This document shows positions 1-64,000 of a DNA stretch of 64,000 nt, piece after piece. Source of the DNA: a bacterium BMS3Abin06 (lineage in GTDB: Bacteria > Nitrospirota > Thermodesulfovibrionia > UBA6902); assembly GCA_002897895.1 (NCBI GenBank), contig BDSY01000032.1, positions 1-64,000 on the forward strand, read 5' to 3'. The position numbers and the translations under genes were made by a program. Every line of letters begins with the position of its first letter. Within the stretch, counting starts at the first letter, position 1. The notes under the pieces were generated by a model that saw only the letters and a program-made list of their open reading frames with translations, did no database searches and had not been told where the DNA came from.

Positions 1-1
1 A

Positions 2-145
2 TACAAAATCCATGAACTGTTGAAACCTTCCGCAACAAAACTATACCGGTATATAAAGATAAAAGGGAAAGCAAATCCTTTTAATCCGGAATACCGTGAA
101 TATTTTCAGATGAGAAGGCTCTTGTCATACACAGTAGCGATATAA
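2..145 (+). pseudogene. C-terminal end of a group II intron reverse transcriptase/maturase (cut by window edge)
   Basis: Frame starting at base 2 reads YKIHELLKPSATKLYRYIKIKGKANPFNPEYREYFQMRRLLSYTVAI*, resembling maturase/RT C-termini; directly followed by intron domain V/VI-like RNA. May be intact upstream of the window. Confidence 0.6.
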
Positions 146-199
146 CAGTGAAAGTTAACAAACAACTGCCGGGTTTAAGTAAAATAGAACCTTACAGAG

Positions 200-280
200 G
201 CTTGAGCTGTGTGCCGGGAAACTTGCTTGCACAGTTCTTAGGCGGCATCGGAGCCGTGAGGCTCCCGACCTACCCGGGAT
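200..280 (+). mobile_element. Group II intron 3' end (domain V/VI-like)
   Basis: TTGAGCTGTGTGCCGGGAAACTTGCTTGCACAGTTCTTA fits a domain V hairpin (GAGC...GAAA...GTTCT), followed by a DVI-like hairpin CGGAGCC-GTGA-GGCTCCCG and CTACCCG. Confidence 0.65.
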
Positions 281-315
281 GAAAAAAATAACAATAAAAT
301 ACAGTAAGTTCTATA

Positions 316-467
316 CTTAAGAGTACCGAGTTCTCTTTTAACATGTTGATTCTAAAGAAAACGTCATGACCACGCAGTTGTCATTCCCGCTTGTCGGGAA
401 TCCGGGAAAATCAAAGGGTTATAGATTCCGGACAAGCCGGAATGACAGAACTCGGTACTGTCGAGTT
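316..467. mobile_element. MITE-like element, copy 1
   Basis: Terminal inverted repeats AGTACCGAGTTCT / AGAACTCGGTACT (322-459) around an inner GTCATTCCCG..CGGAATGACA palindrome; identical 152-bp copy at 53714-53865. Confidence 0.85.
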
Positions 468-473
468 CTATAT

Positions 474-713
474 ATGCGAGTCTTAAAAAATCTTTTTGAC
501 AAAAATAAGAAATGGTCAAACAAAATAAAAGAAGCTGACCCTGATTTCTTCACAAAGCTTTCTTTGCAGCAAAGCCCTGAATATTTATGGATTGGATGTT
601 CTGATAGCCGTGTGCCAGCAAATGAAATTGTGGATATGCTGCCAGGTGGAATATTTGTTCACCGGAATATTGCTAACCTTGTAATCCATACGGACCTGAT
701 CTGCCGGGCGTAA
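474..713 (+). pseudogene. Truncated beta-carbonic anhydrase
   Basis: [14 protein letters not shown]...[36 protein letters not shown] matches the beta-CA N-terminus (CSDSRVPA motif); ends at TAA before the second zinc-ligand region. Confidence 0.8.
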
Positions 714-874
714 GAGTTTAGAATAACAACCTTGACAATGAAAATTGAATTATATTAAATTGAAACAATTGATTAAATAGTTATGGAGATCAGGAATTGA
801 GTCTTCCGGTTATTTTAAATACAATAAATGCAATGCGATTAATGAAGGTAAAGGCGGAATAGATTATTATACCG

Positions 875-1597
875 TTGAACACCGATATCTCCTATCCGCT
901 TGCCTTTCTTGCAGGTATCCTCTCTTTTCTTTCCCCCTGTGTATTGCCGCTGCTGCCTTCATATGTTTCATACATAACAGGCGTATCGTTCGAGGACCTT
1001 ACCGGCAATGTGGACAGAAGCAGGGTAAGATTTCTCACTATAACAAATTCTCTTGCGTATATACTCGGATTTTCTTCTGTTTTTACATTGCTCGGCGCCT
1101 CATCTTCTGCTGTCGGGGGATTTTTTTTCCAGTACCAGGACCGGATAAGGATCACAGGCGGCATTCTGATTATTATCTTCGGCCTTTTTGTCGCCGGTTT
1201 TCTGAAGCTCGACTTTCTCATGAGGGAGAAGAAGCTTCATCTGAATTTCAAACCCGCGGGATATGCAGGCACATTTTTCGTGGGCATGGCCTTTGCAGTG
1301 GGATGGACTCCCTGTATCGGGCCCATACTCGGCTCCATATTAATGTATGCAGGCGCAAAGGGATCGCTTATCTACGGCGTTAAACTGCTCTCAATATATT
1401 CTCTCGGCCTGGGCATACCCTTTCTTCTCTCATCACTTGCTTTAAATACATTCCTGAGTTATTCAAGAAAACTTCAGAGGCACATGAAGTCCGTAATGAT
1501 CGTAAGCGGAATACTACTTGTTCTGTTCGGTATTATGCTGCTTACGGACATGGTGGCAGGGATGGTGGCATTGCTTCCTAACTTTACTATTATGTAG
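875..1597 (+). CDS. ccdA: Cytochrome c biogenesis protein CcdA (DsbD-type transmembrane)
   Basis: Multi-TM protein; LAGILSFLSPCVLPLLPSYVSYITG and AVGWTPCIGPILGSIL motifs. Confidence 0.9.
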   Translation: MNTDISYPLAFLAGILSFLSPCVLPLLPSYVSYITGVSFEDLTGNVDRSRVRFLTITNSLAYILGFSSVFTLLGASSSAVGGFFFQYQDRIRITGGILIIIFGLFVAGFLKLDFLMREKKLHLNFKPAGYAGTFFVGMAFAVGWTPCIGPILGSILMYAGAKGSLIYGVKLLSIYSLGLGIPFLLSSLALNTFLSYSRKLQRHMKSVMIVSGILLVLFGIMLLTDMVAGMVALLPNFTIM

Positions 1598-1762
1598 AAT
1601 GAATAGTTTAGCTATCAGCTTTTAGAATAAATAATCAGCACTCAAAAATGGCTATGAAAATAGATAACATCCGAAATATGTCTTTGCTGAGGGCTGATTG
1701 CTGATAGCTGAACGCTTACGAACGGAGTTCATAATTCCTTCACATTGAACTTTTAAAATTAT

Positions 1763-2278
1763 ATGTCTTTTCTTAAAACAGATTCTGCAATGAATAAAAA
1801 TAAAATTTATAAAAAGGGCATGTACCTTTTCATGATTTTGTCTCTTTTTTTAATTCCGAATTTCTCCTATGGCAGAGAGATTTCACGGATGGAGCTTGAA
1901 GAGGTCACGAATCTCATCATGAGCCCTGGATGCAATTATATATATACACTTACCAACTGTCCCTCTGCACAGGCGGCACAGATGAAGGAGCTTATCAAGG
2001 ACAGGCTTAAAAAGGGCGAGAGCAGGGAATCCATTCTTGCATATTTTGAGGATGTTTACGGGCCGAAGATACTGGCGCAGCCTTCAAAAAAGGGATTTTA
2101 TCTCATTGCCTGGTGGTTTCCTTATTTTCTCCTGCTTGATGTATTTATACTGGCCGGGGTTTTCCTCTTTCTGTGGCGTAAAAGATCGCGCACAAAGGAT
2201 ATGCACTCTGAAGATATAAATCCGGAGATGGAAACGCTTCTGGAAGATGAGGTGCGGAGGGAGAGGGAGGATGAATAA
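1763..2278 (+). CDS. ccmH: CcmH-like cytochrome c maturation protein
   Basis: LEEVTNLIMSPGCNYIYTLTNCPSAQAAQMKELIKDRLKKGESRESILAYFEDVYGPKILAQP and a following TM segment; non-canonical LRCxxC region. Confidence 0.75.
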   Translation: MSFLKTDSAMNKNKIYKKGMYLFMILSLFLIPNFSYGREISRMELEEVTNLIMSPGCNYIYTLTNCPSAQAAQMKELIKDRLKKGESRESILAYFEDVYGPKILAQPSKKGFYLIAWWFPYFLLLDVFILAGVFLFLWRKRSRTKDMHSEDINPEMETLLEDEVRREREDE

Positions 2279-2305
2279 TTACGAATTAGGAATGGGATAT
2301 CCGGT

Positions 2306-2872
2306 ATGAAACCCCTGTTAAAGATTTTGTTATGGCTGCCGGTTGTGATTTTGATTGTTGCGGCTGTTACAGGGAAATTCGGCGGCACTGACAAGGGGGG
2401 AAAACGTAACCTCCGTCCGCTGATCGGTGAGCAGGCACGGGATTTTACTTTTGCCGATCTTGAAGGGAGGGAGGTCTCCCTGTCGGATTTTTACGGGAAG
2501 AAGGTTGTATTCCTGAATGTCTGGGCTACGTGGTGTCCCTCGTGTAAAGATGAACTGCCGTCACTCCAGAGGTTGTATGAGAAATTCCAGGGAGATGATT
2601 TTGAGATACTGGCTGTAAGCATAGACGCTGCGGGAAAGAAGGCAGTTGCGCCCTACATGAAAAAATACGGCTACACGTTTAAGGCCCTCCTTGATCCGGC
2701 CGGCTCTGTTCAACTGCTTTACGGCACAACAGGCGTGCCCGAGTCTTTTGTTATTGATAAAAAGGGCCTTGTTGCCTTTGTCGAGATCGGGCCGGGCGAC
2801 TGGACCGATTCCAGAAGACAGGCATTAATCAGGGGGCTGATAAACGAACGGGACACGGAGGCAGGCGGATGA
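2306..2872 (+). CDS. TlpA/CcmG-like thioredoxin-fold protein
   Basis: VFLNVWATWCPSCKDELPSLQRLYEKF; N-terminal anchor; in the ccm operon. Confidence 0.9.
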   Translation: MKPLLKILLWLPVVILIVAAVTGKFGGTDKGGKRNLRPLIGEQARDFTFADLEGREVSLSDFYGKKVVFLNVWATWCPSCKDELPSLQRLYEKFQGDDFEILAVSIDAAGKKAVAPYMKKYGYTFKALLDPAGSVQLLYGTTGVPESFVIDKKGLVAFVEIGPGDWTDSRRQALIRGLINERDTEAGG

Positions 2873-3282
2873 GAGCCAGGCAGAAGACAGTTCTTTTTGC
2901 GGTTATTTTGATAGCGGCTTCTTTTATTTATCTGATGTTTCTCGGGATGGAAGAAGGCAGTATGTATTATCTTGAGGTGTCGGAGTTCTTTGGCAGGCTT
3001 GACGAGCTGGGACAGACGAAGGTCAGGATCAACGGAGAAATTGTCCCCGGCAGTCTGAATTACGACACCAATAAAATGAAACTTGAATTTTCTCTTAAGG
3101 ATATCAATGGTTCTCAGGAGCTTAAAGTCGTGTACAATGGAACCCCGCCCGACCTCCTTGAAGAGGAAGGAGTTACACTTGTAGCAGAAGGCTCTTATAA
3201 TAAAAAAAGAGGCATATTCGAGGCAAAAAAACTGCTTGTTAAATGCCCTTCAAAATATGAAAAGAAAGAGGAGGATGCATGA
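2869..3282 (+). CDS. ccmE: Cytochrome c maturation protein CcmE (CxxxY variant)
   Basis: VRINGEIVPGSLNYDTNKMKLEFSLKD...VVYNGTPPDLLEEEGVTLVAEGSY...LLVKCPSKYE; OB-fold CcmE pattern. Confidence 0.85.
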   Translation: MRARQKTVLFAVILIAASFIYLMFLGMEEGSMYYLEVSEFFGRLDELGQTKVRINGEIVPGSLNYDTNKMKLEFSLKDINGSQELKVVYNGTPPDLLEEEGVTLVAEGSYNKKRGIFEAKKLLVKCPSKYEKKEEDA

Positions 3283-5285
3283 CGGATTTTGGAAAGTATT
3301 CACTCCTTTTTTCACTCATCCTCTCCCTTGTCGTTAATATCGGCTTAATGATCGGTATCAGGAAGAGGGACGGAAGATTCATTGAGATGTCTTACAGGGG
3401 ATCCACCGGGGTCTTTGTCTTTTTGACGTTAGCTACTGCCGTCCTTATATATTCATTTATAACGGATAATTTCAGGATTGAATACGTGGCATCATATTCC
3501 GAGAAGAGTCTCCCCCTCTTTTATAAAATAACCGGGTTATGGGCAGGGCAAAAGGGCTCCCTCCTTTTCTGGGCATGGCTTCTTTCCCTCTTTACATTTA
3601 TAACCGTTAAGCGGGATGAAAATAATCTCAATGCTGCATTTCTCCCCTATGTTCTTCTGTTTTTAAACCTGACGACAATGTTTTTTCTCGTTCTTGTTAA
3701 TTTCGTTACCCCCCCGTTTGAGATGCTGGCCACACTTCCGGCAGACGGCAACGGCCTTAATCCAATGCTGCAAAACCCCGGTATGGTTTTTCATCCGCCT
3801 ACACTCTATCTCGGTTACGTCGGATTTACCGTGCCCTTTGCCTTTGCCATGGCTGCCCTGGTAACGGGCGATCTCGGTGACTGGTGGATAAGGAAGACAA
3901 GGGCATGGACCCTGTTTTCATGGGTATTCCTGACCCTCGGCATAGTGTTCGGGGGCTGGTGGGCATATAAAGAACTCGGATGGGGAGGCGTCTGGGCATG
4001 GGACCCGGTTGAAAACTCATCCTTTATGCCCTGGCTTACGGCAACAGCCTTTCTTCATTCCGTAATAATCCAGGAAAAGAGGGGAATGCTCAAGATATGG
4101 AATCTTTCCCTGATCCTGCTGACCTTTTCTTTAAGTATCTTCGGCACATTTATCACAAGGAGCGGCATTATTTCCTCAGTTCATGCCTTCGGGCAGTCAC
4201 CTGTAGGTTTTGTCTTTCTGGGATTTTTGCTGCTGGCCCTGGCCGCAGGCATCTGGCTTATCCTGACAAGATATGAAAAACTGAAAGAAAAAAATCCGAG
4301 GATCGAGGCATTCCTCTCAAGGGAAAGCTCTTTTTTATACAATAATATAGTTCTTGTCGGCATATGTTTTGCGACTTTCTGGGGCACTATATTCCCCCTG
4401 ATATCCGAGGCTGTCAAGGGGGTGAAGATCTCGGTGGGGCCGCCTTTTTTTAATACTATCAATGCGCCTCTGTTCCTGCTCCTGCTCATTCTGATGGCCG
4501 CAGGTCCCCTTCTTGCCTGGCGCAGGACATCGTTAAAGGGGATATACAGGAACTTTTTGATCCCCTTTGTATTTATGGGGATATCTACGTCTTTCCTGTA
4601 TGCCGCAGGGGTCAGGGAGTTTATGCCACTCGCTTTTTATTCCTTTTCAGTCTTTGTCGTGGTTTCAATTGCAAGGGAATTTTATCTCGGCACAAGGGCC
4701 GGTGTGAAGAACAGGGGGCAAGGATGGTTCTCATCATTTCGGGGCCTCATTACAAGGAACCGCAGGAGATACGGGGGATTTGTGGTTCATATAGGGATGG
4801 TCTGTATTTTTATCGGCCTTGCAGGTTACGGCTACTATCAATATAAAGAAGATTTTCTCCTTTTCAAAGGCCAGGAGGTTGATGTGAAAAATTATCGCCT
4901 GAAATATGCAGACCTGAAAAGTTTCAAGAAATGGAATTATGAAGGCGTGGGCGCCCTGATAGAAGTTCAGAGGTCCGGAAAGTTCAAAGGGACTGTAAGG
5001 CCGGAAAAGAGGTTTTATAAAAAACAGGAGCCGACTACCGAGGTTGCCGTTATGAGCGGCATATTCGAGGATCTTTATTTAATCCTCGGCGGCTGGAACA
5101 GGGATGGCTCCATCTCATTGACTGTAGTGATAAACCCCCTCATTTCATGGATATGGTACGGCACGGGGGTGGTCATTCTGGGCATACTATGGGCGGTTAT
5201 GCCTGCGAGGCGCAGGGATGAGGCAATTGATGTCCTTGAAAAAGATATGGTTCTGCTTCTGAAAGGGGTTGAGAGAGTTCCATGA
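3279..5285 (+). CDS. ccmF: Heme lyase CcmF
   Basis: WAGQKGSLLFWAW, NPGMVFHPPTLYLGYVGFTVPFAFA, WGGVWAWDPVENSSFMPWL motifs. Confidence 0.95.
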   Translation: MTDFGKYSLLFSLILSLVVNIGLMIGIRKRDGRFIEMSYRGSTGVFVFLTLATAVLIYSFITDNFRIEYVASYSEKSLPLFYKITGLWAGQKGSLLFWAWLLSLFTFITVKRDENNLNAAFLPYVLLFLNLTTMFFLVLVNFVTPPFEMLATLPADGNGLNPMLQNPGMVFHPPTLYLGYVGFTVPFAFAMAALVTGDLGDWWIRKTRAWTLFSWVFLTLGIVFGGWWAYKELGWGGVWAWDPVENSSFMPWLTATAFLHSVIIQEKRGMLKIWNLSLILLTFSLSIFGTFITRSGIISSVHAFGQSPVGFVFLGFLLLALAAGIWLILTRYEKLKEKNPRIEAFLSRESSFLYNNIVLVGICFATFWGTIFPLISEAVKGVKISVGPPFFNTINAPLFLLLLILMAAGPLLAWRRTSLKGIYRNFLIPFVFMGISTSFLYAAGVREFMPLAFYSFSVFVVVSIAREFYLGTRAGVKNRGQGWFSSFRGLITRNRRRYGGFVVHIGMVCIFIGLAGYGYYQYKEDFLLFKGQEVDVKNYRLKYADLKSFKKWNYEGVGALIEVQRSGKFKGTVRPEKRFYKKQEPTTEVAVMSGIFEDLYLILGGWNRDGSISLTVVINPLISWIWYGTGVVILGILWAVMPARRRDEAIDVLEKDMVLLLKGVERVP

Positions 5286-5644
5286 TAATACTGTTTTTCA
5301 TCTTAATGTTAATCTTTCTTGTATACATTTTTCTTCCCCTTATGAAGGAGATTTACTGGCCTTTTACAAAAAAGGGTGAGCTTGCAGAGATACAGAGGAA
5401 CAAGAAAGAGGGTATCCGGGCAATATCCGATATAGATTTTGAGTTTGAGGTAGGGAAGCTGACAGGAGAGGACTATGCATCTACAAGGGACTTCCTGAAA
5501 AGGCAGGCCGTGCCTGCGCTCGAAAAAGAGAGGGATTTCTCAAAAAGGCTTTTTTCAAGACCGAAAAAAGAGATTACAAAAGGCCTTAAAAAAGCGATTA
5601 CAGGAGAGGTGTTACGAATTTGCGGAAAAAAATTGTCTTTATAA
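5282..5644 (+). CDS. Small membrane-anchored protein in ccm operon (CcmI-like position)
   Basis: N-terminal TM then charged region; overlaps ccmF stop. Confidence 0.5.
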   Translation: MIILFFILMLIFLVYIFLPLMKEIYWPFTKKGELAEIQRNKKEGIRAISDIDFEFEVGKLTGEDYASTRDFLKRQAVPALEKERDFSKRLFSRPKKEITKGLKKAITGEVLRICGKKLSL

Positions 5645-6747
5645 CATTTTCCCTTTTATTAATTGCAGCCAGTGCCTTTGCATTGTCTCTGAATGTAATT
5701 GTAACCAACGCAACAAAAGGTGAGAAACTGCCCGGCTATCCCTTTAAAATAGTTGTTGTTAATCCAAAGAAATCCGGCGGACTTGAGTTTTTAAAAGAAG
5801 ATGAATTCATGACCGGTCCGGCAGGGACATTTCAGGGCGATGTAGATGTCTCTTCAGGCAAGGCCATCTTAGGCGAAATAAATTACAAGGGGGTTTCTTA
5901 CTATTCACCTCTGATTAAGATAGAGGAGGGACAGGAAGATTATATAATAGACTTCAATGTATATGAAATAACGGACGATGTCAAAAATATAGAGATATCA
6001 CAAAGGACCATGAAGATTATGCCCTATGACGCTAAAACCCTCCTCGTATACGATACATTGACAATAGAAAACAACAGCAGGCTTACATATGTGGGGAAGT
6101 ACAATGAAGAATCAAAGGTTACCCAGACCCTGTTTATTCCTCTTCCACCGGGGTATTCATTGATGAGTATCCGGGGTGTTGACCAGGAGGGGGTATATAC
6201 TTTTTCAAACGGGATAGCGTCCCGGAGCGAAATTCTCCCTGGGAAAAGCTCTGTTTTTCTTAACTACTTCGTAAAAAGCGATATAGGTATTTTTGACATG
6301 TCCATGCAAGGTAAAGACGACAGCCCTTCCATTAAAAAAACGTCCGTTTTTTTTCAGAACAAGGAAAAATGGAAGGTTCAATCCTCAAACCTTCAGGTGG
6401 CCGGTGAGAGACAGTTTGAAGGCGGGGTTTACGGAACATTCCAGGTGTGGGAGGGCACCGACCTGAAAAGGATTAAATTTAAAGTGCTCTCCCCTTCTTA
6501 CCGGGGTGGTTTCAATTTATGGTATGTCTCGATTTTATCGGCCATGATTATCTCTCTGTGCGGGCTTCTGATTATGAAAGGAAGGATTTACAGATGGTAT
6601 ATGGCGAAGGAGAAAAAGAGGCTGGAAGGAATACTTGAAAGACTCGGAAGCGAGGCTGACAAAGAGGATTTAAGCGGGTATTACAAGCCCTTCCGGAATG
6701 TCCTGGAAAACAGGAGAAGGGATATAGAAGAGAGGCTCGGCCGTTGA
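5620..6747 (+). CDS. Secreted/membrane-anchored hypothetical protein in ccm operon
   Basis: N-terminal signal peptide, C-terminal TM; co-oriented, overlaps neighbouring CDSs. Confidence 0.6.
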   Translation: MRKKIVFITFSLLLIAASAFALSLNVIVTNATKGEKLPGYPFKIVVVNPKKSGGLEFLKEDEFMTGPAGTFQGDVDVSSGKAILGEINYKGVSYYSPLIKIEEGQEDYIIDFNVYEITDDVKNIEISQRTMKIMPYDAKTLLVYDTLTIENNSRLTYVGKYNEESKVTQTLFIPLPPGYSLMSIRGVDQEGVYTFSNGIASRSEILPGKSSVFLNYFVKSDIGIFDMSMQGKDDSPSIKKTSVFFQNKEKWKVQSSNLQVAGERQFEGGVYGTFQVWEGTDLKRIKFKVLSPSYRGGFNLWYVSILSAMIISLCGLLIMKGRIYRWYMAKEKKRLEGILERLGSEADKEDLSGYYKPFRNVLENRRRDIEERLGR

Positions 6748-7448
6748 ATATTATAGAGTTAAGGGGTGTGGGGAAACAGTATCATTCAAAGACCGCACTG
6801 AGTGGAATAGATATGAGTATCGGAGAGGGAGACTCCGTGACTGTCTTCGGCCCCAATGGAGCGGGCAAGACAACACTGCTTAAGATTATCTCAGGTCTTA
6901 TGCAGGCAACAAGAGGCAAAACATTCTATAACAATAAAGTATATTCCGAAAGCGATATAAAGAAAGAAGTCTTTTATCTCGGACACAAGACAGCCCTTTA
7001 CAATGCACTTACAGTACAGGAGAATATGAATTTTATCTGCAGGCTCTTTTCGCTTGACCACCGGGGGAAATCCATAGAGAATGCTTTAAGGGATCATGGC
7101 CTGTGGGAAAGGCGGATGGATCCGGTGAATGAGCTTTCGCAGGGAATGAAAAAAAGGCTTGCCCTTGCAAAGGGTTTTATTACGAATCCTGAGGTCTTTA
7201 TCCTTGACGAGCCTTTTACAGGCCTTGACCTTGGATGGAGGTCGTCCGTGCTTTCAAAAATAAAGAATATCAGGAAACGGGGAAAATCCGTTGTGATTTC
7301 GACCCACCTGGTGGAAGAGGGTTATGCGCTTGCAGATCGCGTGGCGTTTCTGCACAAGGGGAAACTTTTGTTCATTAAAAAAAAAGAAGAAGCCGAAATA
7401 GGAGAGATATACAGTCTGTTTGATTCACTCGGAGAAAATATAAGATGA
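6744..7448 (+). CDS. ccmA: Heme exporter ATP-binding protein CcmA
   Basis: ABC ATPase: GPNGAGKTTLLK Walker A, LSQGMKKRLALAKGF signature, VFILDEPFTGLD Walker B; followed by ccmB, ccmC. Confidence 0.9.
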   Translation: MNIIELRGVGKQYHSKTALSGIDMSIGEGDSVTVFGPNGAGKTTLLKIISGLMQATRGKTFYNNKVYSESDIKKEVFYLGHKTALYNALTVQENMNFICRLFSLDHRGKSIENALRDHGLWERRMDPVNELSQGMKKRLALAKGFITNPEVFILDEPFTGLDLGWRSSVLSKIKNIRKRGKSVVISTHLVEEGYALADRVAFLHKGKLLFIKKKEEAEIGEIYSLFDSLGENIR

Positions 7449-8122
7449 AGTTCATGCACGATGCTGTTTCGATCCTGAGAAAAGATATCCTTTTAGAGAT
7501 AAGGGGCAAGGAGTCCCTCAGTCTCATGCTTTTTCTTTCATTGCTCTTCCTCGTTATATTCAACTTTGCCCTTGACATAGACAAAGAGAATGTTTCTTTG
7601 CTGGCATCGGGGATACTCTGGGTAATATTTTCGTTCACGGGAATTCTGGGCATGGGCAGGACATCAATGTCTGAAAGGGATGAAGAGGCCTACTTAAGTA
7701 TAGTTTTTTCGCCCGTATCCGCAGAAAGCTTTTATGCCGGCAAGGTACTGAGCAATCTTCTCTTCCTTTTATTAATGGAAGCCTTTACACTGGTTTTTTT
7801 TGCAGTCCTGTTTGATTTTGAGAAGATCATAGGCATGCTCCCGCAATTGCTGCCTGTACTTTTATTAGGGACACTCGGATTTGCCCTGGTGGGCACACTC
7901 TTTTCGTTTCTTGCAACCGCCTCAAGGTACGGCGAGGTTCTGCTGCCTTTCCTCTATCTGCCCGTGGTAGTGCCGGTCATACTCGGGGGCGTATCATCCA
8001 TGGATATAATTTTAAATGGAAAACCGGGGGGGCCGGGCAGGTGGCTTCAGATAATGGCTGTTTTTGATATGCTATATCTTTCAATTTCCCTGCTGCTGTT
8101 CAGGTATATTATAGAGGACTGA
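7445..8122 (+). CDS. ccmB: Heme exporter protein CcmB
   Basis: Six-TM protein with N-terminal ILRKDILLEIRGKESL; overlaps ccmA. Confidence 0.9.
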   Translation: MKFMHDAVSILRKDILLEIRGKESLSLMLFLSLLFLVIFNFALDIDKENVSLLASGILWVIFSFTGILGMGRTSMSERDEEAYLSIVFSPVSAESFYAGKVLSNLLFLLLMEAFTLVFFAVLFDFEKIIGMLPQLLPVLLLGTLGFALVGTLFSFLATASRYGEVLLPFLYLPVVVPVILGGVSSMDIILNGKPGGPGRWLQIMAVFDMLYLSISLLLFRYIIED

Positions 8123-8128
8123 ATTAAG

Positions 8129-8803
8129 ATGAAAACAAACAGGATTATAATTTTTTTATTTCTTTCGCTTTTGATTTTAATGCCCCTGGATTTCTTTTTA
8201 ATATTCAGGGTGGCTCCGACCGAAAGGGTAATGGGCGATGTCCAGAGGATATTTTATCTGCATATCTCACTTGCCATGGCTGCATTTCTGTCATTAACAG
8301 TCGTTTTCATATCAAGCATAATTTTCCTCTGGAAAAAAGATCTCAAATGGGATACTGCGGCCAGTGTTTCCGCGGAGATAGGAGTGCTTTTCGCCACCCT
8401 TGTTCTTATAACAGGCTCCCTGTGGGCAAGACCCATATGGAATGTCTGGTGGACATGGGACCCGAGGCTTTTGACCGTGCTTATTCTCTGGTTTATCTAC
8501 ATCGGGTATTTTCTTCTGAGAGGAGGGATCGCCGACAGATTCAGGAAGGCTCAGTATTCGGCAGTGATAGGAATAATCGGCTACGTTGATATTCCTGTGG
8601 TCAGGTATGCTACGAAGTGGTGGAAGTCCATACATCCGCTTCTCACTAAACAGGGCGGGGGGCTTGACCCTGTTATGAAAAAAGTCATGTTTTTCAGCAT
8701 GGCGACTTTTTTTGTACTTACCGTATTTCTTTTCCTTTTCAGGTTCAGGCTGGCAAGGATGGAAGAAAGATTACTGATATTAAAGAAAAGGATGGAGGAT
8801 TAA
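8129..8803 (+). CDS. ccmC: Heme exporter protein CcmC
   Basis: TTWDPRLLTVLILWFIYIGYFLLR-type WWTWDPRL motif, multi-TM. Confidence 0.95.
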   Translation: MKTNRIIIFLFLSLLILMPLDFFLIFRVAPTERVMGDVQRIFYLHISLAMAAFLSLTVVFISSIIFLWKKDLKWDTAASVSAEIGVLFATLVLITGSLWARPIWNVWWTWDPRLLTVLILWFIYIGYFLLRGGIADRFRKAQYSAVIGIIGYVDIPVVRYATKWWKSIHPLLTKQGGGLDPVMKKVMFFSMATFFVLTVFLFLFRFRLARMEERLLILKKRMED

Positions 8804-8805
8804 AA

Positions 8806-8949
8806 ATGGAAAACTGGCCTTATCTTTTCGGGGCATACACAATCGCATGGCTGGGGGTTTCCTTCTACCTCTATATCAACACAAAAAAGCAGAAGGGGAT
8901 TGAAGAGAGGCTCGCTGATATCGAGGCCTTGCTGAAGGATACGGAATAA
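8806..8949 (+). CDS. ccmD: CcmD-like small membrane protein (not in supplied ORF track)
   Basis: MENWPYLFGAYTIAWLGVSFYLYINTKKQKGIEERLADIEALLKDTE*: 47 aa, one TM plus charged tail, immediately after ccmC. Confidence 0.75.
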   Translation: MENWPYLFGAYTIAWLGVSFYLYINTKKQKGIEERLADIEALLKDTE

Positions 8950-9051
8950 CTTAACGTATTGATATTTGACAGCAGGAACACAATCGACGTACAGAAATGA
9001 TTCTTATGTTTTCTCCCCTGTACGTAATAATCCCTGACCGGCACATAAATC

Positions 9052-9372
9052 TTATAATTGTATATTGATCCTCATGATGGAATCATTAATTTCAATGTCT
9101 TCCTCTTTGATTATTTCATCCCCTTTTTGTATCTCAAGTCTTTGCAACCCGAAAGGTACATTCCTGATCCTGAACCTTCCGTTACTGTCCGTATATTGGT
9201 ACTTACCCCCCAATATAACGATAACTCCTACTGCCGGCTTTCTGTTAGCATCGGTTATTCTGCCTAATACTGTTGATGTATTTGCATAAAGATCGTAGGC
9301 AGTTACTAAGACTATAACGGCTATCAAAATTGAAGTTAATTTTACCTTGTTCATACCTGTCACCCCCTGCAT
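9052..9372 (-). CDS. Secreted protein with carboxypeptidase-regulatory-like domain
   Basis: STVLGRITDANRKPAVGVIVILGGKYQYTDSNGRFRIRNVPFGLQRLEI pattern; signal peptide. Confidence 0.7.
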   Translation of the reverse strand: MQGVTGMNKVKLTSILIAVIVLVTAYDLYANTSTVLGRITDANRKPAVGVIVILGGKYQYTDSNGRFRIRNVPFGLQRLEIQKGDEIIKEEDIEINDSIMRINIQL

Positions 9373-9381
9373 CTTCTAAAG

Positions 9382-9846
9382 TTAATTTCCCAGATCAATC
9401 TCAAAATTATCCATCTCTTCTTTTGACAGGATATAATAAGCATCCTGTCTATCCTTTGTAATTACATATATTCGTATATCGTCTTCCTCCGGATTTATGC
9501 CTGGAGCTTTCAGCCTGTATTTACCATTTATGTCAGGTTCGGTTTCACGCACAGCAAGAACTATTTTTGCATATTTTTTATTATAATTTTTCAGGTTGCC
9601 GGTGATTGTCTGTATTTGATATTTTTCTTTAAGCTCATTATTCTCATTTTTAATCCCTTGAAAATCGTCAATTTTAGCATAGGAATGATACAGCAATACA
9701 TAAAGAATTATAAAACCTGCTATTGCTCCTCCTGCTTGATAGGTTTTTCCCTGAATTAAAGCTGATGACTTAAAGAATTTAAAAAGAATAACGGCACCAA
9801 GTAAACTTAAAATAAAAAAGATAGCAACAACTATTAATGGATACAT
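9382..9846 (-). CDS. Hypothetical membrane protein
   Basis: 154 aa, two N-terminal TM segments; upstream of the regulatory-like domain gene. Confidence 0.5.
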   Translation of the reverse strand: MYPLIVVAIFFILSLLGAVILFKFFKSSALIQGKTYQAGGAIAGFIILYVLLYHSYAKIDDFQGIKNENNELKEKYQIQTITGNLKNYNKKYAKIVLAVRETEPDINGKYRLKAPGINPEEDDIRIYVITKDRQDAYYILSKEEMDNFEIDLGN

Positions 9847-10069
9847 ATTAACCTCCTTTATTTAATTTGGTCATGCCGTTAATTTTATACATATTGAGGC
9901 TATAAGCATAGATGATTCTGAAACTTCAGTGTTTTTTCGTCGATAATATTATTTTACTGAGAGCTGGTGGCTGATAGCTGAATGCTTACATATATTTCTT
10001 TTATATTCTCTTCATGATCATTCACGGAATTTTGAGCCTCGGTTTCTCTATATTACACATCCTGGAAAC

Positions 10070-10350
10070 GTTTGTATACATTTTACCGACAGGTATGCTG
10101 CTTATAACGGTACTAACCCCACAGCACGACAGACTTGCCCGGCTCATATTATTCGCCGCGCCAAGGATATTGCTCAGGAACTATCGCTTCTTAAGAAGAA
10201 CTCTCGTGATGAACACCGAATGATGTTTACTGTAACTACCTCAGAGGCAGGTAGCGGTATGAACAGACAGCTTATCACTTATAAATCGATTCTGCCTGTT
10301 CAAACAAACCCGACCACCTCTTTTCTGAGAGTTACATTCAAGGAAGAATC
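10070..10350 (+). pseudogene. Transposase remnant (DDE type, possibly IS66-like)
   Basis: Frame through 10088 reads FTDRYAAYNGTNPTARQTCPAHIIRRAKDIAQELSLLKKNSRDEHRMMFTVTT..., typical of a DDE transposase core; no intact ORF. Confidence 0.55.
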
Positions 10351-10440
10351 AAGCCATGTGCACAGAACCGCAGTGTATGGTATTTTATACTTTCGTCCCT
10401 TAATTTTGACTTTTTATCTTTTATCTTTTATTTTTACATT

Positions 10441-10932
10441 ATGGCTAATATCCTCATTGACGGATACAACCTCATCGGCATTGCCCATGATAATCTTGAA
10501 AAGGCCCGCAATGACCTTATTCAGAAACTCCGGAGCTATTCAAAATTAAAAAAACATGAGATAATTCTTGTTTTTGACGGATGGAAAAACGGTCGAAAGG
10601 ATGAGACAAAAATCAAAACAGCCGACTTGACGGTTATTTATTCCAGACTCGGTGAAAAAGCGGATTTAACGATCAAGAAAAAACTATCCTCATCAAATAA
10701 ACACTGGATCGTTGTAAGCTCCGACAGGGAAATATCCGATTATGCATCAAAGAAAGACCATGCCGCTCTGTCATCCGTTGAGTTTGAAGAGAAACTTTAT
10801 TCAGCGCTTGATAATTTAAATAAAGACTCTATCGATGGTTATATTACCCGTCCCTCCGCCCGTCCGGGAGGCAACCCGAGAAAACTTTCAAAAAAGCAAA
10901 AGAAAAAACTTCAGGCGCTCAGGAAGCTCTAA
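10441..10932 (+). CDS. NYN/PIN-like (YacP-type) RNase domain protein
   Basis: ILIDGYNLIG...IILVFDGWKNG...VIYSRLGEKADLTIKK...WIVVSSDREISDYA. Confidence 0.85.
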   Translation: MANILIDGYNLIGIAHDNLEKARNDLIQKLRSYSKLKKHEIILVFDGWKNGRKDETKIKTADLTVIYSRLGEKADLTIKKKLSSSNKHWIVVSSDREISDYASKKDHAALSSVEFEEKLYSALDNLNKDSIDGYITRPSARPGGNPRKLSKKQKKKLQALRKL

Positions 10933-11012
10933 AATATATCCCTCTTATTATCGATGTATGGGCAATTCATGAATTGCCCATAGTGCCCGGTTTTTGTTTT
11001 ATTGAACTTATC

Positions 11013-12752
11013 TCAGTCTACTTCATCAAGCTTAAGCAGCGTTCCCGGTTTAGAGCCGTACCTGAAGATGGTTGTCCCTTTACATCCCTTTTCATAGGCG
11101 AGCAAAAATGCCCGTGCAACATCATCTCTTGTTGACCTGTGTTTAAGATTGATTGTTTTTGATACGGCATTGTCTGTAAATTCCTGGAATGCGGCCTGTG
11201 CTTCTATATGGTCTTCAGGTGGTATGTCATGTGCAGTTACAAAAAGTCTTTTCAGATCACGGGGGATTTCCTTTAATCCCCTTAGATTGCCTTTTAGACT
11301 GATTTTCTTAATCAGTTCAGGACTGTAAAATCCTCTTTGCTTTGCTGTCTCAATAAAATAGGGATGTACTTCATGAAGTTCTGTGTCAAGGACGAGTCTT
11401 TTATATGCTATGGCAAAAAGAGGTTCAATACCGCCTGAACATCCTGCAATTAAAGACAGCGTTCCGGTAGGAGCAATAGTCGTGGTGGTAGCGTTTCTTA
11501 AGCCGCCCTTTGAAATAAATTCGGGTGTATCATAGACAGAGCCTTTAAAGTTCGGAAAAACTCCCCGCTCTTTTGCAAGTTCTGAAGATGCATCTCTTGC
11601 CCTGTTTCTAATAAAACTCATAACTTCCCTTGCAAGCCTGAATGCCCTGGGGGAATTATATCTGATTCCAAGTTTTATGAGCATCTCGGCCCAGCCCATA
11701 ACTCCGAGTCCAATTTTTCTGTTTCCTTTATGCATTTTTTCGATTTCAGGAACCGGGTATTTATTTGCGTCAATAGCGTCATCAAGGAAACGGACGCCCA
11801 GTTGAACAAGTTCGGCTAAAAGTTCCCGGTCGATTTCCATTGTCTGTGTTCTGTGCTCTGTGTTCTGTGTTCTGCCCCTGACTATCTTCGACAGATCAAC
11901 AGATCCGAGTATGCATGCCTCAAAAGGCAGAAGGGGCTGCTCCCCACAGGGATTGGTGCTTTCGATTTTTCCGATATGAGGTGTCGGGTTGTCCCTGTTT
12001 ATCCTGTCTATAAAGATCAGACCTGGGTCGCCTGTTTCCCATGCGCTTTCCACAATTTCATTAAAGACGTCTCTTGCTTTCAGATGTCCTGTTATTTGTT
12101 TGCTTCGCGGATTGAGCAGATCATAATCAGAGTTCTTTTTCAATGCCTGCATGAATGCATCTGTTACTGCTATTGAGATATTAAAATTCAGGAGCTCTTC
12201 TTCATGACGTTTTATCTTTATGAATTCAAGGATATCCGGATGATCAATCCTCAATATGCCCATGTTGGCACCCCTCCTGGCGCCGCCCTGTTTTATAACT
12301 TCAGTTGCAGTGTTATAAATTCTCATGAACGATACAGGGCCGCTGGCTATGCCGCCGGTTGATTTTACAATGTCGGACCTTGGTCTCAGTTTTGAAAAGG
12401 AAAAACCTGTGCCCCCGCCGGACTGTAATATTAAAGCAGCGTTTTTCAGCGAATCAAAAATGCTCTTCATTGAATCATTAACCGGGAGGACAAAACATGC
12501 GGCAAGCTGTCCTGATTCCTTGCCTGCATTTATGAGGGTAGGGGTATTAGGGAGGAACAGAAGATTGCTCATCGCATTATAAAATTTCAGTTCCCATTTC
12601 TCTGCATTCCCTCCATATATTTTCTCGGCTGATGCAACGGTGCGTGCAACCCGATGAAACATTTCCTCCGGTGTTTCAATGATATTGCCGTGTTCGTCGC
12701 GAAGAAGGTAGCGTGTCCTTAATACAGTGAGGGCGTTTTCGGTAAGCTTCAT
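11013..12752 (-). CDS. nrdJ: Adenosylcobalamin-dependent (class II) ribonucleotide reductase
   Basis: SGGGTGFSFSKLRPR, STNPCGEQPLLPFEACILGSVDLSKIV, ATTTTIAPTGTLSLIAGCSGGIEPLFA, KGCKGTTIFRYGSK. Confidence 0.95.
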   Translation of the reverse strand: MKLTENALTVLRTRYLLRDEHGNIIETPEEMFHRVARTVASAEKIYGGNAEKWELKFYNAMSNLLFLPNTPTLINAGKESGQLAACFVLPVNDSMKSIFDSLKNAALILQSGGGTGFSFSKLRPRSDIVKSTGGIASGPVSFMRIYNTATEVIKQGGARRGANMGILRIDHPDILEFIKIKRHEEELLNFNISIAVTDAFMQALKKNSDYDLLNPRSKQITGHLKARDVFNEIVESAWETGDPGLIFIDRINRDNPTPHIGKIESTNPCGEQPLLPFEACILGSVDLSKIVRGRTQNTEHRTQTMEIDRELLAELVQLGVRFLDDAIDANKYPVPEIEKMHKGNRKIGLGVMGWAEMLIKLGIRYNSPRAFRLAREVMSFIRNRARDASSELAKERGVFPNFKGSVYDTPEFISKGGLRNATTTTIAPTGTLSLIAGCSGGIEPLFAIAYKRLVLDTELHEVHPYFIETAKQRGFYSPELIKKISLKGNLRGLKEIPRDLKRLFVTAHDIPPEDHIEAQAAFQEFTDNAVSKTINLKHRSTRDDVARAFLLAYEKGCKGTTIFRYGSKPGTLLKLDEVD

Positions 12753-13053
12753 AAAAAGATTATATCAAAAAAACTGATGATTGTTTGTAATTTTTTAATC
12801 AAAGAATCTCTCGATACTCTGCTTTGGGGTGTAATCCTTTTTGTCATTCCTGTGAATGCGAGAAATCCGGAAATACGAACTATACTTCACTCTCCGGATT
12901 CCGCATCAAGTGCGGAATGAGCATTGAGAATGTAAAATATATATTTGTATTCGCCCATAAATTTTTCTGACGAGGGCAAGGAGCAAAGGAGCATGCAGTG
13001 GTATTTTTTTAACATTTAGGTTAAGGTAAATATCCCCTTGACATTGAGAACAG

Positions 13054-13878
13054 ATGAGAAGGAACTTGATAATATTCACAGACCTCGATGGAACACTTCT
13101 TGATTCCGCTTACTCATTCAGGAAGGCCTTACCCGCGCTTAAGATAGTTAAAGAAAAAAATATTCCCTTGATACTATGCTCCAGCAAGACAGGAGCGGAA
13201 ATAGAGCAGTGCAGAAAAAAACTTGGAAATAAAGATCCTTTTATCTCTGAAAACGGCGGAGGGATATTTGTTCCGAAAAAATATTCAAAATTCAGGATTC
13301 AAAATTCAGGATTCAAAATTCAGGAGGAAGAAAACTATTTTATAATAAAACTTGGAGCGGCATATGTTGATTTAAGAAAGGCCGTTGAAGAATTACGTTC
13401 CGAAGGATTTGATATCAGAGGCTTCGGGGATATGACGGTAAAAGAAGTTGCCGGACTAACGGGACTGAAAATGTCTGATGCTAAAAGGGCTAAACAACGT
13501 GACTTTGATGAGCCGTTTATTTTTGGCGGAAAAGAAAGATCATTAAAAAGACTCAAACAGCGTATCAGGTCCAAAGGATATAATTATACGCAGGGAGAAT
13601 TTTTTCATATTACGGGTGACAGCGACAAGGGCAGGGCGGTTGAGATACTGAAAAAGCTATACTCTGAACAGTATGGAAAAATAACGACTGTTGCACTCGG
13701 TGACAGCCCTAATGATATTGAGATGCTGAGAAACGTTGATTATCCGGTTATTATAAAGAAACATGACGGTTCTTATGACAGGAGAGTAAGAGTCAAAAAT
13801 GCTGTTAAAGCTCCCGGCATCGGGCCGGAGGGATGGAACAGGGCGGTTCTGGAGCTACTTGAAACTTTGCTCGTCTGA
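13054..13878 (+). CDS. HAD-family mannosyl-3-phosphoglycerate phosphatase-like
   Basis: [62 protein letters not shown]. Confidence 0.85.
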
Positions 13879-14655
13879 AGGGAATATCCCTTTTTCGATT
13901 TCTTCCTTATATGATTTAACCGCCTTTGAAGCTTCTTCCTTCAGGTTTGCATATTGTTTGACGAACTTTGGGACAAATCTTTCAAATAACCCGATCACAT
14001 CATGAAGAACCAGAATCTGGCCGTCGCAATGCGGACCCGCCCCGATACCAATAGTAGGGATTGAGAGCTCTTCCCTGATTTTTTTTGCAAGATTCATGGG
14101 TATTGCTTCCAGTAATAATGAAAAAGCGCCGGCGTCTTCAATAATATGCGCTTCTTCTATTAATCTTTTTGCAGCCTCTTCTGTTTTACCCTGGACTTTG
14201 TACCCCCCCATTCTATGGATCGACTGCGGTGTAAGCCCGATGTGTGCCATAACAGGGATGTCTGATTTTGTCATTGCCTTTATGTGTTCCGCAATTTCAG
14301 CTCCGCCTTCCATTTTAACAGCGGAAGCGCCTGCTTCCTTCAGAAATCTGCCGGAATTTTTTACTGACTCATAAATGCCGGTCTGATAGGACATAAAAGG
14401 CATATCGCCGATAACCATTGCTTTTTTTACCGCCCTTGTAACAAGTTTTGTATGGTAAATCATTTCATCCATTGTTACGGGCAGTGTGTTTTCCAGCCCC
14501 TGAACAACCATACCGAGTGAGTCACCGACAAGAATAGCGTCTATACCGGCCTCATCCACGATCCTGGCAAAGGGATAATCATAGGCAGTAAGCATTGTAA
14601 TCTTTTTGCCTTCTTTTTTCCTTTTCAAAAAATCCTGAACAGTAAATACCGTCAT
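13855..14655 (-). CDS. panB: 3-methyl-2-oxobutanoate hydroxymethyltransferase
   Basis: [69 protein letters not shown]. Confidence 0.97.
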
Positions 14656-14701
14656 CTGCTTATATATCCTTTTCCCGGTAAGGGCAATTCATAAATTGTC
14701 C

Positions 14702-15130
14702 CTACTCGACGATTTCCACTAACTCTAAATCAAAGACAAGCTCTTTTCCGGCTAAAGGATGATTGGCATCCATCATAAAACCCTTTTCAGAGCGGCCTGC
14801 TACGGTTACAACAAATGCTTTCCCGTCAGGCCTGTGCATTTGTATTGACTGACCGATCTGAGGGCTAAAATCTTCGGGTGCGTTTTTTTTGTCAAATTCA
14901 AAAACTTTTTTTTCATCGTGAGGGCCGTAAGCATCTTCGGGCGGTATCTTAATACTTCTGGTATCTTCAGGCTCCATTCCAATGATATTTTTTTCAAATC
15001 CCGGTATTACCTTTCCCTCTCCTATGGTGAATTCTATCGGGCCTGTATTAATCGATGATTCGACCACTTCACCGTTTGCGTCTTTCAGGGTATAATGCAC
15101 CTTTACCTTGTCTCCGTTTTTTGCCGGCAT
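14702..15130 (-). CDS. slyD: FKBP-type peptidyl-prolyl cis-trans isomerase (SlyD-like)
   Basis: GDKVKVHYTLKDANGEVVESS...GEGKVIPGFEKNIIGM...DANHPLAGKELVFDLELVEI. Confidence 0.93.
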   Translation of the reverse strand: MPAKNGDKVKVHYTLKDANGEVVESSINTGPIEFTIGEGKVIPGFEKNIIGMEPEDTRSIKIPPEDAYGPHDEKKVFEFDKKNAPEDFSPQIGQSIQMHRPDGKAFVVTVAGRSEKGFMMDANHPLAGKELVFDLELVEIVE

Positions 15131-15155
15131 AACAGTCTCCTTTAATTGCTTTTCA

Positions 15156-15290
15156 GGTAACTACTCAGGTGCAAAGTGGCAAAGGCACACAGGCACAAAG
15201 GGTTACAGAAATACAAGAAAAGTTTTTCATCCTTTTTTTCACTTTGTGCCTTTGCCACTATGTGCCTTTGTGCCTGCCTGAATAGTTACC
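15156..15290. repeat. GTAACTACTCAGG-bounded hairpin repeat, copy A
   Basis: GGTAACTACTCAGG...CAAAGTGGCAAAGGCACA...TTTGTGCCTTTGCCACTATGTGCC...CCTGAATAGTTACC inverted repeat. Confidence 0.85.
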
Positions 15291-15359
15291 TTTTCAGTTT
15301 TCAATTTTTGCACAATTATAACACATAAAAGGTCATCGTCCATACCTTTCCGAAAGCCG

Positions 15360-16229
15360 CTAACCCGGATGTATTGAGGTTTTGCGTCTGAAATAGTAAA
15401 TCCCCAATCCAGCGAATATCATAAACAGGCAGAGTATCTGCCCCATGGACATAAAGCCGGAAATCAACCCTATTTGCTGATCTGGTTCACGCACATATTC
15501 AATAAAGAAGCGGACGGTTCCATAGCCTATAATATATAAAGAAAGAAAAAAGCCGTCAAAAGGTCTCATTTTACGAATGCTCCAGAGGATAATAAAAAGA
15601 AAAATTCCCTCAAAAAAGGCCTCGTAAAGCTGGGATGGATGCCTGAGCTGATTAGTCGGGTCAGCCGGGAAATACATGCCCCAGGGTACTGTAGTAACCC
15701 TGCCGTAAAGCTCCCCGTTGATAAAGTTGCCTATTCTGCCGAATGTATATCCCAGGGGTATCGAAGGAACAAGGAAATCCCCGAATTTCCAGAAATTTAT
15801 TTTATACCTGTAACAGAATATGCCGCTGGACAACAAGACCCCGATAAGCCCGCCGTGGTAGGACATGCCTGCAAGACCTGTAAAATGAAATCCTCCTGTA
15901 AAGCTGAACGGAAGTATTATTTCGAGGGGATGGGATATATAATAGCTGAAATTATAAAAGAGCACATAACCTGTTCTTGCGCCGATCATAAGACCCAGGA
16001 TGGCCCATGCAAAGTAATTTTCAACTGCAGTTTTTGAGAAATCGAATTTTTCATTTTTTAATCTGTAAAGAGAGAGAAAATAAAGGGTCGCAAAAGCAAC
16101 AATATACATCATTCCGTAATAACGGATCTGAAATTGTCCTATTTTAAAAATATAAGGACTGATATGCTCCGGTATATGCTGCCAGAAATAAATAAATTGA
16201 TTTGTCATTTTTGTTTTTTGTTTGATCAA
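15360..16229 (-). CDS. lgt: Prolipoprotein diacylglyceryl transferase (start may be internal)
   Basis: RYYGMMYIVAFATLYF, SYHGGLIGVLL, GRIGNFINGELYGRVTTVPWGM, RHPSQLYEAFFEG. Confidence 0.95.
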   Translation of the reverse strand: MIKQKTKMTNQFIYFWQHIPEHISPYIFKIGQFQIRYYGMMYIVAFATLYFLSLYRLKNEKFDFSKTAVENYFAWAILGLMIGARTGYVLFYNFSYYISHPLEIILPFSFTGGFHFTGLAGMSYHGGLIGVLLSSGIFCYRYKINFWKFGDFLVPSIPLGYTFGRIGNFINGELYGRVTTVPWGMYFPADPTNQLRHPSQLYEAFFEGIFLFIILWSIRKMRPFDGFFLSLYIIGYGTVRFFIEYVREPDQQIGLISGFMSMGQILCLFMIFAGLGIYYFRRKTSIHPG

Positions 16230-16311
16230 AGAAAGACTTTTTAGTAAATACGGACTAACCTGAGAAATCGTATTAGTATAACACAGCAGTGGATGGATTC
16301 AGGCAAACTGT

Positions 16312-16581
16312 TCAGGGGCGAATATCTCTGAAAAAGGTATTTTTTATAAACCGTGATATTTTACCGAGATATCTGTAAAAAATAACTCCGGAAATGATAA
16401 AGATGGCGGCAGCGGATGTTATCTCGATATAATACAGCTTCTCAATATGCAGTACATTACTGTTAACAATATTTAGCGTGCTTAGTACGAGTAAAATGAC
16501 AACCAGAGTTACCAGTAATTGAGCTGCTGCGGATAAAAGAAAAATAGCATAAAAACAGATCGTTTTCAGGATACGGCTCAA
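16312..16581 (-). CDS. Hypothetical membrane protein
   Basis: 89 aa with two TM segments; overlaps metF stop. Confidence 0.5.
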   Translation of the reverse strand: MSRILKTICFYAIFLLSAAAQLLVTLVVILLVLSTLNIVNSNVLHIEKLYYIEITSAAAIFIISGVIFYRYLGKISRFIKNTFFRDIRP

Positions 16582-17459
16582 AGCAGCCCGGCCCTTTCCA
16601 TGATGAGAGGTACTTTGTCCTCAGCGCCGATAGCCATTATGTGAACGCCGTCACATATCTCTTCCTCTTTTAACTGTCTGATATGTCTTGCTGCTATGTT
16701 TATTCCCGTATCAAGGGCGTTTCCCTTGCCCGCGGCTTTAAGCTCGTCGATCAAATCCCCGGGAACCTTAATGCCCGGAACAAACTTGTTCATATAATTT
16801 GCCATGCCGGCGCTTTTCAGGAGAACAAGTCCGGCGAGTATTTTAACCGGGAATTTTTTCGCATAAGTCATAAATTCTTTGAATTTCCCTATGTCGTAGA
16901 TTGCCTGTGTCTGAAAAAAGTTTGCTCCGGCCGCAACCTTTTTTTCAAACTTCATAAGCTGGGGTTCCACCGGATCAGCCTCCGGCGTAACAACAGCGCC
17001 CTGGAAAAAATCGGTGGCGCCTTTCATATCATTACCCATCATGTCTTTGCCGTTATTAAGGGAATCAACAACCCTGAGAAGCTGGACGGATTCGATATCA
17101 TAAACGGATTTTGCCTCTTTGTGATCTCCTGCGTTAGGGTGGTCGCCTGTCATGCATAAAACATTCCTGATGCCGAGTACGCTTGCGCCAAGCAGGTCTG
17201 ACTGAAGACCGATGCGGTTGCGGTCCCTGCATGTCATCTGGAGAATGGGCTCATGTCCCATATCAAGCAGTATTTTACAGATTGACAATGAGTTTATCCT
17301 CATGACAGCAGACTGGTTGTCTGTTACATTAACGGCGTCTAATTTGCCTTTCAGCGCTTCAGCGTCGTGAAGCATTTCTTTTATATCAGTGCCCTTTGGC
17401 GGGCCTACTTCAGCGGTAACTGCAAATTTTCCGGAATTAAGGGCTTCTTTAAAATTCAC
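16578..17459 (-). CDS. metF: Methylenetetrahydrofolate reductase
   Basis: FAVTAEVGPPKGTD, VNVTDNQSAVMRI, PILQMTCRDRNRIGLQSDLLGASVLGIRNVLCMTGDHP. Confidence 0.93.
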   Translation of the reverse strand: MNFKEALNSGKFAVTAEVGPPKGTDIKEMLHDAEALKGKLDAVNVTDNQSAVMRINSLSICKILLDMGHEPILQMTCRDRNRIGLQSDLLGASVLGIRNVLCMTGDHPNAGDHKEAKSVYDIESVQLLRVVDSLNNGKDMMGNDMKGATDFFQGAVVTPEADPVEPQLMKFEKKVAAGANFFQTQAIYDIGKFKEFMTYAKKFPVKILAGLVLLKSAGMANYMNKFVPGIKVPGDLIDELKAAGKGNALDTGINIAARHIRQLKEEEICDGVHIMAIGAEDKVPLIMERAGLL

Positions 17460-17462
17460 TTT

Positions 17463-18128
17463 TTAACCTCCTCCTTTTTTTTCACGGGCATTCAGGTTCA
17501 TGGGTGTGTTGCCGGCAGACCAGTCCTTGGGCTCTGCGATTTTCTTCATTTCCTCAAGTTGATCGATCCGTTTCATCCGGTTGTATATTCTTACCCATGC
17601 ACATTCCATATCAGGGCTTACTTCGCACTTCCCTTCATTGGTGCCGCCGCAGGGTCCGTTTAAAAGTCCTTTCGGACAGGCAGTTACAGGGCATATTCCA
17701 CCTGTTTTATCAAGCACGCACTTGCCGCACAGAGAACATCTTTGATCAAACATCTGCATTCTTGTCATATTTCCAAGAAATAAAGAATCATTGGTTGGAT
17801 AAACAGCTGTGTCCTGGAACAGCTCAACAGCAGTCTGTGTTCCCGCACCGCAGGACATCACAAGTATACAGTCGGTCCCGGCAAGTGCATCTTTGAAAGG
17901 CTTTAATTCGACCTTTGTGCCCAGAACCTGGCAGCCGGTCTTTGCAACAAAGCTCCCTGTAACCTTTTTACCTTCAGCTTCAAGGGTCTCTTTCATTGCC
18001 TGAAGCTCGGGCTCTCCGCCGGTTCCGCAGAGTGTTGCGCATTCGGAACAGCCGATCAGAAAGAAGCTGTTGTAGTTTTTGATATTCTCCTTTAACTCTT
18101 CGAGGTCGCGTTTTTTAGTGATAATCAT
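17463..18128 (-). CDS. MetV-like zinc-binding partner of methylenetetrahydrofolate reductase
   Basis: IGCSECATLCGTGGEPE...CSLCGKCVLDKTGGICPVTACPKGLLNGPCGGTNEGKCEV; adjacent to metF. Confidence 0.85.
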   Translation of the reverse strand: MIITKKRDLEELKENIKNYNSFFLIGCSECATLCGTGGEPELQAMKETLEAEGKKVTGSFVAKTGCQVLGTKVELKPFKDALAGTDCILVMSCGAGTQTAVELFQDTAVYPTNDSLFLGNMTRMQMFDQRCSLCGKCVLDKTGGICPVTACPKGLLNGPCGGTNEGKCEVSPDMECAWVRIYNRMKRIDQLEEMKKIAEPKDWSAGNTPMNLNAREKKGGG

Positions 18129-18176
18129 TATTTATTCTCCTTTTATAAATAATAATTTATTAAAAAGCAGATATTA

Positions 18177-18740
18177 TCAATCGCTCTTTTTTATTAGAGC
18201 AAGTAATTCCATTCTCGTTGATTCCTTTGTACGAAACAGGCCCCTGACAGCTGATGTGACAGTCTTTGTATGGAGTTTTTTTACCCCCCTCATGGACATA
18301 CAGAGATGTTCAGCATCTACTATTACCATAGCTCCCTTTGGCTTTAATTTTTCCATAATCATATCTGCAAGCTGGGCGGTCAGGCGTTCCTGAACCTGCG
18401 GCCGTTTAGCAAAAATTTCAACAGCCCTTGCGAGCTTGCTGATACCGACAATTTTCCCTCCTGACGGGATATACGCAACATGTGCCTTCCCTATAAAAGG
18501 CAGCAGATGGTGTTCACAGATCGAGTAAAAGGGTATATCTTTCAGAAGAACCATTTCATCGTGGCTCTCCCCTTCGATAGGTTTAAGTATTTCTTTAGTA
18601 GGAGTTTTGAGGCCCGAGAATATCTCCTCGTACAGATTTGCTATCCGTTTCGGGGTATCTTTTAAACCCGGCCTGTCCGGGTCTTCTCCAATACCCTCAA
18701 GAATCATTCTCACGCCTTTTTTAATTTTACTCTTATTCAT
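18177..18740 (-). CDS. folE: GTP cyclohydrolase I
   Basis: [52 protein letters not shown]. Confidence 0.97.
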
Positions 18741-18947
18741 GGTGACTTCCGCTTATTATTTGTTATTAAGGCACGGGATTTCATTTGGCATTTGAGCTTT
18801 GACATTATTGAAAATGGTTAAAAAGTTTAACATTTGGGGATAATCGGTGTCAAAATGTGATTGACGAGCAGTATAATGCAGATATGCCTGACGCGTCGTT
18901 AGAGGTTTTATTAAAGAACATTTTGTGGAATTTTCAGAAATATTATG

Positions 18948-21900
18948 CTATCCGGGCCCGGTCTTGTGATATTCCTGAAGTGACTTGATACTGCTCTCTT
19001 TTTTCAAGATCGCTTCGATTGCATTTATTGCCGCCCTTGCCCCTGCAACGGTTGTTGTATAAGTTACGTTGTACTGAAGAGAGGTTTCTCTTATTGAAAA
19101 TGAATCCTTTTGTGCCTTTGCTCCGGTAACGGTGTTTATTACAAAATCAATCTCCCTGTTTTTTATCAGATCTACACAGTGCGGTCTTCCCTCTGTAACT
19201 TTATTGACCGTCTCTACATCGATTCCATGCTGTTGTAAATAGAAGGCGGTTCCTCTTGTGGCTGCTATTGAAAAACCAAGGGATATAAGCTTGCCTGCAA
19301 TTGAAGGAATGGGCGGTTTGTCTTTATCCTTGACACTGATGAAAACTTTGCCTTTCAGCGGCATGGTGTTGTTTGCCGATGCCTGGGACTTTGCGTATGC
19401 CCTGCCGAAATCCTTGTCAATACCCATAACCTCTCCGGTGGACTTCATTTCAGGCCCCAGGAGTGTGTCAACTCCTGCAAAGCGGTCAAAAGGGAATACG
19501 GCTTCTTTAACGGTAAAGTGGGACATCTCTACTTCCGCTGCAAGGCCGAGTTCATCAAGTGGCTTCCCTGCCATGACTTTTGCCGCTATTTTAGCTAATG
19601 GAATACCTGTGGATTTACTGACATACGGTATTGTACGGGATGCCCTCGGGTTCACTTCGAGGATATAGATTTCATTGTCTTTTACGGCAAACTGTATATT
19701 CATGAGGCCGATGACATTAAGCTCTTTTGCAAGCGCTTCTGTCTGGGACCTGATTCCGTCTATTATTTCCGGGGATAATGAATATGGGGGCATGGAACAT
19801 GCGGAATCTCCTGAATGAATGCCGGCCTCTTCTATATGCTCCATAATGCCGCCGATAATTGCCCTGTTTCCGTCGGAAATAGCATCGACATCAATTTCAA
19901 TTGCATCCTCAAGATATTTGTCTATCAATACAGGATGTTCGGGAGATGCCTTGACAGCCCTTTTCATATAGTTTTTAAGGCTTCCTTCATCATATACGAT
20001 CTCCATTGCCCTACCTCCAAGAACATATGAAGGTCTTACCATCACGGGGTAGCCGATTTTCTTTGCTTCTTCAAGGGCCTCATCAACCGACAATGCCGTC
20101 CCGCTTTGGGGCTGTCGCAGATTCAATTTGTGAACAATTTTTTTGAATCTCCTTCTGTCCTCTGCCCTGTCTATGGAATCGGGGGAGGTGCCGAGTATTT
20201 TAACTCCTTCTTTTTCAAGCGGAACCGCGAGTTTCAGAGGGGTCTGTCCGCCAAACTGTACTATGACCCCTTCGGGTTTTTCCGTATTGATAATGTTCAA
20301 AACGTCCTCAAGGGTAAGCGGTTCAAAATACAATCTGTCGGCAGTATCATAATCAGTGCTGACAGTCTCGGGATTACAATTTACCATAATTGTCTCATAT
20401 CCGAGTTCTTTCAAAGCAAACACTGCATGTACACAACAATAGTCAAATTCAATTCCCTGTCCTATCCTGTTCGGTCCGCTTCCAAGTATCACGATTTTTT
20501 TCCTGTCCGTGGGAGCGGCCTCGCATTCTACGGAATTGATGAGTTGATGAGTTGATGAGTCAAGGGGGTCAGTATTCTGAATTCTGAATTCTGGATTCTG
20601 AATTCTGAAAAACGGTTTTTCATATGTTGAATACAGGTATGGTGTATGGGCTTTAAACTCTGCGGCGCAGGTGTCGACCATTTTATAAACAGCTCTTAAG
20701 CCAATGCTGTTTCTGAAGTCCCTTACGGTTTTTTCATCTACGTTAACCAGTTCTGCGATTCTTCTGTCGGAGAAGCCGTATTCTTTAGCTTTTCTCAGGG
20801 TTTCTTCCGGGATCAGGCCGGGTGTTTTGTCTTTTATTTCATCGGCTATATTTGTGATTTTTGTTTCAAAGTCTATAATCTCCTTAATATTAAAAAGAAA
20901 CCATGGATCAATCCGGGTTAACTTGTGGATTTCATCCAAGGCCATGCCCTGCCGCAGTGCCTGGGCAATATACCATATGCGGTCCCAGCAAGGTATCTTT
21001 AGTTTAGTCTCGATCTCATCCATATCCGATTGCGGGGATTCAAATCCGTAACTGTCAATTTCAAGGCTGCGGATGGCCTTATGCAGTGATTCTTTAAAAG
21101 TCCTGCCGATTGACATGGCCTCTCCCACAGATTTCATCTGGGTCATAAGGGTAGAGTCGGCCTCTGGAAATTTCTCAAAGGCAAACCTTGGGAATTTTAC
21201 TACAACATAATCAATTGCAGGCTCAAAGGATGCAGGGGTTTCCTTAGTAATGTCGTTCGGTATCTCATCGAGCGTTAAACCCACGGCCAGCTTTGCGGCG
21301 ATTTTAGCTATGGGGAAACCTGTTGCCTTGGAAGCAAGCGCGGAACTTCTTGAAACCCTCGGATTCATTTCTATTACAATCAGGCTTCCGTCATCCGGAT
21401 TAACCGCAAACTGTATATTTGAACCGCCTGTGTCAACCCCTATTTCCCGGATTACAGCGATTGAGGCATCTCTCATTATCTGATATTCCTTATCGGTCAG
21501 AGTCTGGGCAGGCGCTACAGTTATTGAATCTCCTGTATGGATGCCCATGGGGTCGAAATTTTCTATGGAGCATATAATAACAACATTATCTTTATTATCA
21601 CGCATTACTTCGAGCTCGAACTCTTTCCATCCGAGGACGGATTCTTCAACAAGAACTTCACTTACAGGACTGAGTTTGAGCGCTTTCCTGAGGTTGTCGG
21701 TGTATTCAGCCATATTGTAGGCAATGCTTCCCCCTATGCCGCCCAGGGTAAAAGAAGGCCTCAGAATTAACGGGAAACGCAGAACATCAACTGCTGCCTT
21801 CATTCCCCCATCAAAGGAATTAATATACCTGCTTTTTGGTGTCTCTAATCCTATTTTTGACATTGCCTCTTTGAATAATTCCCTGTCTTCGGCTTTTTTT

Positions 21901-22268
21901 ATTGCAGGAAGCTTTGCGCCTATCAGTTCTACATTGAATTTGCCAAGGGCTCCTCTTTCGGAAAGTTCGACCGCAAGGTTCAGGGCAGTCTGTCCCCCCA
22001 TTGTCGGAAGCAATGCATCCGGACGCTCTTTTTCAATTATCATCTCCAGGACTTCGTAAGTCAGGGGTTCAATGTATGTGACATCCGCCATTTCAGGGTC
22101 GGTCATAATAGTGGCAGGATTGGAGTTAACGAGTATCACCCTGTAACCCTCTTCGCGGAGCGCCTTGCATGCCTGCGCCCCCGAGTAATCAAACTCACAG
22201 GCCTGGCCGATAACTATGGGGCCGGAGCCTATCAGCAGAATGCTTTTAATGTCTGTTCTTTTGGGCAT
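18948..22268 (-). CDS. carB: Carbamoyl-phosphate synthase large subunit
   Basis: [52 protein letters not shown]; duplicated ATP-grasp domains. Confidence 0.98.
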
Positions 22269-22359
22269 TTAATATATTTCCTTCAGCTGTTAATTGTTAA
22301 CCGGCAACCGTGAAGGTTAGTTTTTAACTTTGTGCCTTTGCCCCTTTGCGCCTCGGCCG

Positions 22360-22965
22360 TTAAACATTTAAAAAACTCCTTATCTCATTTACCGGGATTT
22401 CCGGCTCTTCATCGACTTTTCCGGCATAGATAATTTTTTCGGAGCCGTCTTTCAACTTTAGTGATAGAGTGATAAATTCTTCTGTGTCACCTAATCCCGG
22501 CATGGCGCTTCCATGCTGTGCAGAAATCTTCTGGACAAATTTAATTCCGTCAATATTTTCAGGGACAAATTTTTTGTTCCCCAGGTCAACCGACTTTATG
22601 TCATCAAAATGTATTTTCTCAATCTTTTTTCCAATAATTCCGGGGCGGACTATATTCACTGATTTATCCGACCTGTCAAAATCTACCTCAAGATATCTTT
22701 CTTTAAAAATATATTTAATGGCTGCGAGTAAGGCAATGACGAATATAAAGATGAGAATGATATAGCGGACAATTGCCGGTTTGATGCCCGGCAGACCGGT
22801 AGACATATACGCAAGAATACATACTGCCGATGCAAATAATGTCGAGGAAAATTCCCTGGTGTAAACACCTGGGTGAAGCACACTGGACTTCTCTGCTTTA
22901 AATGAAGAAGTTCTGAAAATGAGTCTGTTGTTTTCAGTTTTAAGCTGATAATCCTTAGCTGTCAT
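22360..22965 (-). CDS. Hypothetical membrane protein between carA and carB
   Basis: 201 aa, two TM segments; overlaps carA. Confidence 0.6.
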   Translation of the reverse strand: MTAKDYQLKTENNRLIFRTSSFKAEKSSVLHPGVYTREFSSTLFASAVCILAYMSTGLPGIKPAIVRYIILIFIFVIALLAAIKYIFKERYLEVDFDRSDKSVNIVRPGIIGKKIEKIHFDDIKSVDLGNKKFVPENIDGIKFVQKISAQHGSAMPGLGDTEEFITLSLKLKDGSEKIIYAGKVDEEPEIPVNEIRSFLNV

Positions 22966-24110
22966 TTTTCTATCATTTCCCTGAATCTATTAAAAATATA
23001 ACCGGAATCATTTGGTCCGGGACCGGCTTCCGGATGGTACTGAAATGATATCACCGGCATATCCTTATGTCTCATTCCCTCCTCGGTTCCATCGTACAGA
23101 TTTTTGTGGGTTAATTCTACCTGTCCGGCAAGGCCTTTTATGTCAACACAATAATTATGGTTTTGTGAGGTGATTTCAACTTTCCCGGTTGCCAGATCCA
23201 TCACAGGATGGTTCCCTCCATGATGCCCGAATTTGAGTTTATACGTCTTGCCGCCTAAAGCGAGCCCTATAATCTGGTGGCCGAGGCAGATTCCCATAAC
23301 GGGTTTCCTGCCTAATAGTTTTTTTGCGGTTTCCACGGCATATGTAACAGTCCGGGGGTCCCCCGGCCCATTGCTTAATACTATTGCATCGGCTTTTTCA
23401 ATTACCTCCTCCGGTGGTGTCTGAGCCGGAACTACTGTAACGTCAAATCCTGTTTCAGCAAGATGGCGGAGTATATTCATCTTTACCCCGAAGTCGTATA
23501 CAACAACCTTGATCCTGTTATCCCCCCCCTTGGTAAGGGGGGGTAAAGGGGGGGTGGTTTTTTCTTCTGCTTTTAATTTCCAGAGTGTCTCAGTCCATTT
23601 GTACGGCTCTTTTGTCGTAACTTCTTTGACCAGGTCAAGAGAAGATATCCCGGGATGGCTCCTGACTTTATCAAGCAGGCTTTCAGGGTTCAAGTCAATC
23701 GTGGAAATTATACCTGTCTGAACACCGTTGTCTCTCAGGTGCCTGGTGAGCGCCCTTGTATCAATACCGTGAATGCCGACTTTATTGTTCTCTTCCAGAT
23801 ACTCTCCGAGACTCTTTTGAGAACGCCAGTTGCTTGGGAAATCAAAAAATTCCTTAGCTATAAACCCTTCGACATTCGGGATGTCTGATTCAATGTCCTC
23901 AGGATTTATTCCATAGTTTCCTATCTGCGAGTATGTCATAGCCACTATCTGGCCTTTGTAAGAAGGGTCCGTGAGTATTTCCTGGTAACCTGTCATTGAG
24001 GTGTTAAAGACAACCTCACCGGTTGTCTCTCCTTTGGCGCCGAAGTTCCATCCCTCGAATACCAGACCATCCGCAAGTACCAGTAATGCCTTTGTTTTAT
24101 TTATGCCCAT
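22962..24110 (-). CDS. carA: Carbamoyl-phosphate synthase small subunit
   Basis: VFNTSMTGYQEILTDPSYKGQIVAMTYSQIGNYG; PVMGICLGHQIIGLALGGKTYKLKFGHHGGNHPV. Confidence 0.98.
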   Translation of the reverse strand: MGINKTKALLVLADGLVFEGWNFGAKGETTGEVVFNTSMTGYQEILTDPSYKGQIVAMTYSQIGNYGINPEDIESDIPNVEGFIAKEFFDFPSNWRSQKSLGEYLEENNKVGIHGIDTRALTRHLRDNGVQTGIISTIDLNPESLLDKVRSHPGISSLDLVKEVTTKEPYKWTETLWKLKAEEKTTPPLPPLTKGGDNRIKVVVYDFGVKMNILRHLAETGFDVTVVPAQTPPEEVIEKADAIVLSNGPGDPRTVTYAVETAKKLLGRKPVMGICLGHQIIGLALGGKTYKLKFGHHGGNHPVMDLATGKVEITSQNHNYCVDIKGLAGQVELTHKNLYDGTEEGMRHKDMPVISFQYHPEAGPGPNDSGYIFNRFREMIEK

Positions 24111-25375
24111 TCGTACACTTTCCCCATTGCGATAGTTTTTTCAACGGTTCCTTTCAGTTGCCATTTGTTAAACGGGGAGTTTTTCCCTTTTGACAAAAAC
24201 CCGGAAGAATCAACTTTAAAAGTTTTTTCCGTATTTATTATTGCTATGTCGGCATCAGAGTCAACGGTTAATGTTCCTTTTGAAATTCCCATTATTTTTG
24301 AAGGGGTTATGGTCATTTTGGTGATAAGCTGCTTTAAGTCCAGGATTCCTGATTCAACAAGATGAAGGCTTAGTGCAAAAGCTGTTTCAAGCCCTGATAT
24401 CCCGAATGCTGCTGCATCAAATTCCTTCCCTTTGTCATCAATATGGTGCGGGGCATGGTCAGTGGCAATCACATCAATCGTGCAATCTTTTAACCCCTGT
24501 TTAATGGCTTCAACATCCTGAGGGGTTCTGATAGGCGGATTGACTTTCAGATTTGTGTCATAACTTATAAGCGATTCATCAGTTAAAGAGAAATAATGCG
24601 GGCATGTCTCGGCAGTTACATTTATTCCGCGGGCCTTTGCATCCCGTATTAATTTAACGGAGCCTTCTGTTGAAACATGCGCAATGTGCAGCTTTCCGCC
24701 CGTAAGCTCACAGAGCGAAAGGTCTCTTGCCACCATTACTTCCTCGGCAGCTTTCGGAATTCCACTCAGGCCTGTGATAGTTGAGACAAAACCTTCATTC
24801 ATTACCCCGTCTTCCGACAATTTCAGGTCTTCACAGTGGGATATGACCGGGACGTCGAATATCTTTGAGTATTCAAGCGCCCGCCTCATTATAAGACTGT
24901 TTGTCACCGGTTTTCCATCATCCGAGAATGCAATGCAGCCTGTCTTCAAGAGCGCTTCCAGCTCAGTGAGCTCTTCGCTTTTCTGGGCAGTTGTTATTGC
25001 ACCGACAGGATAGACTGTGCATGCCCCCTCTCTCAAAGATTTTTCGAGAATGAATTCCGTTACGGTGATTGTATCGTTAACCGGCTTTGTATTGGGCATG
25101 CAGCAGACAGTCGTAAATCCACCCCTGACAGCAGCCATAGTGCCTGATTTTATTGTTTCCTTGTATTCGAATCCCGGCTCCCTGAGATGCGTGTGCATGT
25201 CAACGAGCCCCGGTATAACTATACAACCTGAGGCATCAATGATTTTGTTTGCATCCGGACCCTTGCCCTCTGGATATAATCCTTTGATCCTGTTTTTTTC
25301 TATCAGGATTTCATGAAAACCGTCCAGATTTTGAGAAGGATCGATTACCCTGCCGTTTTTTATCAGGATTCTCAT
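24101..25375 (-). CDS. pyrC: Dihydroorotase
   Basis: [40 protein letters not shown]. Confidence 0.96.
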
Positions 25376-26292
25376 TTTTTAACTCCTGAAAGAAGATATA
25401 AGACAGCCATCCTTACAGCGAGGCCGTTGGTTACCTGCTCAAGGATTACCGACTGAGGTCCGTCTGCAACAGCGGATTCAATTTCAACCCCCCTGTTCAT
25501 TGGTCCGGGGTGCATGACAATGGCATCTTCTTTTGCCAGTTTAAGCCGTTCATCCGTGAGACCGTAAAGATTAAAATATTCCTCAAGCGAAGGGAGAAAC
25601 CCCTTGCTCTGGCGTTCAAGCTGCAGTCTCAGCGCCATTATAACATCAGCCTTTCTGATACCCTCGTCTATTGAATGAAAGACATCTATTCCCAGTTTCT
25701 CTATCCCCGCAGGCATCAGGGTAGGGGGGCAGATTACCCTTACCTTTGCGCCGAGTTTTGTCAATGCGTAAATATTTGATTTTGCTACCCTGCTGTGTGC
25801 AATGTCACCTATTATTGCTACTGTAAGCCCTTTAATTTTCTTTTTGCGGGATTGTATTGTAAACAAATCAAGAAGGGCCTGGGTCGGATGTTCATTGGCC
25901 CCGTCACCGGCATTTATAACAGATATATTTAAGAGATTACCGAGCAGATGCGGGACCCCTGATGAGCCGTGCCTTATTACCACAAAATCAGCGCCTAATG
26001 ACTGGATTGTAAGGGCGGTATCTTTTAATGTCTCGCCTTTTACTACGCTGCTTGTAGTGACCGAGAAATTCACGACATCGGCGCTCAATCTTTTGGATGC
26101 AAGAGCAAAAGAAGTCCTGGTCCTTGTCGATGGTTCAAAAAACAGGCTTACAACGGTTTTCCCCCTGAGCGGAGGAACCTTTTTAATATCCCTTAGAAGC
26201 ACGTCTTTGAAGCCCGCGGCAGTATCAAGAATGTGATATATCTCTTCAGGTGCAAGTTCTTTGATGCCTAAAAGGTCTTTTGAATTAATCAT
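25372..26292 (-). CDS. pyrB: Aspartate carbamoyltransferase
   Basis: [52 protein letters not shown]. Start set at MINSKDLL; the longer ORF begins in a repeat. Confidence 0.95.
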
Positions 26293-26300
26293 GATATATC

Positions 26301-26430
26301 GTAACTGCTCAGGCGCAAAGTGGCAAAGGCACAAAGGCACAAAGGGTTACAGAAATACAGGAAAAGTTTTTCATCCTTTTTTTCACTTTGTGCCTTTGCC
26401 ACTATGTGCCTTTGTGCCTTTCATTTACTG
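26301..26430. repeat. GTAACTACTCAGG-family hairpin repeat, copy B
   Basis: GTAACTGCTCAGGCGCAAAGTGGCAAAGGCACAAAGGCACAAAGG...CTTTGTGCCTTTGCCACTATGTGCCTTTGTGCC. Confidence 0.85.
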
Positions 26431-26958
26431 TCCACTTATCAAAACCGCCTTATCTTTCCTGCTGTCTTCTCCGAGAGTGACTTCCACAAGGTCGTTAAAA
26501 GATGTCGGAATATTTTTGCCTGCATAATCAGCCCTTATGGGCAGCTCTCTGTGCCCCCTGTCTATGAGCACGGCAAGCTGTATATGGGCAGGCCTGCCGA
26601 AATCTACAAGGGCATCCATTGCAGCCCTTATGCTCCGGCCTGTAAAGAGCACATCATCTACAAGGACGACTGTTTTATTATCAATTGTGAATGGAATCTC
26701 GGTTCTTTTTACTACCGGCTGCTCTGCTTTTGTATGGATGTCATCCCTGTAAAACGTAATATCGAGAGCGCCGACATCAATTGTTCCGCCTTCGATAGAT
26801 TGAATTTGTGATGCGAGCCTCCCGGCAAGAATAACGCCGCCTTTTTGTATGCCGACAAGGCAGAGGTTTTGCATGCCCCTGTTTTTTTCAATAATTTCAT
26901 GAGCTATTCTTCTGATAGCCCTGTTAATGTCGTCACTGTCAAGAATTTCTTTAGACAT
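26425..26958 (-). CDS. pyrR: Bifunctional pyr operon regulator / uracil phosphoribosyltransferase
   Basis: LVGIQKGGVILAGRLA; KTVVLVDDVLFTGRSIRAAMDALVDFGRP. Confidence 0.96.
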   Translation of the reverse strand: MSKEILDSDDINRAIRRIAHEIIEKNRGMQNLCLVGIQKGGVILAGRLASQIQSIEGGTIDVGALDITFYRDDIHTKAEQPVVKRTEIPFTIDNKTVVLVDDVLFTGRSIRAAMDALVDFGRPAHIQLAVLIDRGHRELPIRADYAGKNIPTSFNDLVEVTLGEDSRKDKAVLISGQ

Positions 26959-27080
26959 AAAAAAAACCTTCTCCTTCTGAGAGAGAAAAGGCGTTTAAGC
27001 GGGTAGAAAATCGGAGCTTTTCAGAGAAAGTGAGAATCAATCAGTAATTCCTTTCCAGCCTCTCAGGACCAGTTTAAAGG
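26959..27080 (-). promoter_or_regulatory. PyrR-binding leader/attenuator upstream of pyrR
   Basis: Minus-strand GGTCCTGAGAGGCTGGAAAGG resembles a PyrR binding loop; followed by CCTTTTCTCTCTCAGAAGGAGAAGGTTTTTTT hairpin abutting the pyrR ATG. Confidence 0.75.
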
Positions 27081-27235
27081 TTAATGCTGAAAAAATATTA
27101 ATATAAACACAACGGTATTGTCAATAGAGCATATGAATTTATAGAATATGAATATGCAGTTGATTTTTATAATCACAGGGATTAATTTAATTAATATCGG
27201 ACTTAATGAATATATCTGATATAGTATAGAGAGGA

Positions 27236-27368
27236 GTAACTACTCATGTAGGCACAGAGGCACAAAGTATCAAAGGGACAAAGTAAAGGAAAAGGATAAA
27301 AACTTTCCTTGTATTTTTTTTAAACTTTGTGCCTGTGTGCCTTTGTCACTTTGAACCTGAGTAGTTAC
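27236..27368. repeat. GTAACTACTCAGG-family hairpin repeat, copy C
   Basis: GTAACTACTCATGTAGGCACAGAGGCACAAAG...CTTTGTGCCTGTGTGCCTTTGTCACTTTGAACCTGAGTAGTTAC. Confidence 0.8.
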
Positions 27369-27402
27369 GAGAGGAGTAACTATTAATGTATGGAGGGTTG
27401 AA

Positions 27403-28260
27403 TTGAATATTCCTGCAAAAGACCAGATAATTAATAAAGTCGGCGACCTCAAGGTTCTTCCGTTTGTAGCGAGAAAACTGCTTGAGACAATAAGTAATGA
27501 TAAGGTTTCCATCTCTGATCTGAATGACATTATCGAAAAGGACCAGACAATCACGGCAAGGATTCTAAAGATATCCAATAGCGCCTTATACGGGCTGCGG
27601 CAGGAAGTTACCAGCCTTCAGCAGGCGATCATGATACTCGGTTTTAAAACAATCAGAAGCCTTGTATTATCCATATCAACAAAATCGCTTTATAAAAAGT
27701 TTGGTATAACAGAGCAGATGATGTGGGACCATTCTATCGGGGCTGCTGTTGCAGCCAAACTGATTTCAGCAGATCTTGGAAGGGAAGCGGGAGACATTGC
27801 ATTCACCGGCGGCCTTATGCATGATCTTGGAAAATTGATTATGAATAACGAAACACCGGAAGCGTTTACCGAGGTAATGATGAATATGTACAATGAAGGC
27901 ATTGACTCGATAACTGCCGAGGAAGAGATTTACGGGTATAATCATGCGGAGATCGGCTCTAAAGTCATTTCAAAGTGGGGGCTTTCGGGTGCGCTTGTGG
28001 AAATTCTGGAAAAACATCATTTGAATAATTGCAGTCTTGATGATATAGGAGAAGCTGTAGTTGCCAAAGGGGTAGCGTGCGTTCATTTAGCTGATAATGT
28101 TTGCAGGGCGCTGGGCATAGGGTACAGAGAGCCTGATAAAGCGCTTTTATTGCATAAGCTGCCGTCTGCAGTTTTTCTTAATATGAACGAAGAGACGCTA
28201 TCAAAGCTGGTCGAAGAAATCAATGAAACTTATAACAGGGAAAAATCCATCTTTCAATAA
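27403..28260 (+). CDS. HDOD domain protein
   Basis: LPFVARKLLETISNDKVSISDLNDIIEKDQTITARILKISNSALYGLRQEV; GGLMHDLGKLIM. Confidence 0.9.
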   Translation: MNIPAKDQIINKVGDLKVLPFVARKLLETISNDKVSISDLNDIIEKDQTITARILKISNSALYGLRQEVTSLQQAIMILGFKTIRSLVLSISTKSLYKKFGITEQMMWDHSIGAAVAAKLISADLGREAGDIAFTGGLMHDLGKLIMNNETPEAFTEVMMNMYNEGIDSITAEEEIYGYNHAEIGSKVISKWGLSGALVEILEKHHLNNCSLDDIGEAVVAKGVACVHLADNVCRALGIGYREPDKALLLHKLPSAVFLNMNEETLSKLVEEINETYNREKSIFQ

Positions 28261-28281
28261 AATTTTACAGCGATGATGCAA

Positions 28282-28620
28282 CTATTTTTTACTGTGCCTG
28301 TATTTAATAATCCTGGCTTTTTCCATGGTAATCAGTCCTTCTTTTACCGTATCATCAAGAAAAGGAAGTATCTTGTCAATATTCTCTTCGGTATCAACGA
28401 TTTCAATCATAATGGGCAGGTCCTCGGAGAGCCGAAGCAATTTAATAGAGTGAATGCGGCTGGCTGCGCCATAGCCCATTATTCCCCTGAAAACCGTGGC
28501 GCCTGCCAGATTCAACTCCCTTGCTTTCAGCACAATGGCCTCATAAAGCGACTTTCCCTGATATGTGTCTGATTCTCCAATGAAGACTTTTAATAATTTT
28601 CCCTCATCAGGCAGTTTCAT
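28282..28620 (-). CDS. DUF190 family protein
   Basis: LKVFIGESDTYQGKSLYEAIVLKARELNLAGATVFRGIMGYG; adjacent to crcB. Confidence 0.9.
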   Translation of the reverse strand: MKLPDEGKLLKVFIGESDTYQGKSLYEAIVLKARELNLAGATVFRGIMGYGAASRIHSIKLLRLSEDLPIMIEIVDTEENIDKILPFLDDTVKEGLITMEKARIIKYRHSKK

Positions 28621-28625
28621 GATTC

Positions 28626-29018
28626 TTATCCTATTTTAATAAGGTTAATAATATATTTTGAAAGTAAGAAACCGGTGAATACCAATACGACCCCGAGAAT
28701 ATTACTTGCCAGCAGATTTGAAATTGCCAGTTTGATTTCCCCGTCTCTGAACAGGTTGAAGTTTTCCAGTGCGAAAGTTGAGAAAGTAGTGAAACCTCCG
28801 AGAATGCCGATAAATATAAAATTTCTCATATTCGGAGATAAATTTTCAATCTCAAAAAACCCCCATAATAATCCAATGGCAAACGACCCCATTAGATTAA
28901 CGAACAAGGTCCCCCATGGGAAAATACCGTCCAACACCCTGTACGTTAAACCGGATAATGAGTAGCGAAGCAATGTGCCTGCCGCCCCTCCGGCTGCTAT
29001 CAGTATAAGTTTCGACAT
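28626..29018 (-). CDS. crcB: Fluoride exporter CrcB/Fluc
   Basis: GGAAGTLLRYSLSG; PWGTLFVNLMGSFAIGLLWG; GILGGFTTFSTFALE. Confidence 0.95.
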   Translation of the reverse strand: MSKLILIAAGGAAGTLLRYSLSGLTYRVLDGIFPWGTLFVNLMGSFAIGLLWGFFEIENLSPNMRNFIFIGILGGFTTFSTFALENFNLFRDGEIKLAISNLLASNILGVVLVFTGFLLSKYIINLIKIG

Positions 29019-29075
29019 AATGATATTTTTTTTAAAAGCGGTTCTTTATTCGATTGAATTTTTATTGATTGAGGC

Positions 29076-29209
29076 TCTTGTAAAAGTCTTTGTTCGTCAT
29101 TCCCGAGGTTTTTATCGGGAATCCAGTATTTTTTTAAAATCAAAGACTTCTGGATACCCGCTTTCGCGGGTATGACAACAATAGCGATTCTCTCGATACT
29201 TTTGCAAGA
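29076..29209. mobile_element. MITE-like repeat with inner GTCATTCCCG palindrome
   Basis: Outer TCTTGTAAAAGT / ACTTTTGCAAGA; inner CGTCATTCCCGAGG...CGGGTATGACAA. Confidence 0.65.
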
Positions 29210-29362
29210 AACTCGTTTTATAAAAAAATATATTATATCATCGAAAATCAATTTTAAGCACATTTTTCAAGAGACACCGGCGATGTGTACTTATAGCGGG
29301 AGTCTGCTTACTATTGCTTCTTGCAATTGAATGATGCCAGTCCTGTCTGATATACTCAATCC

Positions 29363-30088
29363 ATGATTGTAATACCCGCAATAGACCTTAAAGACGGTAA
29401 ATGCGTAAGGCTTCTTCAGGGAAAGAAAGAAGAAGTCACGGTTTATTCCGATGACCCCGCATCAATGGCAAAACAGTGGGCCGGTCTTGGAGCTGAGCTG
29501 CTTCATGTTGTTGACCTTGACGGGGCATTTACCGGGAAGCAGAAGAACTTTGACAAAATCAAGGCAATAAGAGAAGCAATTGATATTCCTATAGAACTCG
29601 GAGGAGGGATCAGGGATATTGAAAGGATAGAAAGGCTCATTAGTCTTGGAGTGGACAGGACAATAATCGGCACTTCAGCAGCGAAAGATCCGGGTATGGT
29701 TAAAGAAGCTTGTGAGAAATTCCCGGGGAAGGTCCTTGTAGGAATCGATGCAAAAAACGGCAGGGTTGCCGTTAAAGGATGGGTTGAAGTAACAGAGTGG
29801 AACGTCATTGACTTTGCAAAGAAGATGGAGTCTGTTGGTGCAGCAGGAATAATTTATACCGATATCTCAAGGGACGGCATGCTTACAGGTCCGAATATTG
29901 ATGCAATGGCTAAAATGGTAAAGGCGGTTGAAATTCCTGTGATTGCATCAGGCGGCGTATCAAAACTTGATGACATAAAAAACCTTATGCAGATTGATAA
30001 TCTATGGGGAGCGATTACAGGAAAGGCATTGTATTCGGGTGCAATGGATCTCACGGAAGCAATAAACATTACAAAGAAAGAAATTTAA
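29363..30088 (+). CDS. hisA: HisA isomerase
   Basis: [48 protein letters not shown]. Confidence 0.96.
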
Positions 30089-30089
30089 T

Positions 30090-30932
30090 ATGTTAGCCAA
30101 AAGAATAATACCATGTCTTGATGTCAGGGACGGCAGAGTTGTAAAGGGGGTTAATTTTCAGAACCTTACTGATGCAGGCGACCCTGTCGAGAATGCCAAG
30201 TTTTACGATGAGCAGGGCGCTGATGAACTTGTGTTTCTTGATGTAACTGCTTCTCATGAAAAGAGGAAGATTATTTTAGATGTTGTTGCACGGACGGCAG
30301 ATGATGTTTTTATGCCGCTTACCGTCGGCGGAGGAATCAGGACACTTGATGATATAAGAGACCTCCTCAATGCCGGTTGTGACAAGGTTTCAATTAACAC
30401 AACTGCTGTCCGCGATCCGTATTTTATCAGACAGGCATCCGAACGCTTCGGCAGCCAGTGCATAGTTGTTGCAGTTGATGCAAAGAGGGTGGTAGAGGGC
30501 ATGAGATTTGAACCTGGTGAACCATGGTTAGGCGATCCGTACTTAAGTGAAGTTCGCCTCGGAATTCCTTCAAATGGCGATACAGTCTGGGCGCTTTCAA
30601 CACACGGCGGCAGAAAAATGAGGCGTCTTGATGCCGTGAAATGGGCAAAGAAAATGCAAGACCTCGGAGCAGGCGAAATATTGCTTACAAGCATGGACAG
30701 GGATGGAACAAAGGACGGTTATGATATTAAGCTGACAAGAAAGATATCAGAGACAGTAACGATCCCTGTTGTTGCATCAGGCGGGGTAGGGACGCTTGAA
30801 CATTTGCGCGAGGGGCTTGTTGAAGGAAAGGCCGATGCCGCGCTTGCCGCTTCGATTTTTCACTACAGGGAATACTCGGTACACGAGGCCAAAGAATATC
30901 TGAAGTCAAAAGGTGTTCCGGTCAGGCTTTAA
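30090..30932 (+). CDS. hisF: Imidazole glycerol phosphate synthase subunit HisF
   Basis: [44 protein letters not shown]. Confidence 0.97.
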
Positions 30933-30955
30933 TTGATATCTCAATTACGCTTTCA

Positions 30956-31195
30956 TCATTTAATCTTTTTCAGTAACCGGCGTTTTTTCCCGTAAAGGTA
31001 TTCATCATGTTTCCCGGCTGTATCTTTGAAGCTGCTTTTCCCTACCCCTATGATACTCATTGCTTTCTTTATTGCATTGTCTATTTCGGCTTTCTTTGAG
31101 ATAGTGAGTTCAACTTTTTCGCGTTCCTTGAGACGCACCTTTTTAGTTGGTTTAAAAACACCATCTTCATATATAGCTTCTATTGTTTGAGCCAT
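30956..31195 (-). CDS. DUF104 / AF2212-like putative antitoxin
   Basis: QTIEAIYEDGVFKPTKKVRLKEREKVELTI N-terminus. Confidence 0.8.
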   Translation of the reverse strand: MAQTIEAIYEDGVFKPTKKVRLKEREKVELTISKKAEIDNAIKKAMSIIGVGKSSFKDTAGKHDEYLYGKKRRLLKKIK

Positions 31196-31448
31196 TGGAA
31201 CCTCTCAATTTTTTACACAATTTAAATATCCTCTTTTGAGGAGGAATTGTCTTATTTTACCATAAATATTAATTCATGCCCAAAATATTAAATCTTCGAC
31301 GTCCAGACCTAATAAAGAACATTAAAATATGAACTAACCATCGAGTATCGAATAAAAGAGTTTTTGTCTGACGCAAAATAAATTTATATACCGGACAATA
31401 GCCCTGATGATTTTCAAGATAATCTGCTGCTTGTCTTCGCCAGCCTCT

Positions 31449-31685
31449 TTAAGCGCGGATAGTAAAATAAAGCAACCCTTCTCTTTCTTTTAATTCGAGG
31501 AGATTATACCCTTCCTGAGCACAAAGTGACGGGATACTTTCTTTAGTTGTAATATCATTGGTTATAACCTGGAGCGCCTTGCCTTTTTTCATTTCTTTAA
31601 GCGCCTTACTTGTCATAACAGTCGGTACCGGACACAATAGTCCCTGCACATCGAGTATCTTATCAACTTTTTCCTTATGCTGCAT
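31449..31685 (-). CDS. TusA/SirA-like sulfurtransferase
   Basis: ILDVQGLLCPVPTVMTSKALKEMKKGKALQVITND (CPxP motif). Confidence 0.9.
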   Translation of the reverse strand: MQHKEKVDKILDVQGLLCPVPTVMTSKALKEMKKGKALQVITNDITTKESIPSLCAQEGYNLLELKEREGLLYFTIRA

Positions 31686-31872
31686 AATCCTCTGATCTAA
31701 ACCACCCTTTATACTATAACGCTATCAAAAAATCCTGCAAAAGTAAATTAAACAGATTGTTTTTGAATCCATATTGAAGTTCACATGCCTGTTTGCAGCA
31801 CGGCCCTGATATGCAGGTTCAGCAATCGGGAAAGTTGATGAATACTCTCTTTATTTAGTAAATTAAAAGAGG

Positions 31873-33558
31873 GTGTACACTATTTTGCTGTTTGCCCGCT
31901 TAATCATGGGATGGATATCCTATCATATCAGCGAAGAAAGCTTAATAGCGGTAATATGTGCCATCATTGCGTTCAGGGCTTTTAAATCCTCTAAATCGGA
32001 ACACCTTACACTGGAGATAAAGAGCAGGATTTATCTTATTGCTTCAGGTTTCATCTTATTGAGCATCAGCAGCGCTGCCCACGCCTTTATTCATGCCTTT
32101 CAAATGAACCTGAACCTGCTTTATCAAACCCTCCTCGGTTATTGCCTCGGCCTCCTTATGCTGATTTCAGCAGTTTCTTTAGAAAAACCGTGGAATAAAA
32201 AATTCTTACCCTTTTTTTATATCCCCCTGCTGGTTCTGCTTCATCCGAAGATATACACGATATTCCCGATTTTCGGGCAATTCCGCCCGTTGGGATGGGT
32301 TATAGTATCATATCTCTCCGGGGTTGTATGCATGCTGTATATAGCAGCTTATTACCGGACAGGGGCAGGAAAATATCTATACTCATCCTTCGGCCATGTC
32401 CTGATATGCATATCCGCCATCCTGTTATTCTTCCCTGCTCCGATCGGTTCCAGGCCATGGATATACGGCCATTTACTGAGACCACTGGGGTTTATAACAC
32501 TCTTCTTCAGCATGAAGCGCGGGGACCTTGCAAAATTAACAGGCAGCGTCCTTTATAAGGCCCTTACGGCATTCAGTCTGCTTGCGTCAATTCCCCTGTT
32601 CGTTTACGGCACGGTTATACTCTATGAAAATATCAGCCCTATTGATCTTATGGGAAGGAGTGTTATCGTATTTGTGATTCTTTTTATCACCCTTGCTTCT
32701 GCGCTGCTTTTCGGACTGGGGCTTATTATCAGTCTGCTGCGCCCTATTCTAAGGTTGAAGGATTCAGTGGACAGGCTTGTAGAAAAAGGATTGAATGAAA
32801 AAATAGAGGTTACAAGCAATGATGAAATAGGAGAACTTTCCAATGCATATAACGAGATGGTCGTTAAGCTGCGGCAGTCAATTTCGGAACAGGACAGGCT
32901 GAGCAGGCTTGCTGCGACAGGAGAGCTTTCCGCAACCCTTGCCCATGAAATAAAAAACCCGCTTAATGCAATAAGCGTTGCATCCGCATACATCAAGGAA
33001 AATTACAAGGGCAGGCTTATCAGGGAGTTTATTAATATAATCCAAAGTGAGGCATCAAGAATAAACAAGTTAACGACATCACTGCTGAACTTTGCCAAGC
33101 CGGTAAAACCCGAGCCCGGGCAAGCTGATATCAATAAACTTGTAAAAGAAGTGGCAACTCTTATGAAAGAGGAATTAAAAGAGCGGAATGTTGACATTGA
33201 ACTATTAACTGCAAATGACATTCCGCTTTTTAATTTTGATTATAATCAGATAAAGCAGGTAGTATTAAACCTTGTAATCAATTCCTTTGATGCAATAGAG
33301 GGAGAAGGACGAATTAAAATACAAATACGTTCATCAAACGGAAATGTGCTTCTTTCAGTGGAGGATAACGGAAAGGGAATATCTGCTGAAGACATGCAAG
33401 ATATATTTAATCCCTTTTTCACAACAAAGACCCGTGGCACCGGCCTGGGACTTGCCGTGTCAAAGAAGATTGCCAAAGAACATGGCGGGGATTTATTAAT
33501 AGAAAGTATTCCCTCTCAGGGGAGTAAATTTACTCTCTTATTACCTGTCAGAACATGA
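31873..33558 (+). CDS. Membrane sensor histidine kinase (HAMP, HisKA, HATPase)
   Basis: LAATGELSATLAHEIKNPLNAISVA H-box; N/G boxes VLNLVINSFDAIEG, VEDNGKGIS, GTGLGLAVSKKIAKEHGG. Confidence 0.93.
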   Translation: MYTILLFARLIMGWISYHISEESLIAVICAIIAFRAFKSSKSEHLTLEIKSRIYLIASGFILLSISSAAHAFIHAFQMNLNLLYQTLLGYCLGLLMLISAVSLEKPWNKKFLPFFYIPLLVLLHPKIYTIFPIFGQFRPLGWVIVSYLSGVVCMLYIAAYYRTGAGKYLYSSFGHVLICISAILLFFPAPIGSRPWIYGHLLRPLGFITLFFSMKRGDLAKLTGSVLYKALTAFSLLASIPLFVYGTVILYENISPIDLMGRSVIVFVILFITLASALLFGLGLIISLLRPILRLKDSVDRLVEKGLNEKIEVTSNDEIGELSNAYNEMVVKLRQSISEQDRLSRLAATGELSATLAHEIKNPLNAISVASAYIKENYKGRLIREFINIIQSEASRINKLTTSLLNFAKPVKPEPGQADINKLVKEVATLMKEELKERNVDIELLTANDIPLFNFDYNQIKQVVLNLVINSFDAIEGEGRIKIQIRSSNGNVLLSVEDNGKGISAEDMQDIFNPFFTTKTRGTGLGLAVSKKIAKEHGGDLLIESIPSQGSKFTLLLPVRT

Positions 33559-34883
33559 AATACAACATCTTAATCATCGAAGATGAAATTAATACTTTAA
33601 AGGTGCTCTCAACCGCACTTAAAAAGGAGAAGTTTAATATAGAGACTTCCCTGACCGGTGAGGACGCACTTGAGATGCTGAGGGACAACCGGTATGATCT
33701 TGTTTTAACAGATTATAAACTCCCCGGTATTAACGGAGAGACCCTGCTGGAGCAAATAAAGTCAAAAGACTCTCAGATTCCGGTCATACTCCTCACTGCA
33801 TACGGAACCATTGACCTCGCAGTAAATGCCATGAAAAAGGGAGCCTATACATATCTCACCAAACCGGTAAATCTCAAGCTCCTGATTTCAACAGTAAAAG
33901 ATGCGTTACGGCTAAAAGAACAAAAGTTAAATAATGACATTCCCGGCAGTAACCAGTTCCTGAATATTTTCGGCAAATCAAAGGCCATACAGGAAGTGTT
34001 CTCCATGATACAAAGAATCAGCAAGACTGATGCAAGCGTGCTTATACTCGGAGAAAGCGGCACAGGAAAAGAACTGGTGGCAAGGGCCTTACACTATACT
34101 TCATTAAGGGCGGACAAGCCGTTTATTCCTATAGACTGCACTACCATTCCTTTAGAGCTTATGGAAAGCGAACTCTTTGGTTATGAGAAAGGCGCCTTCA
34201 CCTGCGCCTACAGCAACAAAATCGGTCTTATAGAAATGGCACAGGGGGGTACTGTCTTCTTTGACGAGATCGGCGACCTCGACTATGCGCTGCAAAAAAA
34301 ATTACTCAGATTTCTCCAGGAGAAAGAGTTTCAGAGGTTAGGCGGGAAAGGGAAGATAAAAATCGATGTCCGGGTACTTACTGCAACTAACAGGAATCTG
34401 GAAGAAGCGGTTGAAAAAGGTGAGTTCAGGGCAGACCTTTACTACAGGCTCAACGTGATATCAATATACGTGCCGTCTCTCAATGAGAGAAAAGAGGACA
34501 TTCCATTGCTGGCTTCTCACTTTCTTGAAGAATTCAGCAGGAAAAACAAGAAGGCGATTCGCGGATTTGACCAGAATGTCATGGATATCTTTATAAACTA
34601 TGAATGGCCGGGAAATGTACGCGAACTGGAAAATCTTATAGAGCGTTCTGTAATTCTCTGCCCTTATGACCAGATAAATGTGGAATGCCTTCCTCGTAAA
34701 TTAAAACTCATGGGGGATGAAGAGTTCCCGTCGCCTGAAAGTTTAAACCTCCCGGAGATGGAAAAGAAGATCATACTCAAAGCCCTGGAAAAATCATCCT
34801 GGAATCAATCAAAAGCTGCACATTTATTGGGTATAACCCGTAAACAGCTCAGAACGAAAATGAAAAACCTGGAATTATTATAG
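33555..34883 (+). CDS. Sigma-54-dependent response regulator (NtrC family)
   Basis: REC domain; LILGESGTGKELVARALHY; ELFGYEKGAFTCA; C-terminal Fis-type HTH. Confidence 0.95.
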   Translation: MKYNILIIEDEINTLKVLSTALKKEKFNIETSLTGEDALEMLRDNRYDLVLTDYKLPGINGETLLEQIKSKDSQIPVILLTAYGTIDLAVNAMKKGAYTYLTKPVNLKLLISTVKDALRLKEQKLNNDIPGSNQFLNIFGKSKAIQEVFSMIQRISKTDASVLILGESGTGKELVARALHYTSLRADKPFIPIDCTTIPLELMESELFGYEKGAFTCAYSNKIGLIEMAQGGTVFFDEIGDLDYALQKKLLRFLQEKEFQRLGGKGKIKIDVRVLTATNRNLEEAVEKGEFRADLYYRLNVISIYVPSLNERKEDIPLLASHFLEEFSRKNKKAIRGFDQNVMDIFINYEWPGNVRELENLIERSVILCPYDQINVECLPRKLKLMGDEEFPSPESLNLPEMEKKIILKALEKSSWNQSKAAHLLGITRKQLRTKMKNLELL

Positions 34884-35111
34884 CATTGACCTGTTTAAAA
34901 AATTTGCTGAAAATATTCAACCGGATTCAGATTTTTTAAATACTTGCATTATATTCTGAATTTATAGCGTTATAACCAAGTATTCATGTTTGAATTTTCC
35001 ATATTGACATAAGCCTGCATCATAGTATTTAATAATACCGTGGTTTTATTATCTCTATAAAATCAATACATTCACTGCCGCAAAAACATCATCTAAAAAG
35101 GAGGGTCTCAT

Positions 35112-36065
35112 ATGTTACTGCTGCACAAAAAAGTGAAAAACCTCAGGAAGACAATCATCACGCTTGTCTCCGCACTGTTTTTACTGATTTGTCTGTCCGC
35201 CGGTTATCAAAATGCCTATGCCGGTGCAGATGTTCCATCGCTTGTTGAAACCGAATGGCTCGCGGAAAATCTGCAAAAAGAGGAATTGCGCATTATTTAT
35301 ATAGCAGCAATGTCTCCCGGGGATAAACAAAACTTTGACGCCAAACATATTCCCGGCGCTCTGTATCTTGATATCGGCAGTTTTATGAATGTCCTGGGCA
35401 ATGGCAGCGCACCGCCTGACAAGGCAAAATTTGAGGCCCTTATGGGCAGGCTCGGCATCAGCAATGATACCAATGTAGTGGTATTAAGCAAAGGCGGAGG
35501 CAACCCTTTTATCGCCAGCGCACTCTGGTTGATGGAATATTTCGGCCATGAAAAAATATGCTACCTGAATGGTGGAATGGCAAAATGGAATAAGGAAGGG
35601 CGGCAGACAACAGGAGCGCCTGCAAAGATAAATCCGGCAGTATTCAAGGCTTCACCGAATCCCTCCATCCTGGCCACCGCGGATTACGTATTAAAGAATC
35701 TCAGGAACCCGAAGGTTGTAATAGTCGATGCGCGCGGTAAAGGCGAATATGACGGGACACAAAATGTCGGACAGAATAAAAGAACAGGACACATTCCCGG
35801 AGCGATAAACCTCAATTTTTATCCCACCAACCTCAACAATGACGGAACCTTTAAATCAGTCAAGGAACTGAAGGCTGTTTATGAGGCAAAAGGGGTTACA
35901 AAGGATAAAGAGATTATATCATACTGCCAGGGGGGTGTACGCGCTGCAAACACCTATTTTGTGCTTAAACATCTCCTGGGTTATCCAGAGGTCAGAAATT
36001 ATGTAGGTTCGTGGGGTGAATGGGGGAACAGGCTGGACCCGGCCAGATATCCCTTGGAAAAATAA
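35112..36065 (+). CDS. Exported two-domain rhodanese-type sulfurtransferase
   Basis: Signal peptide; DVPSLVETEWLAENLQKEELRIIYIA; active-site loop IISYCQGGVRAANTYF. Confidence 0.9.
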   Translation: MLLLHKKVKNLRKTIITLVSALFLLICLSAGYQNAYAGADVPSLVETEWLAENLQKEELRIIYIAAMSPGDKQNFDAKHIPGALYLDIGSFMNVLGNGSAPPDKAKFEALMGRLGISNDTNVVVLSKGGGNPFIASALWLMEYFGHEKICYLNGGMAKWNKEGRQTTGAPAKINPAVFKASPNPSILATADYVLKNLRNPKVVIVDARGKGEYDGTQNVGQNKRTGHIPGAINLNFYPTNLNNDGTFKSVKELKAVYEAKGVTKDKEIISYCQGGVRAANTYFVLKHLLGYPEVRNYVGSWGEWGNRLDPARYPLEK

Positions 36066-36140
36066 AATAACTATTCAGCCGCAGTCTCTGTGAGTCTGCG
36101 GCTGAATTGCAAAAAAAAACCGGAAAGGAGGTATGAAAAA

Positions 36141-36413
36141 ATGGCAAAGAAGATCGCAATCCTGGTCAGAGAAAGACAGGGCGAAGCCCTCAGAATGGGC
36201 GTGGGTATGATCCTCGCTGATGATGCTGTCGATGTATATGTGCTGGACAGGGCAGTGGAAAAAACAGATGACAATGACCTGAACCTTGAGACAATGGGTG
36301 ATATGGACGTCAAAGTTTTCACTAACTTCAAGGGAAATGAGAACATGGAATATCTTACCACAGAGGAGATAGCCCAAAAAATCCTTGAATATGACCACAT
36401 ATTGCCTTACTGA
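36141..36413 (+). CDS. DsrE-like small protein
   Basis: MAKKIAILVRERQGEALRMGVGMILADDAVDVYVLDRAV; RBS AAAGGAGG upstream. Confidence 0.7.
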   Translation: MAKKIAILVRERQGEALRMGVGMILADDAVDVYVLDRAVEKTDDNDLNLETMGDMDVKVFTNFKGNENMEYLTTEEIAQKILEYDHILPY

Positions 36414-36484
36414 AACACCGGGAACAATTTTCATTTGAGAGGAGACGCACAGCTGACAATCTTGTTAAAGGAGGCAAAAGGAAA

Positions 36485-36652
36485 ATGAAGATTTTATATC
36501 TATTAAAACAGACGCCTGATGAGACACTGAATAAATTCATTGAAGAGCATAAAAAGTCAAACGAGGTTACAATCATAAACATCAACGAGAACAAAAACTA
36601 CGATGAGATCGTTGATTCTATTGTATCAACCGACAAGGTCATTTCCTGGTGA
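36485..36652 (+). CDS. DsrH/TusB-like small protein (not in supplied ORF track)
   Basis: MKILYLLKQTPDETLNKFIEEHKKSNEVTIININENKNYDEIVDSIVSTDKVISW*; AAGGAGG upstream. Confidence 0.7.
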   Translation: MKILYLLKQTPDETLNKFIEEHKKSNEVTIININENKNYDEIVDSIVSTDKVISW

Positions 36653-36689
36653 CCCTGAACCAGCTTTATATTAAGGAGGAAGATAAACG

Positions 36690-36992
36690 ATGAAACTTGG
36701 AATTCTGGTCAATACCGATAAGCGCCCCGGGGATATCTCAGGAATTGCAAAATCGGCTGTATCAAAGGGCCACGAAGTTATTATATTCAATATGGATGAC
36801 GGCACAAAACTGTTAGGTAATACTTCTTTTACTGAATTATGCAATACAAAAGGGGTTACAATGAGTTATTGTGACCACAGCGCCAAGAGCAAGGGAGTGT
36901 CCGCAGAAGGAGTTCCTAAAGAAATTTCATGCGGAAGCCAGTATGACAATGCGTTGATGGCTCATGAGGCCGACAAGATAATTATTCTGTAA
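36690..36992 (+). CDS. DsrE family protein
   Basis: MKLGILVNTDKRPGDISGIAKSAVSKGHEVIIFNMDDGTKLL; DNALMAHEADKIIIL. Confidence 0.8.
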   Translation: MKLGILVNTDKRPGDISGIAKSAVSKGHEVIIFNMDDGTKLLGNTSFTELCNTKGVTMSYCDHSAKSKGVSAEGVPKEISCGSQYDNALMAHEADKIIIL

Positions 36993-37017
36993 CAGCCTTC
37001 CGGCGTCAGGAATTACA

Positions 37018-37056
37018 GTAACTACTCAGGAAGTCACCCTGGGTAGTTACTGTTTC
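37018..37056. repeat. Short hairpin of GTAACTACTCAGG repeat ends (terminator-like)
   Basis: AGTAACTACTCAGG-AAGTCA-CCCTGGGTAGTTACT then T-rich. Confidence 0.6.
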
Positions 37057-37575
37057 TTTATTGAATCCGTTCGACTTTTCTCATACCGCTTCTGCTTTTT
37101 GTATTCCGGTGCATAGACGACAACAGAATCACAAGCCGGAATGTGTTAAATGAGAATAGGGTGCGTGTAGTGATTTCAAGTGAATCGGGACAGGGTATGA
37201 CAGAAGATATCAAGCAAAAAATTAAAGGTCTTTATCTCTCTGAAATGTTCGACACCTCTGCAGGAATTTTCAAATATACTACGCTTGTAAAAATATATCG
37301 GCACAGGCATAATATTCGTTGAGAATCAGAAGAAAACAGATTAACGGGAGACTTCACAGTGGCTGTACGGCACTGATTAAACAATCCGGATTATGAATAA
37401 TAAAGAGAGGTAATCAAACAATAAATTTTTTTAATTGGACTATTACAGCAGCGTTTATTAATATGGGAATTCACTTACTGGAATTAAGCAGCAATATACA
37501 TATTGAGTCAGTAGTCTGAATTCTCTTTTTTCTCAAAAATTAATAAAAAATATTTAAAAGGAGGTTTCCAATTCT

Positions 37576-39000
37576 GTGGAAAACATCGAGAAAAGAAATC
37601 AGGTTTGGGCTTTTATCGTCACAGGCGTACTCGCGCTTATCAGTTTGATCTACTACAATGCGGATGTATACTATATCTATCTTGTGGTATATATCTGGTT
37701 CGGATTTGCGTACGGGATGATGCTTCAGTACGGCAGGTTCTGCATGGCCTCGGCCTCGCGTGACCTTTTTGCAGCAGGTGTGCCGCGAATGGCAGTGGGA
37801 ATTCTGATAGCTCTTGTTTTTTTCAGTCTTGTCAGCGTATTTCTGTCTGCAACAAACATGAGCACCTTCCATCCAGGGCCTATAGGTCCGCATGAAGTAG
37901 TCGGGGGAATTATTTTCGGTGTGGGGATGGTCCTCGCCGGAGGCTGTGCATCAGGCTCCCTATATAAAATCGGCGAAGGTAACGGCACATCTATCCTCTC
38001 TATTCTCGGGATTTCCTTCGGTCAGGCAATATTCGTGGACGTAGGCGGTGTCTTTAACAAACTTCTCCCTCAGTCATGGGTGGAAACTGCCGAGGCAACA
38101 AAATGGATACCCGCGGACAAGATGACATCATGGTTTGACCACTTCCTCGCAGGTTATGTTTTAATCAAACCCCAGATCGTGCTGGCTGATACAAAGGCCA
38201 TATCCTCTATGGCGGGCGGCACCATGAAATACTTTCTGGGCAATTCTCTTATCAATACAATTATCCCTTCTCTCCTGGTGCTTTTTCTTATTTATTACTT
38301 CTATACAAGAAAAGGCTTTATGAAGAAGAGAAAGAAAAAGAAAGCCAGCACCGGTTTCGGCGCTGAAATTGCCGGAATCTGGAATATCGTAACTGCCTCC
38401 CAGAGAACCACTTTTATGGGAATACTCATCGGTATAACGGCAGGAATCCACATTTTCACAATGAAGGGAATGCAGATCAGGTTTGCGGTTAACAATTTCG
38501 GACAGCTTTTGACGCGGATGGGACATACAGGAGATGTTTCCATTACAGGCAAAGTCTTTGATCCCGGTTACTGGTATATTACAACCCAGGAGTCCCAGTT
38601 TGCCGGATGGATCATGGAAAAACTCGGCTGGAATGTGCGTGACAATGTGTTTTTCGGCATTATGAACGGCCTTCCCGAGCTGTGGCGCAATCCGGCCCTC
38701 TGGATGTCACTCGGTATTATCTTCGGCGCCATGGTAATGGCCCTGCTCAAAAAAGAATTTAAATTTAAACTGCCGAAGGGTGAACTCATTGTCTGGGGAC
38801 TCGGGGGCGGGCTGCTCATGGGCATAGGCGCAAGAATTGCACTGGGATGCAACATAGGGGCATTCTTTATCAGGGTTGCAGGAGGCGATCCGGGCGGCTG
38901 GTTGTTCGGTATCGGAATGGTACTCGGCGGTTATGCGGGTGTCAGGTTCTTCAACTGGTGGACGGACAGAAAGATGGCTAAGGAAATGGAAGCATTCTGA
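37576..39000 (+). CDS. YeeE/YedE family transporter, full length
   Basis: MMLQYGRFCMASASRDLF; GVGMVLAGGCASGSLYKIGEGNG; GARIALGCNIGAFF; many TMs; GTG start. Confidence 0.9.
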   Translation: MENIEKRNQVWAFIVTGVLALISLIYYNADVYYIYLVVYIWFGFAYGMMLQYGRFCMASASRDLFAAGVPRMAVGILIALVFFSLVSVFLSATNMSTFHPGPIGPHEVVGGIIFGVGMVLAGGCASGSLYKIGEGNGTSILSILGISFGQAIFVDVGGVFNKLLPQSWVETAEATKWIPADKMTSWFDHFLAGYVLIKPQIVLADTKAISSMAGGTMKYFLGNSLINTIIPSLLVLFLIYYFYTRKGFMKKRKKKKASTGFGAEIAGIWNIVTASQRTTFMGILIGITAGIHIFTMKGMQIRFAVNNFGQLLTRMGHTGDVSITGKVFDPGYWYITTQESQFAGWIMEKLGWNVRDNVFFGIMNGLPELWRNPALWMSLGIIFGAMVMALLKKEFKFKLPKGELIVWGLGGGLLMGIGARIALGCNIGAFFIRVAGGDPGGWLFGIGMVLGGYAGVRFFNWWTDRKMAKEMEAF

Positions 39001-39045
39001 GAAAATAAAATAAAACAAAAAACAATTTAAAGGAGGAAATTTGTT

Positions 39046-39297
39046 ATGGCTATGAAATTTGAAAAAAAAGGGGATGGGACGTATATGCTGGATGTATGTG
39101 GATATGTTTGTCCGCATCCGCAGATATATACCAAAAAATCTCTTGAGAAAATGGAGGAAGGTGATATACTGGAGTTGATATTTGACAACCCGTCATCCGG
39201 CGAGACCATAGTCCAGATGTGCGATCAGGCCGGACATGAGATACTGGAAAAGAAAGAGGAAGGCGGCAAATTAATATACAGGATCGAAAAAGGTTGA
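39046..39297 (+). CDS. TusA/YedF-like sulfurtransferase
   Basis: MLDVCGYVCPHPQIYTKKSLEKMEEGDILELIFDNPSSGE. Confidence 0.88.
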   Translation: MAMKFEKKGDGTYMLDVCGYVCPHPQIYTKKSLEKMEEGDILELIFDNPSSGETIVQMCDQAGHEILEKKEEGGKLIYRIEKG

Positions 39298-39337
39298 GAA
39301 TTAAGAAGGCCGGAACTTTATAATACAGCGGGAGGAA

Positions 39338-39541
39338 ATGTTTATGAAAAATAGTTTATGGGTTATTATAATCATTGTGGTGGCGATCATTGCCTTTCTG
39401 GTCGGCTACAGCCAGCAACAGGGTGAAATGACCGGACAGACTGCTGCAGAACATGCCGGCACGACATCCGGTGGGTACGGGGGCGGCTATGGAGCGCCTT
39501 CCGGCGGGTACGGAGCTCCATCAGGCGGTTACGGACATTAA
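39338..39541 (+). CDS. Membrane-anchored GGYGAPS-repeat peptide
   Basis: One TM then GGYGGGYGAPSGGYGAPSGGYGH; RBS GGGAGGAA upstream. Confidence 0.65.
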   Translation: MFMKNSLWVIIIIVVAIIAFLVGYSQQQGEMTGQTAAEHAGTTSGGYGGGYGAPSGGYGAPSGGYGH

Positions 39542-39586
39542 TAAAACAATAAAGCCTATAAATTTGAGAGAGCAGGCGGGTGTTAA

Positions 39587-40063
39587 ATGAAAAAAATATT
39601 AATTGCAGTAGATGAAACAAAAGGCAGTAAAGATGCATTTGAAACAGGCAGTAATATATGTTCCTGTATGCGCCCCGATTCAATTGTACTGGTTTTTGTT
39701 GAAAAATTTGAAGGCAGGTCTTTAATGGATGAAATGCTGGGTGAAGCGGAAATGTCTACCTTAAGAGAGGAATTAGAGGGCACGGAATATAAAGAAGCAT
39801 TAGATAAGAAAGCAGATAGGATTCTGGAGTATTACAGGAAGGCCCTGAAAGAAAAAGGGATAACCGGAGTAAAATCTGTAATTAAGGCGGGCCATCCTGC
39901 TGATGAGATACTTAAGACAGCCGATGAAGAGGGTGTGGACATGATAATTATAGGTTCAAGGGGTAAAAGGACGTCGCATGTGTTCATGGGAAGCGTTAGT
40001 CGAGAGGTTGTCAACAGGTCTGAAGTCCCGGTTTTTGTTATAAAGGAACGAGGATCTCATTAA
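39587..40063 (+). CDS. Universal stress protein (UspA family)
   Basis: KKILIAVDETKGSKDAFE; DMIIIGSRGKRTSHVFMGSVSREVVNRSEVPVFVI. Confidence 0.92.
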   Translation: MKKILIAVDETKGSKDAFETGSNICSCMRPDSIVLVFVEKFEGRSLMDEMLGEAEMSTLREELEGTEYKEALDKKADRILEYYRKALKEKGITGVKSVIKAGHPADEILKTADEEGVDMIIIGSRGKRTSHVFMGSVSREVVNRSEVPVFVIKERGSH

Positions 40064-40126
40064 GCCGGATACTGAATAGCCGGCTGAGAAAACTTAAAGG
40101 TTTATATCCCATAATCTGTTACCAGT

Positions 40127-40169
40127 CCGGAAGAATCATATATTTCAGTGTGATTCTTCCGGTTTTTTT
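40127..40169 (+). terminator. Rho-independent terminator
   Basis: CCGGAAGAATCA ... TGATTCTTCCGG followed by TTTTTTTA. Confidence 0.85.
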
Positions 40170-40260
40170 ATTTATAGACCGCAGCAACAGCGCGATTTGA
40201 GAGAAATATTTTTTTATCAGTGGGGACACATGTAAACTAACATCTGTAAATTGTTATTAT

Positions 40261-41727
40261 ATGCATATGAAGTGCGCCCTTATCATACCTTCCTGGGTAC
40301 CGGAAGAAATATTTTCATCAAAGGTTGCAGTTTCCCAGATCAATTACTGGCAGCCCCTTGGAACTCTCTACGTTGCCTCTTCCATTTTAAAGGCCGGTCA
40401 CGATGTGAGGTTTCTGAACGGCGCATTTATGACACATGCAGAAATAATGGAAGGACTCTCAGAGTTCTCTCCTGATATAGTCGGCATTTACTCAACAACC
40501 TTTGGCTGGAAAAAAGCCGTCTTCACTGCAGCGGAAATCCAGAGGCACGGATTTCAACCCCGCCCCTATATCGTAGTTGGAGGTCCGTACCCCATAGCGG
40601 TGAAAGAAAAATGCCTTGGCGATTCCCCGGACATAGATGCAGTAGTTACCGGAGAGGGCGAAATAACCATGGTTGAGATGATGGACAGACTGTCTCAGGG
40701 AAAAAGTCTCGATGGAGTCGAAGGTCTCGTTTTCAGAAGAGACGGAAAAATCATAAAAAATCCCTCACGCCCTCTCATTACAGATGTAGACGCCTTGCCT
40801 TTCCCCGCGCGACAACTCCTCGGCGATGCCATAAACTATTTGCCTCCCCCGGCTACTTATAAGAAAAAGCCTGTTGCCGTAATGATAACTGCACGGGGAT
40901 GTAACAGAAGATGCATCTTCTGTTTTCAGATTGACAAAGAAAGAAAACACGGCATACGTTTCCGGAGTGTCGGGAATGTAATGGAGGAAATAGAGCTTTG
41001 TTTAAGGCAGGGGTACAGGGAAATAAAATTTCTGGACGACACCCTTGCTGCTGATTATGACAGGGCCATGCAGATAACAGAGGAGATAAAGATGCGTAAA
41101 CTCAATTTCAGCTGGTTTGCCTCAGCCTGTGTTCATCAGGTAGATAAACCCCTGCTGAAGGCATTTAAGGAAGCAGGCTGCTGGGCGATACTTTTCGGCG
41201 CTGAAAGCGGAGTGCAGAAAAATCTGAACGCTGTCAGAAAAGGGATTACCCTTGAACAGACACGCAAGGCAGTCAGGACAGCCAAAGAGGTTGGATTGTT
41301 TGTACATACGCCTTTTCTTGTAGGCCTTCCGGGCGAAACCTTTGAGGAGGGACTGAAGACCATTGAGTTTGCCTGTGAAATAAATCCTGATATTGTAAGC
41401 TTTCACGCCCTTACCCCTTTCCCGGGCACAGAGCTTTATGACAATATTGAAAAGTACGGCACCATGTCCGATGACCTGACGGATTTCACCTACCAGGGTG
41501 CAGCCTTCATACCATACACAATGACGAGAGAAGAGATCGCATTGCTGAGACAGACAGGTTTAAGGAAGTTTTATTCAAGACCCGGGTATGTTCTGAAAAA
41601 GATATTAGCGATGCGGAATATCAATGACCTGAAAGCTGTTTTAAAAGGGGCCAGGAGCATGCTCTGGCTCTGGTTAAAAGGCGGTATCTTCCGGCGGGGT
41701 GAGAACTCCGGCAATGCAAGTCATTAG
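40261..41727 (+). CDS. B12-binding-domain radical SAM protein
   Basis: ITARGCNRRCIFCFQ (CxxxCxxC-type cluster); N-terminal cobalamin-binding-like domain. Confidence 0.9.
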   Translation: MHMKCALIIPSWVPEEIFSSKVAVSQINYWQPLGTLYVASSILKAGHDVRFLNGAFMTHAEIMEGLSEFSPDIVGIYSTTFGWKKAVFTAAEIQRHGFQPRPYIVVGGPYPIAVKEKCLGDSPDIDAVVTGEGEITMVEMMDRLSQGKSLDGVEGLVFRRDGKIIKNPSRPLITDVDALPFPARQLLGDAINYLPPPATYKKKPVAVMITARGCNRRCIFCFQIDKERKHGIRFRSVGNVMEEIELCLRQGYREIKFLDDTLAADYDRAMQITEEIKMRKLNFSWFASACVHQVDKPLLKAFKEAGCWAILFGAESGVQKNLNAVRKGITLEQTRKAVRTAKEVGLFVHTPFLVGLPGETFEEGLKTIEFACEINPDIVSFHALTPFPGTELYDNIEKYGTMSDDLTDFTYQGAAFIPYTMTREEIALLRQTGLRKFYSRPGYVLKKILAMRNINDLKAVLKGARSMLWLWLKGGIFRRGENSGNASH

Positions 41728-41834
41728 CATTGCGAGTTGATTAAGTGTCAACATTCCTGCCCTAATGTTTTATACGCAATATACCGATAATAAAGAGGCA
41801 AAAACTAATTGGCAAAGGTGGATTTTAATTAACA

Positions 41835-43142
41835 ATGCAGGGTCTTGAAGGCAGAGATTTTTTTGATAATGTTCGTCGTTCAATCAAAATATCACATTTT
41901 GTCGCCTCTATAATTCCCTTATCCCTGCTTGTTTATTTTTCTATTAAATATGTCTATCCCTATGTATCAGGGGGTGACATTTCTAATATGCCGCTGAATA
42001 TCGGAATCTTACTTGTACTTGCCGTTTTTATGTCAATACTGGGATTGATACTGACAACAAAGGCCACTAATTCATCCATTGAATCCGCACGGGACCTTAA
42101 TGCAAAATTAAAGAGTCTGTTTGAAATTACAAAACAGTTTCGTGAAACTCTGCATTTGGATGTCTTGTTAAAGAAAATTATGGAATCCGCTATGGGTCTC
42201 ACTTCCGCTGAATCAGGCTCTCTGCTTCTCTACGACGAACAGGGCAATCTTAAATTTCAGGTGAATACCGGAATGAGCTCCCCGACTATGAACAACCGGA
42301 TTCTGAAAGCAGGGGAAGGCATTGCATCATGGGTTGTTGAAACCGGGCAACCGGCCATAATTAATGATGTATCAAAAGATAAACGCTTTAATCAGGAGTT
42401 TGACAACGAGACCGGCTTTAAAACGAGGTCCGTTATGTGCGTCCCGCTTATTCATTCCAATGAAATAATCGGTGTCATTGAGCTGCGAAACAAGAAGCAG
42501 GGATTTTTTACAGCGCAGGATCAGGCTTTACTTCACAGTCTAGCGGACCAGGCAAGTATATCAATTGCACAGAACCGGTCAAATGAAAGACAACATAGTG
42601 ATTTTATCCATATAACCGAAATTCTCGTCGGCACGCAGGATTATATGGAGAACAAAAAAGGACATGGGCGCAGGGTGGCAAACTATGCCAACCTGATAGG
42701 GAAACAACTGAAATTATCAGATATTGCATTAAGGAAACTTTATTATGCCTGCCTGTTCCACGACCTCGGCATGCTGAAAATCGATATAACCGAACGGGGG
42801 GAAAAACAAAAAGTTTTGCATCACCCCAAACTGGGATATGACCTGATCAAACCGGTCTCCCTCTGGAGTGATTCAGCGGATATCATACTTTACCATCACG
42901 AAAGATATGACGGCACAGGTTATCCCGCTGCAAAGAAAGAAGATGAAATTCCCCTCGGCTCACGAATACTCTTTGTTGCGGATACATTTGACGTGCTTAC
43001 AGATAATAATTCATACAGAAAACCTCTCGGTTTCAAAGCTGCCGTTACAGAGATTGAGACAAATTCAGGCACACAGTTTGATCCGCTGGTTGTGGAGGCA
43101 TTCAAAGCAGCTATTGTCGAGACCGGTATTATCAATAAATGA
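41835..43142 (+). CDS. GAF + HD-GYP domain protein
   Basis: GAF region; KGHGRRVANYANLIGK, FHDLGMLKI, YHHERYDGTGYPAAKKEDEIPLGSRILFVADTFDVLT. Confidence 0.93.
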   Translation: MQGLEGRDFFDNVRRSIKISHFVASIIPLSLLVYFSIKYVYPYVSGGDISNMPLNIGILLVLAVFMSILGLILTTKATNSSIESARDLNAKLKSLFEITKQFRETLHLDVLLKKIMESAMGLTSAESGSLLLYDEQGNLKFQVNTGMSSPTMNNRILKAGEGIASWVVETGQPAIINDVSKDKRFNQEFDNETGFKTRSVMCVPLIHSNEIIGVIELRNKKQGFFTAQDQALLHSLADQASISIAQNRSNERQHSDFIHITEILVGTQDYMENKKGHGRRVANYANLIGKQLKLSDIALRKLYYACLFHDLGMLKIDITERGEKQKVLHHPKLGYDLIKPVSLWSDSADIILYHHERYDGTGYPAAKKEDEIPLGSRILFVADTFDVLTDNNSYRKPLGFKAAVTEIETNSGTQFDPLVVEAFKAAIVETGIINK

Positions 43143-43215
43143 AATGCCTCATTTCATTGTGGTGTGTAAGGGATTCTGCTAAAACCCTGTATATTTCATG
43201 TTAAAATAATCCAAC

Positions 43216-44430
43216 ATGAAAATACCCGAGCTACTTGCCCCTGCAGGCAATTTCGAAAAGTTGAAGACTGCACTCCATTACGGCGCAGACGCTGTTTATA
43301 TGGGGTTGTCTGATTTTAGTCTCAGGGCTAAAGCCGATAATTTTTCGGAAGAAGAACTTAAGGACGCTGTCCGGCTTGTTCATCAAAAGGGGAAAAAACT
43401 ATATATCACACTAAACATATTTCCCCACAATAAAGACATCTTTTTAATTAAAGAACATCTGTCGTTTCTTAAAAAAATATCACCCGATGGGCTTATTATT
43501 TCAGATCCGGGAATACTTGAAATGGCTTCTGAATTGACACCTGATATTCCTGTCCATATCAGTACACAGGCAAATATTACCAACTGCAGATCCGCCGGAT
43601 TCTGGGAGAAGTCAGGGGCGAAACGGCTTGTGCTTTCAAGGGAACTTACCATTGAAGAGATAAAAGAAATACGTGATAATGTATCTCTTGAATTAGAGTG
43701 TTTTGTTCATGGAGCAATATGCATATCTTACTCCGGCAGATGTTACGTCAGCAGCTTTCTATCAAACAGGTCAGCAAACCGGGGGGAGTGCGCCAATTCA
43801 TGCAGGTGGAATTATGCACTGATGGAAGAGAAACGCCCCGGGGAGTATATGCCTGTATATGAAAATGATAAGGGAACATATGTGATGAGCTCACGGGATT
43901 TGTGCATGCTTGAGCACCTTGACAAGCTGGCGCATGCAGGGGTAAACAGTTTTAAGATTGAAGGAAGGATGAAGGGTATTAATTATGTAGCCGGTGTTGT
44001 AAAGACCTACAGGGAAGCGGTTGACGCCCTTAAAAGCAGACCCTACAGGATTAAAAAAGAGTGGCTTAGGGAAATAGCGATGTTTTCGAGCAGGGGATAT
44101 ACAACAGGAATGTTTTTTGGGAAACAGCCTGATGCAGGCTATAATCACGATGAGGAATATGTTTACAGAATGAGCCACGAGTTTGTCGGCATCGTGCAAT
44201 CCGTCAGTAACGGGAAAGCCGGGATCGCTTTAAGAAATACCCTTAAAACCGGAGACAGTATTGAATTCCTTTCAACCGGGCTTGAAAACAAGGCTTTTAA
44301 AGTAACGGAAATATCTGATGCCGCTGGAGTTCCCCTTGACTCGGGAAGAAACGAAGAAACGGTTTTCATTCCCGTGCAAAACGGTGTCAGGGAAAACGAC
44401 TTGGTCAGGCGTCCGCTGAAAATAAAGTAA
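43216..44430 (+). CDS. Peptidase U32 family protein
   Basis: ELLAPAGNFEKLKTALHYGADAVYMGL; ELECFVHGAICISYSGRCYVSSFLSNRSANRGECANSCRW. Confidence 0.95.
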   Translation: MKIPELLAPAGNFEKLKTALHYGADAVYMGLSDFSLRAKADNFSEEELKDAVRLVHQKGKKLYITLNIFPHNKDIFLIKEHLSFLKKISPDGLIISDPGILEMASELTPDIPVHISTQANITNCRSAGFWEKSGAKRLVLSRELTIEEIKEIRDNVSLELECFVHGAICISYSGRCYVSSFLSNRSANRGECANSCRWNYALMEEKRPGEYMPVYENDKGTYVMSSRDLCMLEHLDKLAHAGVNSFKIEGRMKGINYVAGVVKTYREAVDALKSRPYRIKKEWLREIAMFSSRGYTTGMFFGKQPDAGYNHDEEYVYRMSHEFVGIVQSVSNGKAGIALRNTLKTGDSIEFLSTGLENKAFKVTEISDAAGVPLDSGRNEETVFIPVQNGVRENDLVRRPLKIK

Positions 44431-44468
44431 GAATCAGGTAACCATAAAATGAATATTCATATCCGGTC

Positions 44469-45146
44469 TCACTCCTCAAGAAATTTATTAAGGGAATTGA
44501 CCTTTATTGATATTCTGCCGTTTGAAGATTTTATCATCCCGCTTTTCTGGAACTTACTCATTGTCCTTATACATGTCTCAACGGTTGTCCCTACCATTTC
44601 GGAAATTTCCTGCCTTGTCAGAGGAAAATCTATTTTTCTGTAACCGCCGTCCTCAACACCCACCTTTTCGGACAGCTTAAGCAGCAGTGAAGCAACCCTC
44701 TTTTCAACCCTTTCGGTTGCTATATTTTTCAACATCTCATGGGCATCTCTCAGCTTGTCGCTGAAATATTTAACAATCTCAAGTTTCAGGATAGGGTACT
44801 CCTCCATAATTTTAATGAGATTCCGGCGGCTGATTCTTATAACGGTAGTGGATTCCATTGCCTGTGCGGATGCGGGAAAAGGCTTTTTATCCAAAACAGC
44901 TACACCGCCGAATATATCACCAGGGGACATAACCTCAAGTATAATGTCTTTACCCATCAATGTATGTTTAAGTATCTTTACGCTTCCCTCACCTACAAGG
45001 TAAAACTTATCCGAAGGGTCTCCTTCAATAAATATAGTCTCATTGTTTTTGTAACTTACATTTTCAAAAAGTTCGCTTATTTTCGATAATTCCTCATCCT
45101 TGAGAGAAGAAAATATTTCGCTTTTTTTAAGGGTTTCAATAATCAT
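44469..45146 (-). CDS. Crp/Fnr family transcriptional regulator
   Basis: cNMP-binding fold; DFPLTRQEISEMVGTTVETCIRTMSKFQKSG HTH. Confidence 0.93.
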   Translation of the reverse strand: MIIETLKKSEIFSSLKDEELSKISELFENVSYKNNETIFIEGDPSDKFYLVGEGSVKILKHTLMGKDIILEVMSPGDIFGGVAVLDKKPFPASAQAMESTTVIRISRRNLIKIMEEYPILKLEIVKYFSDKLRDAHEMLKNIATERVEKRVASLLLKLSEKVGVEDGGYRKIDFPLTRQEISEMVGTTVETCIRTMSKFQKSGMIKSSNGRISIKVNSLNKFLEE

Positions 45147-45379
45147 TTTACTCCATTTTCAGATGAATCCTGCATAATTTTCAATACATCTTTTGCCTTT
45201 TCAAAATCTTCATTTCTGACCAGCAACCTTATCTCCCCTATTCTGCCTATGCTTACAGGATAAGGCGTTATCTTCAGTGATTTCAGAACAACCTGAATAT
45301 TTTCCGCCTCCAGAAGATCTTTTACTATCTCTGCCTCTACCTCATCATAGGTAAACAAAACTTCAGTCCATTCGCTCAT
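45143..45379 (-). CDS. DUF2007-like putative signal-transducing protein
   Basis: WTEVLFTYDEVEAEIVKDLLEAENIQVVL. Confidence 0.75.
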   Translation of the reverse strand: MSEWTEVLFTYDEVEAEIVKDLLEAENIQVVLKSLKITPYPVSIGRIGEIRLLVRNEDFEKAKDVLKIMQDSSENGVK

Positions 45380-45509
45380 TTATTTTAGATGTATTCCCGG
45401 TGGTACTTTTATTTAATAAGAATTATAACACGATTTCACTCGATTGTAGATTTTTTAATTTTACTCCGCTGCCTCTGCATCCGTCCTGCGACCGGGTTTA
45501 ATTTTTTGC

Positions 45510-45540
45510 TTGACATTTATATGCATATATTCTTATATTT
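45510..45540 (+). promoter_or_regulatory. Promoter with overlapping palindrome upstream of ArsR/DsrE(Sec) operon
   Basis: TTGACA - 18 nt - TATATT with TATATGCATATA (45518-45529) in the spacer. Confidence 0.6.
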
Positions 45541-45546
45541 TAATAC

Positions 45547-45888
45547 ATGAACGATTTAATATCGAAAATGGAGATTTTGAAATTAGTTGCCCACCCTGCA
45601 AGGATTGCTATACTGGAAGAACTCTCAAAGGGTGTAAAGTGTGTCAGTGATTTTGAAGAATTCCTTGAACTGAGCCAGCCGAATATCTCACAGCACCTTG
45701 CAGCGCTCAGGCGTACAGGAATTATTGATTTCTTTATTGATGGAAGACTCAGGTGCTATTTTTTGAAAAATCCACTTATTATCGACCTGTTGGAAATACT
45801 TAAAAAAGATTATCCCGAAGACCTGCCCGGACCCGAGTGCTGTCCGGTTACTAAAAAAGGCACATATCCCGGAAAAAGGAGGAAATGA
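45547..45888 (+). CDS. ArsR family transcriptional regulator
   Basis: HPARIAILEELSKGVKCVSDFEEFLELSQPNISQHLAALRRTGIIDFFIDGRLRCYFL. Confidence 0.93.
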   Translation: MNDLISKMEILKLVAHPARIAILEELSKGVKCVSDFEEFLELSQPNISQHLAALRRTGIIDFFIDGRLRCYFLKNPLIIDLLEILKKDYPEDLPGPECCPVTKKGTYPGKRRK

Positions 45889-46319
45889 TGGCTAAAAGAA
45901 TTACGTTATTTTTAAACACCGCGCCGTACAGCCATGAAAACACTTACACAGCAATGAAGATAGCAGAGGCAGCTCTTGAGAAAGGAATGGAAACACATCT
46001 TGTCGCATCAACTGACGGTGTATATTGTTTTCTCAAGGGACAAGTCGGTAAAGGCATGCCTAATGCAGCCGGGGGCTTTAAGTCACTGATGGATAAAGGG
46101 TTGAAAGTAGTCCTCTGAAGCGGGTGTATAAACTTCCGCTGTAATGCGGAAGAAAATTATATTGAAGGCCCGGAAAGAGGCGGCTGCGCAGATGGCCGGT
46201 GCAGCATAGAAGAAGGCGATAAAGAGGATTCAGGAAAAGGGACAATAGAGCAAGGCACTTTAAAGGGGCTTTTCTCACTTATGAAACAAACGGATATCTT
46301 TATGAATCTTGGGGGTTGA
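45885..46319 (+). CDS. DsrE-family candidate selenoprotein with in-frame UGA (Sec) at 46116-46118
   Basis: Readthrough of UGA gives ...KSLMDKGLKVVL-U-SGCINFRCNAEENYIEGPERGGCADGRCSIEEGDKEDSGKGTIEQGTLKGLFSLMKQTDIFMNLGG*, completing the DsrE domain; UxxC; bSECIS-like hairpin; next gene ATG at 46321. Confidence 0.85.
46133..46152 (+). promoter_or_regulatory. Candidate bacterial SECIS element (DsrE)
   Basis: CTTCCGC-TGTAAT-GCGGAAG perfect 7-bp stem; loop starts 21 nt after UGA, G at loop position 2. Confidence 0.75.
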
Positions 46320-46320
46320 T

Positions 46321-46671
46321 ATGGATAAATTATTGGTAATTTTAAGGAAACCTCCGTACGGCGTGCCCAATGCAGCCGAAGCTGTAAGACATGCAGGCGG
46401 CGCGTCAGGGGCAGACTACGAGTCAATTCTTTATTTAATAGACAGCGGGGTTTATACGGCTAAAAAAAATCAGGATGCCGGGGATACCGGTTTTGCCGGC
46501 ATCGGGGAAGACCTCGAACTGCTTTCAGATGAAATGGAGATTTACGCAAACAAGGATTCTCTCAGAGAATGCGGACTGAAAGAGAACGACCTGATTGAAG
46601 GTGTAAAGATTGACGATGGAGAAGTCCTTAAGCGGGCTTTAAAAGACTCACAGACAGTAATGATATTTTAA
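46321..46671 (+). CDS. DsrE/DsrF (TusC)-like protein
   Basis: MDKLLVILRKPPYGVPNAAEAVRHA...LKENDLIEGVKIDDGEVLKRALKDSQTVMIF. Confidence 0.75.
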   Translation: MDKLLVILRKPPYGVPNAAEAVRHAGGASGADYESILYLIDSGVYTAKKNQDAGDTGFAGIGEDLELLSDEMEIYANKDSLRECGLKENDLIEGVKIDDGEVLKRALKDSQTVMIF

Positions 46672-46703
46672 TGATAATTACAGAGATTTACCGGAGGTGA
46701 ATT

Positions 46704-46967
46704 ATGTTATTCCTTATTTCAAGCTCACCGGATACAAAAGAATTTAACACCGCCTATAAACTGGCAAAAGATATGAATGCTGAAATATGTCTCCTCCAGA
46801 ATGCGGTTTATGCCTCCCGAAATTCAAATGATCCCGGTTTATATGTGCTCCGTGATGATATGCTGCTCAGGGGGATAAATGAAAATGAGATATCGGGCAG
46901 GCCGATTGATTACAGCGGGTTAGTTGATTTAATGACAGACCAGGAGAAGGTTGCCGGTCTTTTTTAG
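46704..46967 (+). CDS. DsrH/TusB-like protein
   Basis: MLFLISSSPDTKEFNTAYKLAKDMNAEICLLQNAVYASR...LRGINENEI. Confidence 0.8.
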   Translation: MLFLISSSPDTKEFNTAYKLAKDMNAEICLLQNAVYASRNSNDPGLYVLRDDMLLRGINENEISGRPIDYSGLVDLMTDQEKVAGLF

Positions 46968-46991
46968 AAAGAAATAATAAAGGAGCGGAAA

Positions 46992-48179
46992 ATGGCGAAG
47001 ATAGTTATTTTAGGCGGTTCTTTTGGAGGACTGACAACTGCCTTTGAGTTGAAAAGGCGCCTCGGCGGCAAAGCTGAGATAACATTGCTTTGTGACGTGG
47101 ATGAGTTTGTTTTTGTCCCTTCCCTTCCCTGGGTTTCAATGGGCTGGCGAAGGCCTGAAGATATCACCCTTTCACTTGATAAAATTCTAAAACCAAAAGG
47201 CATAAAGTTTATTCATGAGGAAGCTGTCGGAGTTGATGCGGATGCATCAAAGGTTATAGCAAAGACAGAGGAAATTCCTTATGACTATCTTGTAATTGCA
47301 ACAGGGCCTGCGCTTGTTTTTTCAGCAGTGCCGGGCCTGGGTCCGGAGGACGGGCATACTGAATGTATCTTTACTCTTGAGCAGGCATTGAGGACCAGAA
47401 AGGCATGGGACAGGTTTCTTGAAAATCCAGGACCCATAGTAATCGGGTCCGTACAGGGTGTGAGCTGTTTTGGACCGACTTACGAATATGCCTTTGAAGT
47501 GGACGCAGAGCTGAGAAAGAGAAAGATAAGGCACAAGGTTCCAATTACATTTGTTACATCAGAGCCGTATATCGGGCATTTTGGAATGAGCGGGCTTAAA
47601 AATTCCAGAAGAATAATGGAAGATGAATTTGCTGACAGAGACATAAACTTTATAGCAAATCAGGCAGTGGATGAGTTCACTGCTGAGGAGGCAAGACTTA
47701 AGGACGGAACAAAACTGCCGTTCAGGCTTGCCATGTTTGCGCCTCCGATGTCAGGTGTTAAAGCAGTTTTTCATCTCGGCAATCCAAAAGGGTTTATTCC
47801 CGTGGACGGCAATTACCGGCACAGGGAGTATAAAAACATCTTTTCTGTTGGAGTTGCCATGGCAATAGCGCCTCCGGAACAGACTCCCGTACCGACAGGT
47901 GTCCCGAAGACAGGATATATGACTGAAGAGATGGCAAAGTATGCTGCCATGAGCATCGCTGACGAGATAGAGGGAAAACCGCTTTCCGGGACCGGGCCGA
48001 TAGGCGCTATATGTATTATGGATATGGGGAATAAAGCTGCAATAATGAAAGCAAAACCAATGCTTCCACCAAGGCAGGAAGCCGAGCTGAAGGCAGGCAT
48101 TATCTATAAATGGATGAAGCAGGGATTTGAAAAATACTATCTCTGGAAAATAAAAAGAGGACTGACTAACCTGCCGTAA
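46992..48179 (+). CDS. Sulfide:quinone oxidoreductase-like FAD flavoprotein
   Basis: KIVILGGSFGGLTTAFELKRRLG; DYLVIATGPAL; YKNIFSVGVAMAIAPPEQTPVPTGVPKTGYMTEEMAKYAA. Confidence 0.88.
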   Translation: MAKIVILGGSFGGLTTAFELKRRLGGKAEITLLCDVDEFVFVPSLPWVSMGWRRPEDITLSLDKILKPKGIKFIHEEAVGVDADASKVIAKTEEIPYDYLVIATGPALVFSAVPGLGPEDGHTECIFTLEQALRTRKAWDRFLENPGPIVIGSVQGVSCFGPTYEYAFEVDAELRKRKIRHKVPITFVTSEPYIGHFGMSGLKNSRRIMEDEFADRDINFIANQAVDEFTAEEARLKDGTKLPFRLAMFAPPMSGVKAVFHLGNPKGFIPVDGNYRHREYKNIFSVGVAMAIAPPEQTPVPTGVPKTGYMTEEMAKYAAMSIADEIEGKPLSGTGPIGAICIMDMGNKAAIMKAKPMLPPRQEAELKAGIIYKWMKQGFEKYYLWKIKRGLTNLP

Positions 48180-48209
48180 ATTATAGTTCTGATTATGATT
48201 GAAAAAAAA

Positions 48210-48238
48210 TTGACTTTGAATTAATATTCGAATATTCT
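48210..48238 (+). promoter_or_regulatory. Promoter-like motif overlapped by palindrome
   Basis: TTGACT - 17 nt - TATTCT with AATATTCGAATATT (48223-48236). Confidence 0.45.
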
Positions 48239-48283
48239 AAATTTAGAAACTATGAATAAAGAGATTTTTGAAATCCACTGTGC

Positions 48284-48318
48284 AGAGCCCCGATCCTTCG
48301 GGGAAGTGATTTTTTTTA
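48284..48318 (+). terminator. Rho-independent terminator-like hairpin
   Basis: CCCCGATCCTTCGGGG followed by AAGTGATTTTTTTT. Confidence 0.6.
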
Positions 48319-48443
48319 ATTAATAATTGCAGACTTTAGCATATTTGAAAATGATGTCACAGATTAAAAAACCGTAGATTACACAGATATGAAAAAAGTA
48401 AAGAGTAGAAAGTAGAGAGAAAAAATCGGTGTAATCAGGTTTA

Positions 48444-50759
48444 ATGAATATTAAACCTGGAGGTAACATGAAAAAAGCAATAATGAAGCTTGTTGAATTC
48501 TCGGTAACCAGGCCCTGGACAGTTATTTTTCTGACGCTTATCCTCACTCTCATATTTTCCGCTCAATTTCCCAACATAAAAATAGACACAGACCCTGAGA
48601 ATATGCTGAGAGAAACGGAACCGGTCAGGGTTTTTCATCAACAGGTGAAAAAAGATTTCGGGATTAATGAGCTCATCGTACTCGGCATTGTAAGAGACGA
48701 CGGGATATTTCAGCCGGACAGTCTTGAAAAAATCAAAAGGATCACTGATGAAATACTGAGAATCAAAGGCGTTATAAGTGACGACGTTCTAAGCCTGACA
48801 GTTACAAACAACGTTGTAGCAGGCGGAGGGACTTTAAATGTCAGGCCTCCCATGCCAAGTGTGCCGGAAACCGGGGAAGATATTGAAAACCTCAGGAGAG
48901 AGGTGCTTGACAACCCTCTTTTCAGGGACCGCCTTGTATCCTCTGATGGTAAAGGAGCGGCAATATACATACCGATTGAAAGCAAGGACATTGCCCATGA
49001 TGTTGGAGAAAAGATAAAGGCAATATATGAAAATGAGCAGGGCCCTGAAAAGTATTATATGGCGGGACTCCCTATAGCGGAAGATACATTCGGCAATGAA
49101 ATGTTTCTCCAGATGGCTGTAGTTGCGCCAATGGCAGGCGGCCTCATAATGATTGTGCTCTTTATCATTTTCAAAAGAATCTCCCTTATTATCCCGACCA
49201 TGATTATTTCAATGCTCTCAGTGACATGGACAATGGGTACAATGATCGGCCTTGGATTTACAGTTCACATCATGTCCTCCATGATTCCCGTTTTTCTGAT
49301 GCCGATTGCGGTTTGTGACGGTGTGCATATTTTGAGTGATTTCTATGAACAATATCCCCGGTTGAAGGACAGGCGCAAAACGATCCTCACTGTCTTTGAT
49401 GAACTTTATAAACCGATGTTTTTTACTTCTCTTACAACCGCTGTCGGCTTTGCAAACCTTGCATGGGCCGACATACCGCCGGTAAGGGTTTTCGGTCTCT
49501 TTATCAGTCTCGGCGTATTATTTGCGTGGTTTCTCACAATGACATTTATTCCGGCTGCGTTAATGCTTGTATCAGAGAAGCGGTTAATATCTATTGCAGA
49601 AAAAAAGGCAGTCGGCAGCCCGATGCTCGCAAGACTTGGAAAGGTTTCGCTTTCAAAAAGCAGGGTGTTTGTTGCAAGCGGCGCAATCCTTCTTGCCACA
49701 GCAATGTATGGCGTTACCACTCTTTCTGTTAATGACAACCCTGTAAAGTGGTTCAAAAAGGACCATACCATAAGGATTGCAGACAGGGAGCTCAATAAAC
49801 TGATCGGGGGCACATACATTTCTTATCTTACGCTTCAGGCCTCAACTGAAGATGACATAAAGAGACCGGAAGTCATGAATTATATTGAAGGCCTGCAGGA
49901 ATATCTTGATACTGTTCCGATTGTGGGAAAAACCACTTCAATTGCCGATGTGGTAAAAAGGGTAAATTATGTATTGCATGATGAAGATAAAAAATACAGT
50001 ATTCTCCCGTCCTCAAAAGAGGCCATCGGTCAGTACCTGTTCCTCTTTTTAATGTCTTCTGCGCCGGATGAGCTTGACAACTTTGTTGATTATGATTTCA
50101 AAAAGGCAAATATATGGGTGCAGCTCAGATCAGGCGATAACAGGGATATGACATACGTGGTAAATCGTGTTGAAGATTACGTAAATAATAACCCGGCGCC
50201 GGAAGGAATAAAGCTTGAGTGGTCAGGACTTCCTTATCTGAATATAACATGGCAGAGGCTCATGGTAGTGGGCATGCTGGAGGCAACGATCGGCTCATGG
50301 TGGGTGATATTAATACTTTTAATTATACTGTTCCGCTCATTCTGGTGGGGGTTGACGGCAATGCTTCCTCTCGGCTTTTCAGTGCTGTTCAGCTACGGGT
50401 TAATAGGATTCAGCGGTCAGGAATATAATATGCCTGTTGCTGTCTGCTCAACACTTGCCCTTGGTCTGGGAGTTGATTTTGCAATACATTTTGTTTACAG
50501 ATTCAGAGAAAAATATAGAGAGACTCAGGATTTAGAGGCATCAATGCAGTGGACAATGGGAGGGGAGCCTGCCCTTGCTATTTTCAGAAATGCAGTAGTG
50601 GTAGGGATTGGTTTCCTGCCTCTCGTATTCGCCACCCTAACACCTTATGTAACTGTGGGATTATTCTTCGGCTCCCTCGCATTCTTTTCAGGTGTAACAA
50701 CACTTGTCTTTCTCCCGGCGCTGACAGGCAGCTTTAAGGGGCTTCTTCTGCGGACATGA
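48444..50759 (+). CDS. RND/MMPL family transporter
   Basis: Two large TM blocks; PIAVCDGVHILSDFYEQYPRLKDRRKTI; LGLGVDFAIHFVYRFREKY. Start may be internal (MKKAIMKLVEF). Confidence 0.92.
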   Translation: MNIKPGGNMKKAIMKLVEFSVTRPWTVIFLTLILTLIFSAQFPNIKIDTDPENMLRETEPVRVFHQQVKKDFGINELIVLGIVRDDGIFQPDSLEKIKRITDEILRIKGVISDDVLSLTVTNNVVAGGGTLNVRPPMPSVPETGEDIENLRREVLDNPLFRDRLVSSDGKGAAIYIPIESKDIAHDVGEKIKAIYENEQGPEKYYMAGLPIAEDTFGNEMFLQMAVVAPMAGGLIMIVLFIIFKRISLIIPTMIISMLSVTWTMGTMIGLGFTVHIMSSMIPVFLMPIAVCDGVHILSDFYEQYPRLKDRRKTILTVFDELYKPMFFTSLTTAVGFANLAWADIPPVRVFGLFISLGVLFAWFLTMTFIPAALMLVSEKRLISIAEKKAVGSPMLARLGKVSLSKSRVFVASGAILLATAMYGVTTLSVNDNPVKWFKKDHTIRIADRELNKLIGGTYISYLTLQASTEDDIKRPEVMNYIEGLQEYLDTVPIVGKTTSIADVVKRVNYVLHDEDKKYSILPSSKEAIGQYLFLFLMSSAPDELDNFVDYDFKKANIWVQLRSGDNRDMTYVVNRVEDYVNNNPAPEGIKLEWSGLPYLNITWQRLMVVGMLEATIGSWWVILILLIILFRSFWWGLTAMLPLGFSVLFSYGLIGFSGQEYNMPVAVCSTLALGLGVDFAIHFVYRFREKYRETQDLEASMQWTMGGEPALAIFRNAVVVGIGFLPLVFATLTPYVTVGLFFGSLAFFSGVTTLVFLPALTGSFKGLLLRT

Positions 50760-50796
50760 GAAGTAAAACAACGTTATCCTTGTAAAGGAGATTAAA

Positions 50797-51585
50797 ATGA
50801 TGAGATACTTAATTATACTTTTTGTATTATTTCTACCGATTCAGAGCCAGGCATTAACCGCGCAGGAAATTGTTAAAAAATCCCAGAAAGCATTTCTTTA
50901 CCAGGGCAAGGACTTCAAGGCAAGAGTCCTGATGAAACTCATCACAAAAAGCGGCAGGGAAAGGATAAGGGAAATGACCATGCTGAGGAAAAATTATGGT
51001 ACATCAGGAGGAGAGCAGAAGTATTTTATCTACTTTTTTAAACCGGCTGATGTAAGAGACATGACCTTCATGGTTTACAAATATCCCGGAAGAGATGACG
51101 ACAGATGGCTTTTTATTCCGGCAATAAACATGGTTAAACGGATTGCGGCAAGGGATAAGACATCAAGCTTTGTTGGTTCGGATTTTACGTACGAAGATAT
51201 TTCCGGAAGAGACCTGGAAGATGATATTCATACATTAATAAAAGAAGAAAAACTCGGGGGCAGAGAATGTCATGTAATCAAAAGCAGACCAAAGGCCGGA
51301 GATGTTAACTACAGTTATAAACTCTCATGGATAGACAAAGAAAACTTCCTGCCTCTTAAAGAAAAGTTTTATGATTTAAAAGGCGATCTCATGAAGGTTT
51401 TTACCGCTGACAGGTTCGGGGAAATTAAGGGCTATCCCACTGTTGTAGAGAGGACCATGAAAAATATCCGGAGCGGCCACAGAACAGAAGTCACATTTTT
51501 AAAGACAGATTATAACACCGGTATTCCGGACAGGCTTTTCAGCGAGCGATTCCTCAAGAGACCACCGAAAAAGTGGATAAAGTAA
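50797..51585 (+). CDS. Outer-membrane lipoprotein-sorting (LolA-like) protein
   Basis: Signal peptide; LTAQEIVKKSQKAFLYQGKDFKARVLMKLI; RDDDRWLFIPAINMVKRIAARDKTSSFVGSDFTYEDI. Confidence 0.88.
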   Translation: MMRYLIILFVLFLPIQSQALTAQEIVKKSQKAFLYQGKDFKARVLMKLITKSGRERIREMTMLRKNYGTSGGEQKYFIYFFKPADVRDMTFMVYKYPGRDDDRWLFIPAINMVKRIAARDKTSSFVGSDFTYEDISGRDLEDDIHTLIKEEKLGGRECHVIKSRPKAGDVNYSYKLSWIDKENFLPLKEKFYDLKGDLMKVFTADRFGEIKGYPTVVERTMKNIRSGHRTEVTFLKTDYNTGIPDRLFSERFLKRPPKKWIK

Positions 51586-51607
51586 AAGACTAAGGTAATA
51601 CTCTTAA

Positions 51608-52849
51608 GTGCTTAAAATATCATCTTATTTATTTCTTGCCATATTGTCAGTTCATAATATTGTCAGTGCTGATGAAATTAGCGTCAATGGTTTTATTCAG
51701 GGCAACTACTCTGCCAACCTGAACAGGCCAAATCCCGACGGCAGTGATTTTAAATGGGCGGAAGAGAAGATGCAGCTCAAAATAAGCGCTGATAAAGAAC
51801 CTTTTTATCTTTTCATTAAAACAGACCTGTCTTACGAGCATATTGATGAAAAATCCGACTTAGAGTTAAGAGAAGGTTATATAGACTACCTCGCTGATAA
51901 CTGGGACCTGCGTCTTGGCCGTCAGGTAATTACATGGGGCACAGGAGATTTGGTATTTATAAATGATATCTTTCCAAAGGACTATGAGGCATTTTTTTCA
52001 GGCAGACCAATGGAATACCTGAAAAAAGGGAGTGACGCTGTGAAAATCGGCATGTATCCTGCTTTTGCTTCAGCAGAGCTGGTTATTATCCCGTTTTTTG
52101 AGCATGACAACTTTCCGTCTAAAAGGAGATTCCGGATGTTTGATCCAATGCGTGGAGTTACAGACCGTTACAAGGAAGAGCCTTCAACCAAATTCGAAAA
52201 TACCGGGATTGCTTTGAGGGTTTATCGAAATATTGCCGGATTTGACACTTCCTTATATTTCTACCGGGGTTTTTTCAGGCAAGAGTCCATGCAGCCCGAT
52301 AGCGTGTCAGCGCCAACGAGGCTGACTCTTTTTTATCCCCGGCTTTCGGTTTACGGAGCAAGCTTGCAGTCAAGGGCATTTGATGGAATTGTAAGCTTTG
52401 AAGCCGGGTTTTATGATTCAAGACAGGACAGACACGGCACTGACCCTATGATACCGAATCAGTCAACACGTTTTTTGACAGGGTACCAAAAACAGATATG
52501 GGAAGATTTTACTTTAGGTTTGCAGTATTATGCATTATACATGAATGATTACTATCAATATGAAAAAAACCTGCCGGCGGGATTTCCGAAAGAGAAGGAA
52601 TGGCAGGATATCTTCACAGTAAGGCTGACCCATTTATTTATGCATCAGACGCTGAAATTTTCCTTCTTTTCATTCTGGAGTTTCTCTGATGAAGATTATA
52701 TGCTCATTCCGGAAGTTAAATACAATTTCACAGACCATCTCTGGGCCGCCTCAGGAATAAATATATTCGGTGGCGGAGAGGAATGGACCCGGTTTGGAAG
52801 TCTTGATAGAAATGACAATCTCTACGTTCAGATGAGGTATGAATTTTAA
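51608..52849 (+). CDS. Predicted outer-membrane beta-barrel (porin-like)
   Basis: Signal peptide; alternating strand pattern; LRLGRQVITWGTGDLVFINDIFPKDYEAFFSGRP; C-terminal YVQMRYEF. Confidence 0.75.
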   Translation: MLKISSYLFLAILSVHNIVSADEISVNGFIQGNYSANLNRPNPDGSDFKWAEEKMQLKISADKEPFYLFIKTDLSYEHIDEKSDLELREGYIDYLADNWDLRLGRQVITWGTGDLVFINDIFPKDYEAFFSGRPMEYLKKGSDAVKIGMYPAFASAELVIIPFFEHDNFPSKRRFRMFDPMRGVTDRYKEEPSTKFENTGIALRVYRNIAGFDTSLYFYRGFFRQESMQPDSVSAPTRLTLFYPRLSVYGASLQSRAFDGIVSFEAGFYDSRQDRHGTDPMIPNQSTRFLTGYQKQIWEDFTLGLQYYALYMNDYYQYEKNLPAGFPKEKEWQDIFTVRLTHLFMHQTLKFSFFSFWSFSDEDYMLIPEVKYNFTDHLWAASGINIFGGGEEWTRFGSLDRNDNLYVQMRYEF

Positions 52850-52941
52850 ACAGGAAAATAAAATAAAATTTTATGAAAAAAGTCCGGTCAATTTCATCCC
52901 CTTTGTGTAGATGAATTGCTCCAGGAAAGAGAGGTTATATT

Positions 52942-53697
52942 ATGTCTGATCTTCTTAAAAAAACAAGGGATGTAATCAGGAAAAAGTATCCGTCTTTTGA
53001 GTACACGGTTTTTAATGAGACTCCTGTCACCCCCCTTGCCAAACCTTTGCACGAATGTAAACTTGCATTGCTGACTACCGGCGGTCTTCATTTAAAAACA
53101 GATACACCGTTTGATACCAAACACCTTGAAGGAGACTGCTCTTACCGTATGCTTCCCAATGATCTCAAACATGAAGATATAATGGTGACACACGAATCAT
53201 ATGATCATAAATTTATAAACAAGGATCTGAATTGTGTATTTCCGATCGACAGAATGAGAGAATATGTGCAGGAAGGGAAGATCAAATCGCTCTCAGAAGA
53301 GCATTACAGTTTTATGGGGCATATTTATGTCACAGGCCCCCTTCTTGAGAATTCAGGAAAAGTCGGTAAACGCCTTAAAGAGCTCGGCGTTGATATTGCC
53401 TTCCTGACTCCCACCTGAGTTATCTGCAATCAGTCGGTCGGACTGATATCAAGAGGAATAGAAGAATCGGGAATCAGCGCTGTTTGCGTCACGTTCAGAA
53501 GAGATATTATCGAGCTTGTCAGACCGCCAAGGATATTGTCCCTGAAGTTTCCACCTGGCAAACCCCTCGGGAATCCGGGTGATAAAAAGATGCAGCGGGA
53601 TATTATCAATGCCGGTTTTGATCTCCTTCAAAAAGATATAAAAGATATGACAATAGTTGATCTGCCGTTTAAATTAAAAAAATTCGGGATATTTTAA
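52942..53697 (+). CDS. GrdB-family (selenoprotein B-like) candidate selenoprotein, in-frame UGA at 53416-53418
   Basis: Readthrough gives ...LGVDIAFLTPT-U-VICNQSVGLISRGIEESGISAVCVTFRRDIIELVRPPRILSLKFPPGKPLGNPGDKKMQRDIINAGFDLLQ...GIF*, matching the glycine/sarcosine/betaine reductase selenoprotein B family; UxxC; SECIS-like hairpin. Confidence 0.88.
53429..53447 (+). promoter_or_regulatory. Candidate bacterial SECIS element (GrdB-like)
   Basis: ATCAGTC-GGTCG-GACTGAT perfect 7-bp stem; loop starts 17 nt after UGA with G at positions 1-2. Confidence 0.78.
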
Positions 53698-53713
53698 CTG
53701 TAACAATTATGTC

Positions 53714-53865
53714 CTTAAGAGTACCGAGTTCTCTTTTAACATGTTGATTCTAAAGAAAACGTCATGACCACGCAGTTGTCATTCCCGCTTGTCGGGAATC
53801 CGGGAAAATCAAAGGGTTATAGATTCCGGACAAGCCGGAATGACAGAACTCGGTACTGTCGAGTT
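53714..53865. mobile_element. MITE-like element, copy 2
   Basis: Identical to 316-467; TIRs AGTACCGAGTTCT / AGAACTCGGTACT; 16 bp after the GrdB-like stop. Confidence 0.85.
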
Positions 53866-53873
53866 ATGTCGAA

Positions 53874-53908
53874 TTCGTAAAAAATCAGAACATGCCGTTT
53901 TTTACGAA
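53874..53908. repeat. Perfect 11-bp inverted repeat
   Basis: TTCGTAAAAAA ... TTTTTTACGAA. Confidence 0.7.
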
Positions 53909-54037
53909 AACATCGACTATTGACAGCCTCGAATTCCATGTCTGCAACAAAAAGCTTGAATAAATCCATAAAAAGGTTTAATTTATATAAAAGATTCCAA
54001 CAGATACTTCAACGCAGGTTAATGAGAATTATCAGGC

Positions 54038-54367
54038 ATGAATAAAAAAATTCATGAGATACATGCCGATATATGTAAGACACTGGGTAATGCTAAAAGG
54101 ATTGAAATCCTCAATGCCCTTGATAACAGGGAATTATCCGTTAGTGAGCTTGTTGATATTCTTGATATATCCCCTTCCAACATCTCCCAGCACCTTGCTA
54201 TCATGAGACAAAAGGGAATACTTACAGCAAGAAGAGAGGGAGTTAATATCTATTATAAAATATCCAATCCCAAGGTGAGCAAGGCATGCGCCCTGATGAG
54301 GGAGGTTCTTTTAGAACAGCTTGAAGACGGCCGGAAGATTGCAATGAAATACCTGCATGTGAAGTAA
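54038..54367 (+). CDS. ArsR family transcriptional regulator
   Basis: KTLGNAKRIEILNALDNRELSVSELVDILDISPSNISQHLAIMRQKGILTARREGVNIYYKI. Confidence 0.93.
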   Translation: MNKKIHEIHADICKTLGNAKRIEILNALDNRELSVSELVDILDISPSNISQHLAIMRQKGILTARREGVNIYYKISNPKVSKACALMREVLLEQLEDGRKIAMKYLHVK

Positions 54368-54427
54368 TTTTTCAAAGAGGTTTTATTAGTTTCTACAAAA
54401 CGACATAAAAATCAGGGAGGTGATGTT

Positions 54428-54955
54428 ATGAAGTTTTTGCAGAAAAAGTCATGGAATCCATATATTACAGGAGGCTTGATAGGGCTTTTGGCCATGTTTA
54501 CATTTTATACTGTTGACAGGCCTATGGGTATTGCCGGGGCTTTCTCTCAGACTACAGTCATGATACAGAGTATATTTGTTCCTGAATATGTGAACAACAA
54601 TGAATATATTCGGAAGACGATGCCTGAAGGTCCCGGGGTTAACTGGAGCTGGATGGTCTTTTTGGGAATATTCATAGGCGCTTTTATTTCCTCCAGGATG
54701 TCAGGTGAGTTTAAAAAAGAGATTGTGCCCGGGCTCTGGAAAAGCCGTTTTGGTTCAGGCAAAGTCAAGCGCTTAATTACTGCCTTTTGGGGAGGAGTAA
54801 TACTTTTATTCGGTGCGTTGTTAGCAGGGGGCTGTACTATGTGGCACGGGATAAACGGCTCTCTTCAGCTTGCGCTTTCCGGCTGGATATTTTTCATGAT
54901 TGTCTTTATCACAGGCATAATAAACGCCGGGATTCTATACAGGGGTGTGAAATGA
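54428..54955 (+). CDS. YeeE/YedE family transporter, N-terminal half
   Basis: NPYITGGLIGLLAMFTFYTVDRPMGIAGAFSQT; LLAGGCTMWHGINGSLQLALSG; TM protein. Confidence 0.88.
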   Translation: MKFLQKKSWNPYITGGLIGLLAMFTFYTVDRPMGIAGAFSQTTVMIQSIFVPEYVNNNEYIRKTMPEGPGVNWSWMVFLGIFIGAFISSRMSGEFKKEIVPGLWKSRFGSGKVKRLITAFWGGVILLFGALLAGGCTMWHGINGSLQLALSGWIFFMIVFITGIINAGILYRGVK

Positions 54956-55521
54956 CGGGGCCATTGGAAATAACAGGTATTCCGAGACTGATTTTAGGTC
55001 TGGCAACAGGAATAACACTTGGTATCCTTTTAGATAAAGGGCGACTCACAAAATACGAAACAATCGTGGGGCAGTTTTTACTTAAGGATTTTACCATGCT
55101 TAAAGTCATGCTCTCTGCGGTGCTCGCCGGCTCAATCGGCGTTTATTTTTTAGTGTATATTAATGCCGCAGAGCTTCATATTACACCGGTTATACCGGCA
55201 AGGCTTTTGATAGGCAGTACCATATTCGGCATTGGATTCGCGCTGTTAGGTTATTGACCCGGAAGCGGCGCCGGTGCTGTATGCACCGGAAAAATCGACG
55301 CCTTGACAGGAATAGTAATCGGCGGGTTAACAGGAGCGGGTCTGTATGCATATGTATATCCTTTGTTAAAGAATACGATTTTGGAAGGTAAGACTCCCGG
55401 TTATCTTACAATTGATAAATTACTGGGTGTTAATCCCTGGATTGTAATAGTTGGCCTTTCAGTGATGGTTTTAGCTGTTTTTTATGCAGTGGAGAGATAT
55501 GAGATGAAGATGAAACCGTAA
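54952..55521 (+). CDS. YeeE/YedE family C-terminal half, candidate selenoprotein with in-frame UGA at 55255-55257
   Basis: MTGPLEITGIPRLILGLATG...GIGFALLGY-U-PGSGAGAVCTGKIDALTGIVIGGLTGAGLYAYVYPLLK...EMKMKP*; UGA replaces the conserved Cys of GYCPG; SECIS-like hairpin; ATGA overlap with upstream half. Confidence 0.87.
55271..55289 (+). promoter_or_regulatory. Candidate bacterial SECIS element (YeeE)
   Basis: CCGGTGC-TGTAT-GCACCGG perfect 7-bp stem; loop starts 20 nt after UGA, G at loop position 2. Confidence 0.78.
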
Positions 55522-55530
55522 AAAACAATG

Positions 55531-55576
55531 TATCTGCAATCAGCCGGTCGGACTGATATCAAGAGGAATAGAAGAA
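55531..55576 (+). repeat. Degenerate duplicate of the GrdB-like SECIS region
   Basis: TATCTGCAATCAGCCGGTCGGACTGATATCAAGAGGAATAGAAGAA matches 53421-53466 with one mismatch. Confidence 0.85.
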
Positions 55577-55655
55577 CCAGGCAGTCACAGAGGCATAAAA
55601 AGAAAATGAGAAACTCATGCTTTGCTGAGGATTGCCGTACATAAACAGGCAAATC

Positions 55656-56243
55656 TTAAAATACGTACCTGATTAAGATAAAGCCGCCGGCAAGGAGTAT
55701 CACAAAAATAATACTCAAAATATTGAAGTATTTCTCAATGAAATCTTTGATAGCGGGCCCGAATTTCCAGATAAGGCCGGCAACGATAAAAAAGCGGGTG
55801 CTCCTGCCCAGAATAGAAGCGAGCATGAATGACCAGAAATCAAATTCAAAGACACCGGAGGCAATTGTGAACACTTTGTAAGGGATGGGAGTTATTGCTG
55901 CAATAAGTATCCCCAGAAAACCATACTCGTCATACTTTAATTTGATCGCGTTCATGATATCCTGCCCATGATAAAAATCTACGATGGGTCTGCCGACTGT
56001 TTCATAACCATAAAAACCTATGCAGTAACCGAGGATACCGCCAAGGACTGAGGCAATCATGCATATCAGGGCGTATTTGAAAGCTTTCTTTGGAATGGAA
56101 ATAGCTAAAGTTATCAGAAGCACATCAGGAGGCACAGGGAAAAAAGATGATTCACTGAAAGAGAGTAAAAAGAGGGCAGGAATTGCATAAGGGGTCTCAG
56201 CCCAGTGCAAAACCCAGTCATATAGCTTTTTGACAAATTTCAT
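55656..56243 (-). CDS. DedA/SNARE-associated (VTT) membrane protein
   Basis: FFPVPPDVLLITLAIS; GGILGYCIGFYGYETVGRPIVDFYHG; ITPIPYKVFTIASGVFEFDFWSFMLASILGRSTRFF. Confidence 0.9.
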   Translation of the reverse strand: MKFVKKLYDWVLHWAETPYAIPALFLLSFSESSFFPVPPDVLLITLAISIPKKAFKYALICMIASVLGGILGYCIGFYGYETVGRPIVDFYHGQDIMNAIKLKYDEYGFLGILIAAITPIPYKVFTIASGVFEFDFWSFMLASILGRSTRFFIVAGLIWKFGPAIKDFIEKYFNILSIIFVILLAGGFILIRYVF

Positions 56244-56530
56244 CTTTAAATTAACCGTCCGTGGAAAAAGAAATTATCACAAAAAAGGCGGGGTTAAATT
56301 CGCCGCCTTTTTTGTTAAGACTACTGCCTAACTTTCAGGGGTGGGTTTAACCGCCGCCGCTGCAAAGAAAGAAATTAAAACTCTTATTATTTTTCTCCTG
56401 ATTTATTATCTATTGACTTGATACATCTATATTTTAAAGGATTTTCTCATTAAGAACAATATTTAAATTATTTTCTTAAACCAGGTAGTTGAACCCTGAG
56501 AAAACCATTAATTAACAACCGGTTACCTCA

Positions 56531-57046
56531 TCACGCCGGGGCAGCTTTTTTGACGGCATCCGTTGCGAGCAAGTCCGCTTCTTTATTCATCTCCCTGCGG
56601 ACATGGATAATTTCATGATCATCAAACTCTTTTAAAATATTGCCTGCTTTGATCCAGAGCGGCATCAGATTTTTATTCTTTACCTTATAGATTCCGTTCA
56701 TCTGCCTTACCAGAAGTTCGGAATCCAGGAAAATTTTAATCTTCCTCAGTCCCAATGATCTCGCTTTTTCAAGTCCCTTTATCAGGGCTGTATATTCAGC
56801 AACATTATTTGTCGCAATTCCTATGTATTCGGATATCCTGTATTTTTTTCTCTTTCCATGCTCCCGGGCAATTTCATCTGCAAGATTAATTACGACACCA
56901 ATTCCGGACCTGCCCGGATTTCCGCTGGATGCGCCGTCACAATGCATCACCGCATGTCCCGTATCCTTGCTGTTCAAAGGCAAACGCCCTGTTTCAAACA
57001 AATCAGGCTGTGAGCTTTTCTTTTTTGTGTGAATATGGCCTGCCAT
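56531..57046 (-). CDS. Ribonuclease H-like protein
   Basis: VMHCDGASSGNPGRSGIGVVI; NVAEYTALIKGLEKARSLGLRKIKIFLDSELLVRQMNGIYKVKN. Confidence 0.92.
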   Translation of the reverse strand: MAGHIHTKKKSSQPDLFETGRLPLNSKDTGHAVMHCDGASSGNPGRSGIGVVINLADEIAREHGKRKKYRISEYIGIATNNVAEYTALIKGLEKARSLGLRKIKIFLDSELLVRQMNGIYKVKNKNLMPLWIKAGNILKEFDDHEIIHVRREMNKEADLLATDAVKKAAPA

Positions 57047-57792
57047 CAGGAGACTGGGGCGGTTTCCCCGGATTTACTCCCGTCTGGAGAGGGCTCCTTA
57101 TAATACAGAAATCTTTTGCAATAGAAACAGGTATAAATATCTTCATTCTTTTTTATGTCATTGTATAGCTGCGGCGGGATATTATAATTACAGCCGAGGC
57201 ATACTTCGTTTTTTGCAGGCACGACCGCCAGCCCTGATCTGTTCAAAAGGGTCATATACTGGGCGTAAATCTCTTTATCGATCCCTGCAATAAAATCTTT
57301 TCTTTTTGCCTTCTGCAGTTCCATCTCTATATTCAACTTCTTTTTCTCCTCTTCCAGCAGCTTTTCCCGCTCCTGAAAATCATCTTCAGCCTTCCTGATT
57401 TTCAACTCCTCTTCCTGCAGATTCTTTGTAAAATTCTCTATGTCTTCCATAAGGGTCAGGATTTCATCTTCAATTTTAGACTTGCTTTTTTCAAATCCCT
57501 CGATTTCCCTGAGATGGGCTTCATATTCCTTGTTTGTTTTAATTTCAGCGCTTCTGGATCGGAGTTTATTAATCTTATCCTGAATTTCTTCTAATTCCAG
57601 GTCCTTATTTTTTTTGCGCTTATTAAGCTCTTCGTGCTTTAATTTAAATTTCTGAAAAGAAGCGCTTGCCTCCTCAAGGGGAGTTTTAAACTGATCTAAT
57701 TTGTCCGGAAGTAATTCAATTTTATCGGCTAAAGAAATGATAACCGAATCTATTTCCTGAAGTTCAACTAAACGCCTTAGTTGTTCATTCAA
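57046..57792 (-). CDS. Coiled-coil protein with C-terminal zinc ribbon
   Basis: LVELQEIDSVI... coiled coil; VCLGCNYNIPPQLYNDIKKNEDIYTCFYCKRFLYY. Confidence 0.88.
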   Translation of the reverse strand: MNEQLRRLVELQEIDSVIISLADKIELLPDKLDQFKTPLEEASASFQKFKLKHEELNKRKKNKDLELEEIQDKINKLRSRSAEIKTNKEYEAHLREIEGFEKSKSKIEDEILTLMEDIENFTKNLQEEELKIRKAEDDFQEREKLLEEEKKKLNIEMELQKAKRKDFIAGIDKEIYAQYMTLLNRSGLAVVPAKNEVCLGCNYNIPPQLYNDIKKNEDIYTCFYCKRFLYYKEPSPDGSKSGETAPVS

Positions 57793-57890
57793 TTTTGCCT
57801 CCGGGGATTAGTAATCAGCAGCAATCCGGGATTCATATAATAATAATTTTTCACTTTAAATTTTTTATTCCGGGCTTAGAATCCTCAATC

Positions 57891-57966
57891 TGGTGGGCCC
57901 ACCAGGGCTCGAACCTGGGACCAACCGGTTATGAGCCGGTGGCTCTTCCAACTGAGCTATGGGCCC
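57891..57966 (-). tRNA. tRNA with CAU anticodon (Met or Ile2)
   Basis: GGGCCCATAGCTCAGTTGGAAGAGCCACCGGCTCATAACCGGTTGGTCCCAGGTTCGAGCCCTGGTGGGCCCACCA folds as cloverleaf with encoded CCA. Confidence 0.95.
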
Positions 57967-58078
57967 TGAACAGATAAATATTAACATGACATTCTATGAT
58001 AAAACATCAAAAAAAGTAAACAGCGCCTTAAATTTTTCAGCAATTTCCGGTGAATTCCGACTTGCTGAAAAACTCACA

Positions 58079-59608
58079 TTAAAGGTCCCTGCGAATAGCA
58101 ACACGCTGATAAAATTCGCACTTTCTGCAATCCCCTAATTTCTGGGCAATAGCTCCGGTTACCCTCTTACCGCAAAATGTACCCGCTACGGACCAGCATA
58201 TGCGCCCATAATTAGGATAAGCGGGACATCTCAGCTCCATCGCCCCTTCAGCCTTTTCAACGCCGCACTTAGTGAATTCCCAGCATTTTATCTTATCACC
58301 GTTTTCTTTACTTTGATATGGAAAAAACAATTTAAAAGACGTGCCCTTGCCTAATTCACTTTCAACAAATATTAACCCGTTATGTTCATCTATAATCTTT
58401 TTACATATGGGAAGACCTAGTCCTGTGCCCGCTCCTATCTCTTTTGTAGTATAAAATGGTTCAAATATTATATCTAACGCTTCATCGGGTATGCCGGGGC
58501 CTGTGTCTGCAACCTCTGCCACAACGTAATCGGTTTTATTCAGATTCTTCATAAAAGTCTTTACTGTCAGCGTACCTCCCCCGGACATTACACCTACGGC
58601 ATTTGAAATAAGATTATTTACTGCCAGTCTCACCTGATCCCTGTCAATTAAAATTGGAGGAAGTGAAGTATCTAATTTTTCCTCTACCTGTATCTTCTGC
58701 TCATTACAAATGTCAACAAAAGTCTGGAGGGATTCTTTTATAATCCCGTTTATCTCCTGATATTCCATGATGTATTTTGATTCTCTTGAAAAAGTAAGGA
58801 CATCTTTGAGTATTCGTTCCAGCCTGTTGACTTCCGATATAACAATTTCAGCATATTCCTTTTCCTTTGAGTCAGGCGCCAATTTATTATTAAGACGTCT
58901 TGCAAAGCCCCCTATAGATGTCAATGGATTTCTTATTTCGTGTGCAACATCCGCAGTCATTCTTCCCAGTGCCGACAATTTCTCCACCCGTATAAGTTTT
59001 CTATGTACAGTCCGCAGATTTTCAATAGTTATTTCCAGCTCCTTATTGAGCTTTTCTATTTTATCCTTGTCGCTTCTCAGTTTCTGGGAAAGAATCCCGA
59101 TGGGCAGGGCCAGTAAAAATAAAAATGCAACCCTGACGGAAAAATTGGTCCAGTGAAGTTTATTGAAATCAAAGCTGCCGCTTGCAAGATAAAGCGCTGT
59201 GGATATCACAGCTATTGCAGTGCCGGGGACAGTACCGAACTTGAAAGAATAAAGGGCTGTTACTAAATAAAAACCGTTAAAAAAATGACTGTAAAATCCC
59301 CCCGTTATCCTGACAAGAATGGTTGTAAATGAAAGGTCAAAGAAAAGGGAAAAAATATAAATGATCTGTTTTTTCCGGGGAAAGAAAAAGAGCCATATAT
59401 ATAAAAAGAAACTGTAGGCAACAAAATAAATAAACAGATTGCCGACATTCGCAGATGTCTTCTGCGATATATCGGAAAATATAAGCCATCCGATCCCACC
59501 GCAAAGAATTATGAGCCGTATAACAATATAAGCGATATCGGTAACTTCTACGTCGGCTTTGATCTTATCCCAGTGAATCTTCAGTTTTTTATAGGGCTCC
59601 TGGAGCAT
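58079..59608 (-). CDS. Membrane sensor histidine kinase with C-terminal Cys-rich domain
   Basis: SALGRMTADVAHEIRNPLTSIGGFARRL; GAGTGLGLPICKKIIDEHNG; C-terminal CWEFTKCGVEKAEGAMELRCPAYPNYGRICWSVAGTFC...CRKCEFYQ. Confidence 0.93.
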   Translation of the reverse strand: MLQEPYKKLKIHWDKIKADVEVTDIAYIVIRLIILCGGIGWLIFSDISQKTSANVGNLFIYFVAYSFFLYIWLFFFPRKKQIIYIFSLFFDLSFTTILVRITGGFYSHFFNGFYLVTALYSFKFGTVPGTAIAVISTALYLASGSFDFNKLHWTNFSVRVAFLFLLALPIGILSQKLRSDKDKIEKLNKELEITIENLRTVHRKLIRVEKLSALGRMTADVAHEIRNPLTSIGGFARRLNNKLAPDSKEKEYAEIVISEVNRLERILKDVLTFSRESKYIMEYQEINGIIKESLQTFVDICNEQKIQVEEKLDTSLPPILIDRDQVRLAVNNLISNAVGVMSGGGTLTVKTFMKNLNKTDYVVAEVADTGPGIPDEALDIIFEPFYTTKEIGAGTGLGLPICKKIIDEHNGLIFVESELGKGTSFKLFFPYQSKENGDKIKCWEFTKCGVEKAEGAMELRCPAYPNYGRICWSVAGTFCGKRVTGAIAQKLGDCRKCEFYQRVAIRRDL

Positions 59609-59751
59609 TATTTATTAATTATTATAACAAACCGGTAACACATTGAGACAGGATTATCGGTTAATACTTATATAAATAAATCTAAACGCCTGCTTAAGCG
59701 GCAGGCGGCCTTACCCTGTGGTATTAATTTATAACGTATTAATTTATAAAG

Positions 59752-60945
59752 TTGAACTTTTATATTATTTTCATACATAATAGTGTCATGAATCCTACGT
59801 TTAAAAAGGTCTTTGCAGAAATTCAAAGAGGCATGCGGCTTTCAAAGTGCATAAAATGCGGTTGCATGAAGGGAACCCTGGAAAACCTGAAGGCATCTCT
59901 TCCTTTGCTGAAAATTAAAGATGCAAAAGAACTGCTTGAAAATGTAAATAAATGGCTTGAACAGCTTCAACCCCTCGAATACCCGTGTTTCGGCTGTAAA
60001 TTCTGCATACCACCCGAGGCAATGACCTTTCTGACTTCCAAATACCCCGAGCTGGCATCAGCAACATTGTCGACTTGTGAAATTCAGATAGACAATAGTT
60101 CCTGGCCCCCTGTTGAAGGCGAATATACGGTGCTGAACAAGTCTGCGCCTGTAGCGGTTTCTACACTTGCAAACGTTAAACTCGAAGAAAAATTAGTCAA
60201 ACTCAATCCTTCCGGCCTCTGCATGGTCGGCAAAACAGAGACTGAAAATATCGGCATTGACAAAATAATTAAAAATGTTATTTCCAATCCTTCCATCAGT
60301 TCTTTAATTTTAGCCGGCAAAGATACTGAGGGACATCAAAGCGGAAAGACATTATTAGCGCTCTGGGAAAACGGCGTTGACAAAAACATGCGGATTATAG
60401 GCTCAAAAGGGAGACGTCCCATACTGAAAAATGTCACGCATTCCGATGTTGAAAAATTTCGCAAACAGGTTCAGGTTGAAAATCAGATCGGCTGTGCAAA
60501 CACAAGAACATTAGCCGGAAAAATCGAGGAGCTTTCCCGGAACGCTGCCCCTGCAGCAAGCTCATCGAGCTGCGGATGCCATGGCGACTGCGGCGACCAG
60601 ACCGTTACTATGGCAATGCCGGCCGTATCTCTTCCAGAACCCTCTGCTGCTGTTCCTTCGGTTACCGCAAAAAAACAGAGTAAAACATCAATAAAATTAG
60701 ACAAGGCAGGATATTTCGTAATTCTTCCCTCAAAGAAAAACGCAAGCATTCTGGTTGAGCATTATTCTTATGACAACAAATTACTCAGGAAAATAAAAGG
60801 CAAAAACGGCCGGGATATTTATTTTACAATTATTAACAATAAATGGGTAACAGAGCTAAGCCACGCTGCATATCTCGGGAAAGAGCTGGCAAGGGCGGAG
60901 CTATCAATCAAGAAGGGGTTCAAGTTTGTTCAGGACGGAGCGTAG
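59752..60945 (+). CDS. MtrA-like (tetrahydromethanopterin S-methyltransferase subunit A) / DUF4346 domain protein; start uncertain
   Basis: NIGIDKIIKNVISNPSISSLILAGKDTEGHQSGKTLLALWENGVDKNMRIIGSKGRRPILKNV; Cys-rich N-terminus; CGCHGDCGD linker. Confidence 0.75.
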   Translation: MNFYIIFIHNSVMNPTFKKVFAEIQRGMRLSKCIKCGCMKGTLENLKASLPLLKIKDAKELLENVNKWLEQLQPLEYPCFGCKFCIPPEAMTFLTSKYPELASATLSTCEIQIDNSSWPPVEGEYTVLNKSAPVAVSTLANVKLEEKLVKLNPSGLCMVGKTETENIGIDKIIKNVISNPSISSLILAGKDTEGHQSGKTLLALWENGVDKNMRIIGSKGRRPILKNVTHSDVEKFRKQVQVENQIGCANTRTLAGKIEELSRNAAPAASSSSCGCHGDCGDQTVTMAMPAVSLPEPSAAVPSVTAKKQSKTSIKLDKAGYFVILPSKKNASILVEHYSYDNKLLRKIKGKNGRDIYFTIINNKWVTELSHAAYLGKELARAELSIKKGFKFVQDGA

Positions 60946-61718
60946 TGGGGAAAATAACAGCAATAGCCAACCAGAAGGGGGGCGTTGGGAAAACAACAAC
61001 AGCTGTCAATATATCCGCTTCAATTGCTGCTGCCGGAAAGCATGTCCTGCTTATTGATTCAGACCCCCAGGGAAATTCAACAAGCGGCCTCGGTTTTGAC
61101 AAAAACAATCTCAACGGAAGCCTGTATGATTTATATACGGAAACAAAATCAGCAGCAGAAATTATCCAGGGGACGGGTATAGAAAATCTTGAAATTATCC
61201 TCTCAAACATCGACCTTATTGGCGCAGAGCTTGAGCTTTCTGCAAAAGATAAGAGAGAAACAATCCTCAGAGATGCCATTGAATCCATCAAACATCAATA
61301 CAGTTATATTTTTATTGACTGTCCCCCGTCCCTCAGCCTTTTAACGCTGAATGCCCTTGTTGCAGCCGACAGCCTGCTTATACCTATGCAATGTGAATAT
61401 TACGCACTGGAAGGAATCAGCATGTTACTAAGAACTTACAATCTGATAAAAAGCTCTTTCAATCCCTCTCTTGAAATAGAAGGCATTCTGCTTACAATGT
61501 TTGACGGGAGAAACACGCTTGCCAATCAGGTCACCGATGAATTAAAAAGACATTTTGGAGATAAAGTATACAGGACATTAATTCCGAGAAACATAACCCT
61601 TGCCGAGGCGCCGAGTCATGGGAAACCCGTTATGCTTTATGACATACGCTCAAAAGGCGCCCGGAGCTACCTGGAACTTGCAAAGGAGATGATAGGAAAT
61701 GAAACCTGCGCTTGGTAA
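60945..61718 (+). CDS. parA: ParA chromosome partitioning ATPase
   Basis: ITAIANQKGGVGKTTTAVNISASIA; IFIDCPPSLSLLTLNALVAADSLLIPMQCEYYALEGI. Confidence 0.96.
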   Translation: MGKITAIANQKGGVGKTTTAVNISASIAAAGKHVLLIDSDPQGNSTSGLGFDKNNLNGSLYDLYTETKSAAEIIQGTGIENLEIILSNIDLIGAELELSAKDKRETILRDAIESIKHQYSYIFIDCPPSLSLLTLNALVAADSLLIPMQCEYYALEGISMLLRTYNLIKSSFNPSLEIEGILLTMFDGRNTLANQVTDELKRHFGDKVYRTLIPRNITLAEAPSHGKPVMLYDIRSKGARSYLELAKEMIGNETCAW

Positions 61719-62544
61719 AGGCCTTTCCGCTCTGATACCTGAAAAGGCAAGAGGTAAGACAAAGGAAATTCTCGAACTCGACATAAAATCGATTACACCT
61801 AATGAATACCAGCCCCGCACGGTCTTTAATGATGCCGCACTGAATGATCTTGTTGCCTCAATAAAGGAAAAAGGAGTTATCCAGCCTGTAATAGCAAGAA
61901 AAATTGCCGGAGATTCATATCAGTTAATTGCCGGTGAAAGAAGATGGAGAGCCGCTAAAATAGCAGGGCTAAGGGCTATTCCCGCGATAGTTAAAGAGGC
62001 TGCCCCGGCAGAGGCGCTTGAACTTGCATTGATAGAGAATATTCAGCGGGAGGATCTGAACCCCATTGAAACAGCAGGGGCATTTCAGCGGCTGATAAAC
62101 GATTTTAAACTGACACATGACGACCTGTCCAAAAAAGTTGGAAAGGACAGGGCAACCGTAACCAATTACCTGAGAATATTAAAACTGCCTGCCGGGATCA
62201 GGAAGTGGATTGCAGAAGGTTCTTTAAGTATCGGTCATGCAAAAGCGCTGCTGCAGGTTGAAAACCAGAGGCTTCGCATCAGTATCGCAAAAAAAATAAT
62301 TCAGAATGGACTAAGCGTAAGAGAGGCCGAGACATTAAGCAAAAAGACCGCCTCTCCTGCGGCCTCACGTTCCAGACCTGAACCACCCAAAGACCCGCAA
62401 ATAGCATCACTCGAAGAGAAGTTGATGCACAGCCTCGGCACTAAGGTCCACCTGATTCACAAATCAAATAAGCAGGGGAAAATAGAAATAGAGTATTATT
62501 CCCTTGAAGAGCTGGACAGGCTGCTGGAAATTCTGATAATTTAA
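61699..62544 (+). CDS. parB: ParB partition protein
   Basis: GLSALIPEKARG; LIAGERRWRAAKIAGL; LIENIQREDLNPIETAGAFQRLI. Confidence 0.97.
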   Translation: MKPALGKGLSALIPEKARGKTKEILELDIKSITPNEYQPRTVFNDAALNDLVASIKEKGVIQPVIARKIAGDSYQLIAGERRWRAAKIAGLRAIPAIVKEAAPAEALELALIENIQREDLNPIETAGAFQRLINDFKLTHDDLSKKVGKDRATVTNYLRILKLPAGIRKWIAEGSLSIGHAKALLQVENQRLRISIAKKIIQNGLSVREAETLSKKTASPAASRSRPEPPKDPQIASLEEKLMHSLGTKVHLIHKSNKQGKIEIEYYSLEELDRLLEILII

Positions 62545-62625
62545 CGCCTCTACAGCTCAATCCGCGCAGCCGGAATACGGCATGGCAGGCATATTTTTTT
62601 CCAGGTACTTTCGGGAGTTACCGAA

Positions 62626-63342
62626 TTACTTTTTCTTCAAATATCCTTCAATAACGCTTTTGAAGTCGTCAAAATTCCTTCTCTGCATTCTCTTGCCGTT
62701 GACAAAAAGTGTGGGCGTGCCTGTTACCCCGAGACTTCTTCCGAGATTAATATCCTGTTGTATCAGGTTATCGTATTTATTGCCCTTGTAATCAGCCATG
62801 AACCTGGTTAAATCCAGGTTCAGTTTTTCTGCAAATTCCTTGAATATATCAGTATTAAGCTTCTTGAAATTCTCAAATATCAAATCATGCATCTCCCAGT
62901 ACTTGCCCTGCTCGCCTGCTGCACGGGCGGCCCTGGCAGCATCCATGGCATATTTATGAAACGACAATGGAAAATCCTTGAAAACCAGCCTTACGTCATC
63001 CGGATATGCCTTTAAGACCTCCCGTAAAGTTGATTGCAGTCCTGCACAATACGGACACTGAAAATCGGAAAATTCTACAATAGTAACGGGGGCAGCCTTT
63101 TTACCTTTTACAACCGAATTCCCGAGAGGTATCCTGTAAACCTTGTTATAATCAACAGCCTGTCTCCTTGGCTTGAATAACTTCATTATCTCCTTTTGAT
63201 TTTCTTCGATAGTATTCAAGCGGGTAAGTATCTCTTTTTGTGACTCTTCAATTGTGTCAAGTTTCGTTTTGTTTGCACAGCCAGCAACCAGAAAGGGAAT
63301 CATCAACAATATTAATACAACAATTTTTCTTGCCTTCATCAT
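62626..63342 (-). CDS. DsbA-like thioredoxin-fold lipoprotein
   Basis: Start at MMKARKIV with lipobox LVAGC; TIVEFSDFQCPYCAGLQSTL; GVTGTPTLFVNGKRM. Confidence 0.9.
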   Translation of the reverse strand: MMKARKIVVLILLMIPFLVAGCANKTKLDTIEESQKEILTRLNTIEENQKEIMKLFKPRRQAVDYNKVYRIPLGNSVVKGKKAAPVTIVEFSDFQCPYCAGLQSTLREVLKAYPDDVRLVFKDFPLSFHKYAMDAARAARAAGEQGKYWEMHDLIFENFKKLNTDIFKEFAEKLNLDLTRFMADYKGNKYDNLIQQDINLGRSLGVTGTPTLFVNGKRMQRRNFDDFKSVIEGYLKKK

Positions 63343-63468
63343 TTCAATCCTCCATAACGATATGCATTTAATGTTTTTTGCATTTTTATCAGCAGATTTA
63401 ATTGCCGTGGATTTAAGGATATCATAAAACCATACTACGCAGCAATTCCCGGTAAATTTGTAACGCAT

Positions 63469-63553
63469 TGAGATTGCTTCGCTCCGCTCGCAATGACAGA
63501 GAAGATTTTCGCGATGTCATTGCGAGGAGCTTCAGCGACGAAGCAATCTTGCA
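63469..63553. repeat. Palindromic ATTGCGAGGAGC-type intergenic repeat
   Basis: GAGATTGCTTCGCTCCGCTCGCAATGACA...TGTCATTGCGAGGAGCTTCAGCGACGAAGCAATC. Confidence 0.8.
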
Positions 63554-63774
63554 TCCGTTTTCACCGGGAATCGCTGTCGCAGACCCAGGTGCATTGACAA
63601 TATTTCTGCTTTAATGTATATTACGTCGCCTTCATTCATACCGCATTGATGGCCTCGTCTTACCAAATCCTTGAAGAGGATACACTTATGAGGGAGTTGT
63701 GTGCGTAGGAATATGAACGGAAAATTTGTAAGTTTTCTTAGTTGAATTTATAAACTGGAAAGGAGGGTGGTATT

Positions 63775-63933
63775 ATGTCAGGAAAATCAAAATCAAAGAC
63801 TGATGTGGCCGCAAGAGCAGGATCAAAGAATTCAGCACGGCTCTGCAGTTCCTGTGGAAACAAGATAGATGTTGTCATGTCCGTCTCGCCAACAGGCAAG
63901 AAAAGTATGAGACGCCTTTGCTGTGAAGTCTGA
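63775..63933 (+). CDS. Small CxxC...CC basic protein (zinc-ribbon-like; not in supplied + strand ORF track)
   Basis: MSGKSKSKTDVAARAGSKNSARLCSSCGNKIDVVMSVSPTGKKSMRRLCCEV*; AAAGGAGGG RBS; followed by strong terminator. Confidence 0.7.
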   Translation: MSGKSKSKTDVAARAGSKNSARLCSSCGNKIDVVMSVSPTGKKSMRRLCCEV

Positions 63934-63938
63934 CCGGC

Positions 63939-63980
63939 TATCTCCTGCGGCAACGGGAAATTGTCTTGCCGCAGGAGATA
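63939..63980 (+). terminator. Rho-independent-type hairpin (perfect 15-bp stem)
   Basis: TATCTCCTGCGGCAA ... TTGCCGCAGGAGATA. Confidence 0.8.
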
Positions 63981-64000
63981 TAGTTCCCATTATACCTAAT

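Follow-up and report, generated by a model that had tools for sequence, protein, structure and literature searches.

A recently mobile 150-bp MITE with an embedded REP-like doublet in a Thermodesulfovibrionia-like bacterium, and its presumed parent insertion sequences

Overview

The repeat found at two loci of the window (the whole 64,000-nucleotide stretch of DNA analyzed here) is, with a probability of roughly 0.93, a non-autonomous MITE that is mobilised in trans by the DDE transposase of an IS with matching 19-bp ends. In the mechanism that we propose, the transposase of such a full-length IS would bind the TIRs of the MITE and excise or copy it; insertion would then occur at AT-rich, mostly intergenic sites, with a staggered cut giving rise to target duplications of 6-8 bp. 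Elements of this kind are well documented and ordinary mobile DNA, the sequence itself being a new family member, and the general picture of mobile DNA is left unchanged by it. What it adds is a MITE family, clean and recently active, from an uncultured Thermodesulfovibrionia-like (Nitrospirota) lineage, and its tie to a widespread group of ISs, the DUF6788 partner gene of which has no described function. Like the bacterial MITEs MITEAba12, Chunjie and the Correia elements, it is short, lacks a transposase gene, is bounded by TIRs and target duplications, and is present in many near-identical intergenic copies; unlike them, it has a different presumed parent IS and contains a REP-like doublet (the comparison is one of traits rather than of sequence).

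Structure and boundaries of the element

Comparison of all genomic copies set the boundaries of the element at CTTAAG...GTCGAG, giving a length of 150 bp (Table 1). The sequence-only reading had proposed an identical 152-bp element at the two window loci: the identity stands, but the additional "TT" shared after both copies belongs to the target duplications, which differ between copy 1 (TTCTATA) and copy 2 (TTATGTC) but both begin with these two bases. Likewise, the 13-bp TIRs of that reading correspond to a perfect inverted core, AGTACCGAGTTCT, of a longer, imperfect TIR of 19 bp with 16/19 matches (CTTAAGAGTACCGAGTTCT / CTCGACAGTACCGAGTTCT). At up to two mismatches the core has four sites in the window, against a mean of 0.59 in shuffled sequences, none of which reached four. 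Between the TIRs lie 45 bp followed by a 67-bp REP-like doublet. There is no transposase gene, just a short open frame continuing into the flanking DNA. The whole strand of the MITE folds into a single extended hairpin (-58 kcal/mol, z -6.1), as is expected from its nested inverted repeats.

Table 1. Positions in the window of the two MITE copies, their parts and their target duplications
Feature	Position	Strand	Remark
Target duplication TTCTATA, left of copy 1	309-315	.	
MITE copy 1, 150 bp	316-465	+	among 15 identical genomic copies
Left TIR, copy 1, CTTAAGAGTACCGAGTTCT	316-334	+	same as DUF6788-side end of the full IS in L152
Embedded REP-like doublet, copy 1, GTCATTCCCG..CGGAATGAC	380-446	+	half-sites also free-standing in the genome
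Right TIR, copy 1, CTCGACAGTACCGAGTTCT	447-465	-	
Target duplication TTCTATA, right of copy 1	466-472	.	
Target duplication TTATGTC, left of copy 2	53707-53713	.	
MITE copy 2, 150 bp, identical to copy 1	53714-53863	+	
Left TIR, copy 2	53714-53732	+	
Embedded REP-like doublet, copy 2	53778-53844	+	
Right TIR, copy 2	53845-53863	-	
Target duplication TTATGTC, right of copy 2	53864-53870	.	

Copy number, target duplications and relatives

A search of the genome (G000; 2.98 Mb in 112 contigs, 92% complete) supplied the copy count that had been suggested as a check: there are 22 full copies, along with up to four partial or contig-edge pieces. Fifteen of the full copies are identical and the remaining seven differ by 1-4 bases, while the 19-bp ends are present in all 22 with at most one mismatch per end. 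Twenty-one of the 22 have target duplications of 6-8 bp (14 of 7 bp, six of 8 bp and one of 6 bp), and when left and right flanks were swapped among copies just 1 of 462 pairs displayed a repeat of at least 6 bp. The duplications are 80% A+T. One full copy (L014) is without a clear duplication, and two others have 1-2 extra bases between the duplication and the end. In a simple scan, 20 of the 22 copies fall outside open frames of at least 70 aa; of the other two, L022 splits a frame of 408 aa and L006 is close to the end of one of 81 aa.

Beyond this genome, full copies with 98-99% identity are found in a genome of the same genus (G001), and a 151-bp relative (76%) with 19-bp TIRs and the duplication TCAATAA is found in another family (G044). 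The conservation of the TIRs, on which the sequence-only reading had staked its case, extends across all full copies, the sister species, G044 and the full-length ISs described below.

Insertion sequences with matching ends

That reading had also pointed to a search for a full-length IS with the same TIRs. In the MITE's own assembly none with the exact TIRs was found, all matches with zero or one mismatch being MITE ends; the search succeeded in another genome, where one end of an IS matches at 19/19. In assemblies of this type, ISs with many copies are often fragmented or missing. TIR searches across the order recovered TIRs at contig edges and elsewhere, several with a DUF6788 gene or its remnant inward of them. 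The DUF6788 loci of the MITE's own genome led in turn to a divergently oriented transposase, homologues of which in the class yielded the complete elements L151 and L152. The IS in L152/L156, from the MAG Thermodesulfovibrionales bacterium Ess09-11, is 1890 bp long, is flanked on both sides by TTATCTA and encodes DUF6788 and the transposase. It is its DUF6788-side end, CTTAAGAGTACCGAGTTCT, that is the same as the left end of the MITE, and the subterminal AGTTCTC..TTTTAACA, at the start of the 45-bp part, is also common to the MITE and this end of the IS. Other members of the group, from other genomes, have ends matching those of the MITE at 13-18/19.

A search of named genomes, both MAGs and isolates, uncovered relatives at 30 loci, spread over Proteobacteria, Acidobacteria, Verrucomicrobia, Chloroflexi, Planctomycetes and Nitrospirota. 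Their boundaries were sought independently of the TIR sequence, the sole criteria being a direct repeat (6 bp or longer) and an inverted repeat (12/20 or better). At seven loci this delimited complete elements that have matching ends and a duplication of 7 bp (L156, L160, L161, L163, L166, L172 and L174); the ends of L164 are weaker, and the 6-bp repeat of L165 is displaced by one base. Two copies on Paraburkholderia plasmids, flanked by 8- and 10-bp direct repeats, have ends of this kind as well and lack a recognisable DUF6788 frame. The complete ISs range from 1837 to 1930 bp, have duplications of mostly 7 bp and encode a DDE-type transposase, accompanied in most members by the divergent DUF6788 gene. 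We infer that this autonomous-looking group, with ends like those of the MITE and mostly 7-bp duplications, includes the presumed parent, that its transposase moves the MITE, and that the DUF6788-side end of such an IS gave rise to the MITE, the REP doublet having been captured inside.

The sole relatives of this IS found in the MITE's own genome are on contigs C58 and C26, both of which begin inside an IS of the DUF6788-associated group. Hence, an alternative, which we regard as unlikely but worth weighing, is that the MITE is moved by this diverged resident IS (TIR CTGGACAGTGCTAAGTTCT) instead of one of the CTTAAG/CTTGAG type. The right end of the MITE indeed shares GACAGT with the C58/C26 IS (15/19). 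However, both MITE ends are better fits to the DUF6788-side ends of the CTTAAG/CTTGAG type from Nitrospirota (15-19/19, versus 13-15/19 for C58/C26); moreover, stops interrupt the C26 copy, which is a remnant, and the C58 copy is cut by the contig end. An IS of the CTTAAG/CTTGAG type is thus the preferred source of the transposase.

Two further leads were set aside. The DDE_Tnp_1 transposase frames beside a TIR at L091 and L108 are external to the TIR and part of a different element. DUF6788 alone is a poor marker of the IS, since many of these genes in relatives (e.g. L115-L119 and L130) are located between chromosomal genes, with no TIRs or transposases nearby. Separately, a genome assigned to another family (G040; L145, contig C13) encodes a transposase 98-99% identical to that on C58 (L111), and the neighbouring DNA is near-identical to that of G001 (L108, contig C165); this could be either a recent transfer or a misbinned contig.

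Classification of the presumed parent

The best named match of the IS transposase is NCBIfam NF049999, "IS701 family transposase" (E 1e-42 to 1e-47), with scores of 162.4 and 144.9 bits that are below its 170-bit cut-off. While this resemblance places it near the IS701/IS4-type ISs, the presumed parent differs from IS701 in its mostly 7-bp duplications, as opposed to 4 bp (PMC2266710, Table 1), and in mostly having a divergent DUF6788 gene. The IS4 subgroup ISPepr1 has duplications of 7-8 bp, ends of the form YT-AA-YTT---A and a size of 1500-1600 bp (PMC2266710). The duplication length of the presumed parent agrees with these values, but its ends (CTTAAGAGTACCG) mismatch at positions 7, 8 and 13 and its size of 1837-1930 bp is too large, leading us to reject ISPepr1 as the parent. 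We tentatively raise the possibility, with rather less than even confidence, that the parent represents an undescribed IS group spanning several phyla, with a DDE transposase, a divergent DUF6788, CTNRANAGTNCC-like ends and 7-bp duplications; it may already be named in ISfinder. In such a group, DUF6788 could act in transposition as an accessory factor or as a regulator, and the MITE could serve as a substrate for its study. In the library searched, no paper mentions DUF6788 and none joins a MITE with the IS701 family.

The embedded REP-like doublet

The inner palindrome noted in the sequence-only reading (GTCATTCCCG..CGGAATGAC) is present, but is not a feature specific to the MITE: it is a separate genomic REP-like repeat carried as a passenger. 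The inner 67 bp comprise two inverted GTCATTCC palindromes, resembling REP/BIME palindromic repeats, and have matching repeats in many further genomes from the order; about 20 half-sites are free-standing in G000 outside the MITE. Unlike REP/BIME repeats, the doublet is here enclosed within a TIR-bounded element, which thereby illustrates a REP doublet as passenger DNA of a TIR-type element. A 130-bp element in another genome (G002) retains the TIRs and the TAACATGTTGATT stretch and is devoid of the doublet. Together with the free-standing half-sites, this REP-free relative suggests that the doublet was probably captured by a smaller MITE, a scenario we favour over its loss in the 130-bp element.

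Empty sites and the unit of transposition

Matching element-free flanks to their orthologous sites in G001 revealed four loci that are empty and retain a single copy of the target: TTATCTA at L007, AATTTGAT at L018, CAAGATA at L005, and GCAGTTA in place of GTAGTTA at L011. A fifth candidate, L009, is ambiguous. At the empty sites the mobile unit runs exactly from TIR to TIR, with duplications of 6-8 bp. The recent movement proposed from the two window copies is accordingly borne out by the 15 identical copies, the 21 with target duplications and these four sites.

The same sites bear on whether the sequence is a REP/BIME-type repeat spread by a RAYT (Y1) transposase, with the outer TIRs being incidental. 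The occurrence of the doublet across the order and its free-standing half-sites are in line with such an origin, as is the presence of Y1_Tnp genes (seven matches in the genome, with a GTCATTCC site in only one of the seven neighbourhoods examined). However, Y1 transposition makes no target duplications. The duplicated, TIR-to-TIR unit and the 130-bp relative with the same TIRs and no REP core largely refute RAYT-driven spread, which we consider highly improbable compared with mobilisation by a DDE transposase. That the window copies result from assembly or segmental duplication, as their perfect 150-bp identity within a 112-contig assembly might suggest, has a negligible probability, given that the 22 copies each have their own flanks and target duplication, that the two window copies are set in unrelated flanking sequence, and that the clean, single-target empty sites in G001 point to real transposition.

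As a further observation, the MITE copy at L007 (G000:C102:18189-18348) has inserted into the loop of a hairpin that resembles a terminator (AACAGCCCCTGT..ACAGGGGCTGTTATTTT) and lies downstream of a gene; in G001 this site is empty and intact.

Gene context of the window copies

Both neighbourhoods agree with the sequence-only reading. Upstream of copy 1 is the 3' end of a group II intron (202-280; Rfam RF00029, 42.5 bits), and the MITE and its 7-bp duplication are followed directly by the ATG, at 473, of a truncated frame resembling beta-carbonic anhydrases (identified by eye). An open frame at 366-713 begins inside copy 1 and continues in frame into the truncated carbonic anhydrase, and is possibly a fusion.

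Copy 2 starts 16 bp downstream of the TAA, ending at 53697, of a GrdB-like frame (52942-53697; identified by eye). This frame contains an in-frame TGA (..LTPTU VICNQSVG..) and is likely to encode a selenoprotein. A 51-bp direct repeat (94%; 53421-53471 and 55531-55581) is located in or near TGA-containing GrdB-like frames, which suggests two related selenoprotein genes 2.1 kb apart. The window also contains a further repeat family, AAAGGCACAAAG / CTTTGTGCCTTTG, in direct and inverted orientations at 15143-15289, 22321-22362, 26301-26421 and 27236-27382.
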